Position numbers and translations under genes: made by a program
Shown here: positions 1-64,000 of the stretch, in pieces
Position numbering within the stretch: the first letter of the stretch is position 1
Layout of the letters: each line of letters starts with the position of its first letter
Notes under the pieces: generated by a model
Database searches by the model: none
What the model was told of the DNA's origin: nothing
The model's input: only the letters and a program-made list of their open reading frames with translations
Origin: Isoetes taiwanensis
Taxonomy: Eukaryota > Streptophyta > Lycopodiopsida > Isoetales > Isoetaceae
Direction of reading: 5' to 3'
Length of the DNA: 64,000 bases
Assembly: GCA_021234155.1 (NCBI GenBank)
Contig: JAJEKV010000016.1
Location: forward strand, 17,193,911 to 17,257,910

Positions 1-314
1 ATATGTTTATAAGTTGAAGAAGAGTCTGACCTAAAACAGGCACCTAGATGCTGGCATCAAAAGATCAATGCTTTTCTTATTGATCTTGGTTATCAATGAT
101 CACGTGGTGATTGCAATTTGTACTACGAGACTGAGGGGTCTAAGCTTTCTTATCTTACTGTTGTATGTAGATAACATGGTCCTTATAAGAGATGCTCTTG
201 ATCTCATTATAAGTACTTGGTAACCACTTTGCAATTGATGAACTTGGTCTAATGCACTACTGTTTAGGTTTGGAAGTCTGGCAGCAACCTCATGACGTGG
301 CATTTTTCTATCCC
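1..314 (+). pseudogene. Degenerate Ty1/copia reverse transcriptase fragment
   Basis: The + strand encodes a copia RT stretch reading KLKKSL, then LKQAPRCWHQKI, the conserved block just before the YVDD site. Stop codons and frame breaks follow, and the YVDD region is damaged. It is interrupted after position 314 by a younger LTR retrotransposon and resumes at 5528 with the RNase H part. The same sequence in segment B (30033-30345) is uninterrupted. Most of the RT palm after YVDD is deleted, so this is a long-dead element. Confidence 0.85.
310..314. repeat. Target-site duplication, left copy (ATCCC)
   Basis: The five bases atccc directly precede the TG of the left LTR and recur directly after the CA of the right LTR at 5523-5527. 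The empty site in segment B has only one atccc at the matching place (about 30341-30345). This proves the element borders exactly. Confidence 0.97.
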
Positions 315-603
315 TGACAAAACTTGTGATCTAGGCTAGAATCAAACAGCAAGAAAACAAGAGAGAAAAGAGACGGAGTGAAACTCAGAAAAAAGGAATA
401 TGATGGATTGGATTGTTGCTTTTCTCGGTGCTACAGAAGATGGTCACATATGTGACGTGTAGAGCATAGCACGTTGACACCTAACCTAGGGGGCATACAT
501 GAACATAAATATATGCTAAACTATAGACCATGGTCCTATGTAAATACATAGGCTGCCATGTCAGCACATATGTGTGCTTAACCATTAAGAATTATTTCTG
601 TCA
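315..603 (-). repeat. 3' LTR (element on minus strand)
   Basis: The repeat starts TGACAAAACTTG and ends ATTTCTGTCA on the + strand. It is 289 bp, equal in length to the LTR at 5234-5522 and differing at one base. It adjoins the purine tract at 604-612, which makes it the 3' LTR of a minus-strand element. Confidence 0.95.
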
Positions 604-612
604 TCCTCCCCT
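604..612 (-). other. Polypurine tract
   Basis: On the minus strand the bases AGGGGAGGA directly precede the 3' LTR. This is the expected priming site for plus-strand DNA synthesis. A near copy (cctcccctaagc) occurs again at 683-694 inside the end of pol, so a short internal duplication of the tract region may have occurred. Confidence 0.85.
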
Positions 613-663
613 AAGCACATATATGAACTGAGAACAAAAGAAGACGAGAACAAAAGAAGAATG

Positions 664-3600
664 CTACAGCTTATCGTGGTAATCCTCCCCTAAGCTGAGC
701 ATTCGAATACCAAGCTGAGTCTTGAATTTCTGAAATGTAGACCCTGCTAATGGCTTGGTGAAGAGGTCAGCCAATTGATCTGTGGTTGGAACGTGATGAA
801 GATCAAGCTGACCATCAAGGACCTTCTCTCGCACAAAATGATAATGTGTTTCAATGTGTTTGCTGCGCGCATGAAACACAGGATGATTAGTGTTGCAAAG
901 AGCTTTGGTTGTCACAAAAGAGTGGAATAGTGCTGGTGTCAAAGCCTAATTCTGCAAAAAGTTTGGCTAACCAAACGGCTTCAGCAGCGGCAATCGCTAA
1001 GGCTTTATACTCCGCCTCCGTGCTAGAAAGAGAGACTGAGGGCTGACGCTTGCTGAGCCAAGTAATGATGTTCTTACCAAGGCCAAACACATAACCTGTG
1101 GTGCTGCGTCGCGTATCAAGACAACCAGAATGATCAGCATCTACAAAACCATGCAAAGCAGGCTGACGGATCACGCATATAGCAGAGGCCCTCATTAAGA
1201 GTACCTTTTAAATAAGCGAGCACTCTTTTCGCTGCTTGCCAATGGCTCTGTTTTGGACAGGCCATAAAACGGCTCAACATGCCCACCGCAAAAGAGATCT
1301 CTGGTTTGGTGACTGTAAGGTAAATTAGTCCACCAACAAGTGAACGATACAAAGTAGCATCTACCTGAGGAGACTCATCAGAGTTGGATAACTTCAAACC
1401 AGGCTCCATGGGCTGTTTGGCAACCTTGCAATCTGTCATGTGAAATTTTGTAAGAAGATCTTGGACGTACTTACCTTGAGACAAAGTGATGCCATCGTGA
1501 GTTTGCCAAATTTCAATCCCAAGAAAGTAATGGGACAGACCTAAGTCTGTCATAGCAAATTCATGTATAAGCGAAGTGCGCAATTGATCAATAAGATCAT
1601 GGGCATCTCCTGTAAGCAGCAAATCATCAACGTACAACACAACAATGCAGAGAGATGTACCTTTAGTTTTAAAGTATAAATTGGGATCTGCTGTGGAAAA
1701 AGAATAGCCATGTGCTTTAAGATAAGAATCTATCTTATGGTACCAGCACCGAGGTGCTTGTTTAAGGCCGTAGAGACTCTTCTTCAATTTACAAACCAAG
1801 TGCCCTTGCCCTTCCGAGACAAAACCTTCTGGCTGCTGCATATAAACTTCATCGGACAGGTCTCCATTCAAAAAGGCACTTTGGAAGTCCATTTGATATC
1901 TGGGCCATCCTTTTACTAGCTGCTAAGGCAAAAATAGCGCCACGACGGTTGACATTCTTGCAACTGGAGCAAAGACTTCATCATAATCAATGCCATGCTG
2001 CTGAGCGAATCCTTTGGCAACAAGTCTGGCCTTATGCTTACTGAGAGAGCCATCTGCATTGTATTTGTCTTTAAAGATCCATTTTGATCCAATCGCTTTC
2101 TTCCCTTTAGGAAGGGGAACGAGATCCCAAGTCTCATTCTTAATGAGCAGGTCATATTCATGTTGCATCGCAGCCACCCAATCTGGATTGGTAAGAGCTT
2201 CAGCAAAACTAGAAGGCGATGATCTTCATAGATCTTTGCCATCAAAGCATAATTACAAGTGTGCGTAACACTTGGCTGTGCATCGATAAGGCCTTAAGCG
2301 CTCCAGATCGCCTAAGAGGCACACCATCATCATGATTTGCAGCAGGAGACGGGGCTGGAGCAGTCCTAGAACTACTAGCAGGCTGATTGGCAGCATGAAT
2401 ATCAGACAAGGCAGCAAGATAAGGATCATTTTCGGCCATCATCACTATGATCACAAACGCTGGTCGGTACAGCAGCAACTGGAGCAGCATTACTTGCATT
2501 CTGCTGAGTGTCCAAATCAAGCAAAGAATGAAGATCAAAGGGCGCACCAACATCATGCTCGAAAGCATCATAGTAGCCATCCTCCAAGAATTTGGCATCA
2601 GGACTGATCACAAGCTTCTTAGTGGCTGGGTTATAGAATTTGTAAGCTTTATATCCATCAGCATACCCAATAAAATGCATTTGACTGCCCGATCATCAAG
2701 TTTCTTCAATTTTGAATGCGGATGCACAAAAGCAGGACAGCCAAAGATTTTCAAATCACGAGACATCAGGTTTTGTACCATAGAACACCTCGAAAGGTGT
2801 TTGCCCTTTCACAATTTTTGTGGGAGCTCTATTCAAAAGATAGACTGCTGTTTTAACTGCTTCACCCCAAAATGACAGTGGCAAGCGTTTATAAGCAAGC
2901 ATGCTTCTTGCCAAATTCATAAGAGCGAGATTCTTGCGTTCAGCTACATCGTTTTGTGGCGAACAGTATGGAGCACTCAACTTCATGAACAATGCCGGAA
3001 TCTCAAGATAGGCATCAAAAGAATGGTTTTGTACTCACCACCATTGTCGGACCTGAATGCCTTAATCAACTTCCCTGTTTGTTTTTCAACCATAATCCGG
3101 AACTCCTTGAACTTAGAGAGTACATCAGATTTGTAATGCAAAGGGTACACCCACGTCATCCTAGAATGATCATCAATGAATGTACAAAAGTAGCGTGCTC
3201 CACTCAAAGAAGGGACCCTGACTTCGCATACATCACTATGCACGAGCTGCAAGATATCATTGGTTTTCTTCACGGCCTCCTTGGGGAAAGATGCAGCTAC
3301 TTGCTTTCCAAGATTGCAAGCATCGCATTGCAGTTTATGAGTATGTACAGCAGGCAGCCCAACAACCATCTCTTTTCCATGCATCATACAAAGAGATTGA
3401 CAACTCAAATGACCATACCGAGCATGCCATAGCTCATCCGAAGACATGCTAATAGCAGCAGCAGCAAGCAAACCTTTCTGCTCTACAACAGAAGCGCAAA
3501 ATTTGTACAAACCATTTTGGAGAATGCCGCGAGCAACAATATCAGAGTCGGGAATAGCAGGGCGCGTAGGAGTAAGTATAACTTCTCCTTGTCCAAATAT

Positions 3601-3900
3601 AGCATACAAACCGCTGTTATCAACCTTGGAAACGGACAACAAATTTTCTTCAAAGTCCAGGAATGTAAATAACATCTTTAACATACTTTTATGCCGCTTT
3701 CCTGAGTAGAAAATGTGACGTCGCCCTTCCTTGAATCTGATAGCTGAAATTATCAGCAAATTTAACTTCGACCACCATCCACTTGTTGTAGTTTAGAAAA
3801 ATACTTTCTTTTTCCTGTCATGTGCGAAAGTGGCACCGAATCAAGGTACCACGGATCACTACCAGATCTGTCCAAAGACATTTCAGAAGCTTTGAATAAG
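664..3900 (-). pseudogene. copia pol: protease, integrase, RT, RNase H; multiple frameshifts
   Basis: Read on the minus strand. Protease: the motif expected as DSG reads DSV in WYLDSVPLSHMTG (about 3820-3855), so the catalytic turn glycine is lost. Integrase: LWHARYGHLS in the pre-integrase block, HSD, FRSDNGGEY and DVAERKN give the D, D and E positions (about 2800-3450), with a frame change near 2985. RT: IGSKWIFK at about 2090, then a frame change near 1900, then LYVDDLLLTGD (about 1610-1645) intact. RNase [16 protein letters not shown] and ARSKHIETHYHF (about 830-1150) with a frame change near 890-940. The terminal ADLFTKPL block is present. At least four frame breaks divide the polyprotein, so it cannot be translated as one product. 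Confidence 0.9.
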
Positions 3901-4019
3901 CATTCAATATCAGCACTTTCTGGTTCAAATTCAGCAGCTCACGAAATTAGATCGCCCTTACGATCGTATGTGCGGGCTGATTTTTAGCATGAGCGGGCTG
4001 ATCTTTACTTGCTGCAGCA

Positions 4020-4818
4020 GCTTTGGCTTCTTTCTTTAAACGCTTTGGGCAATCACTAATCCAATGCCCTTTCTCGTGGCAATATCTGCATGGATATCTG
4101 CTTGAACCTTTTGCCATCTGCATGGATATCTGCTTGAACCTTTCTTGCTTCCGCTCCCCTGATTAGAATTACTACCTGAAGACTCAGAGGATTTATTTCG
4201 AGAGAACCTATCATTGTGCTTCTTGGGATTATGTTTGGAAAAGAAAGCATTCTGATCTGACCGCCTTTTCAACTCCAATTCAGTCTGAAGGAGAAGATTA
4301 GGCAAGTCTTTCAGCTTAATTGGGCTGTCTCTTGCACCTAATGCAAGAATAAAAGGCTGATAATCTATAGAAAGACCACGAAGCAATGCGGAAATTACCT
4401 CACCATCTGGTACTTGCTGTTTCATATCATCCAATTTGCTTTTAATCTCTTTGGCCTTGGAAATATAATCAAGCATATCTTTACAATTGTCCAAGCGCCA
4501 AAGAGTGTAACTCGCCTCTCAAGAAAAAGGCTCTAGAATCTGTATCTCGAAAGGCACACCCTTTTCAGCTGATCTAGTGCTTCGACAATAATTTACAACC
4601 CCTGATATGGCACTGAACTTCTGGTGATACAAGAACTTTCAAGAGGCCCAAGCCTTTCTTATTTTTGACGAGAAATCTGCATCTTTTATGTCAAGAGAGC
4701 CATCAACAAGTCCATCCAAACAATGCATGAGGAGATAACCTTCAAACACATCAATCCACTGAAAATAATTATCTCCTTTCAGGATAGCATTTGGATTGTT
4801 GAATTTGGTGGAATCCAT
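4020..4818 (-). pseudogene. copia gag with broken zinc knuckle
   Basis: The minus strand starts with a Met at 4818 (MDSTKFNNPNAILKGDNYFQW), a typical gag start. A UBN2-type capsid region follows, including SKAKEIKSKLDDMKQQVPDG and a serine/asparagine-rich tail. A CX2CX4HX4C zinc knuckle (C-R-Y-C, then H and C) is encoded near 4045-4105 but sits in another frame: a 32-bp tandem duplication at about 4082-4145 shifts the reading frame just before it. A further frame break lies near 4500-4650. Gag normally packages RNA; this copy would lack the RNA-binding knuckle. Confidence 0.85.
4082..4145. repeat. 32-bp tandem duplication inside gag
   Basis: The + strand word atctgcatggatatctgctt occurs twice in direct succession, separated by a 32-bp period. 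Because 32 is not a multiple of three, it throws the zinc knuckle of gag out of frame. Confidence 0.85.
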
Positions 4819-5219
4819 CCCTGAAGGTATTAAAACTTATCAAAGAGCACTAAGAGAGAGATTACTGAGCTTTAGATGCACAAAGAAGACAAACCAAGGG
4901 ATTTACCCAGACAGATGGTATGTCACAAAAAACTGCATCAACATTGCTCAATCCTGACAAATCTCTCACGAAATTGCTCCTAGAGCCAAAATTACCAATT
5001 GTTCAACCTTTCTGAACAAAAACGGCACAAAACGGCAAAAAACGGCACCTTTGTGCAACCAAATCTCGAATTTGAACAAAAGTACACAATTTGTTGATGA
5101 CGTGACAAAAAATTGGCCGATTTTGCAATTCTGGTTGAAGACGTCCAATTTCGGCAGTGTTGCCAACTTCTGAATTCACCTCTGACAAATTTCCCTCACT
5201 GGTTGGTTCTAGCCACCCT

Positions 5220-5233
5220 GGGCTCTGATACCA
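5220..5233 (-). other. Primer binding site for initiator Met tRNA
   Basis: Directly next to the LTR at 5234 the minus strand reads TGGTATCAGAGCCC. This is the standard copia primer site complementary to the 3' end of tRNA-iMet. It fixes 5234-5522 as the 5' LTR. Confidence 0.95.
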
Positions 5234-5522
5234 TGACAAAACTTGTGATCTAGGCTAGAATCAAACAGCAAGAAAACAAGAGAGAAAAGAGACGGAGTGA
5301 AACTCAGAAAAAAGGAATATGATGGATTGGATTGTTGCTTTTCTCGGTGCTACAGAAGATGGTCACATATGTGACGTGTAGAGCATAGCACGTTGACACC
5401 TAACCTAGGGGGCATACATGAACATAAATATATGCTAAACTATAGACCATGGTCCTATGTAAATACATAGGCTGCCATGTCAGCACATATGTGTGCTTAA
5501 CCATTGAGAATTATTTCTGTCA
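5234..5522 (-). repeat. 5' LTR (element on minus strand)
   Basis: 289 bp, same ends as the 3' LTR, one base different. It should hold the element promoter on the minus strand. The right target duplication atccc follows at 5523-5527. Confidence 0.95.
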
Positions 5523-5527
5523 ATCCC

Positions 5528-6025
5528 AACAAAAGTATATTAATGAGGTTCTTCACGGGTTCAATATGGCAAATTGTAAGCCATCCAAATCTCCTCATGC
5601 TCCAGGCAATGTGTTAATTTTGGAGTTCTAAAAAGCAAGCTACTTGCAGTGTTAGTACTACTGAAGCAGAACTGAAAGCCATGGTTTATGCAGTCCAAGA
5701 AATGATGTGGTTGGTTCACTTATATGAAGATCTAGGTACCAAAGATGCACCAGCTTATCTTTACCGCGATAATGAGGGTGCTATTTGTCATGCTAAGCAT
5801 TACAAGTGGCATCATCTTACTAAACACCTGGATATTAAAGTCTGCTTTGTTCAAAAAACTCTTGACAATGCTTCTATTTCTCTGTATCATTGCTCTTCTC
5901 AAGACCAAGCAGCAGATGGTTGTACCAAACCTCTTGTAGGCATACACTTGGTCAATATGAAGCAGCTTTTACATGTGTTTCCTTTTAGTACTTCCAATTC
6001 CAGCAGTGCTAGTCATCAGGAGGGG
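5528..6025 (+). pseudogene. Degenerate copia RNase H (continuation of the interrupted host element)
   Basis: The + strand encodes the RNase H end of a copia pol: STTEAELKAM, EMMWLVHLYEDLG, then RDNEGAI, KHLDIKV and QAADGCTKPL. Everything between the RT block at 1-314 and this part has been deleted, as the intact junction in segment B shows. It ends in the purine tract aggagggg (6018-6025), directly before the 3' LTR. It is more complete here than in segment B, which lacks about 70 bp. Confidence 0.88.
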
Positions 6026-6205
6026 TATTAGACTCATGCTGACATGTCAGTGTTGACGTCACACTGCTGACCTGTCACTGCATGCCTTTTGCTGACATAG
6101 CATTTTAATATAAGCCACAGTCAAGCGTACTTAGCATCTTTTCTAGTTTTCGAGACATCTATCCTTGTATTCGTTTCGTCCACCACATATATTCATATAC
6201 GTTCA
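6026..6205 (+). repeat. 3' LTR of the degenerate copia element
   Basis: The 180-bp sequence follows the purine tract, starts TATTAGACTC (a decayed TG start) and ends CGTTCA. Its last 50 bases match the 5' LTR remnant at 28985-29038, which is followed by a primer site; that fixes the LTR end. The matching copy in segment B is 30757-30936. Confidence 0.75.
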
Positions 6206-6479
6206 CCATATGCATATAATCTTCTCATTCTTTAATATCATTTCTTATGCAATCATCAACGGATGGAGATCCTCATTTTATTAAGCAATCACTGATGTCT
6301 TTCGTCAACCCTTTGTTCTTGTTCATAAATGCAGCTTTGCATTGCATCCTTTATTTGATGCAGTGTCTTTGTGTAAATGCATCATCCCACGTTCTGTCAA
6401 CATCGTTTAATATGGTGTTTGCATTTAACTCTGAACTTCAAATAAAAGAACAGAAGGGACAACAGAAATAGCCCTCTGG
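6206..6479. other. No gene seen (274 bp)
   Basis: AT-rich sequence between two copia remnants, shared with segment B. A 74-codon open frame at 6247-6471 has no recognisable motif and is not called. Confidence 0.5.
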
Positions 6480-7660
6480 AGGGACAGAAGGGACAACAAG
6501 TAAGAGCTCCTTCACATGAACAACCAGAGAGATTTGGTAAAACCATCAGCTGCCTGATCCTTAGTTGAAAAGTAGGATACAAAAAGGGAACCATTGTCAA
6601 GCTGGTCCCTAATAAAGCAGAATTTGATATAAAGATGTTTCATCTGCAGATGCCACTTATAACCTTTGACAGGAACAATACTGCACTGCGGAACCATTGT
6701 CAAGCTGGTCCCTAATAAAGCAGAATTTGATATGAAGAGTTTCATCTGCAGATGCCACTTATAACCTTTGACAGGAACAATACTCCACTGTTGCCACGTA
6801 CATAAATAACTGCTGGTTTATGAGCACTCTTAAATCCTCAAATAGATGAGGACACCACATCATTCTTTGAACAGCCAAACTAGACTTCTTGTAGTTGAAT
6901 AAAAAACCCATTGATTTTCTGATGTCAGCAACGTAGAAACTCCTCTTGAGTCTACACCTAAGTAGGATGAGTTGGATCAGAAAACCTGGTGGACTTATAC
7001 AATTCCTCCCCAAGACCTCCATTGAGAAATGCAAACTTGAAGCCTAACTGATACAGTGGCCAGGCTTTATGAGCTGCCAAAGATATGACCCCTCTCAATG
7101 CGTCAAGCTGAAATACAGGAGCAAAAATCTCATTACAATCAGGCCCATCTTACTGAGTCACTAGTCTTGCCTTGTATTTTGAGAGAGTGGCATCAGCATG
7201 ATATCTTGTCCATTAGCATCAATCACATTCTTATTTGATGGGTTTAGGAACCAACTCTCAAGTACCTTGCTTCTGCAGCACGGAAAATTCTCAAGTGGCT
7301 CAGTCGGAACAGTAGTAGCATCTGATATGTTGCTCAGGAGGAACTTGTGCTGGAACAGAAACTGTTGGTAAAGAATTTTCATGATGAGAAGAGGCAATAC
7401 ATGGAATAAACGTCTCCCTTGATAAGGAATGACCAAGCTGAGGTATGGCAGAAATAAAAGATGAGCTAATTGAAGAAATCAGCAGCTGAGATAATGAATC
7501 ACCAATTTCTGAAGTATTGCAAATAAGCTTTTCATAATCTGTAGAATTGGACTGAGAAAAATCAGCAGAAAAGACGGCATCTTCCAAAAAATGCATGCTT
7601 CGAGAAGCAAATACTTTTTCTTGCTTAAAAAATTCAGTGATATCATAAACTAAAGCCATG
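6480..7660 (-). pseudogene. copia pol remnant: integrase tail, RT start and RNase H
   Basis: On the minus strand, from 7660 downward: a serine-rich linker of the kind after copia integrase (about 7300-7659), then PSNKNVIDAN and, in another frame, KARLVTQ, NEIFAPVFQLDALRG and FKFAFLNG (about 7020-7240), which is the RT start. The RT palm with the catalytic DD is deleted. RNase H follows with MMWCPHLFEDL (about 6835-6865), then MKHLYIKFCFIRDQLDNGSL and TKDQAADGFTK (about 6530-6660). Multiple stops and frame changes make it non-functional. The copy in segment B is at about 31215-32280. Confidence 0.85.
6587..6792. repeat. 103-bp tandem duplication (segment A only)
   Basis: The word ggaaccattgtcaagctgg starts at 6587 and again at 6690. 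The two units differ by a few bases. Segment B has a single unit at this place, so the duplication arose after the segmental copy, or was lost from B. Confidence 0.9.
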
Positions 7661-8038
7661 CACGGAGAGGCTCCATCTTGTGTGTCAACACCTGTAAAAT
7701 CTGAGGTTTGGGGGAAGGAATCGCAGGCAGCAACATATATGCAGTCTACTGCAGATATCCGTCTCTTGACCCACAGGAACCTTGCTCTTCATCTTTTTTC
7801 TACTGTCAAACTGATTCTGGATAAATCTGATTTCAAGAGAACTGCTACCCCTCCTGATCTCATTTACCTTTCTTCTGGCTTCTGTAGGCTGAGTCTCAAG
7901 AATAACCCGACACTTCTAGAAGACCAGTTTCTCTTTTTTCATGTGTTTCTAACAAAAAAAATAGTATCTCTATCCTTTATAAGGTCCATAAGACCGCTTG
8001 GATATTTATCTTACGGCTCCACTTTGATGGTCTCATAG
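7658..8038 (+). other. Open frame of 126 codons, function not recognised
   Basis: A + strand frame begins MHGEAPSCVST and runs to a stop at 8038. Its twin in segment B (32289-32627) is shortened by a 5-bp insertion-type change near its 3' end, so the end is not conserved. It abuts the copia remnant on the opposite strand by two bases. I see no domain, signal peptide or membrane segment. It is probably chance or transposon-derived. Confidence 0.2.
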
Positions 8039-10145
8039 ACCCTTGATTCCATTTTCTGGACCTTGTCACGGATGAAGACTCAGCCATCTCCCATTTAGTT
8101 GGATCTTTCCAAGCCTCTGCGACCTCTTACAAGTTCTCTCCTATTCTTGAGCCCATTCAACTATCCTCCAAGGTCTTAATTTAAAAACCTGTCCCCCAAG
8201 GTCTTAATTTTAAACAATGACTAAAGGCTGTCCTCTTGGATTGCCTTCGATTACACCCCAAGCAGCTTCAATTTTGGGATGTTGGCCACAAACTAATGGC
8301 TGTAGTGAGGGGATCAGCGACCATTCCAAGCCTAGGATTGCGTGCCCTTTTTTGGCATTGATTGCATCCTTTGCTGGCTTTTAACATATCAACCCATTTA
8401 GAAGTTTCTTCTTGATGGAAGTGAATCTCCAACTCAATCTGTTTCAATCATTCAATTGAAGGGAACTTCTGTATTGCTGCAGTTTCAGATTAAAAATTCT
8501 CCAATTCATCCAGGTTAGCCTGTTTAGATTCTTGTTTCCGAAAAGTCTAGCTCTAGAGTAAATTGCAAGAAGATGAAGAATGAGACATAACTATGTGGCT
8601 TATATAGTCAGAGCCATATCAGCAAAAGATAGATGAGCCAGCATGCATAGTCATCATAGCGTAAGTGTACACATGGAATATAAAGCATTCCAACAATATG
8701 CAATGTCATCTTACCAAATTCTCAACCCTAACTACAAGTAATACCTCTAAGTTGAGTGTAGTACTTCTCCTGCACGTGTAAGTGGTACTTTAGACTCTGA
8801 AGCACCTACCATATGAGGCCATAAAATGTATCTTGTCATTTGTCAACTTCCAGATATGATGATAGAGAAGGAAACAAAGCCTGACAAGAAATATTTATTG
8901 ATTTCCAAGTCATTCTAACCCTTCATAACAGCCTTTCCTATTTTAAATAAGTCATGATCTTCCAACTACAAGCTAAGCCACACTAAACTTTTTATATTTC
9001 AAATTCAAGTCTTTGATTCTAAGAAAAGTTGCTGGTTGATTATACATGAGGAAACCAATTTTCTGTACCAGGCATAGGAAACCTGTCTTTAGCTAAAGGA
9101 TTACTTCCAAATCACAATATGATCCAGTGAAAGCTCTTTAGATGGATTCATCATCTTGTTAGGAAGTTAGTTTATATTTCAAAGATTGTAAAACCAATTA
9201 GAGTTGTAATGTAATAATATACCCATTGATATGTATGCAGGGTGATTTAAGACTACCTAGAAGGCATATGCAGCTCCAAGCTAGCACCGCGTGACATGGC
9301 ATGGCATGGAGATTACACAGAGATTACAAGATCATCAAGTTATATTGGATTTTCACATTGAAGAACTTTTCTGTATAAAACCAATTTGATGAAGACCAAT
9401 ACAAAAAGGCCTTCCAAATCATGATAGCCAATTGTGTGTTTCTTATGATGCCATACATCTTGCATTTGATGCTTAGACACTGTAGATCCTTGAATCTAGA
9501 AGGCCTAACGCATCTAAGACAGAAGTTATTCTACTGCATTTTCTTTGTTTTGATGGTTTCTTTTAGAGATTTAAAGCATTTTCAAGCTCTAGTAATTCAA
9601 GCCTGCGTTATGCTTAAGCTACAAATGTTCAAGTAACAAACTAACCGCATGTTATAGTGCTCTAAGGATCGTAGAACCTAATTTCTCTTGTTTTCTAGCA
9701 AAAGGAAGGAGTGGATAAGCTTTCTGAACTGCATCTGAGGAATCCTAGAAGAACTTAGGACTCCTACATGCTTGAGATGCCCATACCTGCAGCATCTAGC
9801 TATAAATGGTTTAAAACTTGCTTCTTCAAACTTAATATATAATGTGGATGAGACTTTTTATCCCTTTCATTTTGCTTCTGGAAACTCTTCTCTACATCCG
9901 TTCACATCTTTCTATCTCATAGCTTTTAATTATGCTTAGGAAGCTATACCAAAGTGCCAGTTTTGAAAGGAAATCATTTTAGTCTTAATTCCCAGCATTA
10001 GTTAGGCTTTTAGTATTTGAAGTTAGCTCGCATTTTCAATTAATCACATCAATTGTTTGGGAGCAGGAGGCACTTTTGAGTTCTAGTAATGGACAAAAGG
10101 TAGATGGATTTGATGCTCGTGTCATTATACTCGTTTGCCTTTTAC
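8039..10145. other. 2.1 kb without a recognisable gene
   Basis: AT-rich, stop-rich sequence with homopolymer runs, near-identical in segment B (32640-34782). Some splice-like words are present (for example tatgcag at 9234) but no chain of coding exons could be followed. It may hold introns or the 3' part of the pseudogene at 10146-10891. Confidence 0.5.
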
Positions 10146-10891
10146 CTCAACCAGCTCCTTAAGCGAAATCAAGGGTTCTCTGCAATGACCTTAAAATAGC
10201 CACAATGAACAGTCTGAAGGGCTAACGCCTGTTGAGAAGGATGCGTGAGGATGCTTGCAAAGACCTATAATAAATTCCTGCATACTGCCTAAAAAGACAC
10301 CTTTCATCCCTATGAAAGTGAAATGACTTACATTCCGTACCTTTCTCAGAAGGTTTCCCTTTTCAGTTACACTCCTTATCCACCGATCAACTTTAGAACT
10401 CAAATCTTCATCTTCTACAAGCTGCGGCATAGGATATGACTTTCTAGGGAATGATCCAAACAGAATAGCATGGCATAGATTACAGGCCACTTGTTTATAA
10501 AGTGGGTAAACAGGTACTCCTTCCACCATAGATGATTCTAAATTGCCTGTGATAGTCCCAATTTACTCAAAAATTGATACCAAATAAAAAATTATCTACA
10601 GGCCAGATAAATTTACAGAGCCCATACCTCGACAGCATCCTTCAACTTCTTGCGTTCTTCTGATCCATCCGGTGGCAGGTTCAAACGCTCTAAGCAATGC
10701 AAATGGTCGCATGGATCGGGACGCAAAAGAGAGGCACAAAATGCTGAGGAAATGCAAAGGTCATGCTTATCGTCAGCTAGACATGATTCAAAAAATCTGC
10801 GAATTGATTCGGTGAGGATTAGTAGGAGCTCAGATGCATCGGGCTGGATAGGAGCTGAGCGCGGCGAATCTGGCCTCTCCACCATAGCCAT
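10146..10891 (-). pseudogene. Unidentified intron-containing gene fragment, copy A
   Basis: Three exon-like blocks on the minus strand. Exon 1 (10628-10891) starts MAMVERPDSPRSAP and ends at a GAG|GTATG donor; exon 2 (10341-10546) encodes VEGVPVYPLYKQVACNLCHA and ends AAG|GTACG; exon 3 (10146-10228) encodes ALALQTVHCGYFKVIAENP and ends before GTAAAA. The protein is not one I recognise; it looks like a large cytosolic repeat protein. Exon 1 to 2 is out of phase by one base here, while exon 2 to 3 is in phase. Exon 3 hits a stop, and a plus-one shift restores LISLKELVE, so a base is missing in both copies. Retained introns mean it came by DNA duplication, not retrocopying. Confidence 0.6.
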
Positions 10892-12239
10892 GCACCTCTT
10901 TCTATGGAATTTTGGAAATGAACGGAACCACATTCGTTATAGGGGATCCGAGGGTGCATCTTCTTCCACCCAAAACCACGTTCATTATTGGTTCGTTGTA
11001 ATGCCTTAAACATAGGCCTACTCGTTACATCCTCTACTCTTACATCCTGACCGTTCATTTAAAAAGAAATATTCTAGTGGATATTCCTCATCCTTCAACC
11101 TGGGAAGGAAAAGGGATTTTCCAGCTCACCCTAATATTTCATATCTATGGGAGCAGAGTCAATGATGCAGTCAATTTGGTGCAAAACAAATGAGAGTGCA
11201 AATTCTTGGTAATATTCTTGTGCCAAATGTGGAGGAATATACATAATAGAAAGCTTGAAACAACAACACACTTGCCATTGATTATCTGCCCAATTGAATA
11301 TCAACAGACATGGAATAAACTGTTCGAAATAATTAGCCAGCAATGAAGTGGATTTGAAATTCAATTTGAAGCCATAATAGAACACATGAAATAAGAAGCG
11401 TCCAACAGACAGACCATCCAAATGTCTCCTTGCGCCAAAGCAGAACCTGCAAGCATATGCAATCACATGGCAAAGCCCTTAAAAAAATTACAAGAGGCTT
11501 CAGGTCGCAGGAACTTCCCTATGGATGAAGTCGGCCTGCCACAGTTTGGAACTGACTTGTTGCAGCAAATAAGATTGCAAAAAGAAAGGAGATGAAGCAT
11601 GGGAATTTGAACCCCACTGAAATTCATCGGTCCCAATATGCTTCTCCTAGCATAATGCAATGCCCCAAAAGGCCCTACATTATGCTAGAGGGTTAATCCC
11701 ATGCACTTCTCAATCAAACATATGAAAATGCAAGTTCTTTTGCATTGTCGTACTTTTCAAAAAAGCTTCACCTAAAACAAGCAACAAAGAAACCACCCAA
11801 TTTCTTCCTTAAAATGGAAAGAACCGTCAAAGCCATTGGGCGGACATAAGCAGATAACATAGGAGGAAAACATGGGCTATAGATACATTAGAAGCAAACA
11901 CATTATATCCTTCAAATCAATATGCTAAAACAACAAACCCTCGATGGCAAAAACGTTGTTGAACATTGCAATGGCAAACCATGCTATGGCAAAAGCGCTG
12001 TAAAAATGTCGGGGCCTCATCAACCACTAACGCCCACCCTCCTGCCTTGCCTGCTGCAAGACCTCGGCAATATTCTTCCCTTCGATTACAACATGTTGGA
12101 GAAACAAAATTCAATGGATCAGACTCGCTTAATAATGGAAATGAATAATCAACATACAGAAAGGGGACGCACCACCATGTTAGAAATCATCTTGTAACTT
12201 CCATAAATGAAGGACCCACTAAACCTAACAACACTTCCT
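10892..12239 (-). other. Upstream of the pseudogene; one exon-like open frame, otherwise nothing clear
   Basis: An open frame at 11131-11466 (-) follows a tgcag acceptor and in one frame reads VLLWRKETFGWSV, faintly like the start of a reticulon domain, but the similarity is too weak to call. It is conserved in segment B (35809-36144). Short overlapping frames at 11917-12197 occur in both segments with changed ends and are not believed. Confidence 0.25.
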
Positions 12240-12960
12240 CTAAATTGTGAATTTGTTAATATTCTCTAGCATAACTATATTGCTTGAGACAAACTGCAAA
12301 TCAAAACTAAACTTCAACATGCAGTGGATGTAAAGCATATGAGTGCTTTGTAATTTCAACTTGTCTTGAATACAAAACATGTCTTGTAATCTTTTCGTCA
12401 TGCCCGTCTCCTCGAGGCACTCATTGTGTCCTTTTCTTCCAAGAGGTTTGGTGAAGACGTTAGCTGTCATGAAATGAGCTTTCAATGCTTGATCATGATT
12501 TTTCCTTCCTCCACCTTTTCTCTAGAAAAGTGATATTGAATCCAAATATGCTTTGCCTTAGTGAAGTTGTTGGGGTTTTTAACCAAGCACATAACTGCTT
12601 TGTTATCATTAAAGATCATGTAGGTCTTTTCTACTCTGCTCCTATCTTCTTCAACGCCCTAACCAGATGGCTTCTTTTGAAGCTGCACATATGGCCATAT
12701 ACTCTGATTCCATTGTGCTTACAGAAGTACTTAGTTTTCTGCCTTTTACTTGATGAATTGACTACTTCCCCTTGCAGTTTAAAACAGAAGCCATTTCTCA
12801 TTTTTCTATGCTCCAATTCCCTTGCATATTCGCATTAATATAGTCCTCCAAGGGTAGAAGACGATTATCTTTGGTCTAACAGATGCCAAAACATGTGGTA
12901 TATATTTCATATACCTGAGAATGTGCTTCATGACCAATGTAAAAAACTGGCGTTTTCTAT
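12240..12960 (-). pseudogene. copia RNase H remnant
   Basis: On the minus strand, allowing frame changes, the order is NSSSKRQKTK, TMESEYMAICAASKEAIW, then TIFNDNKAVMCLVKNPNNFT and KAKHIWIQYHF, then ANVFTKPLGRKGH near 12430. This is the C-terminal RNase H of a third copia family, different from the two above. At least three frame breaks are needed to read it. Segment B has the same remnant at 36924-37645. Confidence 0.82.
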
Positions 12961-13590
12961 ATGTCGACTCACTATCATCACACTTTCTGCTGGCCGGCTG
13001 TAGACCATGACATGCATGAGGACTCCCACGATGCTTCGATACGAAAGATTCTGTATTGTATCTTGGAGACTAACATCTTGTTGAGATTATGGCAACTTGG
13101 TAACAACAGAGATGCTCAGTGGTTTGAAATGAGTCATATTACATCTTCTTTGCAGAAAATCAGTGGATTTAGACTTATGCAGAAGGATAGTGCTATCATT
13201 TTGATTTTAAATCATTTGCATCGCTAAGAATATATGAGATATCCCAAATTTATCATGTTTTAATGAAATAAAAATTCATGCAAAGCAACTCTCTACAAAT
13301 GGCTCACAAGGCTCCCTAAGGCAATATAGATCAGTTTCTCCCCAACCTGTAGCCAAGTTAAAAGAGACTCAGGGGGCATATAGTTTACTGCAAGATCAGT
13401 AAGGCAATAGCCCAAGACATCACTATGGGGACACCAATCTGCAAATCAAGTATATATGCCGATCAGATTAAGTACATCTAAACTTCTACGGAAACCCGCA
13501 TATCTCATGGTCTTGATTTAATCCCTGATTGATTATGCATTTGTTATAATAGAAATAAAAGAGGGATGGTCATTGAAACAATATGATAAT
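12961..13590. other. Tail of segment A, no gene seen
   Basis: A copia-like fragment may continue on the minus strand (ACNEVNRPA-type traces are not secure), and the rest is AT-rich. An 88-codon open frame at 12961-13227 (+) is broken in segment B and is not called. Confidence 0.4.
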
Positions 13591-13595
13591 CCCAT

Positions 13596-13677
13596 CGATC
13601 CGAGACATCGGATCGTCATTCTAGAATGGGACGAGCATGCATGTTTTGCATGCATGCGGGCGGCGCATGCCCATTCT
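13596..13677. repeat. Nested inverted repeats at the duplication edge, with RY-like CATGCATG words
   Basis: Six bases after the end of the duplicated segment there is a perfect hairpin, CGATCCGA, 4-base loop, TCGGATCG (13596-13615). Next comes a second foldback: agaatggg (13623-13630) pairs with cccattct (13670-13677), and inside it GCATGCATG (13635-13643) faces GCATGCATGC (13648-13657), with a further GCATGC at 13665-13670. CATGCA is the core of the plant RY seed-promoter element, but a chance structural role at the breakpoint is equally possible. Confidence 0.6.
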
Positions 13678-13969
13678 GGTTGGGAGTTCGCTATTTTAGG
13701 CGTGTTTCTGCATCGACTCCTCATCGGCGCTTCCTCTTCTCTCAGCAGTACCTATTTCTCTTTGAACCCACCCTCCCCCCCTTCTTTGTTTATTATATTT
13801 GTCGGCGTGGCATGCGCGTAATCAACCCCTCCACTCGGGAGGTTTGTTTTGTTTTGTTTTGTGGTGTTGGTGATGTGCGGTGCAGGGTTGGCGGCACATT
13901 TGTTTCGACTTCTCCATTCGTGGGTTTTGGGAGCGATTTCTCTGCCTTGCGTTTGTCTAAGAATGCTTA

Positions 13970-14870
13970 ATAGAAGGGTGCCCTTCAGGATACGAGCAGG
14001 AGATCCAGTGCCTTATGAAAATAGAGGCCATAGAATTATTCCCGATAAGGTTCTCCAAAAGAACTTCCCCCCAAAGCACGAGGGCTTGAAAGTCTGATTT
14101 TTTGCAGCCTAGGCCACCAAGAATTTTAGGACGAAAGGTGAATCCCAATTAATCGAGTGAGTGCCATTCCAAATAAAATTCCTAATGATCTTCTCAAGCT
14201 CATTGTAAATCAATTTGGGAGCTATCAGAGCCGATGAGAAGTAGATGTGAGATGCAGCCAAAACAGAATTTGCAATTAAGCTTCTTCCAGCTAAGGATTC
14301 TAAAGATATTCAATTTTTTCCTAATTCTCTGCAGAATAGGATCCCATAAACCTTTGATATTGGAATTTAAGGACGGAGGCATCCCAAGTAGTTTAGTTGC
14401 TTGCAAAGTATTTATGACATTGATGCCACAAATGGAATTCTGATCAGTGTCTCCAATAATGATGCTTTTATTGAGATTCAGGTAGATCCCAGAGGCAGCA
14501 GAGAATAAATCGACAATGGTAAGGAATTTTGCAATGTTATCAGAGCTGGAATCAAGAAATGCAAATGTATCATCTGCATATTGAGAAATAATGAAGCTGC
14601 CTTTGTTGTCTGGAAGATCAAGGCCTTTGATGGTTCCACATTCTTGATTAAAATCAATTGCCCTGGTAAGCATTTCAGCAGCCACTAGGAAGAGGTAAGG
14701 AGCTAAGGGGCAACCTTGTCTAACCCCCCTGGAGAGTTTGAAGAATTTAGATGGGGAACCATTGATGAGAACAGAGGAGTTAGCCATAGAATTGAGGCCA
14801 AAGATTAAAGAGATGATTTTGCTATTGAAACCAATTCTTTTCAGAGCTAACTCAAGGCCTTTTTTTAATC
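13970..14870 (-). mobile_element. L1-type LINE reverse transcriptase fragment, truncated at both ends
   Basis: The minus strand encodes LALKRIGFNSKIISLIFG, then GVRQGCPLAPYLF (about 14700-14740) and QYADDTFAF (about 14555-14585), the RT finger and catalytic blocks of plant L1 elements. LLGMPP follows, and after a frame break IRNFIWNG near 14180 and NNSMASIFIRHWI near 14030. The catalytic YADD is intact, but the earlier DFxKAYD block is absent, as expected for a 5'-truncated insertion. No poly(A) tail is visible at the left end. Confidence 0.88.
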
Positions 14871-15989
14871 TCAAAAAAACCCTAATGCCTTCGACTTTCC
14901 TTTCCCTTCAACTGGAGGCTCAATAAACTCCTGATAAAACCAGGGCTCACTCTGCAAATCCTTCAACAAACTATCCACCTCTGAAGCTTGGTGCTCTGAA
15001 TTAACTTCTCCGCAACAACCTTCTCGTCCTCAAGCATATTATCGTCCAGAATATTCATCGCAGGCCCAAATCGAAGGAAAAGAAGGATTGATACTTACAG
15101 CATAAGCAAGGGCTAGTCCAAAACAATTGTATATGCATAGAAACACTTGTTTTTGAGTTGAGTATTTCTTATACACATATTTGGAGTCGAGGTCGATGGG
15201 TCATATTGGACTTTTCATAGTAACATGTGGTGTGTAAACTTGAAAGCTACTTGGGGAGGCTACATAGTCACCATAGGTTATTTCGAACCCTTATCCCTTT
15301 TTGACATTTTGAATGAACTTTCTCAACCCTTTGGGGCACTATAGTTTCCGCAATCGGCAATTACCAACTCTTTATGTTGTTGTTGCTCTGCCAACTTCTT
15401 TATGTTGTTGTTGATTCGTTCTTTCAATATCATGGCTCGTCTCCACACTTTTTCTTTCTGTTTTTACGGTCTTAGTAACTTTCTGTTATCCTTTGACTTA
15501 GGTTTCTATTTATGAAACGTTGGCTTGACTTTAAGTTTTTAGAGTTGAGTTAGTGAAGGGGCCGTGCCCAGCTGGCCATGTGGTTTAGACGATGGAGATC
15601 TTTAGGGCTATCATGGATCCCGTTCTTTGGCGTCAGAGGTAGCATTTTATAAGGTCCTCTCAGTTTTTCACGGCGTATACAAGTATTAGGATGTAGTCCA
15701 TAGATCTTGTAGAAACTTTTGGTTTTATGGTTCTTTTGTCTCCGTGGCGAAGGAGGATCGATGTAGGTGATGAAGTCTTAAATGTTCATTTGTTCATTTG
15801 CCGTACTTTTTAATGTTCTTTAAGGTGGCATCTTTATATTGCGTGTCATATCTAACTTGACGTTTTAACTTCTTCCCATCTCCAGTTTCTAAGGCTCGAT
15901 CTCCGTTCTTGCATGACCGCGTTCGTGACCCTGCCTCTTTAGACCTCGACCTCGACCTTGGCTTTTCCTTGTAGTACAAAAATCTCGAC
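14871..15989. other. 1.1 kb, no secure gene
   Basis: Directly upstream of the LINE on the minus strand a frame reads SEVDSLLKDLQSEPWFYQEF then IEPPVEGKGKSKA (about 14885-15005). It looks coding, but I do not recognise it; it may be an exon into which the LINE inserted or LINE ORF1 sequence. From 15060 the sequence is T-rich and stop-rich with nothing recognisable. Confidence 0.35.
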
Positions 15990-16069
15990 TTTGCGCTTGC
16001 CAGCAGATGGACTTCAGGTTTGACTTTGACTCCAATACTGCCATTCTGATGTGACATTCCTAACCGACA

Positions 16070-16545
16070 TGCCCTTAACCAACTGGGCAAAACCGTCTAG
16101 ACTCGCTTCTACCCATTTATCTTGGGTGTTCAAGTCGGGCGAGGGCCCGTACAGGCACATTCAAGGATCGAATACTTTGGGTACGGTCTACCATGGGCCG
16201 TTTTACTAAATTTTGTCTCTCCCACTAGAACTATGCTTCGTCCTCGAACTATGCTATCAAGGCTATACCATGTCTATGTCATACCATGTCACAATGATTA
16301 CCAAGTCTTTGCAAATTACCCATGCATATAGGCACCCATGGAGACTTTCGAACTTCGAGACACCACGATACCAAGCAATAGCGTTCTAATCGACATGCTC
16401 TTAACCAACTAGGCAAAACCGTCTAGACGTTTATGAGTAGTCGCTTCTACCCATTTATGCTGGTGTCTCGGGAATGCCCCACAGGCACATTCAAGGATCG
16501 AATACTCGAGCGGTCTACCATGGGCCCGTTACATCTGACTCTCAG
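16070..16545 (-). repeat. tRNA-derived SINE-like repeat, two related units
   Basis: On the minus strand the second unit has a Pol III A box, GCCTAGTTGGTTAAGAGCA (16396-16414), and about 60 bases on a B box, AAGTTCGAAAGTCTC (16341-16355), the spacing of a tRNA gene. The first unit has the A box GCCCAGTTGGTTAAGGGCA (16070-16088) but no good B box. Both units share upstream words: gtctagacggttttgcc, aatgggtagaagcga, cgatccttgaatgtgcctg and cccatggtagaccg. The period is about 325 bp. No cloverleaf can be closed, so it is a derived repeat, not a tRNA gene. Confidence 0.55.
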
Positions 16546-17910
16546 TTTTGTCGACCTCGACTTCCTTTTTGGTTTTTCTTTCATTCGCATCCAATTGATT
16601 TTCGCCATGATTATTCATTTTATCTATTCTTATGACTATTTCTCTCGTTTATAGGATCTCTCTCTTTCTCCCTCCATCCTCCCCCGTTCCCTTGCCATTG
16701 ACCTCTCTCTAGTTTAATTTAAAGCTTCTTGGCTCCTCCATTTATAAGGTTGACTTTATCTTAACTTACTAGCACGGTTTATCGAGCTTAAGCCCAATCA
16801 TTTGTTTTTCCTTCACCATTAGCATCACATCTTCTATATGAATGTAGTTACACCCCATCCATTAACCATAATCATCTTCGTTGGGGCTATTTTTCGGGGT
16901 TCTAGTATTGATGTCCAAAATTAAAATCTGTAGATCTCGTTTGCTAGTTGATTTTGTGCTCTAGAAGTCCTCTCTGTCAATTTGCTCCACGTAATCTTCA
17001 TTCTTTCTTGAAGTTCCATCTACTTGTCTATATATAGATGTTCGTATTCGTATAGACGAAGTCTTGGTTATACGATAGATTCTCCTTTTGGCATTGTCAA
17101 TTTAATTTGAGTCAATTGTGCCTTGTGCAGGTTGTTTTCTCAATAGATTCTGGCTTTTGCATTTGTCATGCAATTTATCTTAGCCATTTCATTTCTCGAG
17201 CAGAACTATCTTCATTAAAATTGTGCATTTCATTCTATAAGTTTTGTCAAGGTCATTTGTTACGCATCACTATGGGTTTTTACTATTCTACTTGTTTGCA
17301 TTCCCTTTGATCCTTCTCAACTTGCGTCTTCATTGCTACAGCATGATATCCTCGTGACCAGGCTGACATTTCCCATTATTTTCAATTTTTTATTTAGTCT
17401 CGTGCTAGATACCATATTTTATCTGAGGCATTATTATTTTCTCACATTAGATGAATTATGCAATTTGCTAGGTCTTTGTCAATCGTGGCCTTCTCTCGAC
17501 CGTTGAGGTTCTACAACTTCTCCTGCCCTTGACCTCCATCTCCACTATGACCCCACACTCATGGCCCATGACCACGGACCCTGCCTTTTTTAGACTCGGC
17601 CTCAACCCACACCCAGGCCAGTGACTTTTTCTCGCTTACCCTTTCGGCGTACATATCGTCCCTCTCTTTATCAACGTTTATCAATATTCTATATGGTATT
17701 TCTTGAACCTGCCCATCCAATTCGCCTGGAACCCGACCTCGACCTTAGACTTGACTCGATGGACTTCTCATTCGGCTTCGTCTATGCTTGAAATCTGATA
17801 CTGCGATAGGCTATGATTTTTTTTCGCCTTAAACCTCCTCTATTTTCCTTTGGCATGATAGAACAAAGCATGGCATTGTTTTTTGGATGTCGTTGATATT
17901 TTGTTGCAGG
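16546..17910. other. 1.4 kb, no gene seen
   Basis: Pyrimidine-rich + strand with runs such as ctctctctttctccctcc and several CCTCGACCTCGACC-like words. Short open frames only. Confidence 0.5.
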
Positions 17911-18154
17911 ATTCTTGGCTCGCCTATGCTCCTTCGCATGTCCGGTCTACTCTCCTCGGTGCAACGTCTTATTCACTCAGGCTAGTTTTTCCACATTGAC
18001 CCTCCTTCCGGTGTCCTCTTTGTCGTGCGAGATTCTTGGCTCGCCTACGCTCCTTCGCATGTCCGGTCTACTCTCCTCGGTTTACAGCGTCTTATTCACT
18101 CGGGGCTAGTTTTTCCACATTGACCCTCCTTCCAAATGGTCCTCTTTGTCGTGC
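17911..18154. repeat. 121-bp tandem repeat, two units
   Basis: The unit beginning attcttggctcgcctaygct occurs at 17911 and again at 18032, period 121 bp. The units are highly similar. The second is followed by cctctttgtcgtgcttctcc, which also ends the first unit in modified form. No coding role is evident. Confidence 0.9.
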
Positions 18155-19611
18155 TTCTCCCAATGCAGCTTTCGGTCCATTCTATTCTCTTTTGGTGGCA
18201 TCAATGTCTTTACGCCATTGGACTATATCTAGCCTCTTAGGTCTATGTTGAGAGCACTAGATCTTCAAGGAGGCGAGTTCTCTTCTTTTATTAGGTGTTT
18301 TGGTGTCATTATATTGTGAGTCCAAAAGTACAAAGGATCCCTCATGGATCTGAATCATGTCTGCAGCTATAGTACTCATACGGCTCTCTCAACCTCTTCT
18401 TCTATCCAACTAATACTACAGTATGAACATCTTCTTAGCTAAATAGAATACTACAGGAGTTAAATCCGCATTTTCCACAAGTTGTAGACAAATCTTGAAT
18501 GCTTCAAAAACCTCTTGCAAATTTAGAAATGAAGAGAAAAGAGACAAAGGGTAACCTGAACAATCTCCTGCACTGCTCAGAGAAGCTAATATGCTTCGAA
18601 CTATGATCCAATTCTGCAGTTTTGCTACCAAATGTGAGATTGAAAGGAGATGCTGCATTGTCGGGAAGTGCCAGCCGGCCAAGCTACAATAGGCTAGACA
18701 CACAACCCAGCCACCAAAACTCCCCTAAAGTTTGGCTCATGATATCTGGTCTTGATATGGAAGCGTCTTCCTGGACACCATCAGCTCCCTAGCTCGGCAA
18801 TATCAAACAATCTGACATCCCGTTTTAAAACTGTAAAATTGTGACCAAGAACTTACACTGGCTCTTTCCAAGAAAACATCCCTAAATCTTCCCGCTAGCA
18901 AGAAAGAGCAAGAGGAGGGGAAGAAAACCATCTGATCAGAGGATCCATCTAAAAAGACTGCCTAAGAAGACCCGAAACTGCTTTCTTTCTAATTCCTGCT
19001 TAAATCTGCTTCACCTTATAGGCTCCACGCCCTTTCAGTGTGATTTGCTTAAACAAAATCATCATTCTTGTTAAAAGACTGAGAGCAAAAGGCCACGTTA
19101 GTGGCTTACCAACACAAACCAGAAAGACCGCCTTGAAGCTGCTTCTGAATCAAAATCTGCAAATTCTTTCAAGAAAGAAACCCCATGGCCATTGGCAAAC
19201 CCCACTAGCATCAGATTAGGGATTCGGGTCTGCAAGGATGGCTGTAGCAGTGCCGGTCAGAGGAGAAAGAGGGCGGCCTCCTCCCCCTGTTGCCGCCCTA
19301 GCTGCAGGCGCAGGCGCTCCGCCAAGAACCTAACGGCATCGTCCTTTCGATCCTCACCATGAGAATGCCAATCGATCTACACTGTAGATTGCGATTCTCG
19401 TGAGAGGGCGAGAGATATATATTCGGTCTTTTCGTCTTTCTTCTCATTCAGCATTCTTCTCATAGCAATATAGTAGCATTGTGCAGACCCTCATCCAGCC
19501 CTTCTTTTTTCCTCTCTTTCGTGAACCATCGACTCAAGTGTCATCTATGTTAAGAAATTTCATAATGTTTCTCTTTTTTAAGCAAGTTATTGTTAATTAT
19601 ATGCGCCTGGA
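18155..19611. other. 1.45 kb, possible exon traces, no secure gene
   Basis: A 95-codon minus-strand frame (18416-18703) reads HLLSISHLVAKLQNWI and EVFEAFKICLQLVENADL; it could be a real exon but I cannot identify it. A GC-rich patch at 19230-19345 (ggcggcctcctccccctgtt) resembles a 5' exon or UTR on the minus strand. Confidence 0.3.
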
Positions 19612-19960
19612 ACGCGTGACAAGCCCCTCCTTGTTATAGAGATTTTTTGTCGCGTAGCACGTATAACCAACCCTCTGGAGGTTTTCTTTTCAAGTTCTCT
19701 CAAGTTCTTTTCAAAGTTATATTCATTTTTTGTTTGCGTGGCACGTGTGACCAGCCCCTCCTTGTTATAGAGGTTTATTGTAGCGCGGCACGCATGACCA
19801 GCCCCTATGAAGATTTTTCAAAGTTCTTTTCAAGTTCTTTCAAAGTTATATTCATTCTTTGTTCGCATGGCATGCGTGACCAGCCCCTCCTTGTTATAGA
19901 GGTCTATTGTATCGTGGCTCGCATGACAAGCCCCTCTGGTGGTTTTTCAAGTTCTTTTTC
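19612..19960. repeat. About 130-bp tandem repeat, nearly three units
   Basis: The word agcccctccttgttataga recurs at about 19622, 19753 and 19882. Each is preceded by a CACGTGTGAC/CGCGTGAC-like word and followed by ggttttt and caagttctttcaaagtt. A related half-word (gtggcatgcgcgtaatcaacccctcc) occurs at 13807-13832, so the unit is dispersed too. Confidence 0.85.
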
Positions 19961-20170
19961 TTTATTTTGCTATTTGACGCAACTCATGGGTTCTTGCATT
20001 TGTTCTTTGGTCTTTTCAGGGTGAGGAAAAAGATGTGTGCATTCGGATTTCTTCGTCAGGGACTGGTCATCCGTGTCGGTGTATAGCCCACAGGCAATCC
20101 CTCGAGAGCGTTTCTCATTAGGATTCCTCAAAAACCCGAAAGGGCGGGGTAAATTGGTGTGCGTGTATCG

Positions 20171-21138
20171 GAGTCCTCATCACGAGAATTCTCGATTATT
20201 CTTAGGATAATTTTGATTAGGTATAATTCTGGTTAGACATAATCCTGGTTAGATATAATTTTAGATAATTCTTAGGTTAGGTATAATTCTTAGGTTAAAT
20301 AAGATAATTCTGGATTAATGTAGACATAATTTAGGCATAGATGGGTATAATATCTGTTGCAAGTAATGTAGCATTTTGCAAGCAGGTATAGCAGGTATAT
20401 ATTTTCTTGTTTATTGAAGCTTCTTTTTGGCCTTTTATAGTTCTATTTCTTCTTCCGGAATAGCGAAATTACAAAACCATCCTTTAATTTGGTACTTGAA
20501 GACGATGCCGATGACACTCTTGATGGCGAGGTTCCTAGCAGTTTTGTCACGCCCGAAGAACTTGAGGAAATCTTGGCAGGACTCTGTGATGGAGAAGTCA
20601 GTGAGGATCAAGATGCTCCTCAAGATGATTGTATTCCACTTGACGAAGATATGCTATCTGATGCCCTATCCGGGTGAACATGAACATCCCAAAGGTGCGA
20701 ACAAGTGGGCAAAATGCAGATTCGATGAGTGGAGGAAGGCATTTAATCATGATGTTTAACTGCCCGCTTGAGACGATTTTGATGCATCGGTTGAATGAGC
20801 TGCTGATGAGATTCATGTTGCACGTCTTTTTTTTTATATTATTTGTATTCTGCTATTTAATGTAAAAAACTAATAATATGGTGTTTTACTTGCTGGGTCT
20901 TTATTTGCAGGCAAAGAAGAAAAAACAAGAAGCTTTATCTACTAGCGACGTAAGTTTTAAATATTGTTTATGTAATATTTTTTTCATTGCACATTTTTAT
21001 ATCTTGTTTTTGTTTTAGGTTAAGTTGTTTGTTCCATGGAATTGGTAGAATAGTGAGAAGGGAGAGGGAGAAGTTCAGGAAAAAACAAGGATATCTTTTC
21101 AGATTTTACATGATTCGATTTTAAACACCAGCAGTGAG
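20171..21138 (+). repeat. Tandem duplication of the DUF3504 gene 5' part, unit 1
   Basis: The unit starts gagtcctcatcacgagaatt and matches 21301-22270 with a period of 1130 bp. It carries an AT-rich leader with imperfect repeats of ttaggtataattct (20205-20345), the N-terminal coding exon and a 39-bp second exon. Similarity ends near acatgattcgatttt. Confidence 0.92.
20427..20960 (+). pseudogene. Duplicated N-terminal exons of the DUF3504 gene, broken copy
   Basis: The frame encodes an acidic leader (DADDTLDGEVPSSF, TPEELEEILAGL, EDQDAPQDDCIPLDEDML). One extra base near 20670 then produces a stop, where unit 2 reads on into SGGHERPKGANKWAKCRFDEW. The next frame also carries a stop where unit 2 has HDVYVLLETIL. 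A second exon, AKKKKQEALSTSD, lies between a tttgcag acceptor and a gtaagtt donor (20911-20949). This is a dead duplicate of the exons at 21590-22085. Confidence 0.7.
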
Positions 21139-21300
21139 GTAGCCCAATCATGATGTTATTATCATTTTTTCCTTATATGGGCTAGTTCGATATTGTGCCT
21201 ATGGTTGGCTACCCCACTGACTTCAATATTATAAACCCAATGTATATTGCTACTGTGATAAATGAAAAGCCTATCTGGTGTTTTGGTCTTCGTATATCGC

Positions 21301-22270
21301 GAGTCCTCATCACGAGAATTATCGATTATTCTTAGGATAATTTTGATTAGGTATAATTAATCCTCGTTAGATATGATTCTGGTTAGATATAATTTTAGAT
21401 AATTCTTAGGTTAGGTATAATTCTTAGGTTAAATAAGATAATTCTGGATTAATGTAGATATAATTTAGGCATAGATAGGTATAATGTCCATTGCAAGTAA
21501 TGTAGCATTTTGCAAGCAGGTATAGCAGGAATATATTGTTTGGTTTATTGAAGCTTCCTTTTAAGCCTTTTATAGTTCTCGCTTCTTCCGTCGGGAATAG
21601 CGTAAATTACAAAACGTCCTTTAATTTGGTACTTGAAGGCGATGCCAATGACACTCTTGATGGCGAGGTTCCTAGCAGTTTTGTCACGCCCGAAGAACTT
21701 GAGGAAATCTTGGCAGGACTCTGTGATGGAGAAGTCAGTGAGGATCAAGATGCTCCTCAAGACGATTGTATTCCACTTGACGAAGACATGCTATCTGATG
21801 CTCTATCTGGTGGACACGAACGTCCCAAAGGTGCAAACAAGTGGGCAAAATGCAGATTCGATGAGTGGAGGAAGGCATTTAATCATGACGTTTATGTCCT
21901 GCTTGAGACGATTTTGATGCACCGGTTGAATGAGCTGCTGATGAGATTCATGTTGCACATTATTTTTTTCATATTATTTGTATTCTGCTATTTAATGTGA
22001 AAACTAATAATATGGTGTTTTACTTGCTGGGTCTTTATTTGCAGCCAAAGAAGAAAAAACAAGAAGCTTTATCTACTATAGCGACGTAAGTTTTAAATAT
22101 TGTTTATGTAATATCATTGCACATTTTTATATCTTGTTTTTGTTTTAGGTTAAGTTGTTTGTTCCATGGAATTGGTAGAATAGTGAGAAGGGAGAGGGAG
22201 AGAGTTCAGAAAAAAAACAGGGATATCTTTTGAGATTTTACATGATCCAATTTTTAGGAGCAGTCGTGAG
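21301..22270 (+). repeat. Tandem duplication of the DUF3504 gene 5' part, unit 2
   Basis: Second unit of the 1130-bp-period duplication. Unlike unit 1 its N-terminal frame is open, and it runs directly into the body of the gene at 22250, so it is the copy still attached to the gene. Confidence 0.92.
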
Positions 22271-23655
22271 GCTTTTATTTGTGCTATCAAAAAGACAAGG
22301 GAGGAGGGAAACTATGATAAACCCAGGAATAAGGCTCCAGTAATAACCACCTTGAAGAACATGACATCTTGGCTGATATAGATCACCAAGTGACTCATCT
22401 ATCAAGATGCATCAAATGTTTAGCATATTATATGCTTACGAGATTCGGGATTAGGGGCGCAAAGGAGTTGTGCGATGTCTTAGATTGTGGTGTGTGCTTA
22501 GGCATTGATATGGATGGTGAAATCATTAAGTATGGAGAGAGAATAAGTAAGAACCATCAGTCTACTGTTACGAAGTTTAATTCGGAAACTTGTTTGGACA
22601 TATGCGTCTAATTTTATTCTCATCTATAAACAATACGTGCCATTTACCTGCAAAAAGAAGCAGGGCTCGAAGGCGAGGGCATTATTTTTTCAGCCAATTC
22701 TCCGACCTGGAAAAAATGTAAGCCATTTCTTATATAAGTTTTTTTATTTATGATATTATTTTAATTGCATGTCTTTTTTTTGGATCTGGTATGATGTTAC
22801 ACCTGTCGGAAAGAACAACCTATTCAAATGGTTGAATGTCATGGCCACCATCATTGGTCTTGAGACACAAATATGTAATAAGGGTGGTCACGTGTCTTTG
22901 GTTTCTCGTTTGTCGGCTGCAAATGTTACAGTGGAGGTCAGGATGAACCTTATGGGCCATAAGAACCGTGATTCTTATGACAAGCAAGTAATCTATTTTG
23001 AATTGTGTTTTCTGTTTTTCTTGTTTATTGTTAAGGTTCTTGTTAGTTTTCCTCGCATGTATGATCAAAACCTTGATTTGAAGATCGATGGATGTATAGA
23101 TCTGGTCTCAAAGCCAATTATTGTTGATGGCACGACAAGATGTTTTACAAATGTGCTTTTGATAGTAATCTGTCATAATGAATTCTTTATTATGTCTTTA
23201 CATTTCTTATTCTCTCTTCTGTCATAATGAATTCTGGTATTTGCAGATGAGGTTTCTAAAGTCGATTTACTGGCAGTGGTTATAGAGTTGCACTTGGGGA
23301 GTTGGAGAAAAATGTAGTTGTGCAGGGATCGTCTTCAAGAGTTTTGAGAGCTGCTGACATGGTGCAACGGGAAAATATCTTACCTGTATCTATGGCTCCA
23401 AAGTCAGATTGTCAATCAGGTTAGCAACTTTTTGTTGTTGATAATTCTGCTCAGATAGTCAGTGGTAATTGTGCTAAGGTCTACTGTGAGTTGGTCAAGG
23501 ATGAATATGACAAGGATTTCTATAAGCAGCTTATTGTGGACTGCACGAAGGGTGCACGGGCACTTGGAATGTACCAGTCACAGGTTATGAGCAATTCTGA
23601 GGCGTTCGTAGGTTGTACAATCAATCTAGGTATCGATGCAAATCAGCTTTTATAA
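21590..23655 (+). pseudogene. DUF3504 / ZMYM-QRICH1-type (Crypton-like) tyrosine recombinase family protein, multi-exon, frameshifted
   Basis: Exon order on the + strand: an acidic leader, then KGANKWAKCRFDEWRKAF and LNELLMRFMLH (to about 21958), the N-terminal box of this family; a 39- to 42-bp exon (to 22087, gtaagtt donor); then REAFICAIKKTREEGNY and NKAPVIT (22262-22345); LEEHDILADID, LTRFGIRGAKELCDVLD (22355-22610); YKQYVPFTCKKK and ALFFQPILRPGKN before gtaagcc (22612-22720); VTPVGKNNLFKWLNVMATII, NKGGHVSLVSRL and NLMGHKNRDSYDK (22795-22985). This is the recombinase core. The first Arg and the GH are kept, but the HxxR site reads K-x-x-H, so catalysis is unlikely. Frames shift near 22350 and 22608. 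Later exons (23247-23420, 23440-23655) encode an unrecognised tail ending IDANQLL. It may be a domesticated gene with errors or a pseudogene. Confidence 0.65.
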
Positions 23656-25208
23656 GTTATTTCTGCAATCATGATGACGTAGTGATAGGTTGTACATTCT
23701 GTATTTTTGAGTTGTAATTCAACTTGTGGAATTTGAAGGAACTTGTAGATTTATGAATTCAATGAACTTCTGACATATAGAAGTTCTAAACTTGTGGATA
23801 TATTTGGACTTATAAACTTTTGGACTCATTCTAGATTTGAACTTTGTGTATTTCAATTTAATTCAATTTCTATAATGCGTGTGATATAAATGTAATAGGA
23901 TTATAAATGTGTAATAGTTTTAGTGTATAACATGCACAATTTGATTGATAATTTGTGTGTATAAACTATATGTGTAGTAATCTATGTAGCTACACTCACG
24001 AAAAAATTTTAAAGTGGTGGAAAACAATCCTGGTGGACGAAAAATTCCGTTCTTAATTTAGATAGAATTTTAAAGTAATCCCAGCCCATTGTTTTACGTG
24101 TTCATTCGTGGTTCATTTTGAAGTTCTAATAAATTTCATTCTTAAAGTTCTTCCTTCCAATAAATTTCCTGCAATCGTCACCTTCTATTGGATGTGTATA
24201 GTAATCTTCTGGATGGAGGAGGTTATGTAGGCATGAGCAAGCTCATGAAATTCATATCTCCCAAAGTCCCAAGTGTCCAAGATCTCATTTTGTCAAGCAC
24301 ATTCACATTCGCTTACGTTGTCCCCATCAGCTGCTCACCCCTCCTCCAGGCTTTTCACACCAAGTCTTCACAGTCAAGTCAGTGTTGAATATGGCAAGAG
24401 CCGTCCACCGCATAAGGTCCAAAAAGTGACTTCCATCCAACAGGACTGGATCAGCTCAATTCATCATTCTAAACATTATACAGAAGGTTTTTTCCGTACC
24501 AGCCTCTCCTCCTACCTATGCAGCAGCAGAAGCACCTAAAGAAGAAAAAGGGTGTTCCTAGCCCCCGTGACAAACATGTTGAGGGCCTCTCAAGGCACTG
24601 GTCACTTCCGAAACAAGATAGGAGCATTTCTGCACTAAAACTTACATGCATCTTCATCTAGAATGCAACAAATATTAACGTCAAAAAAGTTGCAATTTGC
24701 CTACAAGAATTGTTGTTACCAAAAACATTGGTTTTCTTTTCTTTGGAGGAGGGATAAGATTGGCTCAGTATGTTGACATGCATCAGAGGTGCTTTATTTC
24801 AAGAAATCAACTTGATTATCCAAGAGTGTTTGTCCATCACCAATATCTTGTGTTGTCACCTTGTTCTGTGATACACGCAAGGCACCATTCCATCAGCTTA
24901 GTAATTGCAAAATGTAGAAAGCTCCAAACCAAAATAACCCACTAGCTAAATTGGCATTCCGTACAGCTGGGAAATAAGCCCTCATGTGGCTCATGCTTAT
25001 CTCAACCTGAAAGATTGCAGAAATTGCACAACCCATTTCTCAAGAACAAAGCATCCAATAATTGTCGTGTCCTATGCACCCATTCCTGCTATCAATTGAT
25101 GCATCACTAGCATCTTGCACACAGTCCAGCAAGTAAGTGGATCTCATCCAGTTACGAAAACTTTCGATGTGAACTTGGCTAAAGACGGAACCTGGCTAAA
25201 CATAATCC
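23656..25208. other. 1.55 kb intergenic, no gene seen
   Basis: The first 400 bp are very AT-rich with tgtgtataa-like words, in keeping with a 3' UTR and downstream region of the preceding gene. Beyond 24190 there are short open frames on both strands (for example 24188-24388 and 24697-24945 on +) with no motif. Two genes converge on this interval. Confidence 0.5.
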
Positions 25209-26860
25209 TCAATGACGCCAACCTTTTAGATGTCCTCCTTCCATGGGCGGCTCTAGAAATCCTCTAAACTGCATTTTCAGTCTCCATTCAGAGCCCATAC
25301 ATATAATTCCCACATGAAATGTAGCATACATGGTAGCATTTTCATTCCTAGTTAACCTAAAAACCTTTTGTCGTCTTTCAATGCACACTATTAACCAACT
25401 ACATTGCATACATGAAAGATTATTTATCTTTTTTGCATCTGACTCCCTTATCATAACATCCCCCATATTATAGTTTCTCCACCTCAATGTCATCAATTAA
25501 TTACTCCGTAATATAGACAACCACCTGGAAACTATTAGGGATGCAATATTACCTGACTCCCGTCTACCGACCAGCGTGCACCATAACCTTCCTTGATCCG
25601 AATTTCAAAGACATGTAAAGATGGGGAGAGGAAGTGCACATTCATCCAGCAAGCATGTTCGATAATGTCACACACCTTATCCAATGCAATTGCGTTTTTC
25701 ATGGCCTCTGCAAAATATTCGACTGTTACACTATGAGATCCACAAATAAGAGGAATTTTCATTTTTACCTTTTCCTGTACAAACTCCCCACCAACTAGAG
25801 CTACTTCGATGTGAATGCTTAGCTAGTGCCCTTGATCCTGTTGTCAACTTGCTACCTGCAACCTCCACTCATTCGAACAATAGAAGTTGCAGTCATTACA
25901 TTGAAATATTTTTAGCTGCACAAATCTTGCAGTTAAAACTGCTGTAGCTTTTATAAGAAGGATATAACTCCCATATTTTAAGCAGAGACTGTCTTAGAAC
26001 TCATGCCTTGCAAAGCTCCCATTAACAATCCGGTGGAAATTAAATTTATTCTTGATTATCCATCTACTAATTTTGACAAGGTTGAACATTTATGCAAACG
26101 TAGTACACAGAACAAACTACAGTTGTGCACGTGTTGCAAGTACGAAACCATGTGAGGAGTAAAACATCAAGCTTATATACAAATGGCAGTGCTGAAGCCA
26201 TCAATCTGAAGTGTAAAATGAGCCTCCCTCAAGCTCTGTTACCATGAGAAGGCCAAGAACTAAGCAAGGGAGAGTAAAAACCCTAATTCTATGCATGTCA
26301 TGTGATCTTGATGTGTTCTACATATATGACTCTGCATAGTTCATTCTTTTATGCGTGACTCTCTAGCCGAGTAATGATCTCAACTTATTTTTCCCTTCAA
26401 AAAAATACCTCTGAAGAGTTTAGTGCACAAAATGCTGAGAGAAGGGCACATCTTGAAGGCGGCAAACTTTCCCTCAAAGTGCCTACAGTAAAATGGATAC
26501 CAAGGAGGTAAAGCAAGCCTTCAGTTTGAAGCTCCTGCAAGTTTATCAAGGATTTAGAGCAATACCACTTCCAAACATATTAAGTCATCTATCAATCCAA
26601 AAAGCCCATCTCTGACATTCAAGTCCATTGTGTTTCAGAAGAAAATAGATTTACAAAGGAAAGCAAAAGGTCTGTAATGAGGATATTCTTATCTCAAAGA
26701 TAATGTAGGTCCAAAGCCTCTTGATAGCTAATCGCAGGACGAATAAAAGAGAAGTCGTCTCCAGTTTCCACATACTCTTTCCGAGTTAGAAAGCGAGAGT
26801 CAATGCGCATGTCTATGGCATGATCGGGCATGTAGAGAAATGGATGGATGCAAGAGTCGG
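25209..26860 (-). CDS. Conserved-looking multi-exon protein, unidentified; C-terminal exons
   Basis: The last exon (25209-25268) follows a gcag acceptor and encodes FRGFLEPPMEGGHLKGWRH then stop. The exon before it (25553-25822) is 270 bp with phase-0 ends: it starts LSIHIEVALVGGEFVQEK, continues VTVEYFAEAMKNAIALDK and HVFEIRIKEGYGARWSVDG, and ends CAG|GTAATA. These two join in frame. Upstream, 26409-26482 (acceptor ctgtag, donor gtattt) reads LRESLPPSRCALLSAFC in the compatible phase, and 26694-26860 reads RIDSRFLTRKEYVETGDDF then IRPAISYQEALDL; both are likely exons. I recognise the tail as a conserved type but cannot name the family. It could be the downstream part of the ASCH gene or a separate gene. 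Confidence 0.55.
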
Positions 26861-27342
26861 CAAATTACAAGACCTGTGGAACCCGATCTTGTGGGATGGA
26901 TGTCATGGACTGCAGCAAGGGCAAAGGTTGGGGATGACCAAGTGAATAAGCAGTCTAGAATTATTACTACCATTTGAATAAGCAGTCTACAGAATTATTA
27001 CTACCATTTTCAATACCACACCAACCTAGAAGGAGAGACACTTTGTTGCGAATAGTTAAGCTGATGTATTCAGTCAAGAAACTGTACCGGTTATGCTTAT
27101 ACAGGGAGCCCTCAAAAGCTGCTAGAACTCTCAATTATTGCAGACCTATCTTAGAGCAAATCTATCTTGTATCTGAGACACATAAATGATGAGCTGCTAA
27201 CTCTGCTAGAATTATTGAGTGTAAGCAAACGCTTTAAACTCTTCACATTCCTTACCACTTACATTAGAAATACTAACAACTTTGTCAGATTATTTAAGAA
27301 ATCCCTTTAGGTTCGACATATGGAATGAGGCAGTGCACTTAC

Positions 27343-28299
27343 ACTGAACATGTCTGCTATTATGGTGCAAGGTTGTAAATGGGAGTCTGGATGAGATACA
27401 TGAAGTGCAAGCACACCCATTTTCTCTACTTCAAGAGGGTAAAATGTCCGATAAACTTGTTCACCTGCAAGGGAACAAATACATTACTTTTGCTTTGATG
27501 TGATTCCTCAGAACTTCAGAATTATTTGACTAAGGGTCTATTCACACCCATGGTTAAGTTTAGTTAAGTTAACTTTTACCATTAAGTTAAGTTAACACTA
27601 ACCGGATGATTGCCTTCACATCAAAGCTACTTAAAAAAATTAGTTAGGCTAACTTAATGGAAAACCATTTCGCACTCATTTAGTTAAAAGTTTTGGTTAA
27701 AAAATAACTTAACTAATTAACTAAATGCTTTCGAACATGTCTAGTTAAGTTAGCCAAAGGCTTAAAAAATTATAAGACATTTAACTAAACTTAAAGTGAC
27801 CTCTATGAGGTGATTTAACTTTTAGTGCTAATTTCTAATTTAGTTAACTTTTAGTTAATTTTGCTAACTTAACCGAAGAAGGTGCGAAGACAAGTTTAGT
27901 TAGTGTTTTTGGTTAAAAAAGTTAACTAGATTCTTAACTAAATTTTTTAACTATATGCTAACTTAACTAGTAGTGCGAATGTAAATTTCATTAAAAACCA
28001 TAATTTAACTTAACTTAACCGCGAGTGCGAATGCACCCTAAAGTTCCAAAGACAGCTACCTTCAGCTATGGATTGAACTCCAGGAAGGACTTTGTCCAGA
28101 CCCTCTACATACAGCATTTCTTTAAACGTCGCGTAAGTGCATATTCTCTTCATAAAAGCATGTTCATCAATTAAAATCATCGACGAAATAATATCCTCAA
28201 ATAACATGGCCTCTTAGAAAGTGAGGCAACATAATTTCCAATACCTTCACTGTCAGCAACAACGAATTATTAAAGAGCAGATTATCTCCTGGTTGTATT
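27343..28299 (-). CDS. ASCH-domain protein (three exons seen, partial)
   Basis: Exons on the minus strand: 28245-28299 encodes IQPGDNLLFNNSLLLTVK between a acag acceptor and GTATTG donor; 28060-28147 encodes TYATFKEMLYVEGLDKVLPG then VQSIAEG before GTAGC; 27343-27464 begins after ccttgcag with EQVYRTFYPLEVEKMGVLAL, continues HVSHPDSHLQPC and ends AGT|GTAAGTG. Together they form the core of an ASCH domain (PUA-like beta barrel, thought to bind RNA or nucleotides): GD and LLF at the first strand, the FKEML helix, LPG, and the YxxFY...GVLAL end. N-terminal exons further right (perhaps near 28420) and the stop are not located. The frame is clean where visible, so the gene may be functional. Confidence 0.72.
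27534..28038. mobile_element. Tourist-like (PIF/Harbinger type) MITE, 505 bp, in an intron
   Basis: The element starts GGGTCTATTCACACCCATGG and ends with the imperfect inverse of it (CCGCGAGTGCGAATGCACCC). Both ends are flanked by TAA (27531-27533 and 28039-28041), the target duplication typical of PIF/Harbinger. The interior is built almost entirely of ttaagttaac and tagttaa words in both orientations, so the whole element could fold on itself. It has no coding capacity. It sits inside the ASCH intron 27465-28059, ending about 17 bases from the donor site. Confidence 0.85.
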
Positions 28300-28984
28300 C
28301 TGTTATAATATGGCACAAAATAAACTGTAAACTTTGACAGAAGCCATGACATTTCATTTACAAAACTATACATTGAAACAGTGATGAAAAACTCACAGCG
28401 AATAATCACCCACTGCGCATCTTCCTTCAACTGTCTTTGAACCATCTACACAAATGTAATCCAGTGTAAGAAACTCCACTCTTTCAGTAAAGCACACAAT
28501 ACAAATGTATGTCATTGCCAGCAATGACCAACCTTCATATAAATTGTTCCTATGGTACAGATGTTATTATACGACAAATGCAAATCAGCTTCTTTAGTAT
28601 CTTACTATCATGTCATTAACATATTTGGACTATTATATTTGTAATGATCAAGAAACAAGACGTTTTGTTATCAGGCACCAAACCATGAGGTGCCCAAAAT
28701 AATAGAGCCCCATAGCTTCCCTGTGAAGCATCATCAACTCATTATAATTTCCACAATATAATTGCCCAGTGAGCCGAAGCAATTCCCCAAAGACTCATTA
28801 CTAACAGTATTCAAAGTATATGAAGGACATCTCAAAAAAACATGCTCCTTCTCTACATGTTCTAATTGCCAACTTTGCTTCCAAGCAATGCAGACTCAAA
28901 CTAATCCGATATCTTCGAATATAAGCACATACTGGATTGATTATCTTGCCATATGCAAAAGAACTTATAAAATTCCATATATGG
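28300..28984. other. 685 bp, no gene secured
   Basis: Upstream region of the ASCH exons. The minus-strand frame 28390-28445 reads MVQRQLKEDAQWVIIRCEFF and might be a preceding exon. The rest is AT-rich. Confidence 0.4.
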
Positions 28985-30032
28985 TAGACATCCATCCTTG
29001 TATTCACTTCTTCCACCATGTATATTCATATGCGTTCATGTTATCAGAGCAGGGCATGGCCAGAAGTTAGCATTTAGATGGCTTTTTTTTAACGTCTATG
29101 TGAGCATATGGTGTTTTTTGTTGGAAATTTTTTGGAAGAGTCGGATTTGCGTTGGCTTTGTGGCAAACCAATTTTCATCAATCTTGGACCAGTCGTTGAA
29201 GAGTTCTTGCGTTTCTTGGTAAAACTCTGTCACAGTTGCTTTTCTGTAAAAGGTATCCAAATCTTGGCATACTTTTAAAGGTCTTGGTGTTCTCCAAGCA
29301 ATCTAGCCCTCTCTTATAAGGAAAAACTTTAGATCCATTCATCTTTAGCTTTCTTGACATGTTTAGTTGGGATTATATCTGGTGATTTCTCAATCACAGA
29401 TTATTTCTGTTTCTAACCAATTCGATTTGGTCACGGCTACCACGTAATTTTGGTAGTTTGTAGCAGCAAGTTTACTTGATGGTGAGAATTATTACTCCTG
29501 AAGAGACAATTTAGACATCAATCTTCAGTTAAATGATCTAGGACATGAGTTAAATGATCTAGGAGACATGCTGCTTCCTACATGGTCCCCTGCTACTCCA
29601 GAAGAGAAAAAGAAGGATAATCTTGCAATATGCAGAGGGCTACTCTTTCCATATGGCGTCAAATTCAGAGTCAGTTTTCTAAACGTTAAGATAAGTCTGA
29701 AAATGTTGAGATGTAACAGTCTAAATATGAAAGCAAGCATTTTACTTCGCGTTGTACCTTGCCAAAGTGAAACTATGTACTCTATTGTTATACTCTGGAA
29801 TGCAGTCATAAATGCATGATCAGATCCGCATACAGAATATGGTGAAAGCATCCCTAATAAATAATAGATTCTAAGCAAACTTGTGTACAAGCAAGAGCTG
29901 GGTAAATTGAACATTCTTAAATTGCAAGATTGTTTCAATGTGAAGGATTATCTAGAGCAATTAAAATTAAAGGTGTTAAGGGAGAATTTATATGGAGCTG
30001 GCGGAACTATTGATGATTGCACTTTTCAGCAC

Positions 30033-30756
30033 ATATGTTTATAAGTTGAAGAAGAGTCTGACCTAAAACAGGCACCTAGATGCTGGCATCAAAAGATCAA
30101 TGCTTTTCTTATTGATCTTGGTTATCAATGATCACGTGGTGATTGCAATTTGTACTACGAGACTGAGGGGTCTAAGCTTTCTTATCTTACTGTTGTATGT
30201 AGATAACATGGTCCTTATAGGAGATGCTCTTGATCTCATTATAAGTACTTGGTAACCACTTTGCAATTGATGAACTTGGTCTAATACACTACTGTTTAGG
30301 TTTGGAAGTCTGGCAGCAACCTCATGACGTGGCATTTTTCTATCCCAACAAAAGTATATTAATGAGGTTCTTCACGGGTTCATTATGGCAAATTGTAAGC
30401 CATCCAAATCTCCTCATGATCCAGGCAATGTGTTAATTTTGGAGTTCTAAAAAGCAAGCTACTTGCAGTGTTAGTACTACTGAAGCAGAACTGAAAGCCA
30501 TGTTTATGCAGTCCAACAAATGATGTGGTTGGTTCACTTATATGAAGATCTAGGTACCAAAGATGCACCAGCTTATCTTTACCGCAATAATGAGGGAGCT
30601 ATTTGTCATGCTAAGCATTACAAGTGGCTTCTATTTCTCTGTATCATTGCTCTTCTCAAGACCAAGCAGCATATGGTTCTACCAAACCTCTTGTAGGCAT
30701 ACACTTGGTCAATATGAAGCAGCTTTTACATGTGCAGTGCTAGTCATCAGGAGGGG
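30033..30756 (+). pseudogene. copia RT and RNase H fragments, segment B copy
   Basis: The same reading as 1-314 plus 5528-6025, here uninterrupted by the young element. It lacks about 70 bp of RNase H between AKHYKW and the LYHCSSQDQA block and about 20 bp near the end, so it is more decayed than the segment A copy. Confidence 0.85.
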
Positions 30757-30936
30757 TATTAGACTCATGCTGACATGTCAGTGTTGACGTCACACTGCTG
30801 ACCTGTCACTGCATGCATTTTGCTGATATAGCATTTTAATATAAGCCACAGTCAAGCGTACTTAGCATCTTTTCTAGTTTTTGAGACATCTATCCTTGTA
30901 TTCGCTTCGTCCACCACATATATTCATATGCGTTCA
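30757..30936 (+). repeat. 3' LTR of the degenerate copia element, segment B
   Basis: 180 bp, same ends as 6026-6205, with a few substitutions. Confidence 0.75.
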
Positions 30937-31214
30937 CCATATGCATATAATCTTCTCATTCTTTAATATCATTTCTTATGCAATCATCAACAGATGGAGA
31001 TCCTCATTTTATTAGGCAATCACTGATGTCTTTCGTCAACCCTTTGTTCTTGTTCATAAATGCAGCTTTGCATTGCATCCTTTATTTGATGTAGTGTCTT
31101 TGTGTAAATGATGCATCATCCCACGTTCAGTCAACATCGTTTAATAAGGTGTTTGCATTCTAACTCCAATCTTCAAATAAAAGAACAGAAGGGACAATAG
31201 AAATAGCCCTCTGG

Positions 31215-32280
31215 AGGAACAGAAGGGACAACAAGTAAGAGCTCCTTCACATGAACAACCAGAGAGATTTGGTAAAACCATCAGCTGCCTGATCCTTAGT
31301 TGAAAAGTAGGATACAAAAAGGGAACCATTGTCAAGCTGGTCCCTAATAAAGCAGAATTTGATATAAAGATGTTTCATCTGCAGATGCCACTTATAACCT
31401 TTGACAGGAACAATACTCCACTGTTGCCACGTACATAAATAACTGCTGGTTTATGAGCACTCTTAAATCCTCAAATAGATGAGGACACCACATCATTCTT
31501 TGAACAGCCAAACTAGACTTCTTGTAGTTGAATAAAAAACCCATTGATTTTCTGATGTCAGCAACATAGAAACTCCTCTTGAGTCTACACCTAAGTAGGA
31601 TGAGTTGGATCAGAAAACCTGGTGGACTTATACAATTCCTCCCCAAGACCTCCATTGAGAAATGCAAACTTGAAGCCTAACTGATACAGTGGCCAGGCTT
31701 TATGAGCTGCCAAAGATATGACCCCTCTCAATGCGTCAAGCTGAAATACAGGAGCAAAAATCTCATTACAATCAGGCCCATCTTACTGCGTCACTAGTCT
31801 TGCCTTGTATTTTGAGAGAGTGGCATCAGCATGATATCTTGTCCATTAGCATCAATCACATTCTTATTTGATGGGTTTAGGAACCAACTCTCAAGTACCT
31901 TGCTTCTGCAGCACGGAAAATTCTCAAGTGGCTCAGTCGGAACAGTAGTAGCATCTGATATGTTGCTCAGGAGGAACTTGTGCTGGAACAGAAACTGTTG
32001 GTAAAGAATTTTCATGATGAGAAGAGGCAATACATGGAATAAACGTCTCCCTTGATAAGGAATGACCAAGCTGAGGTATGGCAGAAGTAAAAGATGAGCT
32101 AATTGAAGAAATCAGCAGCTGAGATAATGAATCACCAATTTCTGAAGTATTGCAAATAAGCTTTTCATAATCTGTAGAATTGGACTGAGAAAAATCAGCA
32201 GAAAAGACGGCATCTTCCAAAAATGCATGCTTGAGAAGCAAATACTTTTCCTTGCTTAAAAAATTCAGTGATATCATAAA
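31215..32280 (-). pseudogene. copia pol remnant, segment B copy
   Basis: Counterpart of 6480-7660 with a single 103-bp unit in place of two. It has the same RT start, deleted palm and RNase H blocks, and small indels near 32220-32250 alter the linker frame. Confidence 0.85.
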
Positions 32281-34782
32281 CTAAAGCCATGCACGGAGAG
32301 GCTCCATCTTGTGTGTCAACACCTGTAAAATCTGAGGTTTGGGGGAAGGAATCGCAGGCAGCAACATATATGCAGTCTACTGCAGATATCCGTCTCTTGA
32401 CCCACAGGAACCTTGCTCTTCATCTTTTTTCTACTGTCAAACTGATTCTGGATAAATCTGATTTCAAGAGAACTGCTACCCCTCCTGATCTCATTTACCT
32501 TTCTTCTGGCTTCTGTAGGCTGAGTCTCAAGAATAACCCGACACTTCTAGAAGACCAGTTTCTCTTTTTTCATGTGTTTCTAACAAAAAAAATAGTATCT
32601 CTATCCTTTATAAGGTCCATAAGATAAGACCGCTTGGATATTTATCTTACGGCTCCACTTTGATGGTCTCATAGACCCTTGATTCCATTTTCTGGACCTT
32701 GTCACGGATGAAGACTCAGCCATCTCCCATTTAGTTGGATCTTTCCAAGCCTCTGCGACCTCTTACAAGTTCTCTCCTATTCTTGAGCCCATTCAACTAT
32801 CCTCCAAGGTCTTAATTTAAAAACCTGTCCCCCAAGGTCTTAATTTTAAACAATGACTAAAGGCTGTCCTCTTGGATTGCCTTCGATTACACCCCAAGCA
32901 GCTTCAATTTTGGGATCTGAGATGCCTAAAGTGTTGGCCACAAACTAATGGCTGTAGTGAGGGGATCAGCGACCATTCCAAGCCTAGGATTGCGTGCCCT
33001 TTTTTGGCATTGATTGCATCCTTTGCTGGCTTTTAACATATCAACCCATTTAGAAGTTTCTTCTTGATGGAAGTGAATCTCCAACTCAATCTGTTTCAAT
33101 CATTCAATTGAAGGGAGCTTCTGTATTGCTGCAGTTTCAGATTAAAAATTCTCCAATTCATCCAGGTTAGCCTGTTTAGATTCTTGTTTCCGAAAAGTCT
33201 AGCTCTAGAGTAAATTGCAAGAAGATGAAGAATGAGACATAACTATGTGGCTTATATAGTCAGAGCCATATCAGCAAAAGATAGATGAGCCAGCATGCAT
33301 AGTCATCATAGCGTAAGTGTACACATGGAATATAAAGCATTCCAACAATATGCAATGTCATCTTACCAAATTCTCAACCCTAACTACAAGTAATACCTCT
33401 AAGTTGAGTGTAGTACTTCTCCTGCGTGTAAGTGGTACTTTAGACTCTGAAGCACCTACCATATGAGGCCATAAAATGTATCTTGTCATTTGTCAACTTC
33501 CAGATATGATGATAGAGAAGGAAACAAAGCCTGACAAGAAATATTTATTGATTTCCAAGTCATTCTAACCCTTCATAACAGCCTTTCCTATTTTAAATAA
33601 GTCATGATCTTCCAACTACAAGCTAAGCCACACTAAACTTTTTATATTTCAAATTCAAGTCTTTGATTCTAAGAAAAGTTGCTGGTTGATTATACATGAG
33701 GAAACCAATTTTCTGTACCAGGCATAGGAAACCTGTCTTTAGCTAAAGGATTACTTCCAAATCACAATATGATCCAGTGAAAGCTCTTTAGATGGATTCA
33801 TCATCTTGTTAGGAAGTTAGTTTATATTTCAAAGATTGTAAAACCAATTAGAGTTGTAATGTAATAATATACCCATTGATATGTATGCAGGGTGATTTAA
33901 GACTACCTAGAAGGCATATGCAGCTCCCAAGCTAGCACCGCGTGACATGGCATGGCATGGAGATTACACAGAGATTACAAGATCATCAAGTTATATTGGA
34001 TTTTCACATTGAAGAACTTTTCTGTATAAAACCAATTTGATGAAGACCAATACAAAAAGGCCTTCCAAATCATGATAGCCAATTGTGTGTTTCTTATGAT
34101 GCCATACATCTTGCATTTGATGCTTAGACACTGTAGATCCTTGAATCTAGAAGGCCTAACGCATCTAAGACAGAAGTTATTCTACTGCATTTTCTTTGTT
34201 TTGATGGTTTCTTTTAGAGATTTAAAGCATTTTCAAGCTCTAGTAATTCAAGCCTGCATTATGCTTAAGCTACAAATGTTTCCGCATGTTATAGTGCTCT
34301 AAGGATCGTAGAACCTAATTTCTCTTGTTTTCTAGCAAAAGGAAGGAGTGGATAAGCTTTCTGAACTGCATCTGAGGAATCCTAGAAGAACTTAGGACTC
34401 CTACATGCTTGAGATGCCCATACCTGCAGCATCTAGCTATAAATGGTTTAAAACTTGCTTCTTCAAACTTAATATATAATGTGGATGAGACTTTTTATCC
34501 CTTTCATTTTGCTTCTGGAAACTCTTCTCTACATCCGTTCACATCTTTCTATCTCATAGCTTTTAATTATGCTTAGGAAGCTATACCAAAGTGCCAGTTT
34601 TGAAAGGAAATCATTTTAGTCTTAATTCCCAGCATTAGTTAGGCTTTTAGTATTTGAAGTTAGCTCGCATTTTCAATTAATCACATCAATTGTTTGGGAG
34701 CAGGAGGCACTTTTGAGTTCTAGTAATGGACAAAAGGTAGGTGGATTTGATGCTCGTGTCACTATACTCGTTTGCCTTTTAC
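32281..34782. other. 2.5 kb, counterpart of 7660-10145, no gene secured
   Basis: Contains the same + strand open frame (32289-32627), ended earlier than in A by an indel, and the same AT-rich spacer. Confidence 0.5.
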
Positions 34783-35528
34783 CTCAACCAGCTCCTTAAG
34801 CGAAATCAAGGGTTCTCTGCAATGACCTTAAAATAGCCACAATGAACAGTCTGAAGGGCTAACGCTGTTGAGAAGGATGCGTGAGGATGCTTGCAAAGAC
34901 CTATAATAAATTCCTGCATACTGCCTAAAAAGACACCTTTCATCCCTATGAAAGTGAAATGACTTACATTCCGTACCTTTCTCAGAAGGTTTCCCTTTTC
35001 AGTTACACTCCTTATCCACCGATCAACTTTAGAACTCAAATCTTCATCTTCTACAAGCTGCGGCATAGGATATGACTTTCTAGGGAATGATCCAAACAGA
35101 ATAGCATGGCATAGATTACAGGCCACTTGTTTATAAAGTGGGTAAACAGGTACTCCTTCCACCATAGATGATTCTAAATTGCCTGTGATAGTCCCAATTT
35201 ACTCAAAAATTGATACCAAATAAAAAATTATCTACAGGCCAGATAAATTTACAGAGCCCATACCTCGACAGCATCCCTTCAACTTCTTGCGTTCTTCTGA
35301 TCCATCCGGTGGCAGGTTCAAACGCTCTAAGCAATGCAAATGGTCGCATGGATCGGGACGCAAAAGAGAGGCACAAAATGCTGAGGAAATGCAAAGGTCA
35401 TGCTTATCGTCAGCTAGACATGATTCAAAAAATCTGCGAATTGATTCGGTGAGGATTAGTAGGAGCTCAGATGCATCGGGCTGGATAGGAGCTGAGCGCG
35501 GCGAATCTGGCCTCTCCACCATAGCCAT
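34783..35528 (-). pseudogene. Unidentified intron-containing gene fragment, copy B
   Basis: Same three exon blocks as 10146-10891. Exon 1 (35264-35528) is one base longer than in A, a C inserted near 35276, so exon 1 to 2 is in phase here. At the exon 3 acceptor one G is missing (aacagcgttag against aacaggcgttag), which breaks the exon 2 to 3 phase that A keeps. The exon 3 stop is shared. The retained introns and shared lesion show the gene was already dead before duplication. Confidence 0.6.
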
Positions 35529-36923
35529 GCACCTCTTTCTATGGAATTTTGGAAATGAACGGAACCACATTCGTTATAGGGGCACATTCGTTATAGGGGA
35601 TCCGAGGGTGCATCTTCTTCCACCCACTTCCTTTCAATAATAAACCACGTTCATTATAGGTTCGTTGTAATGCCTTAAACATACTCGTTACATCCTATAC
35701 TCTTACATCCTGGCCGTTAATTTAAAAAGAAATATTCTAGTGGATATTCCTCATCCTTCAACCTGGGAAGGAAAAGAAATGGGGTCAAATTGGATTTTCC
35801 AGCTCACCCTAAGATTTCATATCTATGGGAGCAGAGTCAATGATGCAGTCAATTTGGTGCAAAACAAATGAGAGTGCAAATTCTTGGTAATATTCTTGTG
35901 CCAAATGTGGAGGAATATACATAATAGAAAGCTTGAAACAACAACACACTTGCCATTGATTATCTGCCCAATTGAATATCAACAGACATGGAATAAACTG
36001 TTCGAAATAATTAGCCAGCAATGAAGTGGATTTGAAATTCAATTTGAAGCCATAATAGAACACATGAAATAAGAAGCTTCCAACAGACAGACCATCCAAA
36101 TGTATCCTTGCACCAAAGCAGAACCTGCAAGCATATGCAATCACATGGCAAAGCCCTTAAAATAATTACAAGAGGCTTCAGGTCGCAGGAGCTTTCGTAT
36201 AGATGAAGTCGGCCTGCCACAGTTTGGAATTGACTTGTTGCAGCAAATAAGATTGCAAAAAGAAAGGAGATGAAGCATGGGAATTTGAACCCCACTGAAA
36301 TTCATCGGTCCCAATATGCTTCTCCTAGCATAACACAATGCCCCAAAAGGCCCTACATTATGCTAGAGGGTTAATCCCATGCACTTCTCAATCAAACATA
36401 TGAAAATGCAAGTTCTTTTGCATTGTCGTACTTTTCCATCCAAAAAAGCTTCACCTAAAACAAGCAACAAAGAAACCACCCAATTTCTTCCTTAAACTGG
36501 AAAGAACCTTCAAAGCCATTGGGCGGACATAAGCAGACAACATAGGAGGAAAACATGGGCTATAGATACATCAGGAGCAAACACATTATATCCTTCAAAT
36601 CAATATGCTAAAACAACAAACCCTCGATGGCAAAAACGTTGTTGAACATTGCAATGGCAAACCATGCTATGCCAAAAGCGCTGTAAAAATGTCGGGGCCT
36701 CATCAACCACCAACGCCCACCCTCCTGCCTTGCCTGCTGCAAGACCTCGGCAATATTCTTCCCTTCGATTACAACATGTTAGAGAAACAAAATTCAATGG
36801 ATCAGACTCGCTTAATAATGGAAAATGAATAATCAACATACAGAAAGGGGACGCACCACCATGTTAGAAATCATCTTGTAACTTCCATAAATGAAGGACC
36901 CACTAAACCTAACAACACTTCTT
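35529..36923. other. 1.4 kb, counterpart of 10892-12239
   Basis: A short local duplication ggcacattcgttatagggg (about 35581-35599) is present only in B. The exon-like frame of A recurs at 35809-36144 with a few changes. Nothing is identified. Confidence 0.4.
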
Positions 36924-37645
36924 CTAAATTGTGAATTTGTTAATATTCTCTAGCATAACTATATTGCTTGAGACAAATTGCAAATCAAAACTAAACTTCA
37001 ACATGCAGTGGATGTAACGCATATGAGTGCTTTGTAATTTCAACTTGCCTTGAATACAAAACATGTCTTGTAATCTTTTCATCATGCCCATCTCCTCGAG
37101 GCACTCATTGTGTCCTTTTCTTCCAAGAGGCTTGGTGAAGACATTAGCTGTCATGAAATGAGCTTTCAATGCTTGATTACGATTTTTCCTTCCTCCACCT
37201 TTTCTCTAGAAAAGTGATATTGAATCCAAATATGCTTTGCCTTAATGAAGTTGTTGGGGTTTTTAACCAAGCACATAACTGCTTTGTTATCATTAAAGAT
37301 CATGGTAGGTCTTTTCTACTCTGTCCTATCTTCTTCAACGCCCCAACCAGATGGCTTCTTTTGAAGCTGCACATATGGCCATATACTCTGATTCCATTGT
37401 GCTTACAGAACTACTTAGTTTTCTGCCTTTTACTTGATGAATTGACTACTTCCCCTTGCAGTTTAAAAGCGGATGCGGTTCTCATTTTTCTATGCTCCAA
37501 TTCCCTTGCATATTCGCATTAATATAGTCCTCCAAGGGTAGAAGACGATTATCTTTGGTCTAACAGATGCCAAAACATGTGGTATATATTTCATATACCT
37601 AAGAATGTGCTTCATGACCAATGTGAAGAACTGGCATTTTCCATG
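36924..37645 (-). pseudogene. copia RNase H remnant, segment B copy
   Basis: Counterpart of 12240-12960 with the same NDNKAVMCLVK and FTKPLGRKGH blocks and its own small indels (for example at 37305-37330). Confidence 0.8.
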
Positions 37646-38270
37646 TGTCGACTCACTATCATCACACTTTCAGCTGGCCGGTTGTAGACCATGACATGCA
37701 CGAGGACTCCCACGATGCTTCGATACGAAAGATTCTGTATTGTATCTTGGAGACTAACATCTTGTTGAGATTATGACGACTTGGTAACAACAGAGCTGCT
37801 CAGTGGTTTGAAATGAGTCATATTACATCTTCTTTGCAGAAAATCAGTGGATTTAGACTTATGCAGAAGGATAATGCTATCATTTTGATTTTAAATCATT
37901 TGCATCGCGAAGAATATATGAGAGATCCCAAATTTATCATGTTTTAAAGAAGTAAAAATTCATGCAAAGCAACTCTCTACAAATGGCTCACAAGGCTCCC
38001 TAAGGCAATATAGATCAGTTTCTCCCCAACCTGTAGCCAAAAAGAGACTCAGGAGGCATATAGTTTACTGCAAGATCAAGAAGGCAATAGCCCAAGACAT
38101 CACTATGGGGACACCAATCTGCAAATCAAGTATATATGCCGATCAGATTAAGTACATCTAAACTTCTACGGAAACTCGCATATCTCATGGTCTTGATTTA
38201 ATCCCTGATTGATTATGCATTTGTTATAATAGAAATAAAAGAGGGATGGTCATTGAAACAATATGATAAT

Positions 38271-39188
38271 ATGTCCAATGTCTATCTATTTTAGTGGCTT
38301 GAAAAAATAAGCTACATCAAAGGCTGCCATTTAACAACAGTGGTAACAATGAGTCATTAAGTTAAAACAGTGTACCCTTTGGCTTCAGAACAATATGGGA
38401 ACTTCTCATGTAACAAGCTGGAAGGTGTGATATCGTCCCATGTGCTTCGTTGAAATAGGAGCCAAGCCATAGTCTTAACTTCTTCTTCTGGAAATCATTA
38501 ATCAACCCCCGCATTCCCCATTAGTTCATAGCGTCAATGAATTGATCAACAACAAAGAACAATAACAAACACCATACATAAGAGGGACAAAAACATTGCC
38601 TTCAATAGGGCAGAGACTTACACGATAGCCAATAGCGCTAACAGTGCGCACTCTGAAGAGAAAAACATCCATTCTTGCCCTGCCTTTGCTGTTCATTCAC
38701 TTCTACATAGATTGGATGTGCTTTTACCATAGTCATAATCACAACAGAATAGACAGTCCAACGACGTGCAAACACTGGAGTTGTCGGATCATCTGTGGTC
38801 CATGGACCAAAATTGATCTATCGTACCTCTGCCACTTAAACCCATATATCTAGAGAGGAACTTCTCCATTTTGCAATCTACCACCACCTTTTGAATCTTT
38901 AGTTCATTCTTTATGATCTTGAAGAATTTATGATCAATGGATTCACCCATATCTTGTGGTAATTGTCCAAACCTCATTACAACTTAGCGGTTTTAAGTAC
39001 TAGTCGGGCGCATTCTTCATATTTTCTAGTATAAAGGGGTCCAAACCTTTCTAAAATCAAAAGCAAATGATATTTTATGATAAAACATATTGATTTGTAC
39101 ATTCCCAAGTTTTTTCACTATTATATGACATTAGATGAAGTCGCCATACCCAATTTTGCTCAAAAGAGCTGTTTGAGGGTATGAATTA
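38271..39188. other. 0.9 kb unique flank right of segment B, no gene seen
   Basis: AT-rich sequence with short frames. A minus-strand stretch near 38370-38480 looks mildly coding but has no known motif. It ends at the poly(T) of the LINE. Confidence 0.45.
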
Positions 39189-41650
39189 TTTTTTTTTTTT
39201 TTTTGGAGGTAAGTATGTATATTATATTAATAAAAGGTAAAAACATCTAGATGAACCATATGTCCAGATATCATCGATGAGCACAAAGGGAACCCGCTAG
39301 TCCCAATGGGAGTTAGGGGGTTAACTGCCAAAGTTTAACTCAGGGCAATGGCTACCTCCTCCGGTGCTCCAAGAGCAACGGAAAAACAAGTTTGAAGCCT
39401 TGTATACTCCCAATCCTATCTAGCTCTTTGTCATAATTCCTGCCATATTTCCTATGGTGTCCCAACCCCATCATTGCAACCTCCATATTGAAGTATTTGC
39501 GTATTCGGGTGGTAGAGAGAGCCTGCTTTCCAATGGCAACATCACATCTATGTTTCCAAACTGCCCATAGAGCTATATTGATGGCCAAAATCGGTCCGCG
39601 ACCTAGGCGAGGTCAATAAAATATGTGGCCACTTCCACTCGTCGGGGTTAAGTGAAGTATGGGTGAGGCCCCGAGGCAGTCTACCACCATAGGGCGGGAA
39701 GAACATGTGCTCCATAGTTCACATTGCCCACATCCTGGTGGGCGGAGATCTGATTCCGTTATTTTCCTCCTTCTCAACCGAGACATGGTGCTGATTCCAT
39801 CTGAAGAGCTAACCACGGAACAAGCTGTGTATCTTCTTGGACCACCGGCTTTGCGGGGAGCCCACCAAGAGCACCGGGGAGCACCTCATCCAAGTAACAT
39901 CTAGGCTGGCCAAAACTTTGAAGGGAGAGAGGTTTCTTTTTAGCCTGTAAATCCCCTTTACCGAGTATCCCTCCTGCTCTTGCCCCTCAATTTCCCAGAC
40001 CTCACCAAGGCCTACAATCCCGACCAATCATGCACATTAGCCAAAATCGTCTAAAGATACTCTTATCCGCCCACTTTCGCTTTGTTTGAGCGAGTTTGAA
40101 GATCGGAACCAAGACATCCATTGGTCATCCAACCACACATCAGCTAAATGGCGGATCCCTTGTTGTCTCCACCTTGAATATATGCGGGGGTGGACCAGAG
40201 CCAAAGGTTGCCCACGCTTTTCCCATACTGTTGTATTCCAGAAGATGCTAAGGCCCCCACTTCCTCGGGGTGGCTTTAGGTGGAAAACCTCTATGACCTC
40301 CTGCCATGCCTTTGGTAGGCCTCGCATAATAGGAGATACTCCACGTGGCATAGAAAGCGAGGTAAAGAAGGAGCTTACCTCCTCCATAGGAATTGATGGC
40401 ACATAAGAGCATTTACCTAACCAGAAAGCGAACCAAGTGAAGGCGGTTATTTCTTTGCGGGGCCTCGCTTGCAGTGATGGATCCTTGCAGCCCAATCCCC
40501 CATCTCTCTGTCTCTGCACACCTCGGACCATGCAAGTTCGGAGGGGCCATTCCAAATGAACATCCACGATCATCCTCTACGAAGCTTCTCATTAGGCTGT
40601 CTTAGGGGCCTAGGAGGGACCGAGGGAGTAGAAAACATGTGAGGATCAAGCACGGACATTGGCTACGGTCACTCGCCCACCATAGAGGGCTTCTTAGTGA
40701 CCAAGATTTATTTTCCTCAGAACCTTCTCCAGAATGGGGTCCACAGCCCACGAGTAGAGGCCTGAAGAGAGAGGGGAATGCCTAGAAGCTTCAGTGTATC
40801 TTGTCGTCTTAGTATTTGGAGCCCAAGGGCCAAAACAGTGTGGTGGACTTGTCCCTCGTGCGGCCAGAGGATAGAGCATTTGTTCCTGTTGAGCTCAATT
40901 CCAGATGCAATAGAGAAACTTGAAAGAACTCCTTTAAACCTAGTCAAACTCTGGTCATCGTACCTGAGGAATAGGAAGGCGCCGTCTGCGTATTGCATAA
41001 TAGTGAGCATCTCATCAGCCATGCCTGGAAGCCTCAGTCCCTCAATTCTCTGTAGCTGCACCTCATATTTGACCAAGCGCGTTAGAACATTAGCTACAAT
41101 GAGGAATAGATAGGGCGCTAGTGGGCATCCTTGTCTCACTCCCTTATATGGAATAGTCATGTATGTCTCCCATTGAGGATCATTGATGCGCTAGCGAGAT
41201 TGTTAAGGCCCATTACTCTCCCAACCAAATCGGGATGAAATCCCATTAGACGCATAATCCTCTCTAAGCATTGCCAACATAGAGAGTCATATGCTCTCTT
41301 GAAGTCCAGCTTCAAAAGAACTACCGATTGACATGATCTTTGACACCAATGTTCCCCTTCCCTTGCTGCAAGATAATTATCCAATATGGATCTACCTGGT
41401 AGGAAGGCGGTCGCTCCGGTCAATCACTCTACTATGACATGGGCTTCATTAGGATGCAATGATCTTAGCCAAAATCTTATAAGTAGTGTTAGTCGGAGCA
41501 ATGGGTCTCCACTCACTTATAGACAATGGTGCATCCACTTTGGGAATCAAGGAAATAAAGCTTCTGAAATGGCGGGTGAAGTTCTTTGGTCGACCATGCC
41601 CTTTAATGGCTTCCACAATTCTTCCTTAAGTTATGGCCAAAACTCCACAT
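39189..41650 (-). mobile_element. L1-type LINE with poly(A) tail, 5'-truncated
   Basis: A run of 16 T (39189-39204) on the + strand is the poly(A) tail of a minus-strand LINE. Upstream of it come a zinc-binding C-terminal region (ALWAVWKHRCDVAIGKQAL near 39550, WFRSSNSLKQSE near 40090) and the RT: TAFLPGRSILDN (about 41390), LLKLDFKRAYDSL (about 41300), GVRQGCPLAPYLF (about 41110-41150) and QYADGAFLF (about 40975-41000). The catalytic YADD is YADG here. Frame breaks occur near 40600-40730 and 41160. It stops at about 41650 inside the palm-upstream region, a usual 5' truncation. The part from 40267 rightward belongs to a tandem array. Confidence 0.9.
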
Positions 41651-42919
41651 AAAATAAGAAAATACTTAAAAAAATAAAAAATAAAAAAATCATTTTGTTA
41701 AGATAGTTTTACCTTATGTATATAAGGCAGTCTTGGCATGACCCCCTTGGATTCACCTAAGCATAACTTCCAAGAATGGAAGTAGATAGATTCTTAGATA
41801 TTTTTCATATGGAATATGATTGCCATATATGAACTTCTAGGAAGGGTTTTATTGAATTTTGAGCCATTGATTTTATATGAATTTTAAAGTGAACAGTGCA
41901 AATGCACCATTTTTGGTCCATCATCTGACAATTCTAGTGCTAATGCGGGGCGACTTCATTGGTGAAAGCCAACCCATTTGCCTCACATCGAATAACGGAG
42001 AGTGGAGAAACCTATAGACTGCCCGATTGATATATTGGATGGTACAAAGCAGAATATACCTCCAACCCAATACCAAAGCAAGGGTTTGCCCTTCAAGCAA
42101 CCCAAAAAGAAACACAGTAGTCAAAATAGCCATCTAAAATTGAGCATGTACAAAGGGTGAAGCGGAATGCCGTGAATTTAGATTTAGAATTTTATTTTGC
42201 TTTAAGAATGGACTTTTTGTCTTCATTCTTTATGTTATTTGTTGTTCAATCACTTATTGTGCTACATGACAGTCTCAAAAATGTATAATATGGTGATCCC
42301 AACTCGGTGGGAACTCACTAAATTCTTTTGCCATTAAATCGATCTGGGGCGTGATCCCAAGGATGAATTTTGTGAGAAATACCAAAGCTTTGTAAGAATC
42401 AAAGTCAAAATATGAAGGAAGTCTTGGATATGAACTCTGTAATTTTTAGATTAGATGGAAAAAGATGAGTGCGAATCATCAATCGATGATAGGAAGTATA
42501 TATAGAGGCGGGCTATATGTGTTAAGTGTATATGGAGGATAAATATCAAAAATGTGGGAGTTAGGAATGGTGGAACACGAGGGGGAGTGGCGACAAACAT
42601 CTAACATCGACATTAAAAGCAACTAACATGACAATACTAAAATAATAATAATCCAATTAGGCAGCTAACATCTAACATTCGAACATCTAACATAAACAAT
42701 ACCAAAATAATAATAATCGATTAGGCGGATGTGTAATCCGAGTGCATCAATATGGGAGATGCGATTAAAGCGAACCAACTGGCGAATCAAGTTAGGGATA
42801 GTTAGAGATAGTTACTACCCATCGGTGGTATGTGTAGATAGTATGAAACGGCACACACAAAAAACGTAAAAACAAGGGTAAACACAAAGGAAGAAAAGGA
42901 ATACGGAATAAGATACGGG
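41651..42919. other. AT-rich spacer of unit 1
   Basis: Contains aataataataat runs and repeated ctaacatctaacat words. A minus-strand frame (41921-42133) reading LALVLGWRYILLCTIQYIN is conserved in all four units but not recognised. It may be the remains of another element. Confidence 0.5.
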
Positions 42920-44099
42920 ACAGAGAGGTCCACACTCCGCCGTGCACCAGGGTAGCGAGGGGTTCCAAACCATATTCTCTCCCTCTTCTACTACATGTTC
43001 TTCTGTGTCACTACTTCCTATTTCTAAGGGCTTTCCATACCTCCATCTTGTACTTGAATTCCTGTTTCATTTTCATCATCATCTTCATCGTCAAACCATC
43101 CCTCTGGCGCCCAGGGCTGCACTTTCTCTTTTTCTTCTGACACATCACTTTTAATTGCCCTATCTTTATAAAATTTAGTCTCGTCAAATACCTGGTTTTA
43201 GGATCATATAGTCTGTACCCTTGGTCCTCATACCCAACCAAATATGTTTCTATGCTACGATCATCTAGTTTGGACCGCAACTCTTCTGGCACATGCATAT
43301 ACCCTAAACAACCGTAGTCTCTTTACAGATTGTTTTCTACCAGACCATACCTCTTCAGGAATTCTTCCTTGGATACTAGCAGACAACAATTTATTTTGAA
43401 TGTAACATGCGACTGAACCATACGCCCGGAGATAGTTAGGCAACCACGCATGTTTTAACATAGATCTTCTGGAGTGTTCATAAGTGTCTGTTTTTTCTCT
43501 TAGCGATGCCATTACAACTGTGGCGTATATATCATACGTAAATTGGCGTCTTATCCCTTTCTCATGACAAAATTGCATGAATGCCCCGGACATATATTCT
43601 CCCCACGAATCGGCAAAAGCGTTTCAACTTCCTAGGCGTCTCTCGTTAAACCCGCTAGATACAATTGGAATGCCTGGAATGCTTGATCCTTCGATTTCAA
43701 AAAATAACATTTTGTTCTCCGGGAAAAATCATCAATAAATGTGATGAAATATGTCTTGCCACTCATACTCTGAACACGCATCGGTCTGCACAAATCTGTA
43801 TATACCAAATTCAAAAGTCCCAAAGTTTTGGCAAACCTGGGCTTAAAATTGTGTCTAGTTTGCTTCCCAAGCATACAACCATGACAAATTTTGTGCTCTT
43901 ACTGCCGATTATCTTTGTTAGGCAAATCTTCTACCAAACTATGTTTGCTCATGATTTTTATGGTTGCATTATTTATATGGCCAAGTTTGAGATGCCACAA
44001 ATCTAATAAATGAACACTTCCAACACAAGGCACAGCATCCAAGCAATACAATTTCCCTTTTCTTCTTGCATATATCCTTCTACCGTTACCCTTCCTCCA
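42920..44099 (-). pseudogene. copia integrase fragment, unit 1
   Basis: On the minus strand: LWHLKLGHINNATIKIMSKH (pre-integrase, about 43960-44000), CHGCMLGKQTR, SGKTYFITFIDDFS (integrase core, about 43735-43770), FMQFCHEKGIRRQF (about 43545-43585), LPNYLRAYGSVACYIQN, then KLDDRSIETYLVGYEDQGY and RLYDPKTRYLT (about 43190-43275) and an acidic linker. The catalytic E block is damaged and the frame breaks at least twice. No RT part follows. Confidence 0.85.
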
Positions 44100-45489
44100 G
44101 GGGTGGCTTTAGGTGGAAAACCTCTATGACCTCACCCATGCCTTTGAGTAGGCCTCGCATAATGGGAGATACTCCACGTGGCATAAAAAATTAAAAGAAG
44201 GAGCTTACCTCCTCCATAGGAATTGATGGCCTGCATAAGGGGGTGCATTTACCTAACCGAAAAGCGAACCAAGTGAAGAAGCGGGGTTATTTGCTGCCGG
44301 GGCTTTAAACGCTTGCAACATGAATCCTTGCAGCCCAATCCCCATCTCTCCTCGTCTCTCGCACACCTCGGACCATGCAAGTTCGAGGGGGCCATTCCAA
44401 ATGAACATCCCGATCATCCTCTGAAGCTTCTCGTAGGCTGTCTTAGGGCCTAGGAGGACCGAGGGAGTAGAAGACATGTGAGGATCAAGCCGCGGCGTGG
44501 CTCTGGTCACTCTGCCCCACCATAGAGAGGCTTCTTAGTGACCAAAGATTTATTTTCCTCCGAACCTTCTCGAATGGGGTCCCGCGACCCACAGTAGAGG
44601 CCTGAAGAGGGAATGCCTAGAAGCTTCATTGTATCTTGTCGTCTTTAGTACTTGGAGCCCAAGGGCCAAAGCGATTGTGGTGGACTTGTCCCTCGTGCTG
44701 CTAGAGGATAGAGCATTTGTTCCTGTTGAGCTCAATTCCAGATGCAATAGAGAAACTTGAAAGAACTCCTTTAAACCTAGTCAAACTCTGGTCATCGTAC
44801 CTGAGGAATAGGAAAAGCGTCGTCTGCGTGTTGCATAATAGTGAGCATCTCATCAACCATGCCCGGAAGCCTCAGTCCCTCAATTCTCTCTGAGCTGCCC
44901 TCAGTTTGACCAAGCGCGTTAGATCATTAGCTACAATGAGGAATAGATAGGGCGCTAGTGGGCATCCTTGTCTCACTCCCTTATATGGAATAGTCATGTA
45001 TGTCTCCCATTGAGGATCATTGATGCGCTAGCAAGATTGTTAAGGCCCATTACTCTCCCAACCAAATCGGGACGAAATCCCATTAGACGCATAATCCTCT
45101 CTAAGCATTGCCAACGTAGAGAGTCATATGCTCTCTTGAAGTCCAGCTTCAAAAGAACTACCGATTGACATGATCTTTGACACCAATGTTCCCCTTCCCT
45201 TGCTGCAAGATAATTATCCAATATGGATCTACCTGGTAGGAAGGCAGACTGTTCACGGTCAATCACTCTCTGCAGCATGGGCTTCATTCTGGATGCAATG
45301 ATCTTAGCCAAAATCTTATAAGTAGTGTTAGTCAGAGCAATGGGTCTCCACTCACTTATAGACAATGGTCTGTCCACTTTGGGAATCAAGGAAATAAAGC
45401 TTGCGGAAATGGCCAGGTGAAGTTCTTTGGTCGACCATGCCCCTTTAATGGCTTCCACCAATTCTTCCTTAAGTTCTGGCCAAAACTCC
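44100..45489 (-). pseudogene. LINE RT, unit 2 (best-preserved RT start)
   Basis: The frame 44994-45536 is open through WPELKEELVEAIKGAW, SFISLIPKVDRPLSI, EWRPIALTNTTYKILAKI, then SAFLPGRSILDN and LLKLDFKRAYDSL, so the first catalytic Asp is kept. The GVRQGCPLAP block lies in the next frame and the active site reads QHADDA, keeping both Asp but with Tyr changed to His. It is broken by frameshifts at 44990 and 44900. The first residues of the open frame (MIFLFFIFLS) come from the AT-rich junction, not from the LINE. Confidence 0.85.
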
Positions 45490-46779
45490 ACATAAAATAA
45501 GAAAATACTTAAAAAAATAAAAAATAAAAAAATCATTTTGTTAAGATAGTTTTACCTTATGTATATAAGGCAGTCTTGGCATGACCCCCTTGGATTCACC
45601 TAAGCATAACTTCCAAGATTGGAAGTAGATAGATTCTTAAATATTTTTCATATGGAATATGATTGCCATATATGAACTTCTAGGAAGGGTTTTATTGAAT
45701 TTTGAGCCATTGATTTTATATAAATTTTAAAATTGAAAAATTAAAATGCACCATTTTTTTTTGGTCCATCATCGACAATTCTAGTGCTAATGCGGGGGCG
45801 ACTCGGGATTGGTGAAAGCCAACCCATTTGCCTCACATCGAATAGCAGTGGAGAAACCTATAGGCGCCCGATTGATATATTGGATGGTACAAAGCGTAAT
45901 ATACCTCCAACCCAATACCAAAGCAAGGGTTTGCCCTTCAAGCAACCCAAAAGAAACCGCGATGAGTCAAAATAGCCATCTAAAATTGAGCATGTACAAG
46001 GGTGAAGCGGAATGCCGAAATTTAGATTTAAATTTTATTTTGCTTTAAGAATCGACTTTTTTGTCTTCATTCTTTATGTTATTTGTTGTTCAATCACTTA
46101 TTGTGCTACATGACAGTCTCAAAAAATGTATAATATGGTGATCCCAACTCTGGTCAGGAACTCACTAAATTCTTTTGCCATTCGTCAGTCCTGGGAGCGT
46201 GATCCCAAGGATGAATTTTGTGAGAAATACCAAAGCTTTGTAAGAATCCGTCCAAAATATGAAGGAAGTCTTGGATATGAACTCTGTAATTTTTTAGATT
46301 AGATGGAAAAGATGAGTGCGAATACTGCAATCGATGATAGGAAGTATATATGAGGCAGGCTATATGTGTTAAGTGTATATGGAGGATAAATATCCAAAAT
46401 GTGGGAGTTAGGAATGGTGGAACACAGGGGACAGAGTGGCAGCAAACATCTAACATCTGACATTAAAACAGCTAACATGACAATACTAAAATAATAATAA
46501 TCCAATTAGGCAGCTAACATCTAACATTCGAACATCTAACATAAACAATACCAAAATAATAATAATCTGATTAGGCAGATGTGTAATCCGAGTGCATCAA
46601 TATGGGAGATGCAGTGAAACGAACCCACTGGCGAATCAAGTTAGGGATAGTTAGAGATAGTTACTACCCATCAGCGGGTATGTGTAGATAGTATGAAACG
46701 GCACACACAAAAAACGTAAAAACAAGGGTAAACACAAAGGAAGAAAAGGAATACGGAATAAGATACGGGACAGAGAGGT

Positions 46780-47954
46780 CCACACTCCGCCGTGCACCAG
46801 GGTAGCGAGGGGTTCCAAACCATATTCTCTCCCTCTTCTACTACATGTTCTTCTGTGTCACTACTTCCTATTTCTAAGGGCTTTCCATACCTCCATCTTG
46901 TACTTGAATTCCTGTTTCATTTTCATCATCATCTTCATCGTCAAACCATCCCTCTGGCGCCCAGGGCTGCACTTTCTCTTTTTCTTCTGACACATCACTT
47001 TTAATTGCCCTATCTTTATAAAATTTAGTCTCGTCAAATACCTGGTTTTAGGATCATATAGTCTGTACCCTTGGTCCTCATACCCAACCAAATATGTTTC
47101 TATGCTACGATCATCTAGTTTGGACCCCATGCAACTCTTACGCACATGCATATACCCTAAACAACCGTAGTCTCTTTACAGATTGTTTTCTACCAGACCA
47201 TACCTCTTCAGGAATTCTTCCTTGGATACTAGCAGACAACAATTTATTTTGAATGTAACATGCGGCTGAACATACGCCGAGATAGTTAGGCAACCACGCA
47301 TGTTTTAACATAGATCTTCACCGTGTTCATAAGTGTCTGTTTTTTTTCTCTTAGCGATGCCATTCAACGTGGCGTATATCCGCCGCGTAAATTGGCGTCT
47401 TATCCCTTTCTCATGACAAAATTGCATGAATGCCCCGGACATATATTCTCCCCCACGAATGTCGGCAAAGCGTTTCCAACTTCCTAGGCGTCTCTCGTTA
47501 AACCACGCTAGATACAATTGGAATGCACGGAATGCTTGATCCTTGATTTCAAAAATAACATTTTGTTCTCCGGGAAAAAATCATCAATAAATGTGATGAA
47601 ATATGTCTTGCCACTCATACTCACGAACCGCGCATCGAGTGCGCACAAATCACGTATATACCAAATTCAAAAGTCCCAAAGTTTTGGCAAACACAGGGCT
47701 TAAAATTGTGTCTAGTTTTGCTTCCCAAGCATACAACCATGACAAATTTTGTGCTCTTCTTCGATTATCTTTGTTAGGCAAATCTTCTACCAAACTATGT
47801 TTGCTCATGATTTTTATGGTTGCATTATTTATATGGCCAAGTTTGAGATGCCACAAATCTAATAAATGAACACTTCCAACACAAGGCCTGACATCCAAAC
47901 AATACAATTTCCCTTTTCTTCTTGCATATATCCTTCTACGTTACCCTTCCTCCG
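46780..47954 (-). pseudogene. copia integrase fragment, unit 2
   Basis: Same blocks as unit 1 (FMQFCHEKGIRRQF, DDRSIETYLVGYEDQGY, HLKLGHINNATIKIM), with different frame breaks. Confidence 0.85.
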
Positions 47955-49337
47955 GGGGTGGCTTTAGGTGGAAAACCTCTATGACCTCCTGCCATGCAGT
48001 GAGTAGGCCTCGCATAATAGGAGATACTCCACGTGGCATAGAAAGCAAAAGAAGGGCTTACCTCCTCCATAGGAATTGATGGCACATAAGGGGCATTTAC
48101 CTAACCGAGAACCAGACCAAGTGAAGAGCGGGGTTATTTCTTTGCCGGGGCCTGCGCTTAAATGATGAGATCCTTGCAGCCCAATCCCCATCTCTCCTGT
48201 CTCGCACACCTCGGACCATGCAAGTTCGGAGGGGCCATTCCAAATGAACATCCCGGATCATCCTCTCGAGCTTCTAAGTAGGCTGTCTTAGGGCCTAGGA
48301 GGGGCCAGAGGAGTAGAAGACATGTGAGGATCCAAGCACGACGTGGCTACGGTCACTCGCCCCACCATAGAGAGGCTTCTTAGTGACCAAAGATTTATTT
48401 TCCTCCCAACCTTCTCGAATGGGGTCCACACCCACAGTAGAGGCCCTAAGAGAGAGGGAATGCCTAGAAGCTTCATTGTATCTTGTCGTCTTAGTACTTG
48501 GAGCCCAAGGGCCAAAAGCGATTGTGGTGGACTTGTCCCTCGTCTTTGCTAGAGGATAGAGCATTTGTTCTGTTGAGCTCAATTCCGAGATGCAATAGAG
48601 AAACTTGAAAGAACTCCTTTAAACCTAGTCAAACTCGGTCATCGCATTCCTGTGAATAGGAAGGCGTCGTCTGGCGTATTGCATAATAGTGAGCATCTCA
48701 TCAACCATGCACGGAAGCCTCGGTCCCTCAATTCTACGTAGTCCGCACCTCAGATTTGACCAAGCGTTAGAACATTAGCTACAATGAGGAATAGATAGGG
48801 CTTAGTGGGCATCCTTTGTCTCACTCCCTTATATGGAATAGTCATGTATGTCTCCCATTGAGGATCATTGATCGCTTAGCAAGATTGTTAAGGCCATTAC
48901 TCTCCCAACCAAATCGGGACGAAATCCCATTAGACGCATAATCCTCTCTAAGCATTGCCAACGTAGAGAGTCATATGCTCTCTTGAAGTCCAGCTTCAAA
49001 AGAACTACCGATTGACATGATCTTTGACACCAATGTTCCCCTTCCCTTGCTGCAAGATAATTATCCAATATGGATCTACACGGTAGGAAGGCCCGGTGTT
49101 CCACGGTCAATCACTCTCTGAAGCATGGGCTTCATTCTGGATGCAATGATCTTAGCCAAAATCTTATAAGTAGTGTTAGTCAGAGCAATGGGTCTCCACT
49201 CACTTATAGACAATGGTCTGTCCACTTTGGGAATCAAGGAAATAAAGCTTGCGGAAATGGCCAGGTGAAGTTCTTTGGTCGACCATGCCCCTTTAATGGC
49301 TTCCACCAATTCTTCCTTAAGTTCTGGCCAAAACTCC
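47955..49337 (-). pseudogene. LINE RT, unit 3
   Basis: The RT start (WPELKEELVEAIKGAW to ASRMKPMLQRVIDRG) is open at 49076-49384. The next frame reads LPCRSILDN, so the conserved LPGRS glycine is changed at a former CCAGG word. DFKRAYDSL is kept. The QGCPLAP and YADD blocks are disrupted by indels. Confidence 0.83.
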
Positions 49338-50624
49338 ACATAAAATAAGAAAATACTTAAAAAAATAAAAAATAAAAAAATCATTTTGTTAAGATAGTTT
49401 TACCTTATGTATATAAGGCAGTCTTGGCATGACCCCCTTGGATTCACCTAAGCATAACTTCCAAGATTGGAAGTAGATAGATTCTTAAATATTTTTCATA
49501 TGGAATATGATTGCCATATATGAACTTCTAGGAAGGGTTTTATTGAATTTTGAGCCATTGATTTTATATAAATTTTAAAGTGAGCGAAGGCAAATGCACC
49601 ATTTTTTTTGGTCCATCATCGACAATTCTAGTGCTAATGCGGATCGACTTCGAGATTGGTGAAAGCCAACCCATTTGCCTCACATCGAATAGCAGAGTGG
49701 AGAAACCTATAGAATTTGCCCGATTGATATATTGGATGGTACAAAGCGAGAATATACCTCCAACCCAATACCAAAGCAAGGGTTTGCCCTTCAAGCAACA
49801 AAAAAAACACGATAGTCAAAATAGCCATCTAAAATTGAGCATGTACAAAGGGTGAAGCGGCGGAATGCCGGGAATTTAGATTTAGAATTTTATTTTGCTT
49901 TAAGAATCGACTTTTTGTCTTCATTCTTTATGTTATTTGTTGTTCAATCACTTATTGTGCTACATGGCCGGTCTCAAAAATGTATAATATGGTGATCCCA
50001 ACTCACGGTCGAGGGAACTCACTAAATTCTTTTGCCATTAAATCGGTCCACCGGGCGTGATCCCAAGGATGAATTTTGTGAGAAATACCAAAGCTTTGTA
50101 AGAATCCGGTCAAAATATGAAGGAAGTCTTGGATATGAACTTCTGTAATTTTTAGATTAGATGGAAAAAGATGAGTCACGAATATCTGTCGATGATAGGA
50201 AGTATATATGAGGCGAGGCTATATGTGTTAAGTGTATATGGAGGATAAATATCCAAAATGTGGGAGTTAGGAATGGTGGAACACGGGGGGACCAGTGGCG
50301 ACAAACATCTAACATCGACATTAAAACGACTAACATGACAATACTAAAATAATAATAATCCAATTAGGCAACATCTAACATTCGAACATCTAACATAAAC
50401 AATACCAAAATAATAATAACTGATTAGGCGGATGTGTGTCCAAAGTGCATCAATATGGGAGATGCAGTGAAAACGAACCTTAAATGGCCGAATCAAGTTA
50501 GGGATAGTTAGAGATAGTTCTGCCCATCACCGGGTATGTGTAGATAGTATGAAGCGGCACACACAAAAACGTAAAAACAAGGGTAAACACAAAGGAAGAA
50601 AAAGGAATACGGAATAAGATCTGC

Positions 50625-51811
50625 GGGTGAGAGAGGTCCACACTCCGTGCACGAGGGGTGGCGGGGTTCCAAACCATATTCTCTCCCTCTTCTACTACAT
50701 GTTCTTTACGTGTCACTACTTCCCTATTTCTAAGGGCTTTCCATACCTCCATCTTGTACTTGAATTCTGTTTCATTTTCATCATCATCTTCATCGTCAAA
50801 CCATCCTCCCTCTGGTCGGCTGCACTTTCTCTTTTCTTGACACATCACTTTTAATTGCCCTATCTTTATAAAATTTAGTCTCGTCAAATACCTGGTTTTA
50901 GGATCATATAGTCTTGTACCCTTGGTCCTCATACCCAACCAAATATGTTTCTATGCTACGATCATCTAGTTTGGACCGCAACTCTTACACACATGCATAT
51001 ACCCTAAACAACCTGTATGCATGCTAGCCTAGTCTCTTTCTGATTGTTTTCTACAAACCATACCTCTTCAGGAATTCTTCCTTGGATACTAGCGAGACAA
51101 CAATTTATTTTGAATGTAACATGCAGCTGAACAAACACGCCCGGAGATAGTTAGGCAACCACCATGTTTTAACATAGATCTTCTGTGTTCATAAGTGTCC
51201 TTTTTTCTCTTCGCGATGCCATTACTGGCGTGGCGTATATGCCCGCGTAAATTGACGTCTTTATCCCTTTCTCATGACAAATTGCATGAATGCCCACGGA
51301 CATATATTCTCCCCCACGAATCGGCGATAAGCGTTTCAACTTCCTAGGCGTCTCTCGTTAAACTTACGCTAGATACAATTGGAATGCACGAATGCTTTGA
51401 TCGCCCGATTTCAAAAATAACATTTTGTTCTCGGAAAAATCATCAATAAATGTGATGAAATATGTCTTGCCACTCATACTCGAACACGCATCGGTGCGCA
51501 CAAATGTGATATACCAAATTCAAAAGTCCCAAAGTTTTTGGCAAACCACGGGCTTAAAATTGTGTCTAGTTTGCTTCCCAAGCATACAACCATGACAAAT
51601 TTTGTGCTCTTACTGCATTATCTTTGTTAGGCAAAATCTTCTACCAAACTATGTTTTGCTCATGATTTTATGGTTGCATTATTTATATGGCCAAATTTGA
51701 GATGCCACAAATCTAATAAATGAACACTTCCAACACAAGGCCGCGACATCCGAACAATACAATTTCCCTTTCTTCTTTTTGCATATATCCTTCTACCATA
51801 CCCTTCCCTCC
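50625..51811 (-). pseudogene. copia integrase fragment, unit 3
   Basis: Same as the other units. It has an extra word tatgcatgctagccta near 51015 and many 1-3 bp indels. Confidence 0.82.
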
Positions 51812-53185
51812 GGGGTGGGCTTTGGGTGGAAAACCTCTATGACCTCCCTCACATGCGCCGAGTAGGCCTACGCGATAATAGGAGATACTCCGTGGCATAG
51901 AAAACAGGTAAAAGAAGGAGCTTACTCCTCCATAGGAATTGATGGCGCATGGGGAGGCCAACGGCAAACCAAGTGAAGGAAGAGGTTATTTGTCGCGGGG
52001 GCCCCGCTTGCAACAAGAGATCCTTTGCAGCCCAATCCCCATCTCTCCCCGTCAGCGCACCTCAGACCATGCAAGTTCGGAGGGGCCATTCCAAATGAAC
52101 ATCTGATCATCCTACGAAGCTTCGTTAGGCTGTCTTAGCCTAGGAGGACCGAGGGAGTAGAAGACATGTGAGGATCCAAGCACAAAGGCATTGGCTCACG
52201 GTCACCGCCCACCATAGAGGCTTTCTTAGTGACCAAAGATTTATTTTCCTCGAACCTTCTCCGTATGGGTCCCGCCCCACTTCCAGTAGAGGCACGAGAA
52301 GAGAGAGGGGAATGCCTAGAAGCTTCATTGTATCTTGTGGCCTTAGTACTTGGAGCCTAAGGGGCCAAAACGATTGGGTGGACTTGTCCTCGTGGGCTGC
52401 TAGAGGATAGAGCATTTGTTCTGTTGAGCTCAATTCCTGGTGCAATAGAGAAACTTGGAAAGAACTTTCTTTAAACCTAGTCAAACTCTGGTCATCGCAC
52501 GTGGGAATAGGAGGTCGTCTGCATTGCATAATAGTGAGCATCTCATCAACCATGCACGGAAGCCTCGGGTCCCTCAATTCTCCATGAAGCTGCACCTCGG
52601 TTGACCAAGCGTTAGAACATTATACAATGAGGGAATAGATAAGGCTAGTGGGCATCATCTTGTCTCACTCCCTTATATGGAATAGTCATGTATGTCTCCC
52701 ATTGAGGATCATTGATGCGCTAGCAAAGTATTGTTAAAGCCCATTACTCTCCCAACCAAATCGACGAAATCCCATTAGGCATAATCCTCTAAAGCATTGC
52801 CAACATTGAGAGTCATATGCTCTCTTGAAGTCCAGACTTCAAAAGAACCTGGAATTGACATGATCTTTGACACCAATGTTCCCCTTCCCTTCTTTTGCAA
52901 AATAATTATCCAATATGGATCTACACGGTAGGGCGGTTTGTTCACGGTCAATCACTCTTTCTCTCGGCATGGGGCTTCATTAGGATGCAATGATCTTAGC
53001 CAAAATCTTATAAGTAGTGTTAGTCAGAGCAATGGGTCTCCACTCACTTATAGACAATGGTCCGTCCCACTTTGGGAATCAAGGAAATAAAGCTTATGGA
53101 AATGGCGGGTGAAGTTCTTTGGTCGACCATGCCCCTTTAATGGGCTTCCACCAATTCTTCCTTAAGTTCTGGCCAAACTCACATA
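51812..53185 (-). pseudogene. LINE RT, unit 4
   Basis: The same LINE part, heavily frameshifted; only short conserved pieces remain. Confidence 0.8.
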
Positions 53186-55595
53186 AAATAAGAAAATACT
53201 TAAAAAAAAAAAATAAAAAATCATTTTGTTAAGATAGTTTTTTACCTTATGTATATAAGGCAGTCTTGGCATGACCCCTTTGATTCACCTAAGCATAACT
53301 TCCAAGATTGTAGATAGATTCTTAAATATTTTTCATATGGAATATGATTGCCATATATGAACTTCTAGGAAGGGTTTTTATTGAATTTTGAGCCATTGAT
53401 TTTATATAAATTTTAAAGTGAAGCGATTGCAAATGCACCATTTTTGGTCCATCATCGACAATTCTGAGTTAATATCGATCCTGACTTGGACATTGGAAAG
53501 CCAACCCATTTGCCTCACATCGAATAACGAGTGGAGAAACCTATAGAGATGCCGATTGATATATTGGATGGTACAGCGCATATACCTCCAACCCAATACC
53601 AAAAGCAAGGGTTTGCCCAACCTTCAACAACAAAAAGAAACTCATGATGTCAAAATAGCCATCTAAAATTGAGCGTAGAGCTGGGTGATGAATGCCGAGG
53701 GGAATTTAGATTTAGAATTTTTATTTGCTTTAAGAATTGTTTTTTGTCTTCATTCTTTATGTTATTTGTTGTTCAATCACTCTATTGTGCTACATGACGG
53801 TCTCAAAATGTATAATATGGTGATCCCAACTTCAATGGGAACTCACTAAATTCTTTTGCCATTCGTCGATGGGAGTCGTGATCCTGCGATGAATTTTTGA
53901 GATGAAATAAAGCTTTGTAAGAATCCGTCCAAAAATATGAAGGAAAGTCTTGGATATATGAACTACGTAATTTTTAGATTAGATGGAAAAAGATGAGTGC
54001 GAATACTTGTCGATGATAGGAAGTATATGAGGCAGGCTATATGTGTTAAGTGTATATGGAGGATAAATATCCAAATGTGGAGTTAGAATGGTGGAACACA
54101 GGGATGAAAGTGGCAGCAAACATCTAACATCCGACATTAAAACGACTAACATGACAATACTAAAATAATAATAATCCAATTAGGCCTAACATCTAACATT
54201 GAACATCTAACATAAACAATACCAAAATAATAATAATCTGATTAGGATGTGTAATCCAATCGATGCATCAATATGGGAGATGCAAAGTTAAAGCGAACCC
54301 AATCCAATCAAGTTAGGGATAGTTAGAGATAGTTAATGCTTCCATCACGGTATGTGTGATAGTATGAAACGGCACACACAAAAAGCGTAAAAACAAGGTA
54401 AACACAAAGGAAGAAAGATACAATAAGATCACGGATGGAGGAGGTCCACACTCCTTGATGCACTGTGGTAGCGGGGTTCCAAACCATATTCTCTCCCTCT
54501 TCTACCATGTTCTTACGTGTCACTACTTCCCTATTTCTAAGGGCTTTCCATACCTCATCTTATACTTGAATTCCTGTTTCATTTTCATCATCATCTTCAT
54601 CGTCAAACCATCCCCTGCGAAGGCCCGGTATCGTACTTTCTCTTTCTTCGACACATCACTTTAATTGCCCTATCTTTTATAAAATTTAGTCTCATCAAAT
54701 ACACGGTTTTAGGATCATATAGTCTGCCAGCAGTCCTCATAACACCTAACCAAATATGTTTCTATGCTCATCATCTAGTTTGGACCGCAACTCTTCCAAG
54801 TAATACGTATTACCCTAAACAACCGGTAGTCTTCTGATTGTTTTCTTACCGGACCATACCTCTTCGAGAATTCTTCCTTGATACTAGCGGTCAACAATTT
54901 ATTTTTTGAATGTAACATGCGGCGGGAATCAGCCCGAGAGATAGTTAGGCAACCCCGCATGTTTTAACATAGATCTTACCGTGTTCATAAGTGTCCTGCT
55001 TTTTCCTCTTTTCACATGCCATTCTCGTGGCGGTATATCCGCTGCGAATTGGACGTCAATCGCTTTCATGACCGTGCATAGATACGGACATATATTCTCC
55101 GAATCGAAAGAACGTTTCAACTTCCTAGACGCCTTCTCGTTCTAGGCTTACGCTAGATACAATTGAATGCACGGAATGCTTGATCCTTCTCGATTTCAAA
55201 AAATAACATTTTGTTCTCCTGAAAATCATCAATAAATGTGATGAAATATGTCTTTGCCGCTTTCATTACTCCCCGAACACGATCGGCCTGCACTGAAATC
55301 AGATATACCAAATTCAAAAAGTCCCAAAGTTTTGGCAAACACGGGCTTAAAATTGTGTCTAGTTTGCACTTCAAGCATACAACCATGACAAATTTCAGGT
55401 TTTCTCGCTAGCTTATGTCATGGAAAAATCTTCTACCAAACTATGTTTGCTCATGATTTTAGTTTGCATTATTTATATGGCCAAGTGCGAGATACCACAA
55501 AATCTAATAAATGAACACTTCAACACAAAGGCCATGACATCAAGCAATACATTTTCCAACTTTTCTTCTTGCATATAAGCCATTTCTGGTTACCC
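51812..55595. repeat. Tandem array unit 4 (most indel-rich)
   Basis: 3.78 kb. It aligns with units 1-3 throughout but carries indels every 20-60 bases, so no long frame survives. Confidence 0.92.
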
Positions 55596-56000
55596 ACCAT
55601 TTCTGGCGATAAGAATCAAAGACTGCGTTCATATCCGGGGTCTGCTAAAATTCGACAGTCGGTTAAATAACATACCGAGGTATATAAAGCATTCTCTCCC
55701 GACATGACATCTTCACCTTCGAGTAAAACTCCCAACTTTTCCACATCAGCACACTTCATGCAAATGCCCATTTTTCCCATCGTACACATGGTGTGAGACT
55801 CTCTTATAGTTTTCATCAATTTCTCAGAAGCAATCCACGCGTTACCGAGTCAATGGTCGATGGAACCGTTCTTGGCCGAATTTGTTTCCATAATTATGGC
55901 CCTTGCTTTCGATTACCAATGATAAAGAGCACGGGATTTGAACCGAATGCCGATTCGGTCTCCTACCTTCTTCGGTTCTTATAGAATACACTCCCTAGTA
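54440..56000 (-). pseudogene. copia integrase fragment, unit 4, with upstream extension beyond the array
   Basis: The integrase part is as in the other units (CLKCKLDTILSP, KTYFITFIDDF). Past the unit border at 55595 the minus strand continues into sequence not in units 1-3: ARRKVGKCIA near 55560, LTDCRILADPGYERSL near 55630 and HTMCTMGKMGICMKCADV near 55770. This fits the protease to pre-integrase region of copia, so the original copia element lay here. The limit near 56000 is uncertain. Confidence 0.6.
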
Positions 56001-58239
56001 ACCTATTGACACCGGCGAATCGGTGATTCACGCAGCCACTTATTCCCAGGCTAAGAAGCCGAGCTCATCAAACCTTCAACCCTACGGACAAATCCGACCT
56101 ATTCAGGTCCCATCCAAACACCGCAATCACACGCATAGAGTCGATTAATCAACCCAACAATCAAGGTTCGTTCTACTCCAAGATCGGATCCTTATGGGAA
56201 GAAAATCCCTTCGTATTCCTGCGGCGTGTTATATTTTTCTTGCGAGGCTGACCCATTTTAATCCCAAAACCACCGTTTCCAATGCGTATTCACCATCAAA
56301 CAATAGTCATTTTGTCTTGTATGTTTAATCTTTGGATGATAGCATTTTTCAACACCAGCGGTATCTACGTCGTTCCAAGGGGCCATTGCTATTGCTATCA
56401 TATGTCAATTGAACTTCGGAAAGAGGAATGAGATACATAAATGAGGACAAAGGTCTGCCGAGAGAATATAAAAAAGGAGGGTATCAGACCAACTGGCGAG
56501 AGAGCGTTGATTCGAATCAGGAAATTTTTACAACAATGGAAGTGTGGAATGTTTTTATCACGGGATACCGGTAAAGAATCTGGGGATAAACCAGGATAGT
56601 GAGGTATTTTTCTTCCTGGTATACACCGAGGGATAGCGAGGTTCAAAACCACCAGCTTGGTATCTGTCAATCCATAAGTTGAGAATATCCAATATCAGGT
56701 AAAAAATAGAAGCCAATGCAAAGCGTCTTGAAAAGAACAATCTAACTCTATACATGCAATAGATCTACAACTTTCCTGATTTAAAAGGCATGGAATGGCG
56801 GGACACCAGTAATAAAAGCGGAGATAAATGCCAGAAAAATGGGGCATCGAAGCACAACGAGCCAAAACAATACCACCACAAATTAAACGACTTCGGATGC
56901 GGTAGAAATCGCATGATAACATAATGAGAGAGGAATCATTTTGGAAGAGGGGAATCTTAGCAAAAATTTAAGCAGTGAAATGAAACGAAATTTGAATAGG
57001 GAATGGGGCTTTTATTTAGACCAAATCTTGTAGAAAGTGAATGCGAGGATCAGAAACAAAATTAAGGGAAGCAAACGGAGGGTATGAAAGTAACGAGATC
57101 AACAAAGGTTCGCAAGAACCGAATGTCGTGAGGCTGTAAGAACAACCTGGCTCTAAAGAAAGTGAAACAATAAATAGGCATACACAACAACATGAGGGAC
57201 AGCGCGGATGGATAAACAATTAGAAGCAAAAGAATTTAAGGATGGATGCACTAAATACCATGGTGGAGATGATAACCGAGAATAAGGAGGAAATCACCAG
57301 GGATGAGAAACTGAAAGGGGATCTGTGGGAGGATATGAAGATGCGATAGAGAAAAGATGAACATCATGGAAAGATTGGTGGCCCTAGAGAAATAGAATGT
57401 AGATCACGGGATGTGACAAGGTTTGATAGGTTGAAGCCATATGGTTGAGTATGAAAGAGTAAAATAGAAGTTAAGCATGATGTTAGATTGATAGGAATTA
57501 GAAAAACAATGGAACACAAAACAATGGCACAAAATAATGGGGAAAAGTGAAGCGATGGGGCGGAACCACTGAAACAAAACCGAAAACACTCGATCTTGAG
57601 AGACATAGCCAGAACAAAGAGAGGTGCCAACATGGGAACCAGAGCCGTGAGCAGGATGAAAAGATGAGAAGCTCTGGCAACAATAATAGCGGCGGCGAGG
57701 CTACAAAATTAATAAAACGAGGAACCAGCAGAATCTGGTGAGGATCACGTAATGGGAGGGCGTTACATTATGAGAGAGGAAAGATCAAAACAGGACCGAA
57801 ACTGAAATAAGGATGGAAAAACAAGGATATAGCGAGAAGAAGAAGGACATAAAAGGTGAACCGAAGGCTGATAGAAACACAAACGGGAGCCGAAAAGAGT
57901 TGACAAAATGGAACAAAGTAATTAGGGTCAGTTAAGAAGGAAGAAGCTCTCAAAAGAAGGGAGAAATGGATGCTAATAAGGCAGAGAAACAATCAGAGTA
58001 TGGAAGCGAAGGAAGACCGAGAAATCGGGGAGGAGAGCATAGCGACAACAAAAGGGGCGAGAAGGAGATGCAAAAGAACAGAAAAAAAGGTGCTCACGGT
58101 ACTAGAGAATTACCGCGGGGTATCCATGGGATGGCCGAGAAAGCGCTGGAAACAAAAGGGACCACGACATCATGAAGTCATAGTAGAAACGAGAATATAA
58201 TGCAAAAAGGCTACGAAGAAAGAATTACCGACTCTAGAA
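56001..58239. other. 2.2 kb, no recognisable gene; purine-rich + strand
   Basis: From about 56900 to 58200 the + strand is strikingly rich in A and G (gaggaaatcaccagggatga-like words), with many short open frames on the minus strand. No domain could be read. It differs in texture from everything to the left. Confidence 0.5.
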
Positions 58240-58510
58240 GTCATTTCACGGTGGGGCTGCTTATGTAAGGAACAATGCACATGTATTGTAAACATGGACA
58301 TTAATAAAAAGATACATCACGCTCAAAGTCATGCTTGGTCCAAATAAACAAGAACTCTCAATCTTGATGTCACGCTGTAGCCCTGTGGTGGCAGTGCTAT
58401 TGAGGCTAGGGGAGGTCATCATAAAATGGAAGGGATAAAGCCCGTGATGGTGGTAGGAGACTTCAATGCAAAGGACAAAGAAAGAAAACAAAGGCGAAGC
58501 ATAAATGCCA
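58240..58510 (+). mobile_element. Possible LINE endonuclease trace
   Basis: The + strand reads GGAAYVRNNAHVL near 58255-58290 and, in another frame, PVMVVGDFNAKDKERKQR near 58441-58495. A YVRN block followed about 60 residues later by GDFNA is the signature of APE-type endonucleases of non-LTR retrotransposons. A stop and frame changes lie between. No RT domain could be found downstream, so this is at best a fragment. Confidence 0.4.
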
Positions 58511-59769
58511 TTCTAGCCGTAATGACGGGCAATGGGCCTTGAGATGGATAGAGCTTAGGAGGAATGGGCCGAGGGACGCCACTTGAGACAAAGAGAACTT
58601 AATACAGAAGAGGAGAAACGATTGAGCACAACAAAGGTTTAAAATAAACCTTATTTAAAGTTAAACAATTGGCATTGAATACTAATGTATTTTGAAGCTT
58701 TTCGACAAAAGGGAGCAAAAAAAAGTACTTGTTTTACGAAGGGAGAGGAGCATTAATTTTGAAAGCTTCGGTAAGTACACATTGTTGTGCGTTGAAAAGA
58801 ATAGAGGGAAATACTGTTTGTCTTTTTTGCAAAGCTTAATATAAGTACTAATAAAATCGAAACTTATAGGAAAGAAAGACAAAAGTGTGAAATCATGGAG
58901 CAAAGAGAGTTGTTCCTAGTAAGCATTGTTGAAGAGACAAAAGCTTGGGGTTTTAAAAATTTCTATCAAATATATATTATATTCTTACTTACAGTTTCTG
59001 ATAGAAAGTGGGGTTTATGATACATGCGTATAAACTCATATGGGAGGTGGGGGAGGTGGCTCTTCCAGGTCCACACCGGGGCCTCTCCACCCCCCGGTCA
59101 CGGCTCTTGTGAGGACATAGCAGTGAGCGCCACTTCACAATTGAGAGAAATCCTATGAGAGGCCGGTTTTGCAGCTTACAGGCTCCACAAGCTCAGTCGA
59201 CAAACTCCACCTCTCGTCATTTCTCCAGTAATAGGAGAGTGGGTTTTACGTGTAGTGCCTTTTAGCGTAGCCAACACCGTTCTGCGCTCCCTAGTTCCTC
59301 GTTTTCATGAGGAAGGATTCAGAGCCACGGTCTGATGCGGCTTTATACGGGTCTGTATGTCGTGAGGCAACATTATTGCTTAAAATGGTAACGTGGTGCT
59401 GTTCCGAAAAACATCCAAAATCCAGTGCACGGGCGAGAGAAATCCTTTGTAATCAAGTTATTAATAAGCCTATGTTTGTTTACTTTACGATAATGGGACA
59501 CCACCAGCGCCGCGCCTACCCGTGGTCCCGCAACTTTTGCAGAAATGGCAGAAGTGCGAAAAGCGTAGAGGAGGATCGCTGCCAGCGTTATTGAAAATGT
59601 GTAATTGCTTTTTTGGCGTCCGTATTTATGCGCTCAAAATGCTCAAAACCGGCTCACTAAGCGCGGACCACCACACCATGTCCCTTGACGTTCCGTTTTT
59701 AGCCTGCCGACAATACACCGGCAGGTAAAGCAGGAAGGAAATAATAAAAATAAGTCAGCCAGTGGTGTG
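58511..59769. other. 1.25 kb, no gene seen
   Basis: AT-rich to 59030, then a GC-richer stretch with no readable domain. Short frames such as 59307-59594 (+) are unsupported. Confidence 0.5.
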
Positions 59770-59880
59770 CTGACGGTATAAATTGCTCACCGCGGTGGTA
59801 TAAATTTATATACCGTGCTTGAAAACTCGGTATAAATTATACCGAGCACTTCAAGGTTGATACAAGTTTATATAGTTTGA
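59770..59880. repeat. Cluster of inverted CGGTATAAATT words with a perfect 21-bp palindrome
   Basis: CTCGGTATAA and TTATACCGAG form a perfect palindrome around one base at 59826-59846. The same cggtataaatt word occurs at about 59774 and 59792-59812 in both orientations. This looks like the subterminal repeat region of a DNA transposon or a recombination hairpin. No partner terminus was found. Confidence 0.7.
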
Positions 59881-62361
59881 GGGCCACTGCACAGTTCACT
59901 CCACGTGAAAACATACTGAATGATTAAAAGTTTTACTTACTTGACCAAATGTCTGGGAAGGCAAGGCTGGAGGTAATGGGTACTACTTTTAGCCGGTATA
60001 GGCTTCTTATGGAGCTCGTAATAAGGCAGCACTTCCGTGACACAAGCTTCTCGAAGCTCTTGGAGCTTGTTCTTTACTTCTGAAGTCTACATGCCTTCCC
60101 GGAAATTGCGGTACTCTGGGTGCATAAAAGCGGAATCTTGTCTATCGGGCTCATTTTTAATTTAGTCATTTAACCGAGATTTGTTCCGGCAATGACGGCA
60201 GCTCTTCGATGCGTCACCCGAATCTTGAATATTAATATTAGCTTCCACGCAGCTCTTCCAGGACTTCCATTTAAGGCTTTCGCTTCTTTTTGAAAGTTCT
60301 TTTCTTACCTTTCCCAAAATCGCGTGCCTCCAGACATATGGATTGTAATCTTGAAATCTACGCCTTTTTGGTCTTTTAATTGGTTTGCCGACTTACGTCT
60401 GCCATCACAACTGGTGGCGACACATGGGCATGAGAATTCCCTTCTCATTCCTTCTTTGCTTGAGGATAGCCACATGTGCGGCGTGCGACTTTTCGGACTG
60501 AAGCGCTCCTGCCCATCTTTTGCTTTTTGGTGGCCTCTTAATGCGTTAACCGGTCTTCCGATGGTTTGAGAGTTTGGTCTTATCCTCTTCAAAATAACTG
60601 ACTTATCGGGCAGCGCGCAACAATGTCTACCCAGGGGAGCCTTTTGGAGGCTTGCATTTATGATTGGTGCTGGTGCCGACGCTGTTACCATCTTGCGATC
60701 TCGCTGCTACCCTCGCGTACCCCATAGGTTCCTCACTCTTCTCGCTTGTTCCGAAACCTGGAATTCGACATCTTCTTGAGGGAGGTGAATTTTACCAAAG
60801 ACCTTTGACCATTTCCTTTTATTACAAAAAGTGATGCGGGAATAAAATATCCACTATATGCATGCGAGTCAAAATTAGAAAGATAATGATTATAAATTTA
60901 TCGATGAAGCCACTTGGAAACATTTACATAGCCATTGCTGGCAATTTTTCCGCTTCCATGTAATCATGGACTCTTAGGTGCACGCACATGCTTATACAGA
61001 AGCATTCGCGATTCGAATATAGGAACTAATGCGTTGTCATTTAGGCACTTCCTTAAAATCTCATCTTCGACTTTCCGTGCGATTGAGCTTATCGTTTAAT
61101 GCGTGAGGGTATTATCATCTTTTGAAAAACTTTCCCCTCACGGCGATTACACAAATAAAGATGCGCCTGATTGGGTTTGTTCTACGGTAATGCGTCTGGC
61201 GTCGATGTGAGGATTCGTATGTTTCGTGGCCTTGGTTTGCCTTTACGATGATTGGCCAAAAACATTTACACCAAAAATACAGTTTTCTCCACTATTTTGG
61301 ACACTTCGCGTAAGAAAATGGGACCTAAAATGCCGCGCCCTTTATTTGTGTCACTTGACCTTAAACACAACATTATTACTCAACTATAAGGTTCGGGGCG
61401 TTTTTTGGCCTCTTGACACTTCTGAAATAGAAACCATAAATGTTGTCTTCTTCTTTATGATGCGGAGCGATTATAAATTTATATGTCTCGACACTTGTGG
61501 CGACCATCACATTAGGCATCATAGAACATTGCTTATACTCCTATGTGCCAGAAAGATGGTGGATCACCGCAGGATGCAAAAAGGTGGTTGTACAAAGGCG
61601 GGTTTTGAACTTCGCCAACCTTCAAGTTGGAATTACACACTGCCGAGATGCACTACCAACACTTTGGAAAACATTCCCTTCCGCGTCTTTCTCATATGTG
61701 GGACATCTCGAGGAAGGTTCTGGAATGTTCTGGGAACTGAAATGCATCTTGTGACTTGGCAATCTCATCAGTGAGTGGCCGATCGTAGTTGGTCTAGATA
61801 TATAAGGCACCTCGCTGCTTGTCAAACCATTCGGTTCCAGCGAGTCTTGAGCCTTCTAAGGCATGCATTACCTATTCTGCTTGCCTTGAATATTTATTCT
61901 TGATTCTTGTTTCTCCGATTCTTTGCGGCTGTAGTATTTCTTCCATATTTCTTAGTATTCTCCGCATTATTTTCCTTGTTTCGGTAGGTTCATGACGGTT
62001 TGAGCAGAATCCCTTCACCAGGATTTCTTATGCGCTTTCCCGATCCTAAGCATTTTTACTCATATTTGGTGATTTTATATCTATGGAGGAGGTTCGAATG
62101 CTATACAACAGTCCGGCTTGTTCAAGTGTATGCCGATGGTTAGGTTAGCGGATAATAATAAAGAGCTTGAGGCGTGTGCTTCGCGAATGCTTCGGAGTTG
62201 AAGCCTCGAGCCTAAGATCAGCACTGAAGGTTTACATTTCGGTTAAAGCTTCATGAGTTTTTGAATAGTCCGGACTTGTGATTCAGCTCCATCCTGTAGA
62301 TATCTGACTCCAAGTTCTCAGGGCTTCAACTCTAAGTTGGTTGCTCCTTTATTTGGAAAAG
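59881..62361. other. 2.5 kb, only unsupported open frames
   Basis: The longest frame, 182 codons at 61226-61774 (+), lacks an ATG start in its annotated form and has no motif I recognise. A 128-codon minus frame at 60305-60691 is also unknown. On the minus strand near 59945-60090 EVKNKLQELREACVTEVLPY reads like coding sequence but ends quickly. Confidence 0.4.
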
Positions 62362-62396
62362 AGCCCCGCAAAAGATTTTCTTTCCTTTGCGGGGCT
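62362..62396. repeat. Perfect 11-bp hairpin (AGCCCCGCAAA / TTTGCGGGGCT)
   Basis: The arms 62362-62372 and 62386-62396 are exact complements around a 13-base T-rich loop. It lies in GC-rich, otherwise non-coding DNA. It is too isolated to call a terminator. Confidence 0.8.
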
Positions 62397-64000
62397 TCGA
62401 GCATGCTTTTGCCCGGAAGGCTGTGGCGGTCGAGGGGGAATATACGCGCATCACGTGCGCATTCACGGGTCAGATCTTATACAGAAGACATATCTTCTGC
62501 CGGCACTTGTATACCGTTGGGGCATTAGAGGGGCATGGCCGAAGTTATTCATAACTTAGCCAGCCATAGGACGAATATTGCCCGTGGCGCTAACTGTGGG
62601 AACATACCGAATTCACGGGCCCGCACGGTAGCATCCCTAGGTGGACCCTAACATAAGTAGAAGAGCTAACCCTAGGCCTCTTTCCGACCCTAGCACCCGG
62701 AGAACTCACCACCGTTCGAAACCCGCGTTTGAACATGTCGTTCATTATTGGCACTTAAATTCTGGCAAGCGGGGAGTAGACTTGTTCTTGGTAGAGACAT
62801 CACCGTTGAGTGAACCATGGAGGCACAGGATGCGGGCTTTCAGGAGCGGTATGTAGGATAGTAGTTGTGATAGCTTATCTGGGGTGTATTCGAATGTATG
62901 CTAGTATCTTCATATCTAAGAGTAGAAACCATCCTAGAACCCAGTATTCAACATGCAGACCTAATCAATGAACCTAACGCTAGTTGGGTGTGATTAGGTT
63001 AAAGATGTTCTTCTTATGATTATTCTCATGATGTGATGATTATGTGATGATGGTTACGATCATGTTTGCTCCCCTCTTGCCTTGTGTGGGAGGGGGCGGG
63101 AACTGACGCCATATGTAGTATGCTCTAGATTAGATCCCGCAGTTCCCCCATTAGTTGCGGCACAGGCATAGGAGCCCACCAGGCTATGAGGCTATGATAT
63201 GACAAACTTATAGGCTAGAGGGAAAGTGGAGGAGGATCCCTAGAGTGGGGGCTTAGGGGGTTCCTGGTGGGCTAGGCTTATGGTGGGTCACTTAGGTGTG
63301 GGGGCATGGGTCGGAAACCTCGGGGCAATGGTGTTGCCACACTCCAGTACAAGTGTTGGGAGGCCTGGAGGTAGTCGGTGCAGTCTGGTGTGTGCGCCCG
63401 CGATTCTCTAGCCTTACGGGAACCTCTAGACCCGGGAAGGGAGATGCAACCCTTCTGCCTCATCCGGACCGGGAGATACAGCTGGAGTAGTCTAGATGGG
63501 TGATACCATGGGATAGCATTATCCCGGAGAGCTAGAAGTCATGCAGAGCACGATTTGTATCACAAAATATGCAGGAAGGCGGATGGAAGTGGTCCAGCCA
63601 GCCATTGTGCATAGCCCGACCCCGCCATTGTTTACATGACCGATGCCTTTCTATCTTGGGGAGCCTTCTTGTCATCCCTCATATGGTGGGAGCCATGGGT
63701 AGGAGAACTCTTATGTTTTATGGCATAGGATTGTATCTTCTTTGCGGTTGTGGATGTGATGGACTACCCTTCGAGTGTGGTATGTTGTATTATTGCTAAT
63801 TCCGGCGTTGTTTTATGCTTCCGGCGTGATAGAGGCCACGCATAGGGAAAGGCGCGCAAGACACCTTGATGTCCCACCCGCTAGCCCAGGATTATACCGA
63901 GTGCTTGAGTTAGGCAGGAGAGCCCATGCGGTTGATGAATGGGATGGGGGATTTCTACCAGTGTCTGCGGCGAGGCGCCCGTATATTTAGCGAGGAAGCG
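62397..64000. other. 1.6 kb GC-rich non-coding sequence to the window end
   Basis: GC-rich, with words such as ggaacctctagacccggg and many short frames in all directions. The texture resembles the LTR or leader of a large gypsy-type retrotransposon, but no LTR pair, primer site or coding domain is visible within the window. Confidence 0.35.

Follow-up and report, generated by a model that had tools for sequence, protein, structure and literature searches.

A decayed recombinase gene in the quillwort Isoetes taiwanensis as a probable member of a large family of Crypton-type tyrosine-recombinase transposons

What is an intron-split gene with the blocks of an animal-type recombinase domain doing in the genome of the quillwort Isoetes taiwanensis? 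The gene lies at positions 21590-23655 of a 64,000-nt stretch of contig JAJEKV010000016.1, hereafter the window. A sequence-only reading, which likened the order of its blocks to that of the DUF3504 domain of animal ZMYM and QRICH1/KIAA1958 proteins, had taken it for a relative of Crypton transposons in a plant host, either domesticated or decayed. Recombinases of this type are familiar chiefly from fungi and animals. We consider it likely that the locus is a dead subfamily A copy in a large Isoetes family of Crypton-type tyrosine-recombinase DNA transposons, and the best reading of the elements is as Crypton-type transposons of a new build. The host is a plant, as proposed; it is a lycophyte, and talk of seed plants does not apply to it.

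Translation in all frames resolves the locus, on the + strand, into a tyrosine-recombinase gene that is decayed, split by introns, and interrupted by two frameshifts. The blocks KWAKCRFDEW, LNELLMRF, REAF...KKTREEG, LEEHDILAD, FGIRGAKEL, IKYGERISKN, YKQYVPF, PVGKNNL, LMGHKN, and SYDK are all there on the + strand in the order claimed for them, spread over several frames with candidate GT-AG introns and the two frameshifts between them, in agreement with the splitting that had been proposed. They are not a product of chance: the stretch has at least 63 DNA matches in the genome (40 of 80 candidates scored), the top three nonself matches being 95%, 94%, and 78% identical, and homologous exons are still open in some relatives, the main catalytic exon in L006, L020, and L021. 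The first recognizable exon is read as the recombinase's core-binding side. The extent originally given to the locus holds for the gene blocks and falls short of the element, whose right end lies outside it at 24098 (table 1).

Table 1. Features of the window copy and their positions in the window
Feature	Position	Strand	Basis
Upstream duplicate of the element's 5' part	20154..21139	+	blastn: 92% identical to 21283-22271
First recognizable exon: acidic N-terminal part, KWAKCRFDEW, LNELLMRF	21617..21952	+	tblastn, L003:1528-1863
Main catalytic exon, two frameshifts, FGIRG and hairpin Lys of RISKN	22149..22720	+	L003:2060-2631
Arg I codon (FGIRG)	22453-22455	+	within main catalytic exon
Exon with K-x-x-H box (family: K-x-x-R) and GHKN-SYDK	22799..22987	+	L003:2710-2898
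K-x-x-H box residues	Lys 22880-22882, His 22889-22891	+	codon reading
His of GHK	22958-22960	+	codon reading
Catalytic Tyr codon (YDQNLDL), in the exon after the GHKN-SYDK exon	23060..23062	+	codon reading
C-terminal exon(s)	23323..23652	+	L003:3234-3563
Right terminal inverted repeat, ending ..CCCATTGTTTTACG, the element's right end	24074..24098	+	matched to relatives' ends

This copy is probably dead, because His replaces the second Arg and a splice acceptor has been lost before the Tyr exon (GCAT, against GCAG in L006); the earlier reading of K-x-x-H in place of HxxR was correct for this copy, and its view that strand transfer is unlikely agrees with this. The copy sits in a segmental duplication whose counterparts on C974 and C943 are 94-96% identical to it over 5 kb, so its recent doubling was not a transposition. 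Relatives L004 and L005 share the doubling of the 5' part, and L003, L004, and L005 are segmental duplicates, not independent loci. Comparison of L004:4012-4040 (the paralog on C943) with window 24087-24100 gives TTTATTACG followed by ~20 extra bases up to a second TTTACG, and the right end of the window copy looks shorter than that of L004 as if deleted between two like motifs. A search for the left terminus of the window copy found none, and Rfam and tRNA searches of the window returned nothing. Elsewhere, the window contains a segmental duplication (6003-12438/30734-37122) with a spacing of ~24.6 kb and 98-100% identity in the listed pieces, an extra match at 1-300/30033-30332, and also a tandem array at 41068-54768 with three to four copies of a ~3.85-kb unit carrying frames that resemble LINE-type reverse transcriptase. 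Copia- and LINE-like frames in the window were named by eye.

The window copy is one of many. Its protein has at least 198 exon matches at E values up to 1 (150 of 1597 candidates scored), and subfamily D has at least 194 at E values up to 0.01, large scaffolds included (130 of 1069 candidates scored); the matches are exon-wise, so loci are fewer. Five subfamilies were grouped by eye, namely A (the window's group), B (L025-L028), C (L029-L031), D (L001, L002, and L095), and E (L092-L094). Full-length elements of A to C measure about 3.2-3.6 kb, and DNA searches with whole elements also recovered internal-deletion derivatives that keep the element ends. L032-L036 (C) and L046 and L047 (B) are such derivatives of ~1-1.7 kb, L047 retaining the left end only. 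Animal- or fungus-like sequence in a plant assembly could be contamination, a possibility that the sequence-only reading itself raised and one suggested by the first two DUF3504 matches, which fell on small contigs. Against this, copies sit on many multimegabase scaffolds of up to 53 Mb, D is present on large scaffolds too, and the window copy shares the window with copia-like frames; contamination by animal or fungal DNA is therefore exceedingly improbable.

The proposed DUF3504/tyrosine-recombinase identity is borne out by Pfam for the relatives in D and E and not for the window exons and read-through protein alone, which gave no Pfam DUF3504 or integrase match. The window alone thus does not prove the family, and the link runs through its relatives. 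E-type frames are open over 417-449 amino acids; that of L092 matches Pfam Phage_integrase at 31.5 bits, above the cut-off of 27.1, and those of L093 and L094 fall below it at 25.4 and 22.7 bits. In D, two six-frame genome matches exceed the Pfam DUF3504 cut-off and the spliced protein reaches 33.2 bits (cut-off 29.7), with a Phage_integrase match at 3.4e-5, below the cut-off; the single D exons of L095 (on a 9.3-Mb scaffold), scanned one at a time, stayed under both cut-offs. The A-C profile aligns with the D profile over 246 columns reaching through the Tyr (hhalign probability 99.2, E value 1e-19), and DUF3504 itself is weakly detected in four of nine A-C rows (best E value 7.8e-4). In E the motif SYKRYDKSG is uninterrupted, and this supports placing the A, B, and C exon joint immediately ahead of the Tyr. 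The relatives hence encode a tyrosine recombinase of the Phage_integrase/DUF3504 type, as expected of Cryptons. Other searches added little: NCBIfam gave XerA-like, subthreshold similarity only, and the GCR1_C domain of CryptonF was absent from the Pfam scan results. Among solved structures, A-C had no match, E had one unrelated match, and D matched only DNA polymerase IV (E value about 4e-4 over 66 residues), which was taken as spurious. None of 42 pattern matches in viral contigs was confirmed as a relative, and phage records yielded two weak matches covering 14-18% of the query, one of them under an annotated integrase.

Catalytic residues were counted over L001-L095, leaving out the overlapping loci L013, L015-L018, and L023, and the array R..K..K-x-x-R..Y is mostly kept across the family. 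Arg I is present in 45/49 loci, the hairpin Lys in 46/47, and Arg II in 38/48; the position of His or Trp is occupied by His in 24/46 and by Gln in 20/46, Gln being the residue of subfamily B. The Tyr is present in 46/46, a count biased toward Tyr because only matches extending as far as this residue entered it, and in a separate count of D and E it is found in 10/11, L001 having His. Relative to the Crypton tetrad R-H-R-Y, both Arg and the Tyr are thus mostly present, and the usual place of the His is taken by the Lys of KxxR in 46/49 loci. For 15 chosen pairs of open frames, dN/dS was 0.05-0.43 in 11 and the other four were saturated at synonymous sites; judged by these ratios, the recombinase frames are under purifying selection.

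Subfamilies A, B, and C have sharp ends, their copies beginning and stopping at the same places in whole-element DNA searches. The right end reads TTTACG in 11/11 C copies (L029 and C910 being one insertion) and in six of eight readable B copies, the other two having TTTAAA and TTTATA and a ninth (L047) having lost the end; among 11 inspected A copies, seven end in TTACG and one in TTACA, L083 and L089 differ further, and L090 has no end. Just inside the ends lie inverted repeats of 26-31 bp, a departure from the Crypton definition, which has no terminal inverted repeats. The left repeat is subterminal, 47-171 nt from the left boundary in the 15 copies measured, and the segment outside it is mostly a foldback whose sequence differs between A, B, and C. 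Folding of the left 120 nt gives z ≤ -3 in 16 of 22 copies and ≤ -6 in 11 of 22, the foldback having been lost in some copies (e.g., z of -0.7 and +0.4); among 150 random 120-mers from the window, two reach -3 and none -6. Right ends (n = 13) mostly fold more weakly, with two A copies at about -5 and one C copy at -4.3 (mononucleotide shuffles). Nine B copies were compared, and in six of them the foldback stem has changes on both sides of three pairs (columns 10, 17, and 20); one pair became G-T and four are disrupted in single copies, in one case through a gap. For E no left end was found, a pattern search giving 13 matches that were all at or beside E right ends.

Evidence of movement was sought in empty sites. 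For 18 copies representing 17 separate insertions (10 copies of C, 6 of B, and 2 of A), the two flanks were joined and used as a query; 40 of 1822 candidates were scored, so that a miss does not show absence. Uninterrupted paralogs were recovered for eight of the 18, namely C974, L031, C1054, and L033 in C and C996, C1049, L027, and C1007 in B, and for neither of the two A copies tested at that depth. Target duplication is absent at the junction in all eight, which are B and C sites only; filled and empty sites differ by a 6-base gap beside the junction for C996 and by a 14-base indel ~20 bases to its left for C1007. For this lack of target duplication, cut-and-paste transposition of the DDE type was rejected. 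At L027, a B element on C1037, the flanks show that the target was a pair of ACCAATAGTAAAGACTATTCAT-like repeats, and this pair is not a target duplication because the empty paralogs carry it as well.

At these eight insertions the left junction is the target's own stretch (AATATG, ATTTTG, ATTATG, TCCACG, GGTTG, etc.) and the right junction is the element's TTTACG, so that the B and C elements lie directly after a T-rich stretch ending in G. Such junctions are those expected if a tyrosine recombinase joined the element's ends and exchanged them with a target that matches loosely. In C this G could be the first base of the element, yet the target supplies it in all four C empty sites, indicating a single crossover point just after the G. 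Left ends were read in 25 copies (10 C, 9 B, and 6 A) and counted in 22, the uncounted ones being C910, which is the same insertion as L029, and the A copies L082 and L091, which fell outside the search pattern. Compared with TTTACG, the left-junction 6-mers of these 22 agree at a mean of 3.86 of 6 positions and 6-mers from the flanks at 1.61 (0 of 100000 resamples), and the last base at the junction is G in 21/22; the 6-mer is unlike the element's own in 19/22 and exact in 3/22. The 4-6 bp terminal direct repeats that serve Cryptons as crossover sequence therefore have a counterpart here, in a loose form.

Could the family instead be a set of domesticated, Crypton-derived host genes spread by segmental duplication, with mobile-looking ends contributed by other repeats? 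Its frames are under purifying selection and the window copy does lie in a segmental duplication, as this would predict. Such genes would not explain the empty sites at 8/18 tested copies, internal deletion derivatives with identical ends, or match counts as high as those of the window-copy protein and D. Nor is the family a conserved host gene lacking the catalytic Tyr and second Arg; since catalytic residues are mostly kept under purifying selection, it is no domesticate of the ZMYM/QRICH1 kind, and we regard a host gene family as very unlikely. Of the two fates first offered for the locus, decayed element stands, and domesticated relative gives way to a multicopy, dispersed family with empty sites and mostly intact catalytic residues.

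A more serious alternative is that A-C are Helitron2-like rolling-circle units mobilized in trans by RepHel, the Crypton-type gene having been captured long ago as cargo. Read on the opposite strand, they show one inverted repeat at the 5' end and another immediately before a 3' terminal hairpin, with no target duplication, which resembles the Helitron2 arrangement in the available part of PMC3627910, where compensatory changes in the ends are reported too. Helitron Rep is also abundant in the genome, all 150 of the candidates scored out of 1813 being matches, so that there are at least 150. Some Rep matches lie in open frames of more than 1000 amino acids. Frame reading of three full-length elements (A, B, and C), however, recognized no RepHel such as autonomous Helitron2 elements encode; every frame of at least 90 amino acids in them is either a recombinase exon or short (no more than 153 amino acids), two minus-strand frames of the B element (109 and 153 amino acids) containing H-x-H. 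The asymmetric repeats and the hairpin are also larger than those of Helitron2, with repeats of 26-31 bp rather than 8-15 bp and 47-171 nt from boundary to repeat (15 copies) rather than 20-30 bp. The similarity of the right end to the target stretch is what site-specific recombination would produce, and the recombinase is under selection with its catalytic residues retained between subfamilies only 33-41% identical to each other. A recombinase gene carried as mere Helitron cargo is accordingly unlikely. Helitron1 was rejected on reading the ends, which have neither TC and CTRR termini nor an A-T target.

For Crypton-type transposons built as a terminal foldback, a left inverted repeat, one intron-containing recombinase gene, and a right inverted repeat ending in TTTACG or ATTACG (the layout we propose for A-C), we predict the following cycle. 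The element's own recombinase would join both element ends to form a circle, and the circle joint would then recombine with a T-rich chromosomal stretch whose last base is G. That stretch would stay in place on the left, the element's TTTACG would become the right junction, and no target bases would be duplicated; A may move in the same way as B and C. Circle joints were modeled for seven copies (three B, three C, and one A) picked among those with an intact foldback, and in all seven models the inverted repeats pair, the foldback stacks above them, and a small asymmetric loop adjoins the joint. Classical exchange with a 6-bp overlap could leave mixed junctions after repair; the foldback, together with a single fixed crossover point, suggests one-folded-strand exchange as in integrons, or a cruciform. 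On these models, a eukaryotic tyrosine-recombinase transposon that recombines via a folded, attC-like site, whether one folded strand or a cruciform, is a tentative proposal only, because biased repair could also yield a fixed crossover point.

If the folded-site proposal were true, it would add a new mechanism to eukaryotic transposition. The family would bring Crypton-type recombinases, as an abundant and diverse radiation, into a vascular plant, and it presents DUF3504/Crypton-type enzymes that are undomesticated and apparently mobile. It also provides a eukaryotic tyrosine-recombinase element whose ends, targets, and empty sites are defined, which makes circular versus folded-strand recombination a directly testable question. 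A tyrosine recombinase that matches its targets only loosely would be of interest for genome engineering as well.

Integron attC cassettes are recombined by a tyrosine recombinase acting on a folded site, and the possible likeness to them consists of the predicted foldback at the modeled circle joint and the one crossover point in eight empty sites. That single point would fit one-strand exchange, as in attC cassettes and in bacterial SE elements, which share the tyrosine recombinase and whose circularization is strand-biased (PMC9345347, available part). No inverted-repeat motif was detected at the attachment sites of SE-6945 according to the same portion of that source. Both attC cassettes and SE elements are bacterial, and in the Isoetes family a folded or single-strand route is our reading of the ends and junctions. 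Helitron2 and Helentron elements share asymmetric terminal inverted repeats, a terminal hairpin, a T-rich target, and, as a rule, the absence of target duplication (PMC3627910 and PMC5148889, available parts), and A-C differ in having the target motif on the foldback side, where it resembles the element's other end.

The animal DUF3504 genes (ZMYM2/3/4, QRICH1, KIAA1958, KCTD1, and WOC) have the same domain, found above the Pfam cut-off in D. They are conserved host genes that have lost the Tyr and second Arg (PMC3212892, available part), whereas the Isoetes family is multicopy, apparently mobile, and mostly keeps both. A single DUF3504 protein, from a green-algal mitochondrion, is noted in the same part of that source. 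For land-plant Cryptons, searches of the open-access literature turned up only a survey table that lists Crypton in all groups studied, with no detail (PMC4438587), and an Arabidopsis review states that Cryptons have not been described in that plant (PMC7385966).

Shared with the Crypton DNA transposons themselves (CryptonF, S, A, and I) are a tyrosine recombinase in the transposase role, short repeats at the termini that are taken as crossover sequence, and the lack of target duplication (PMC3212892, available part). Most CryptonS ends are TATGG in that account, and several C left junctions are similar. Known Cryptons do not feature inverted repeats according to the same part of the source, whereas A-C have repeats of 26-31 bp, the left of which is subterminal and preceded by a terminal foldback; the Isoetes family further differs from Cryptons in its Lys for the His of HxxR, its several introns, and its lycophyte host.
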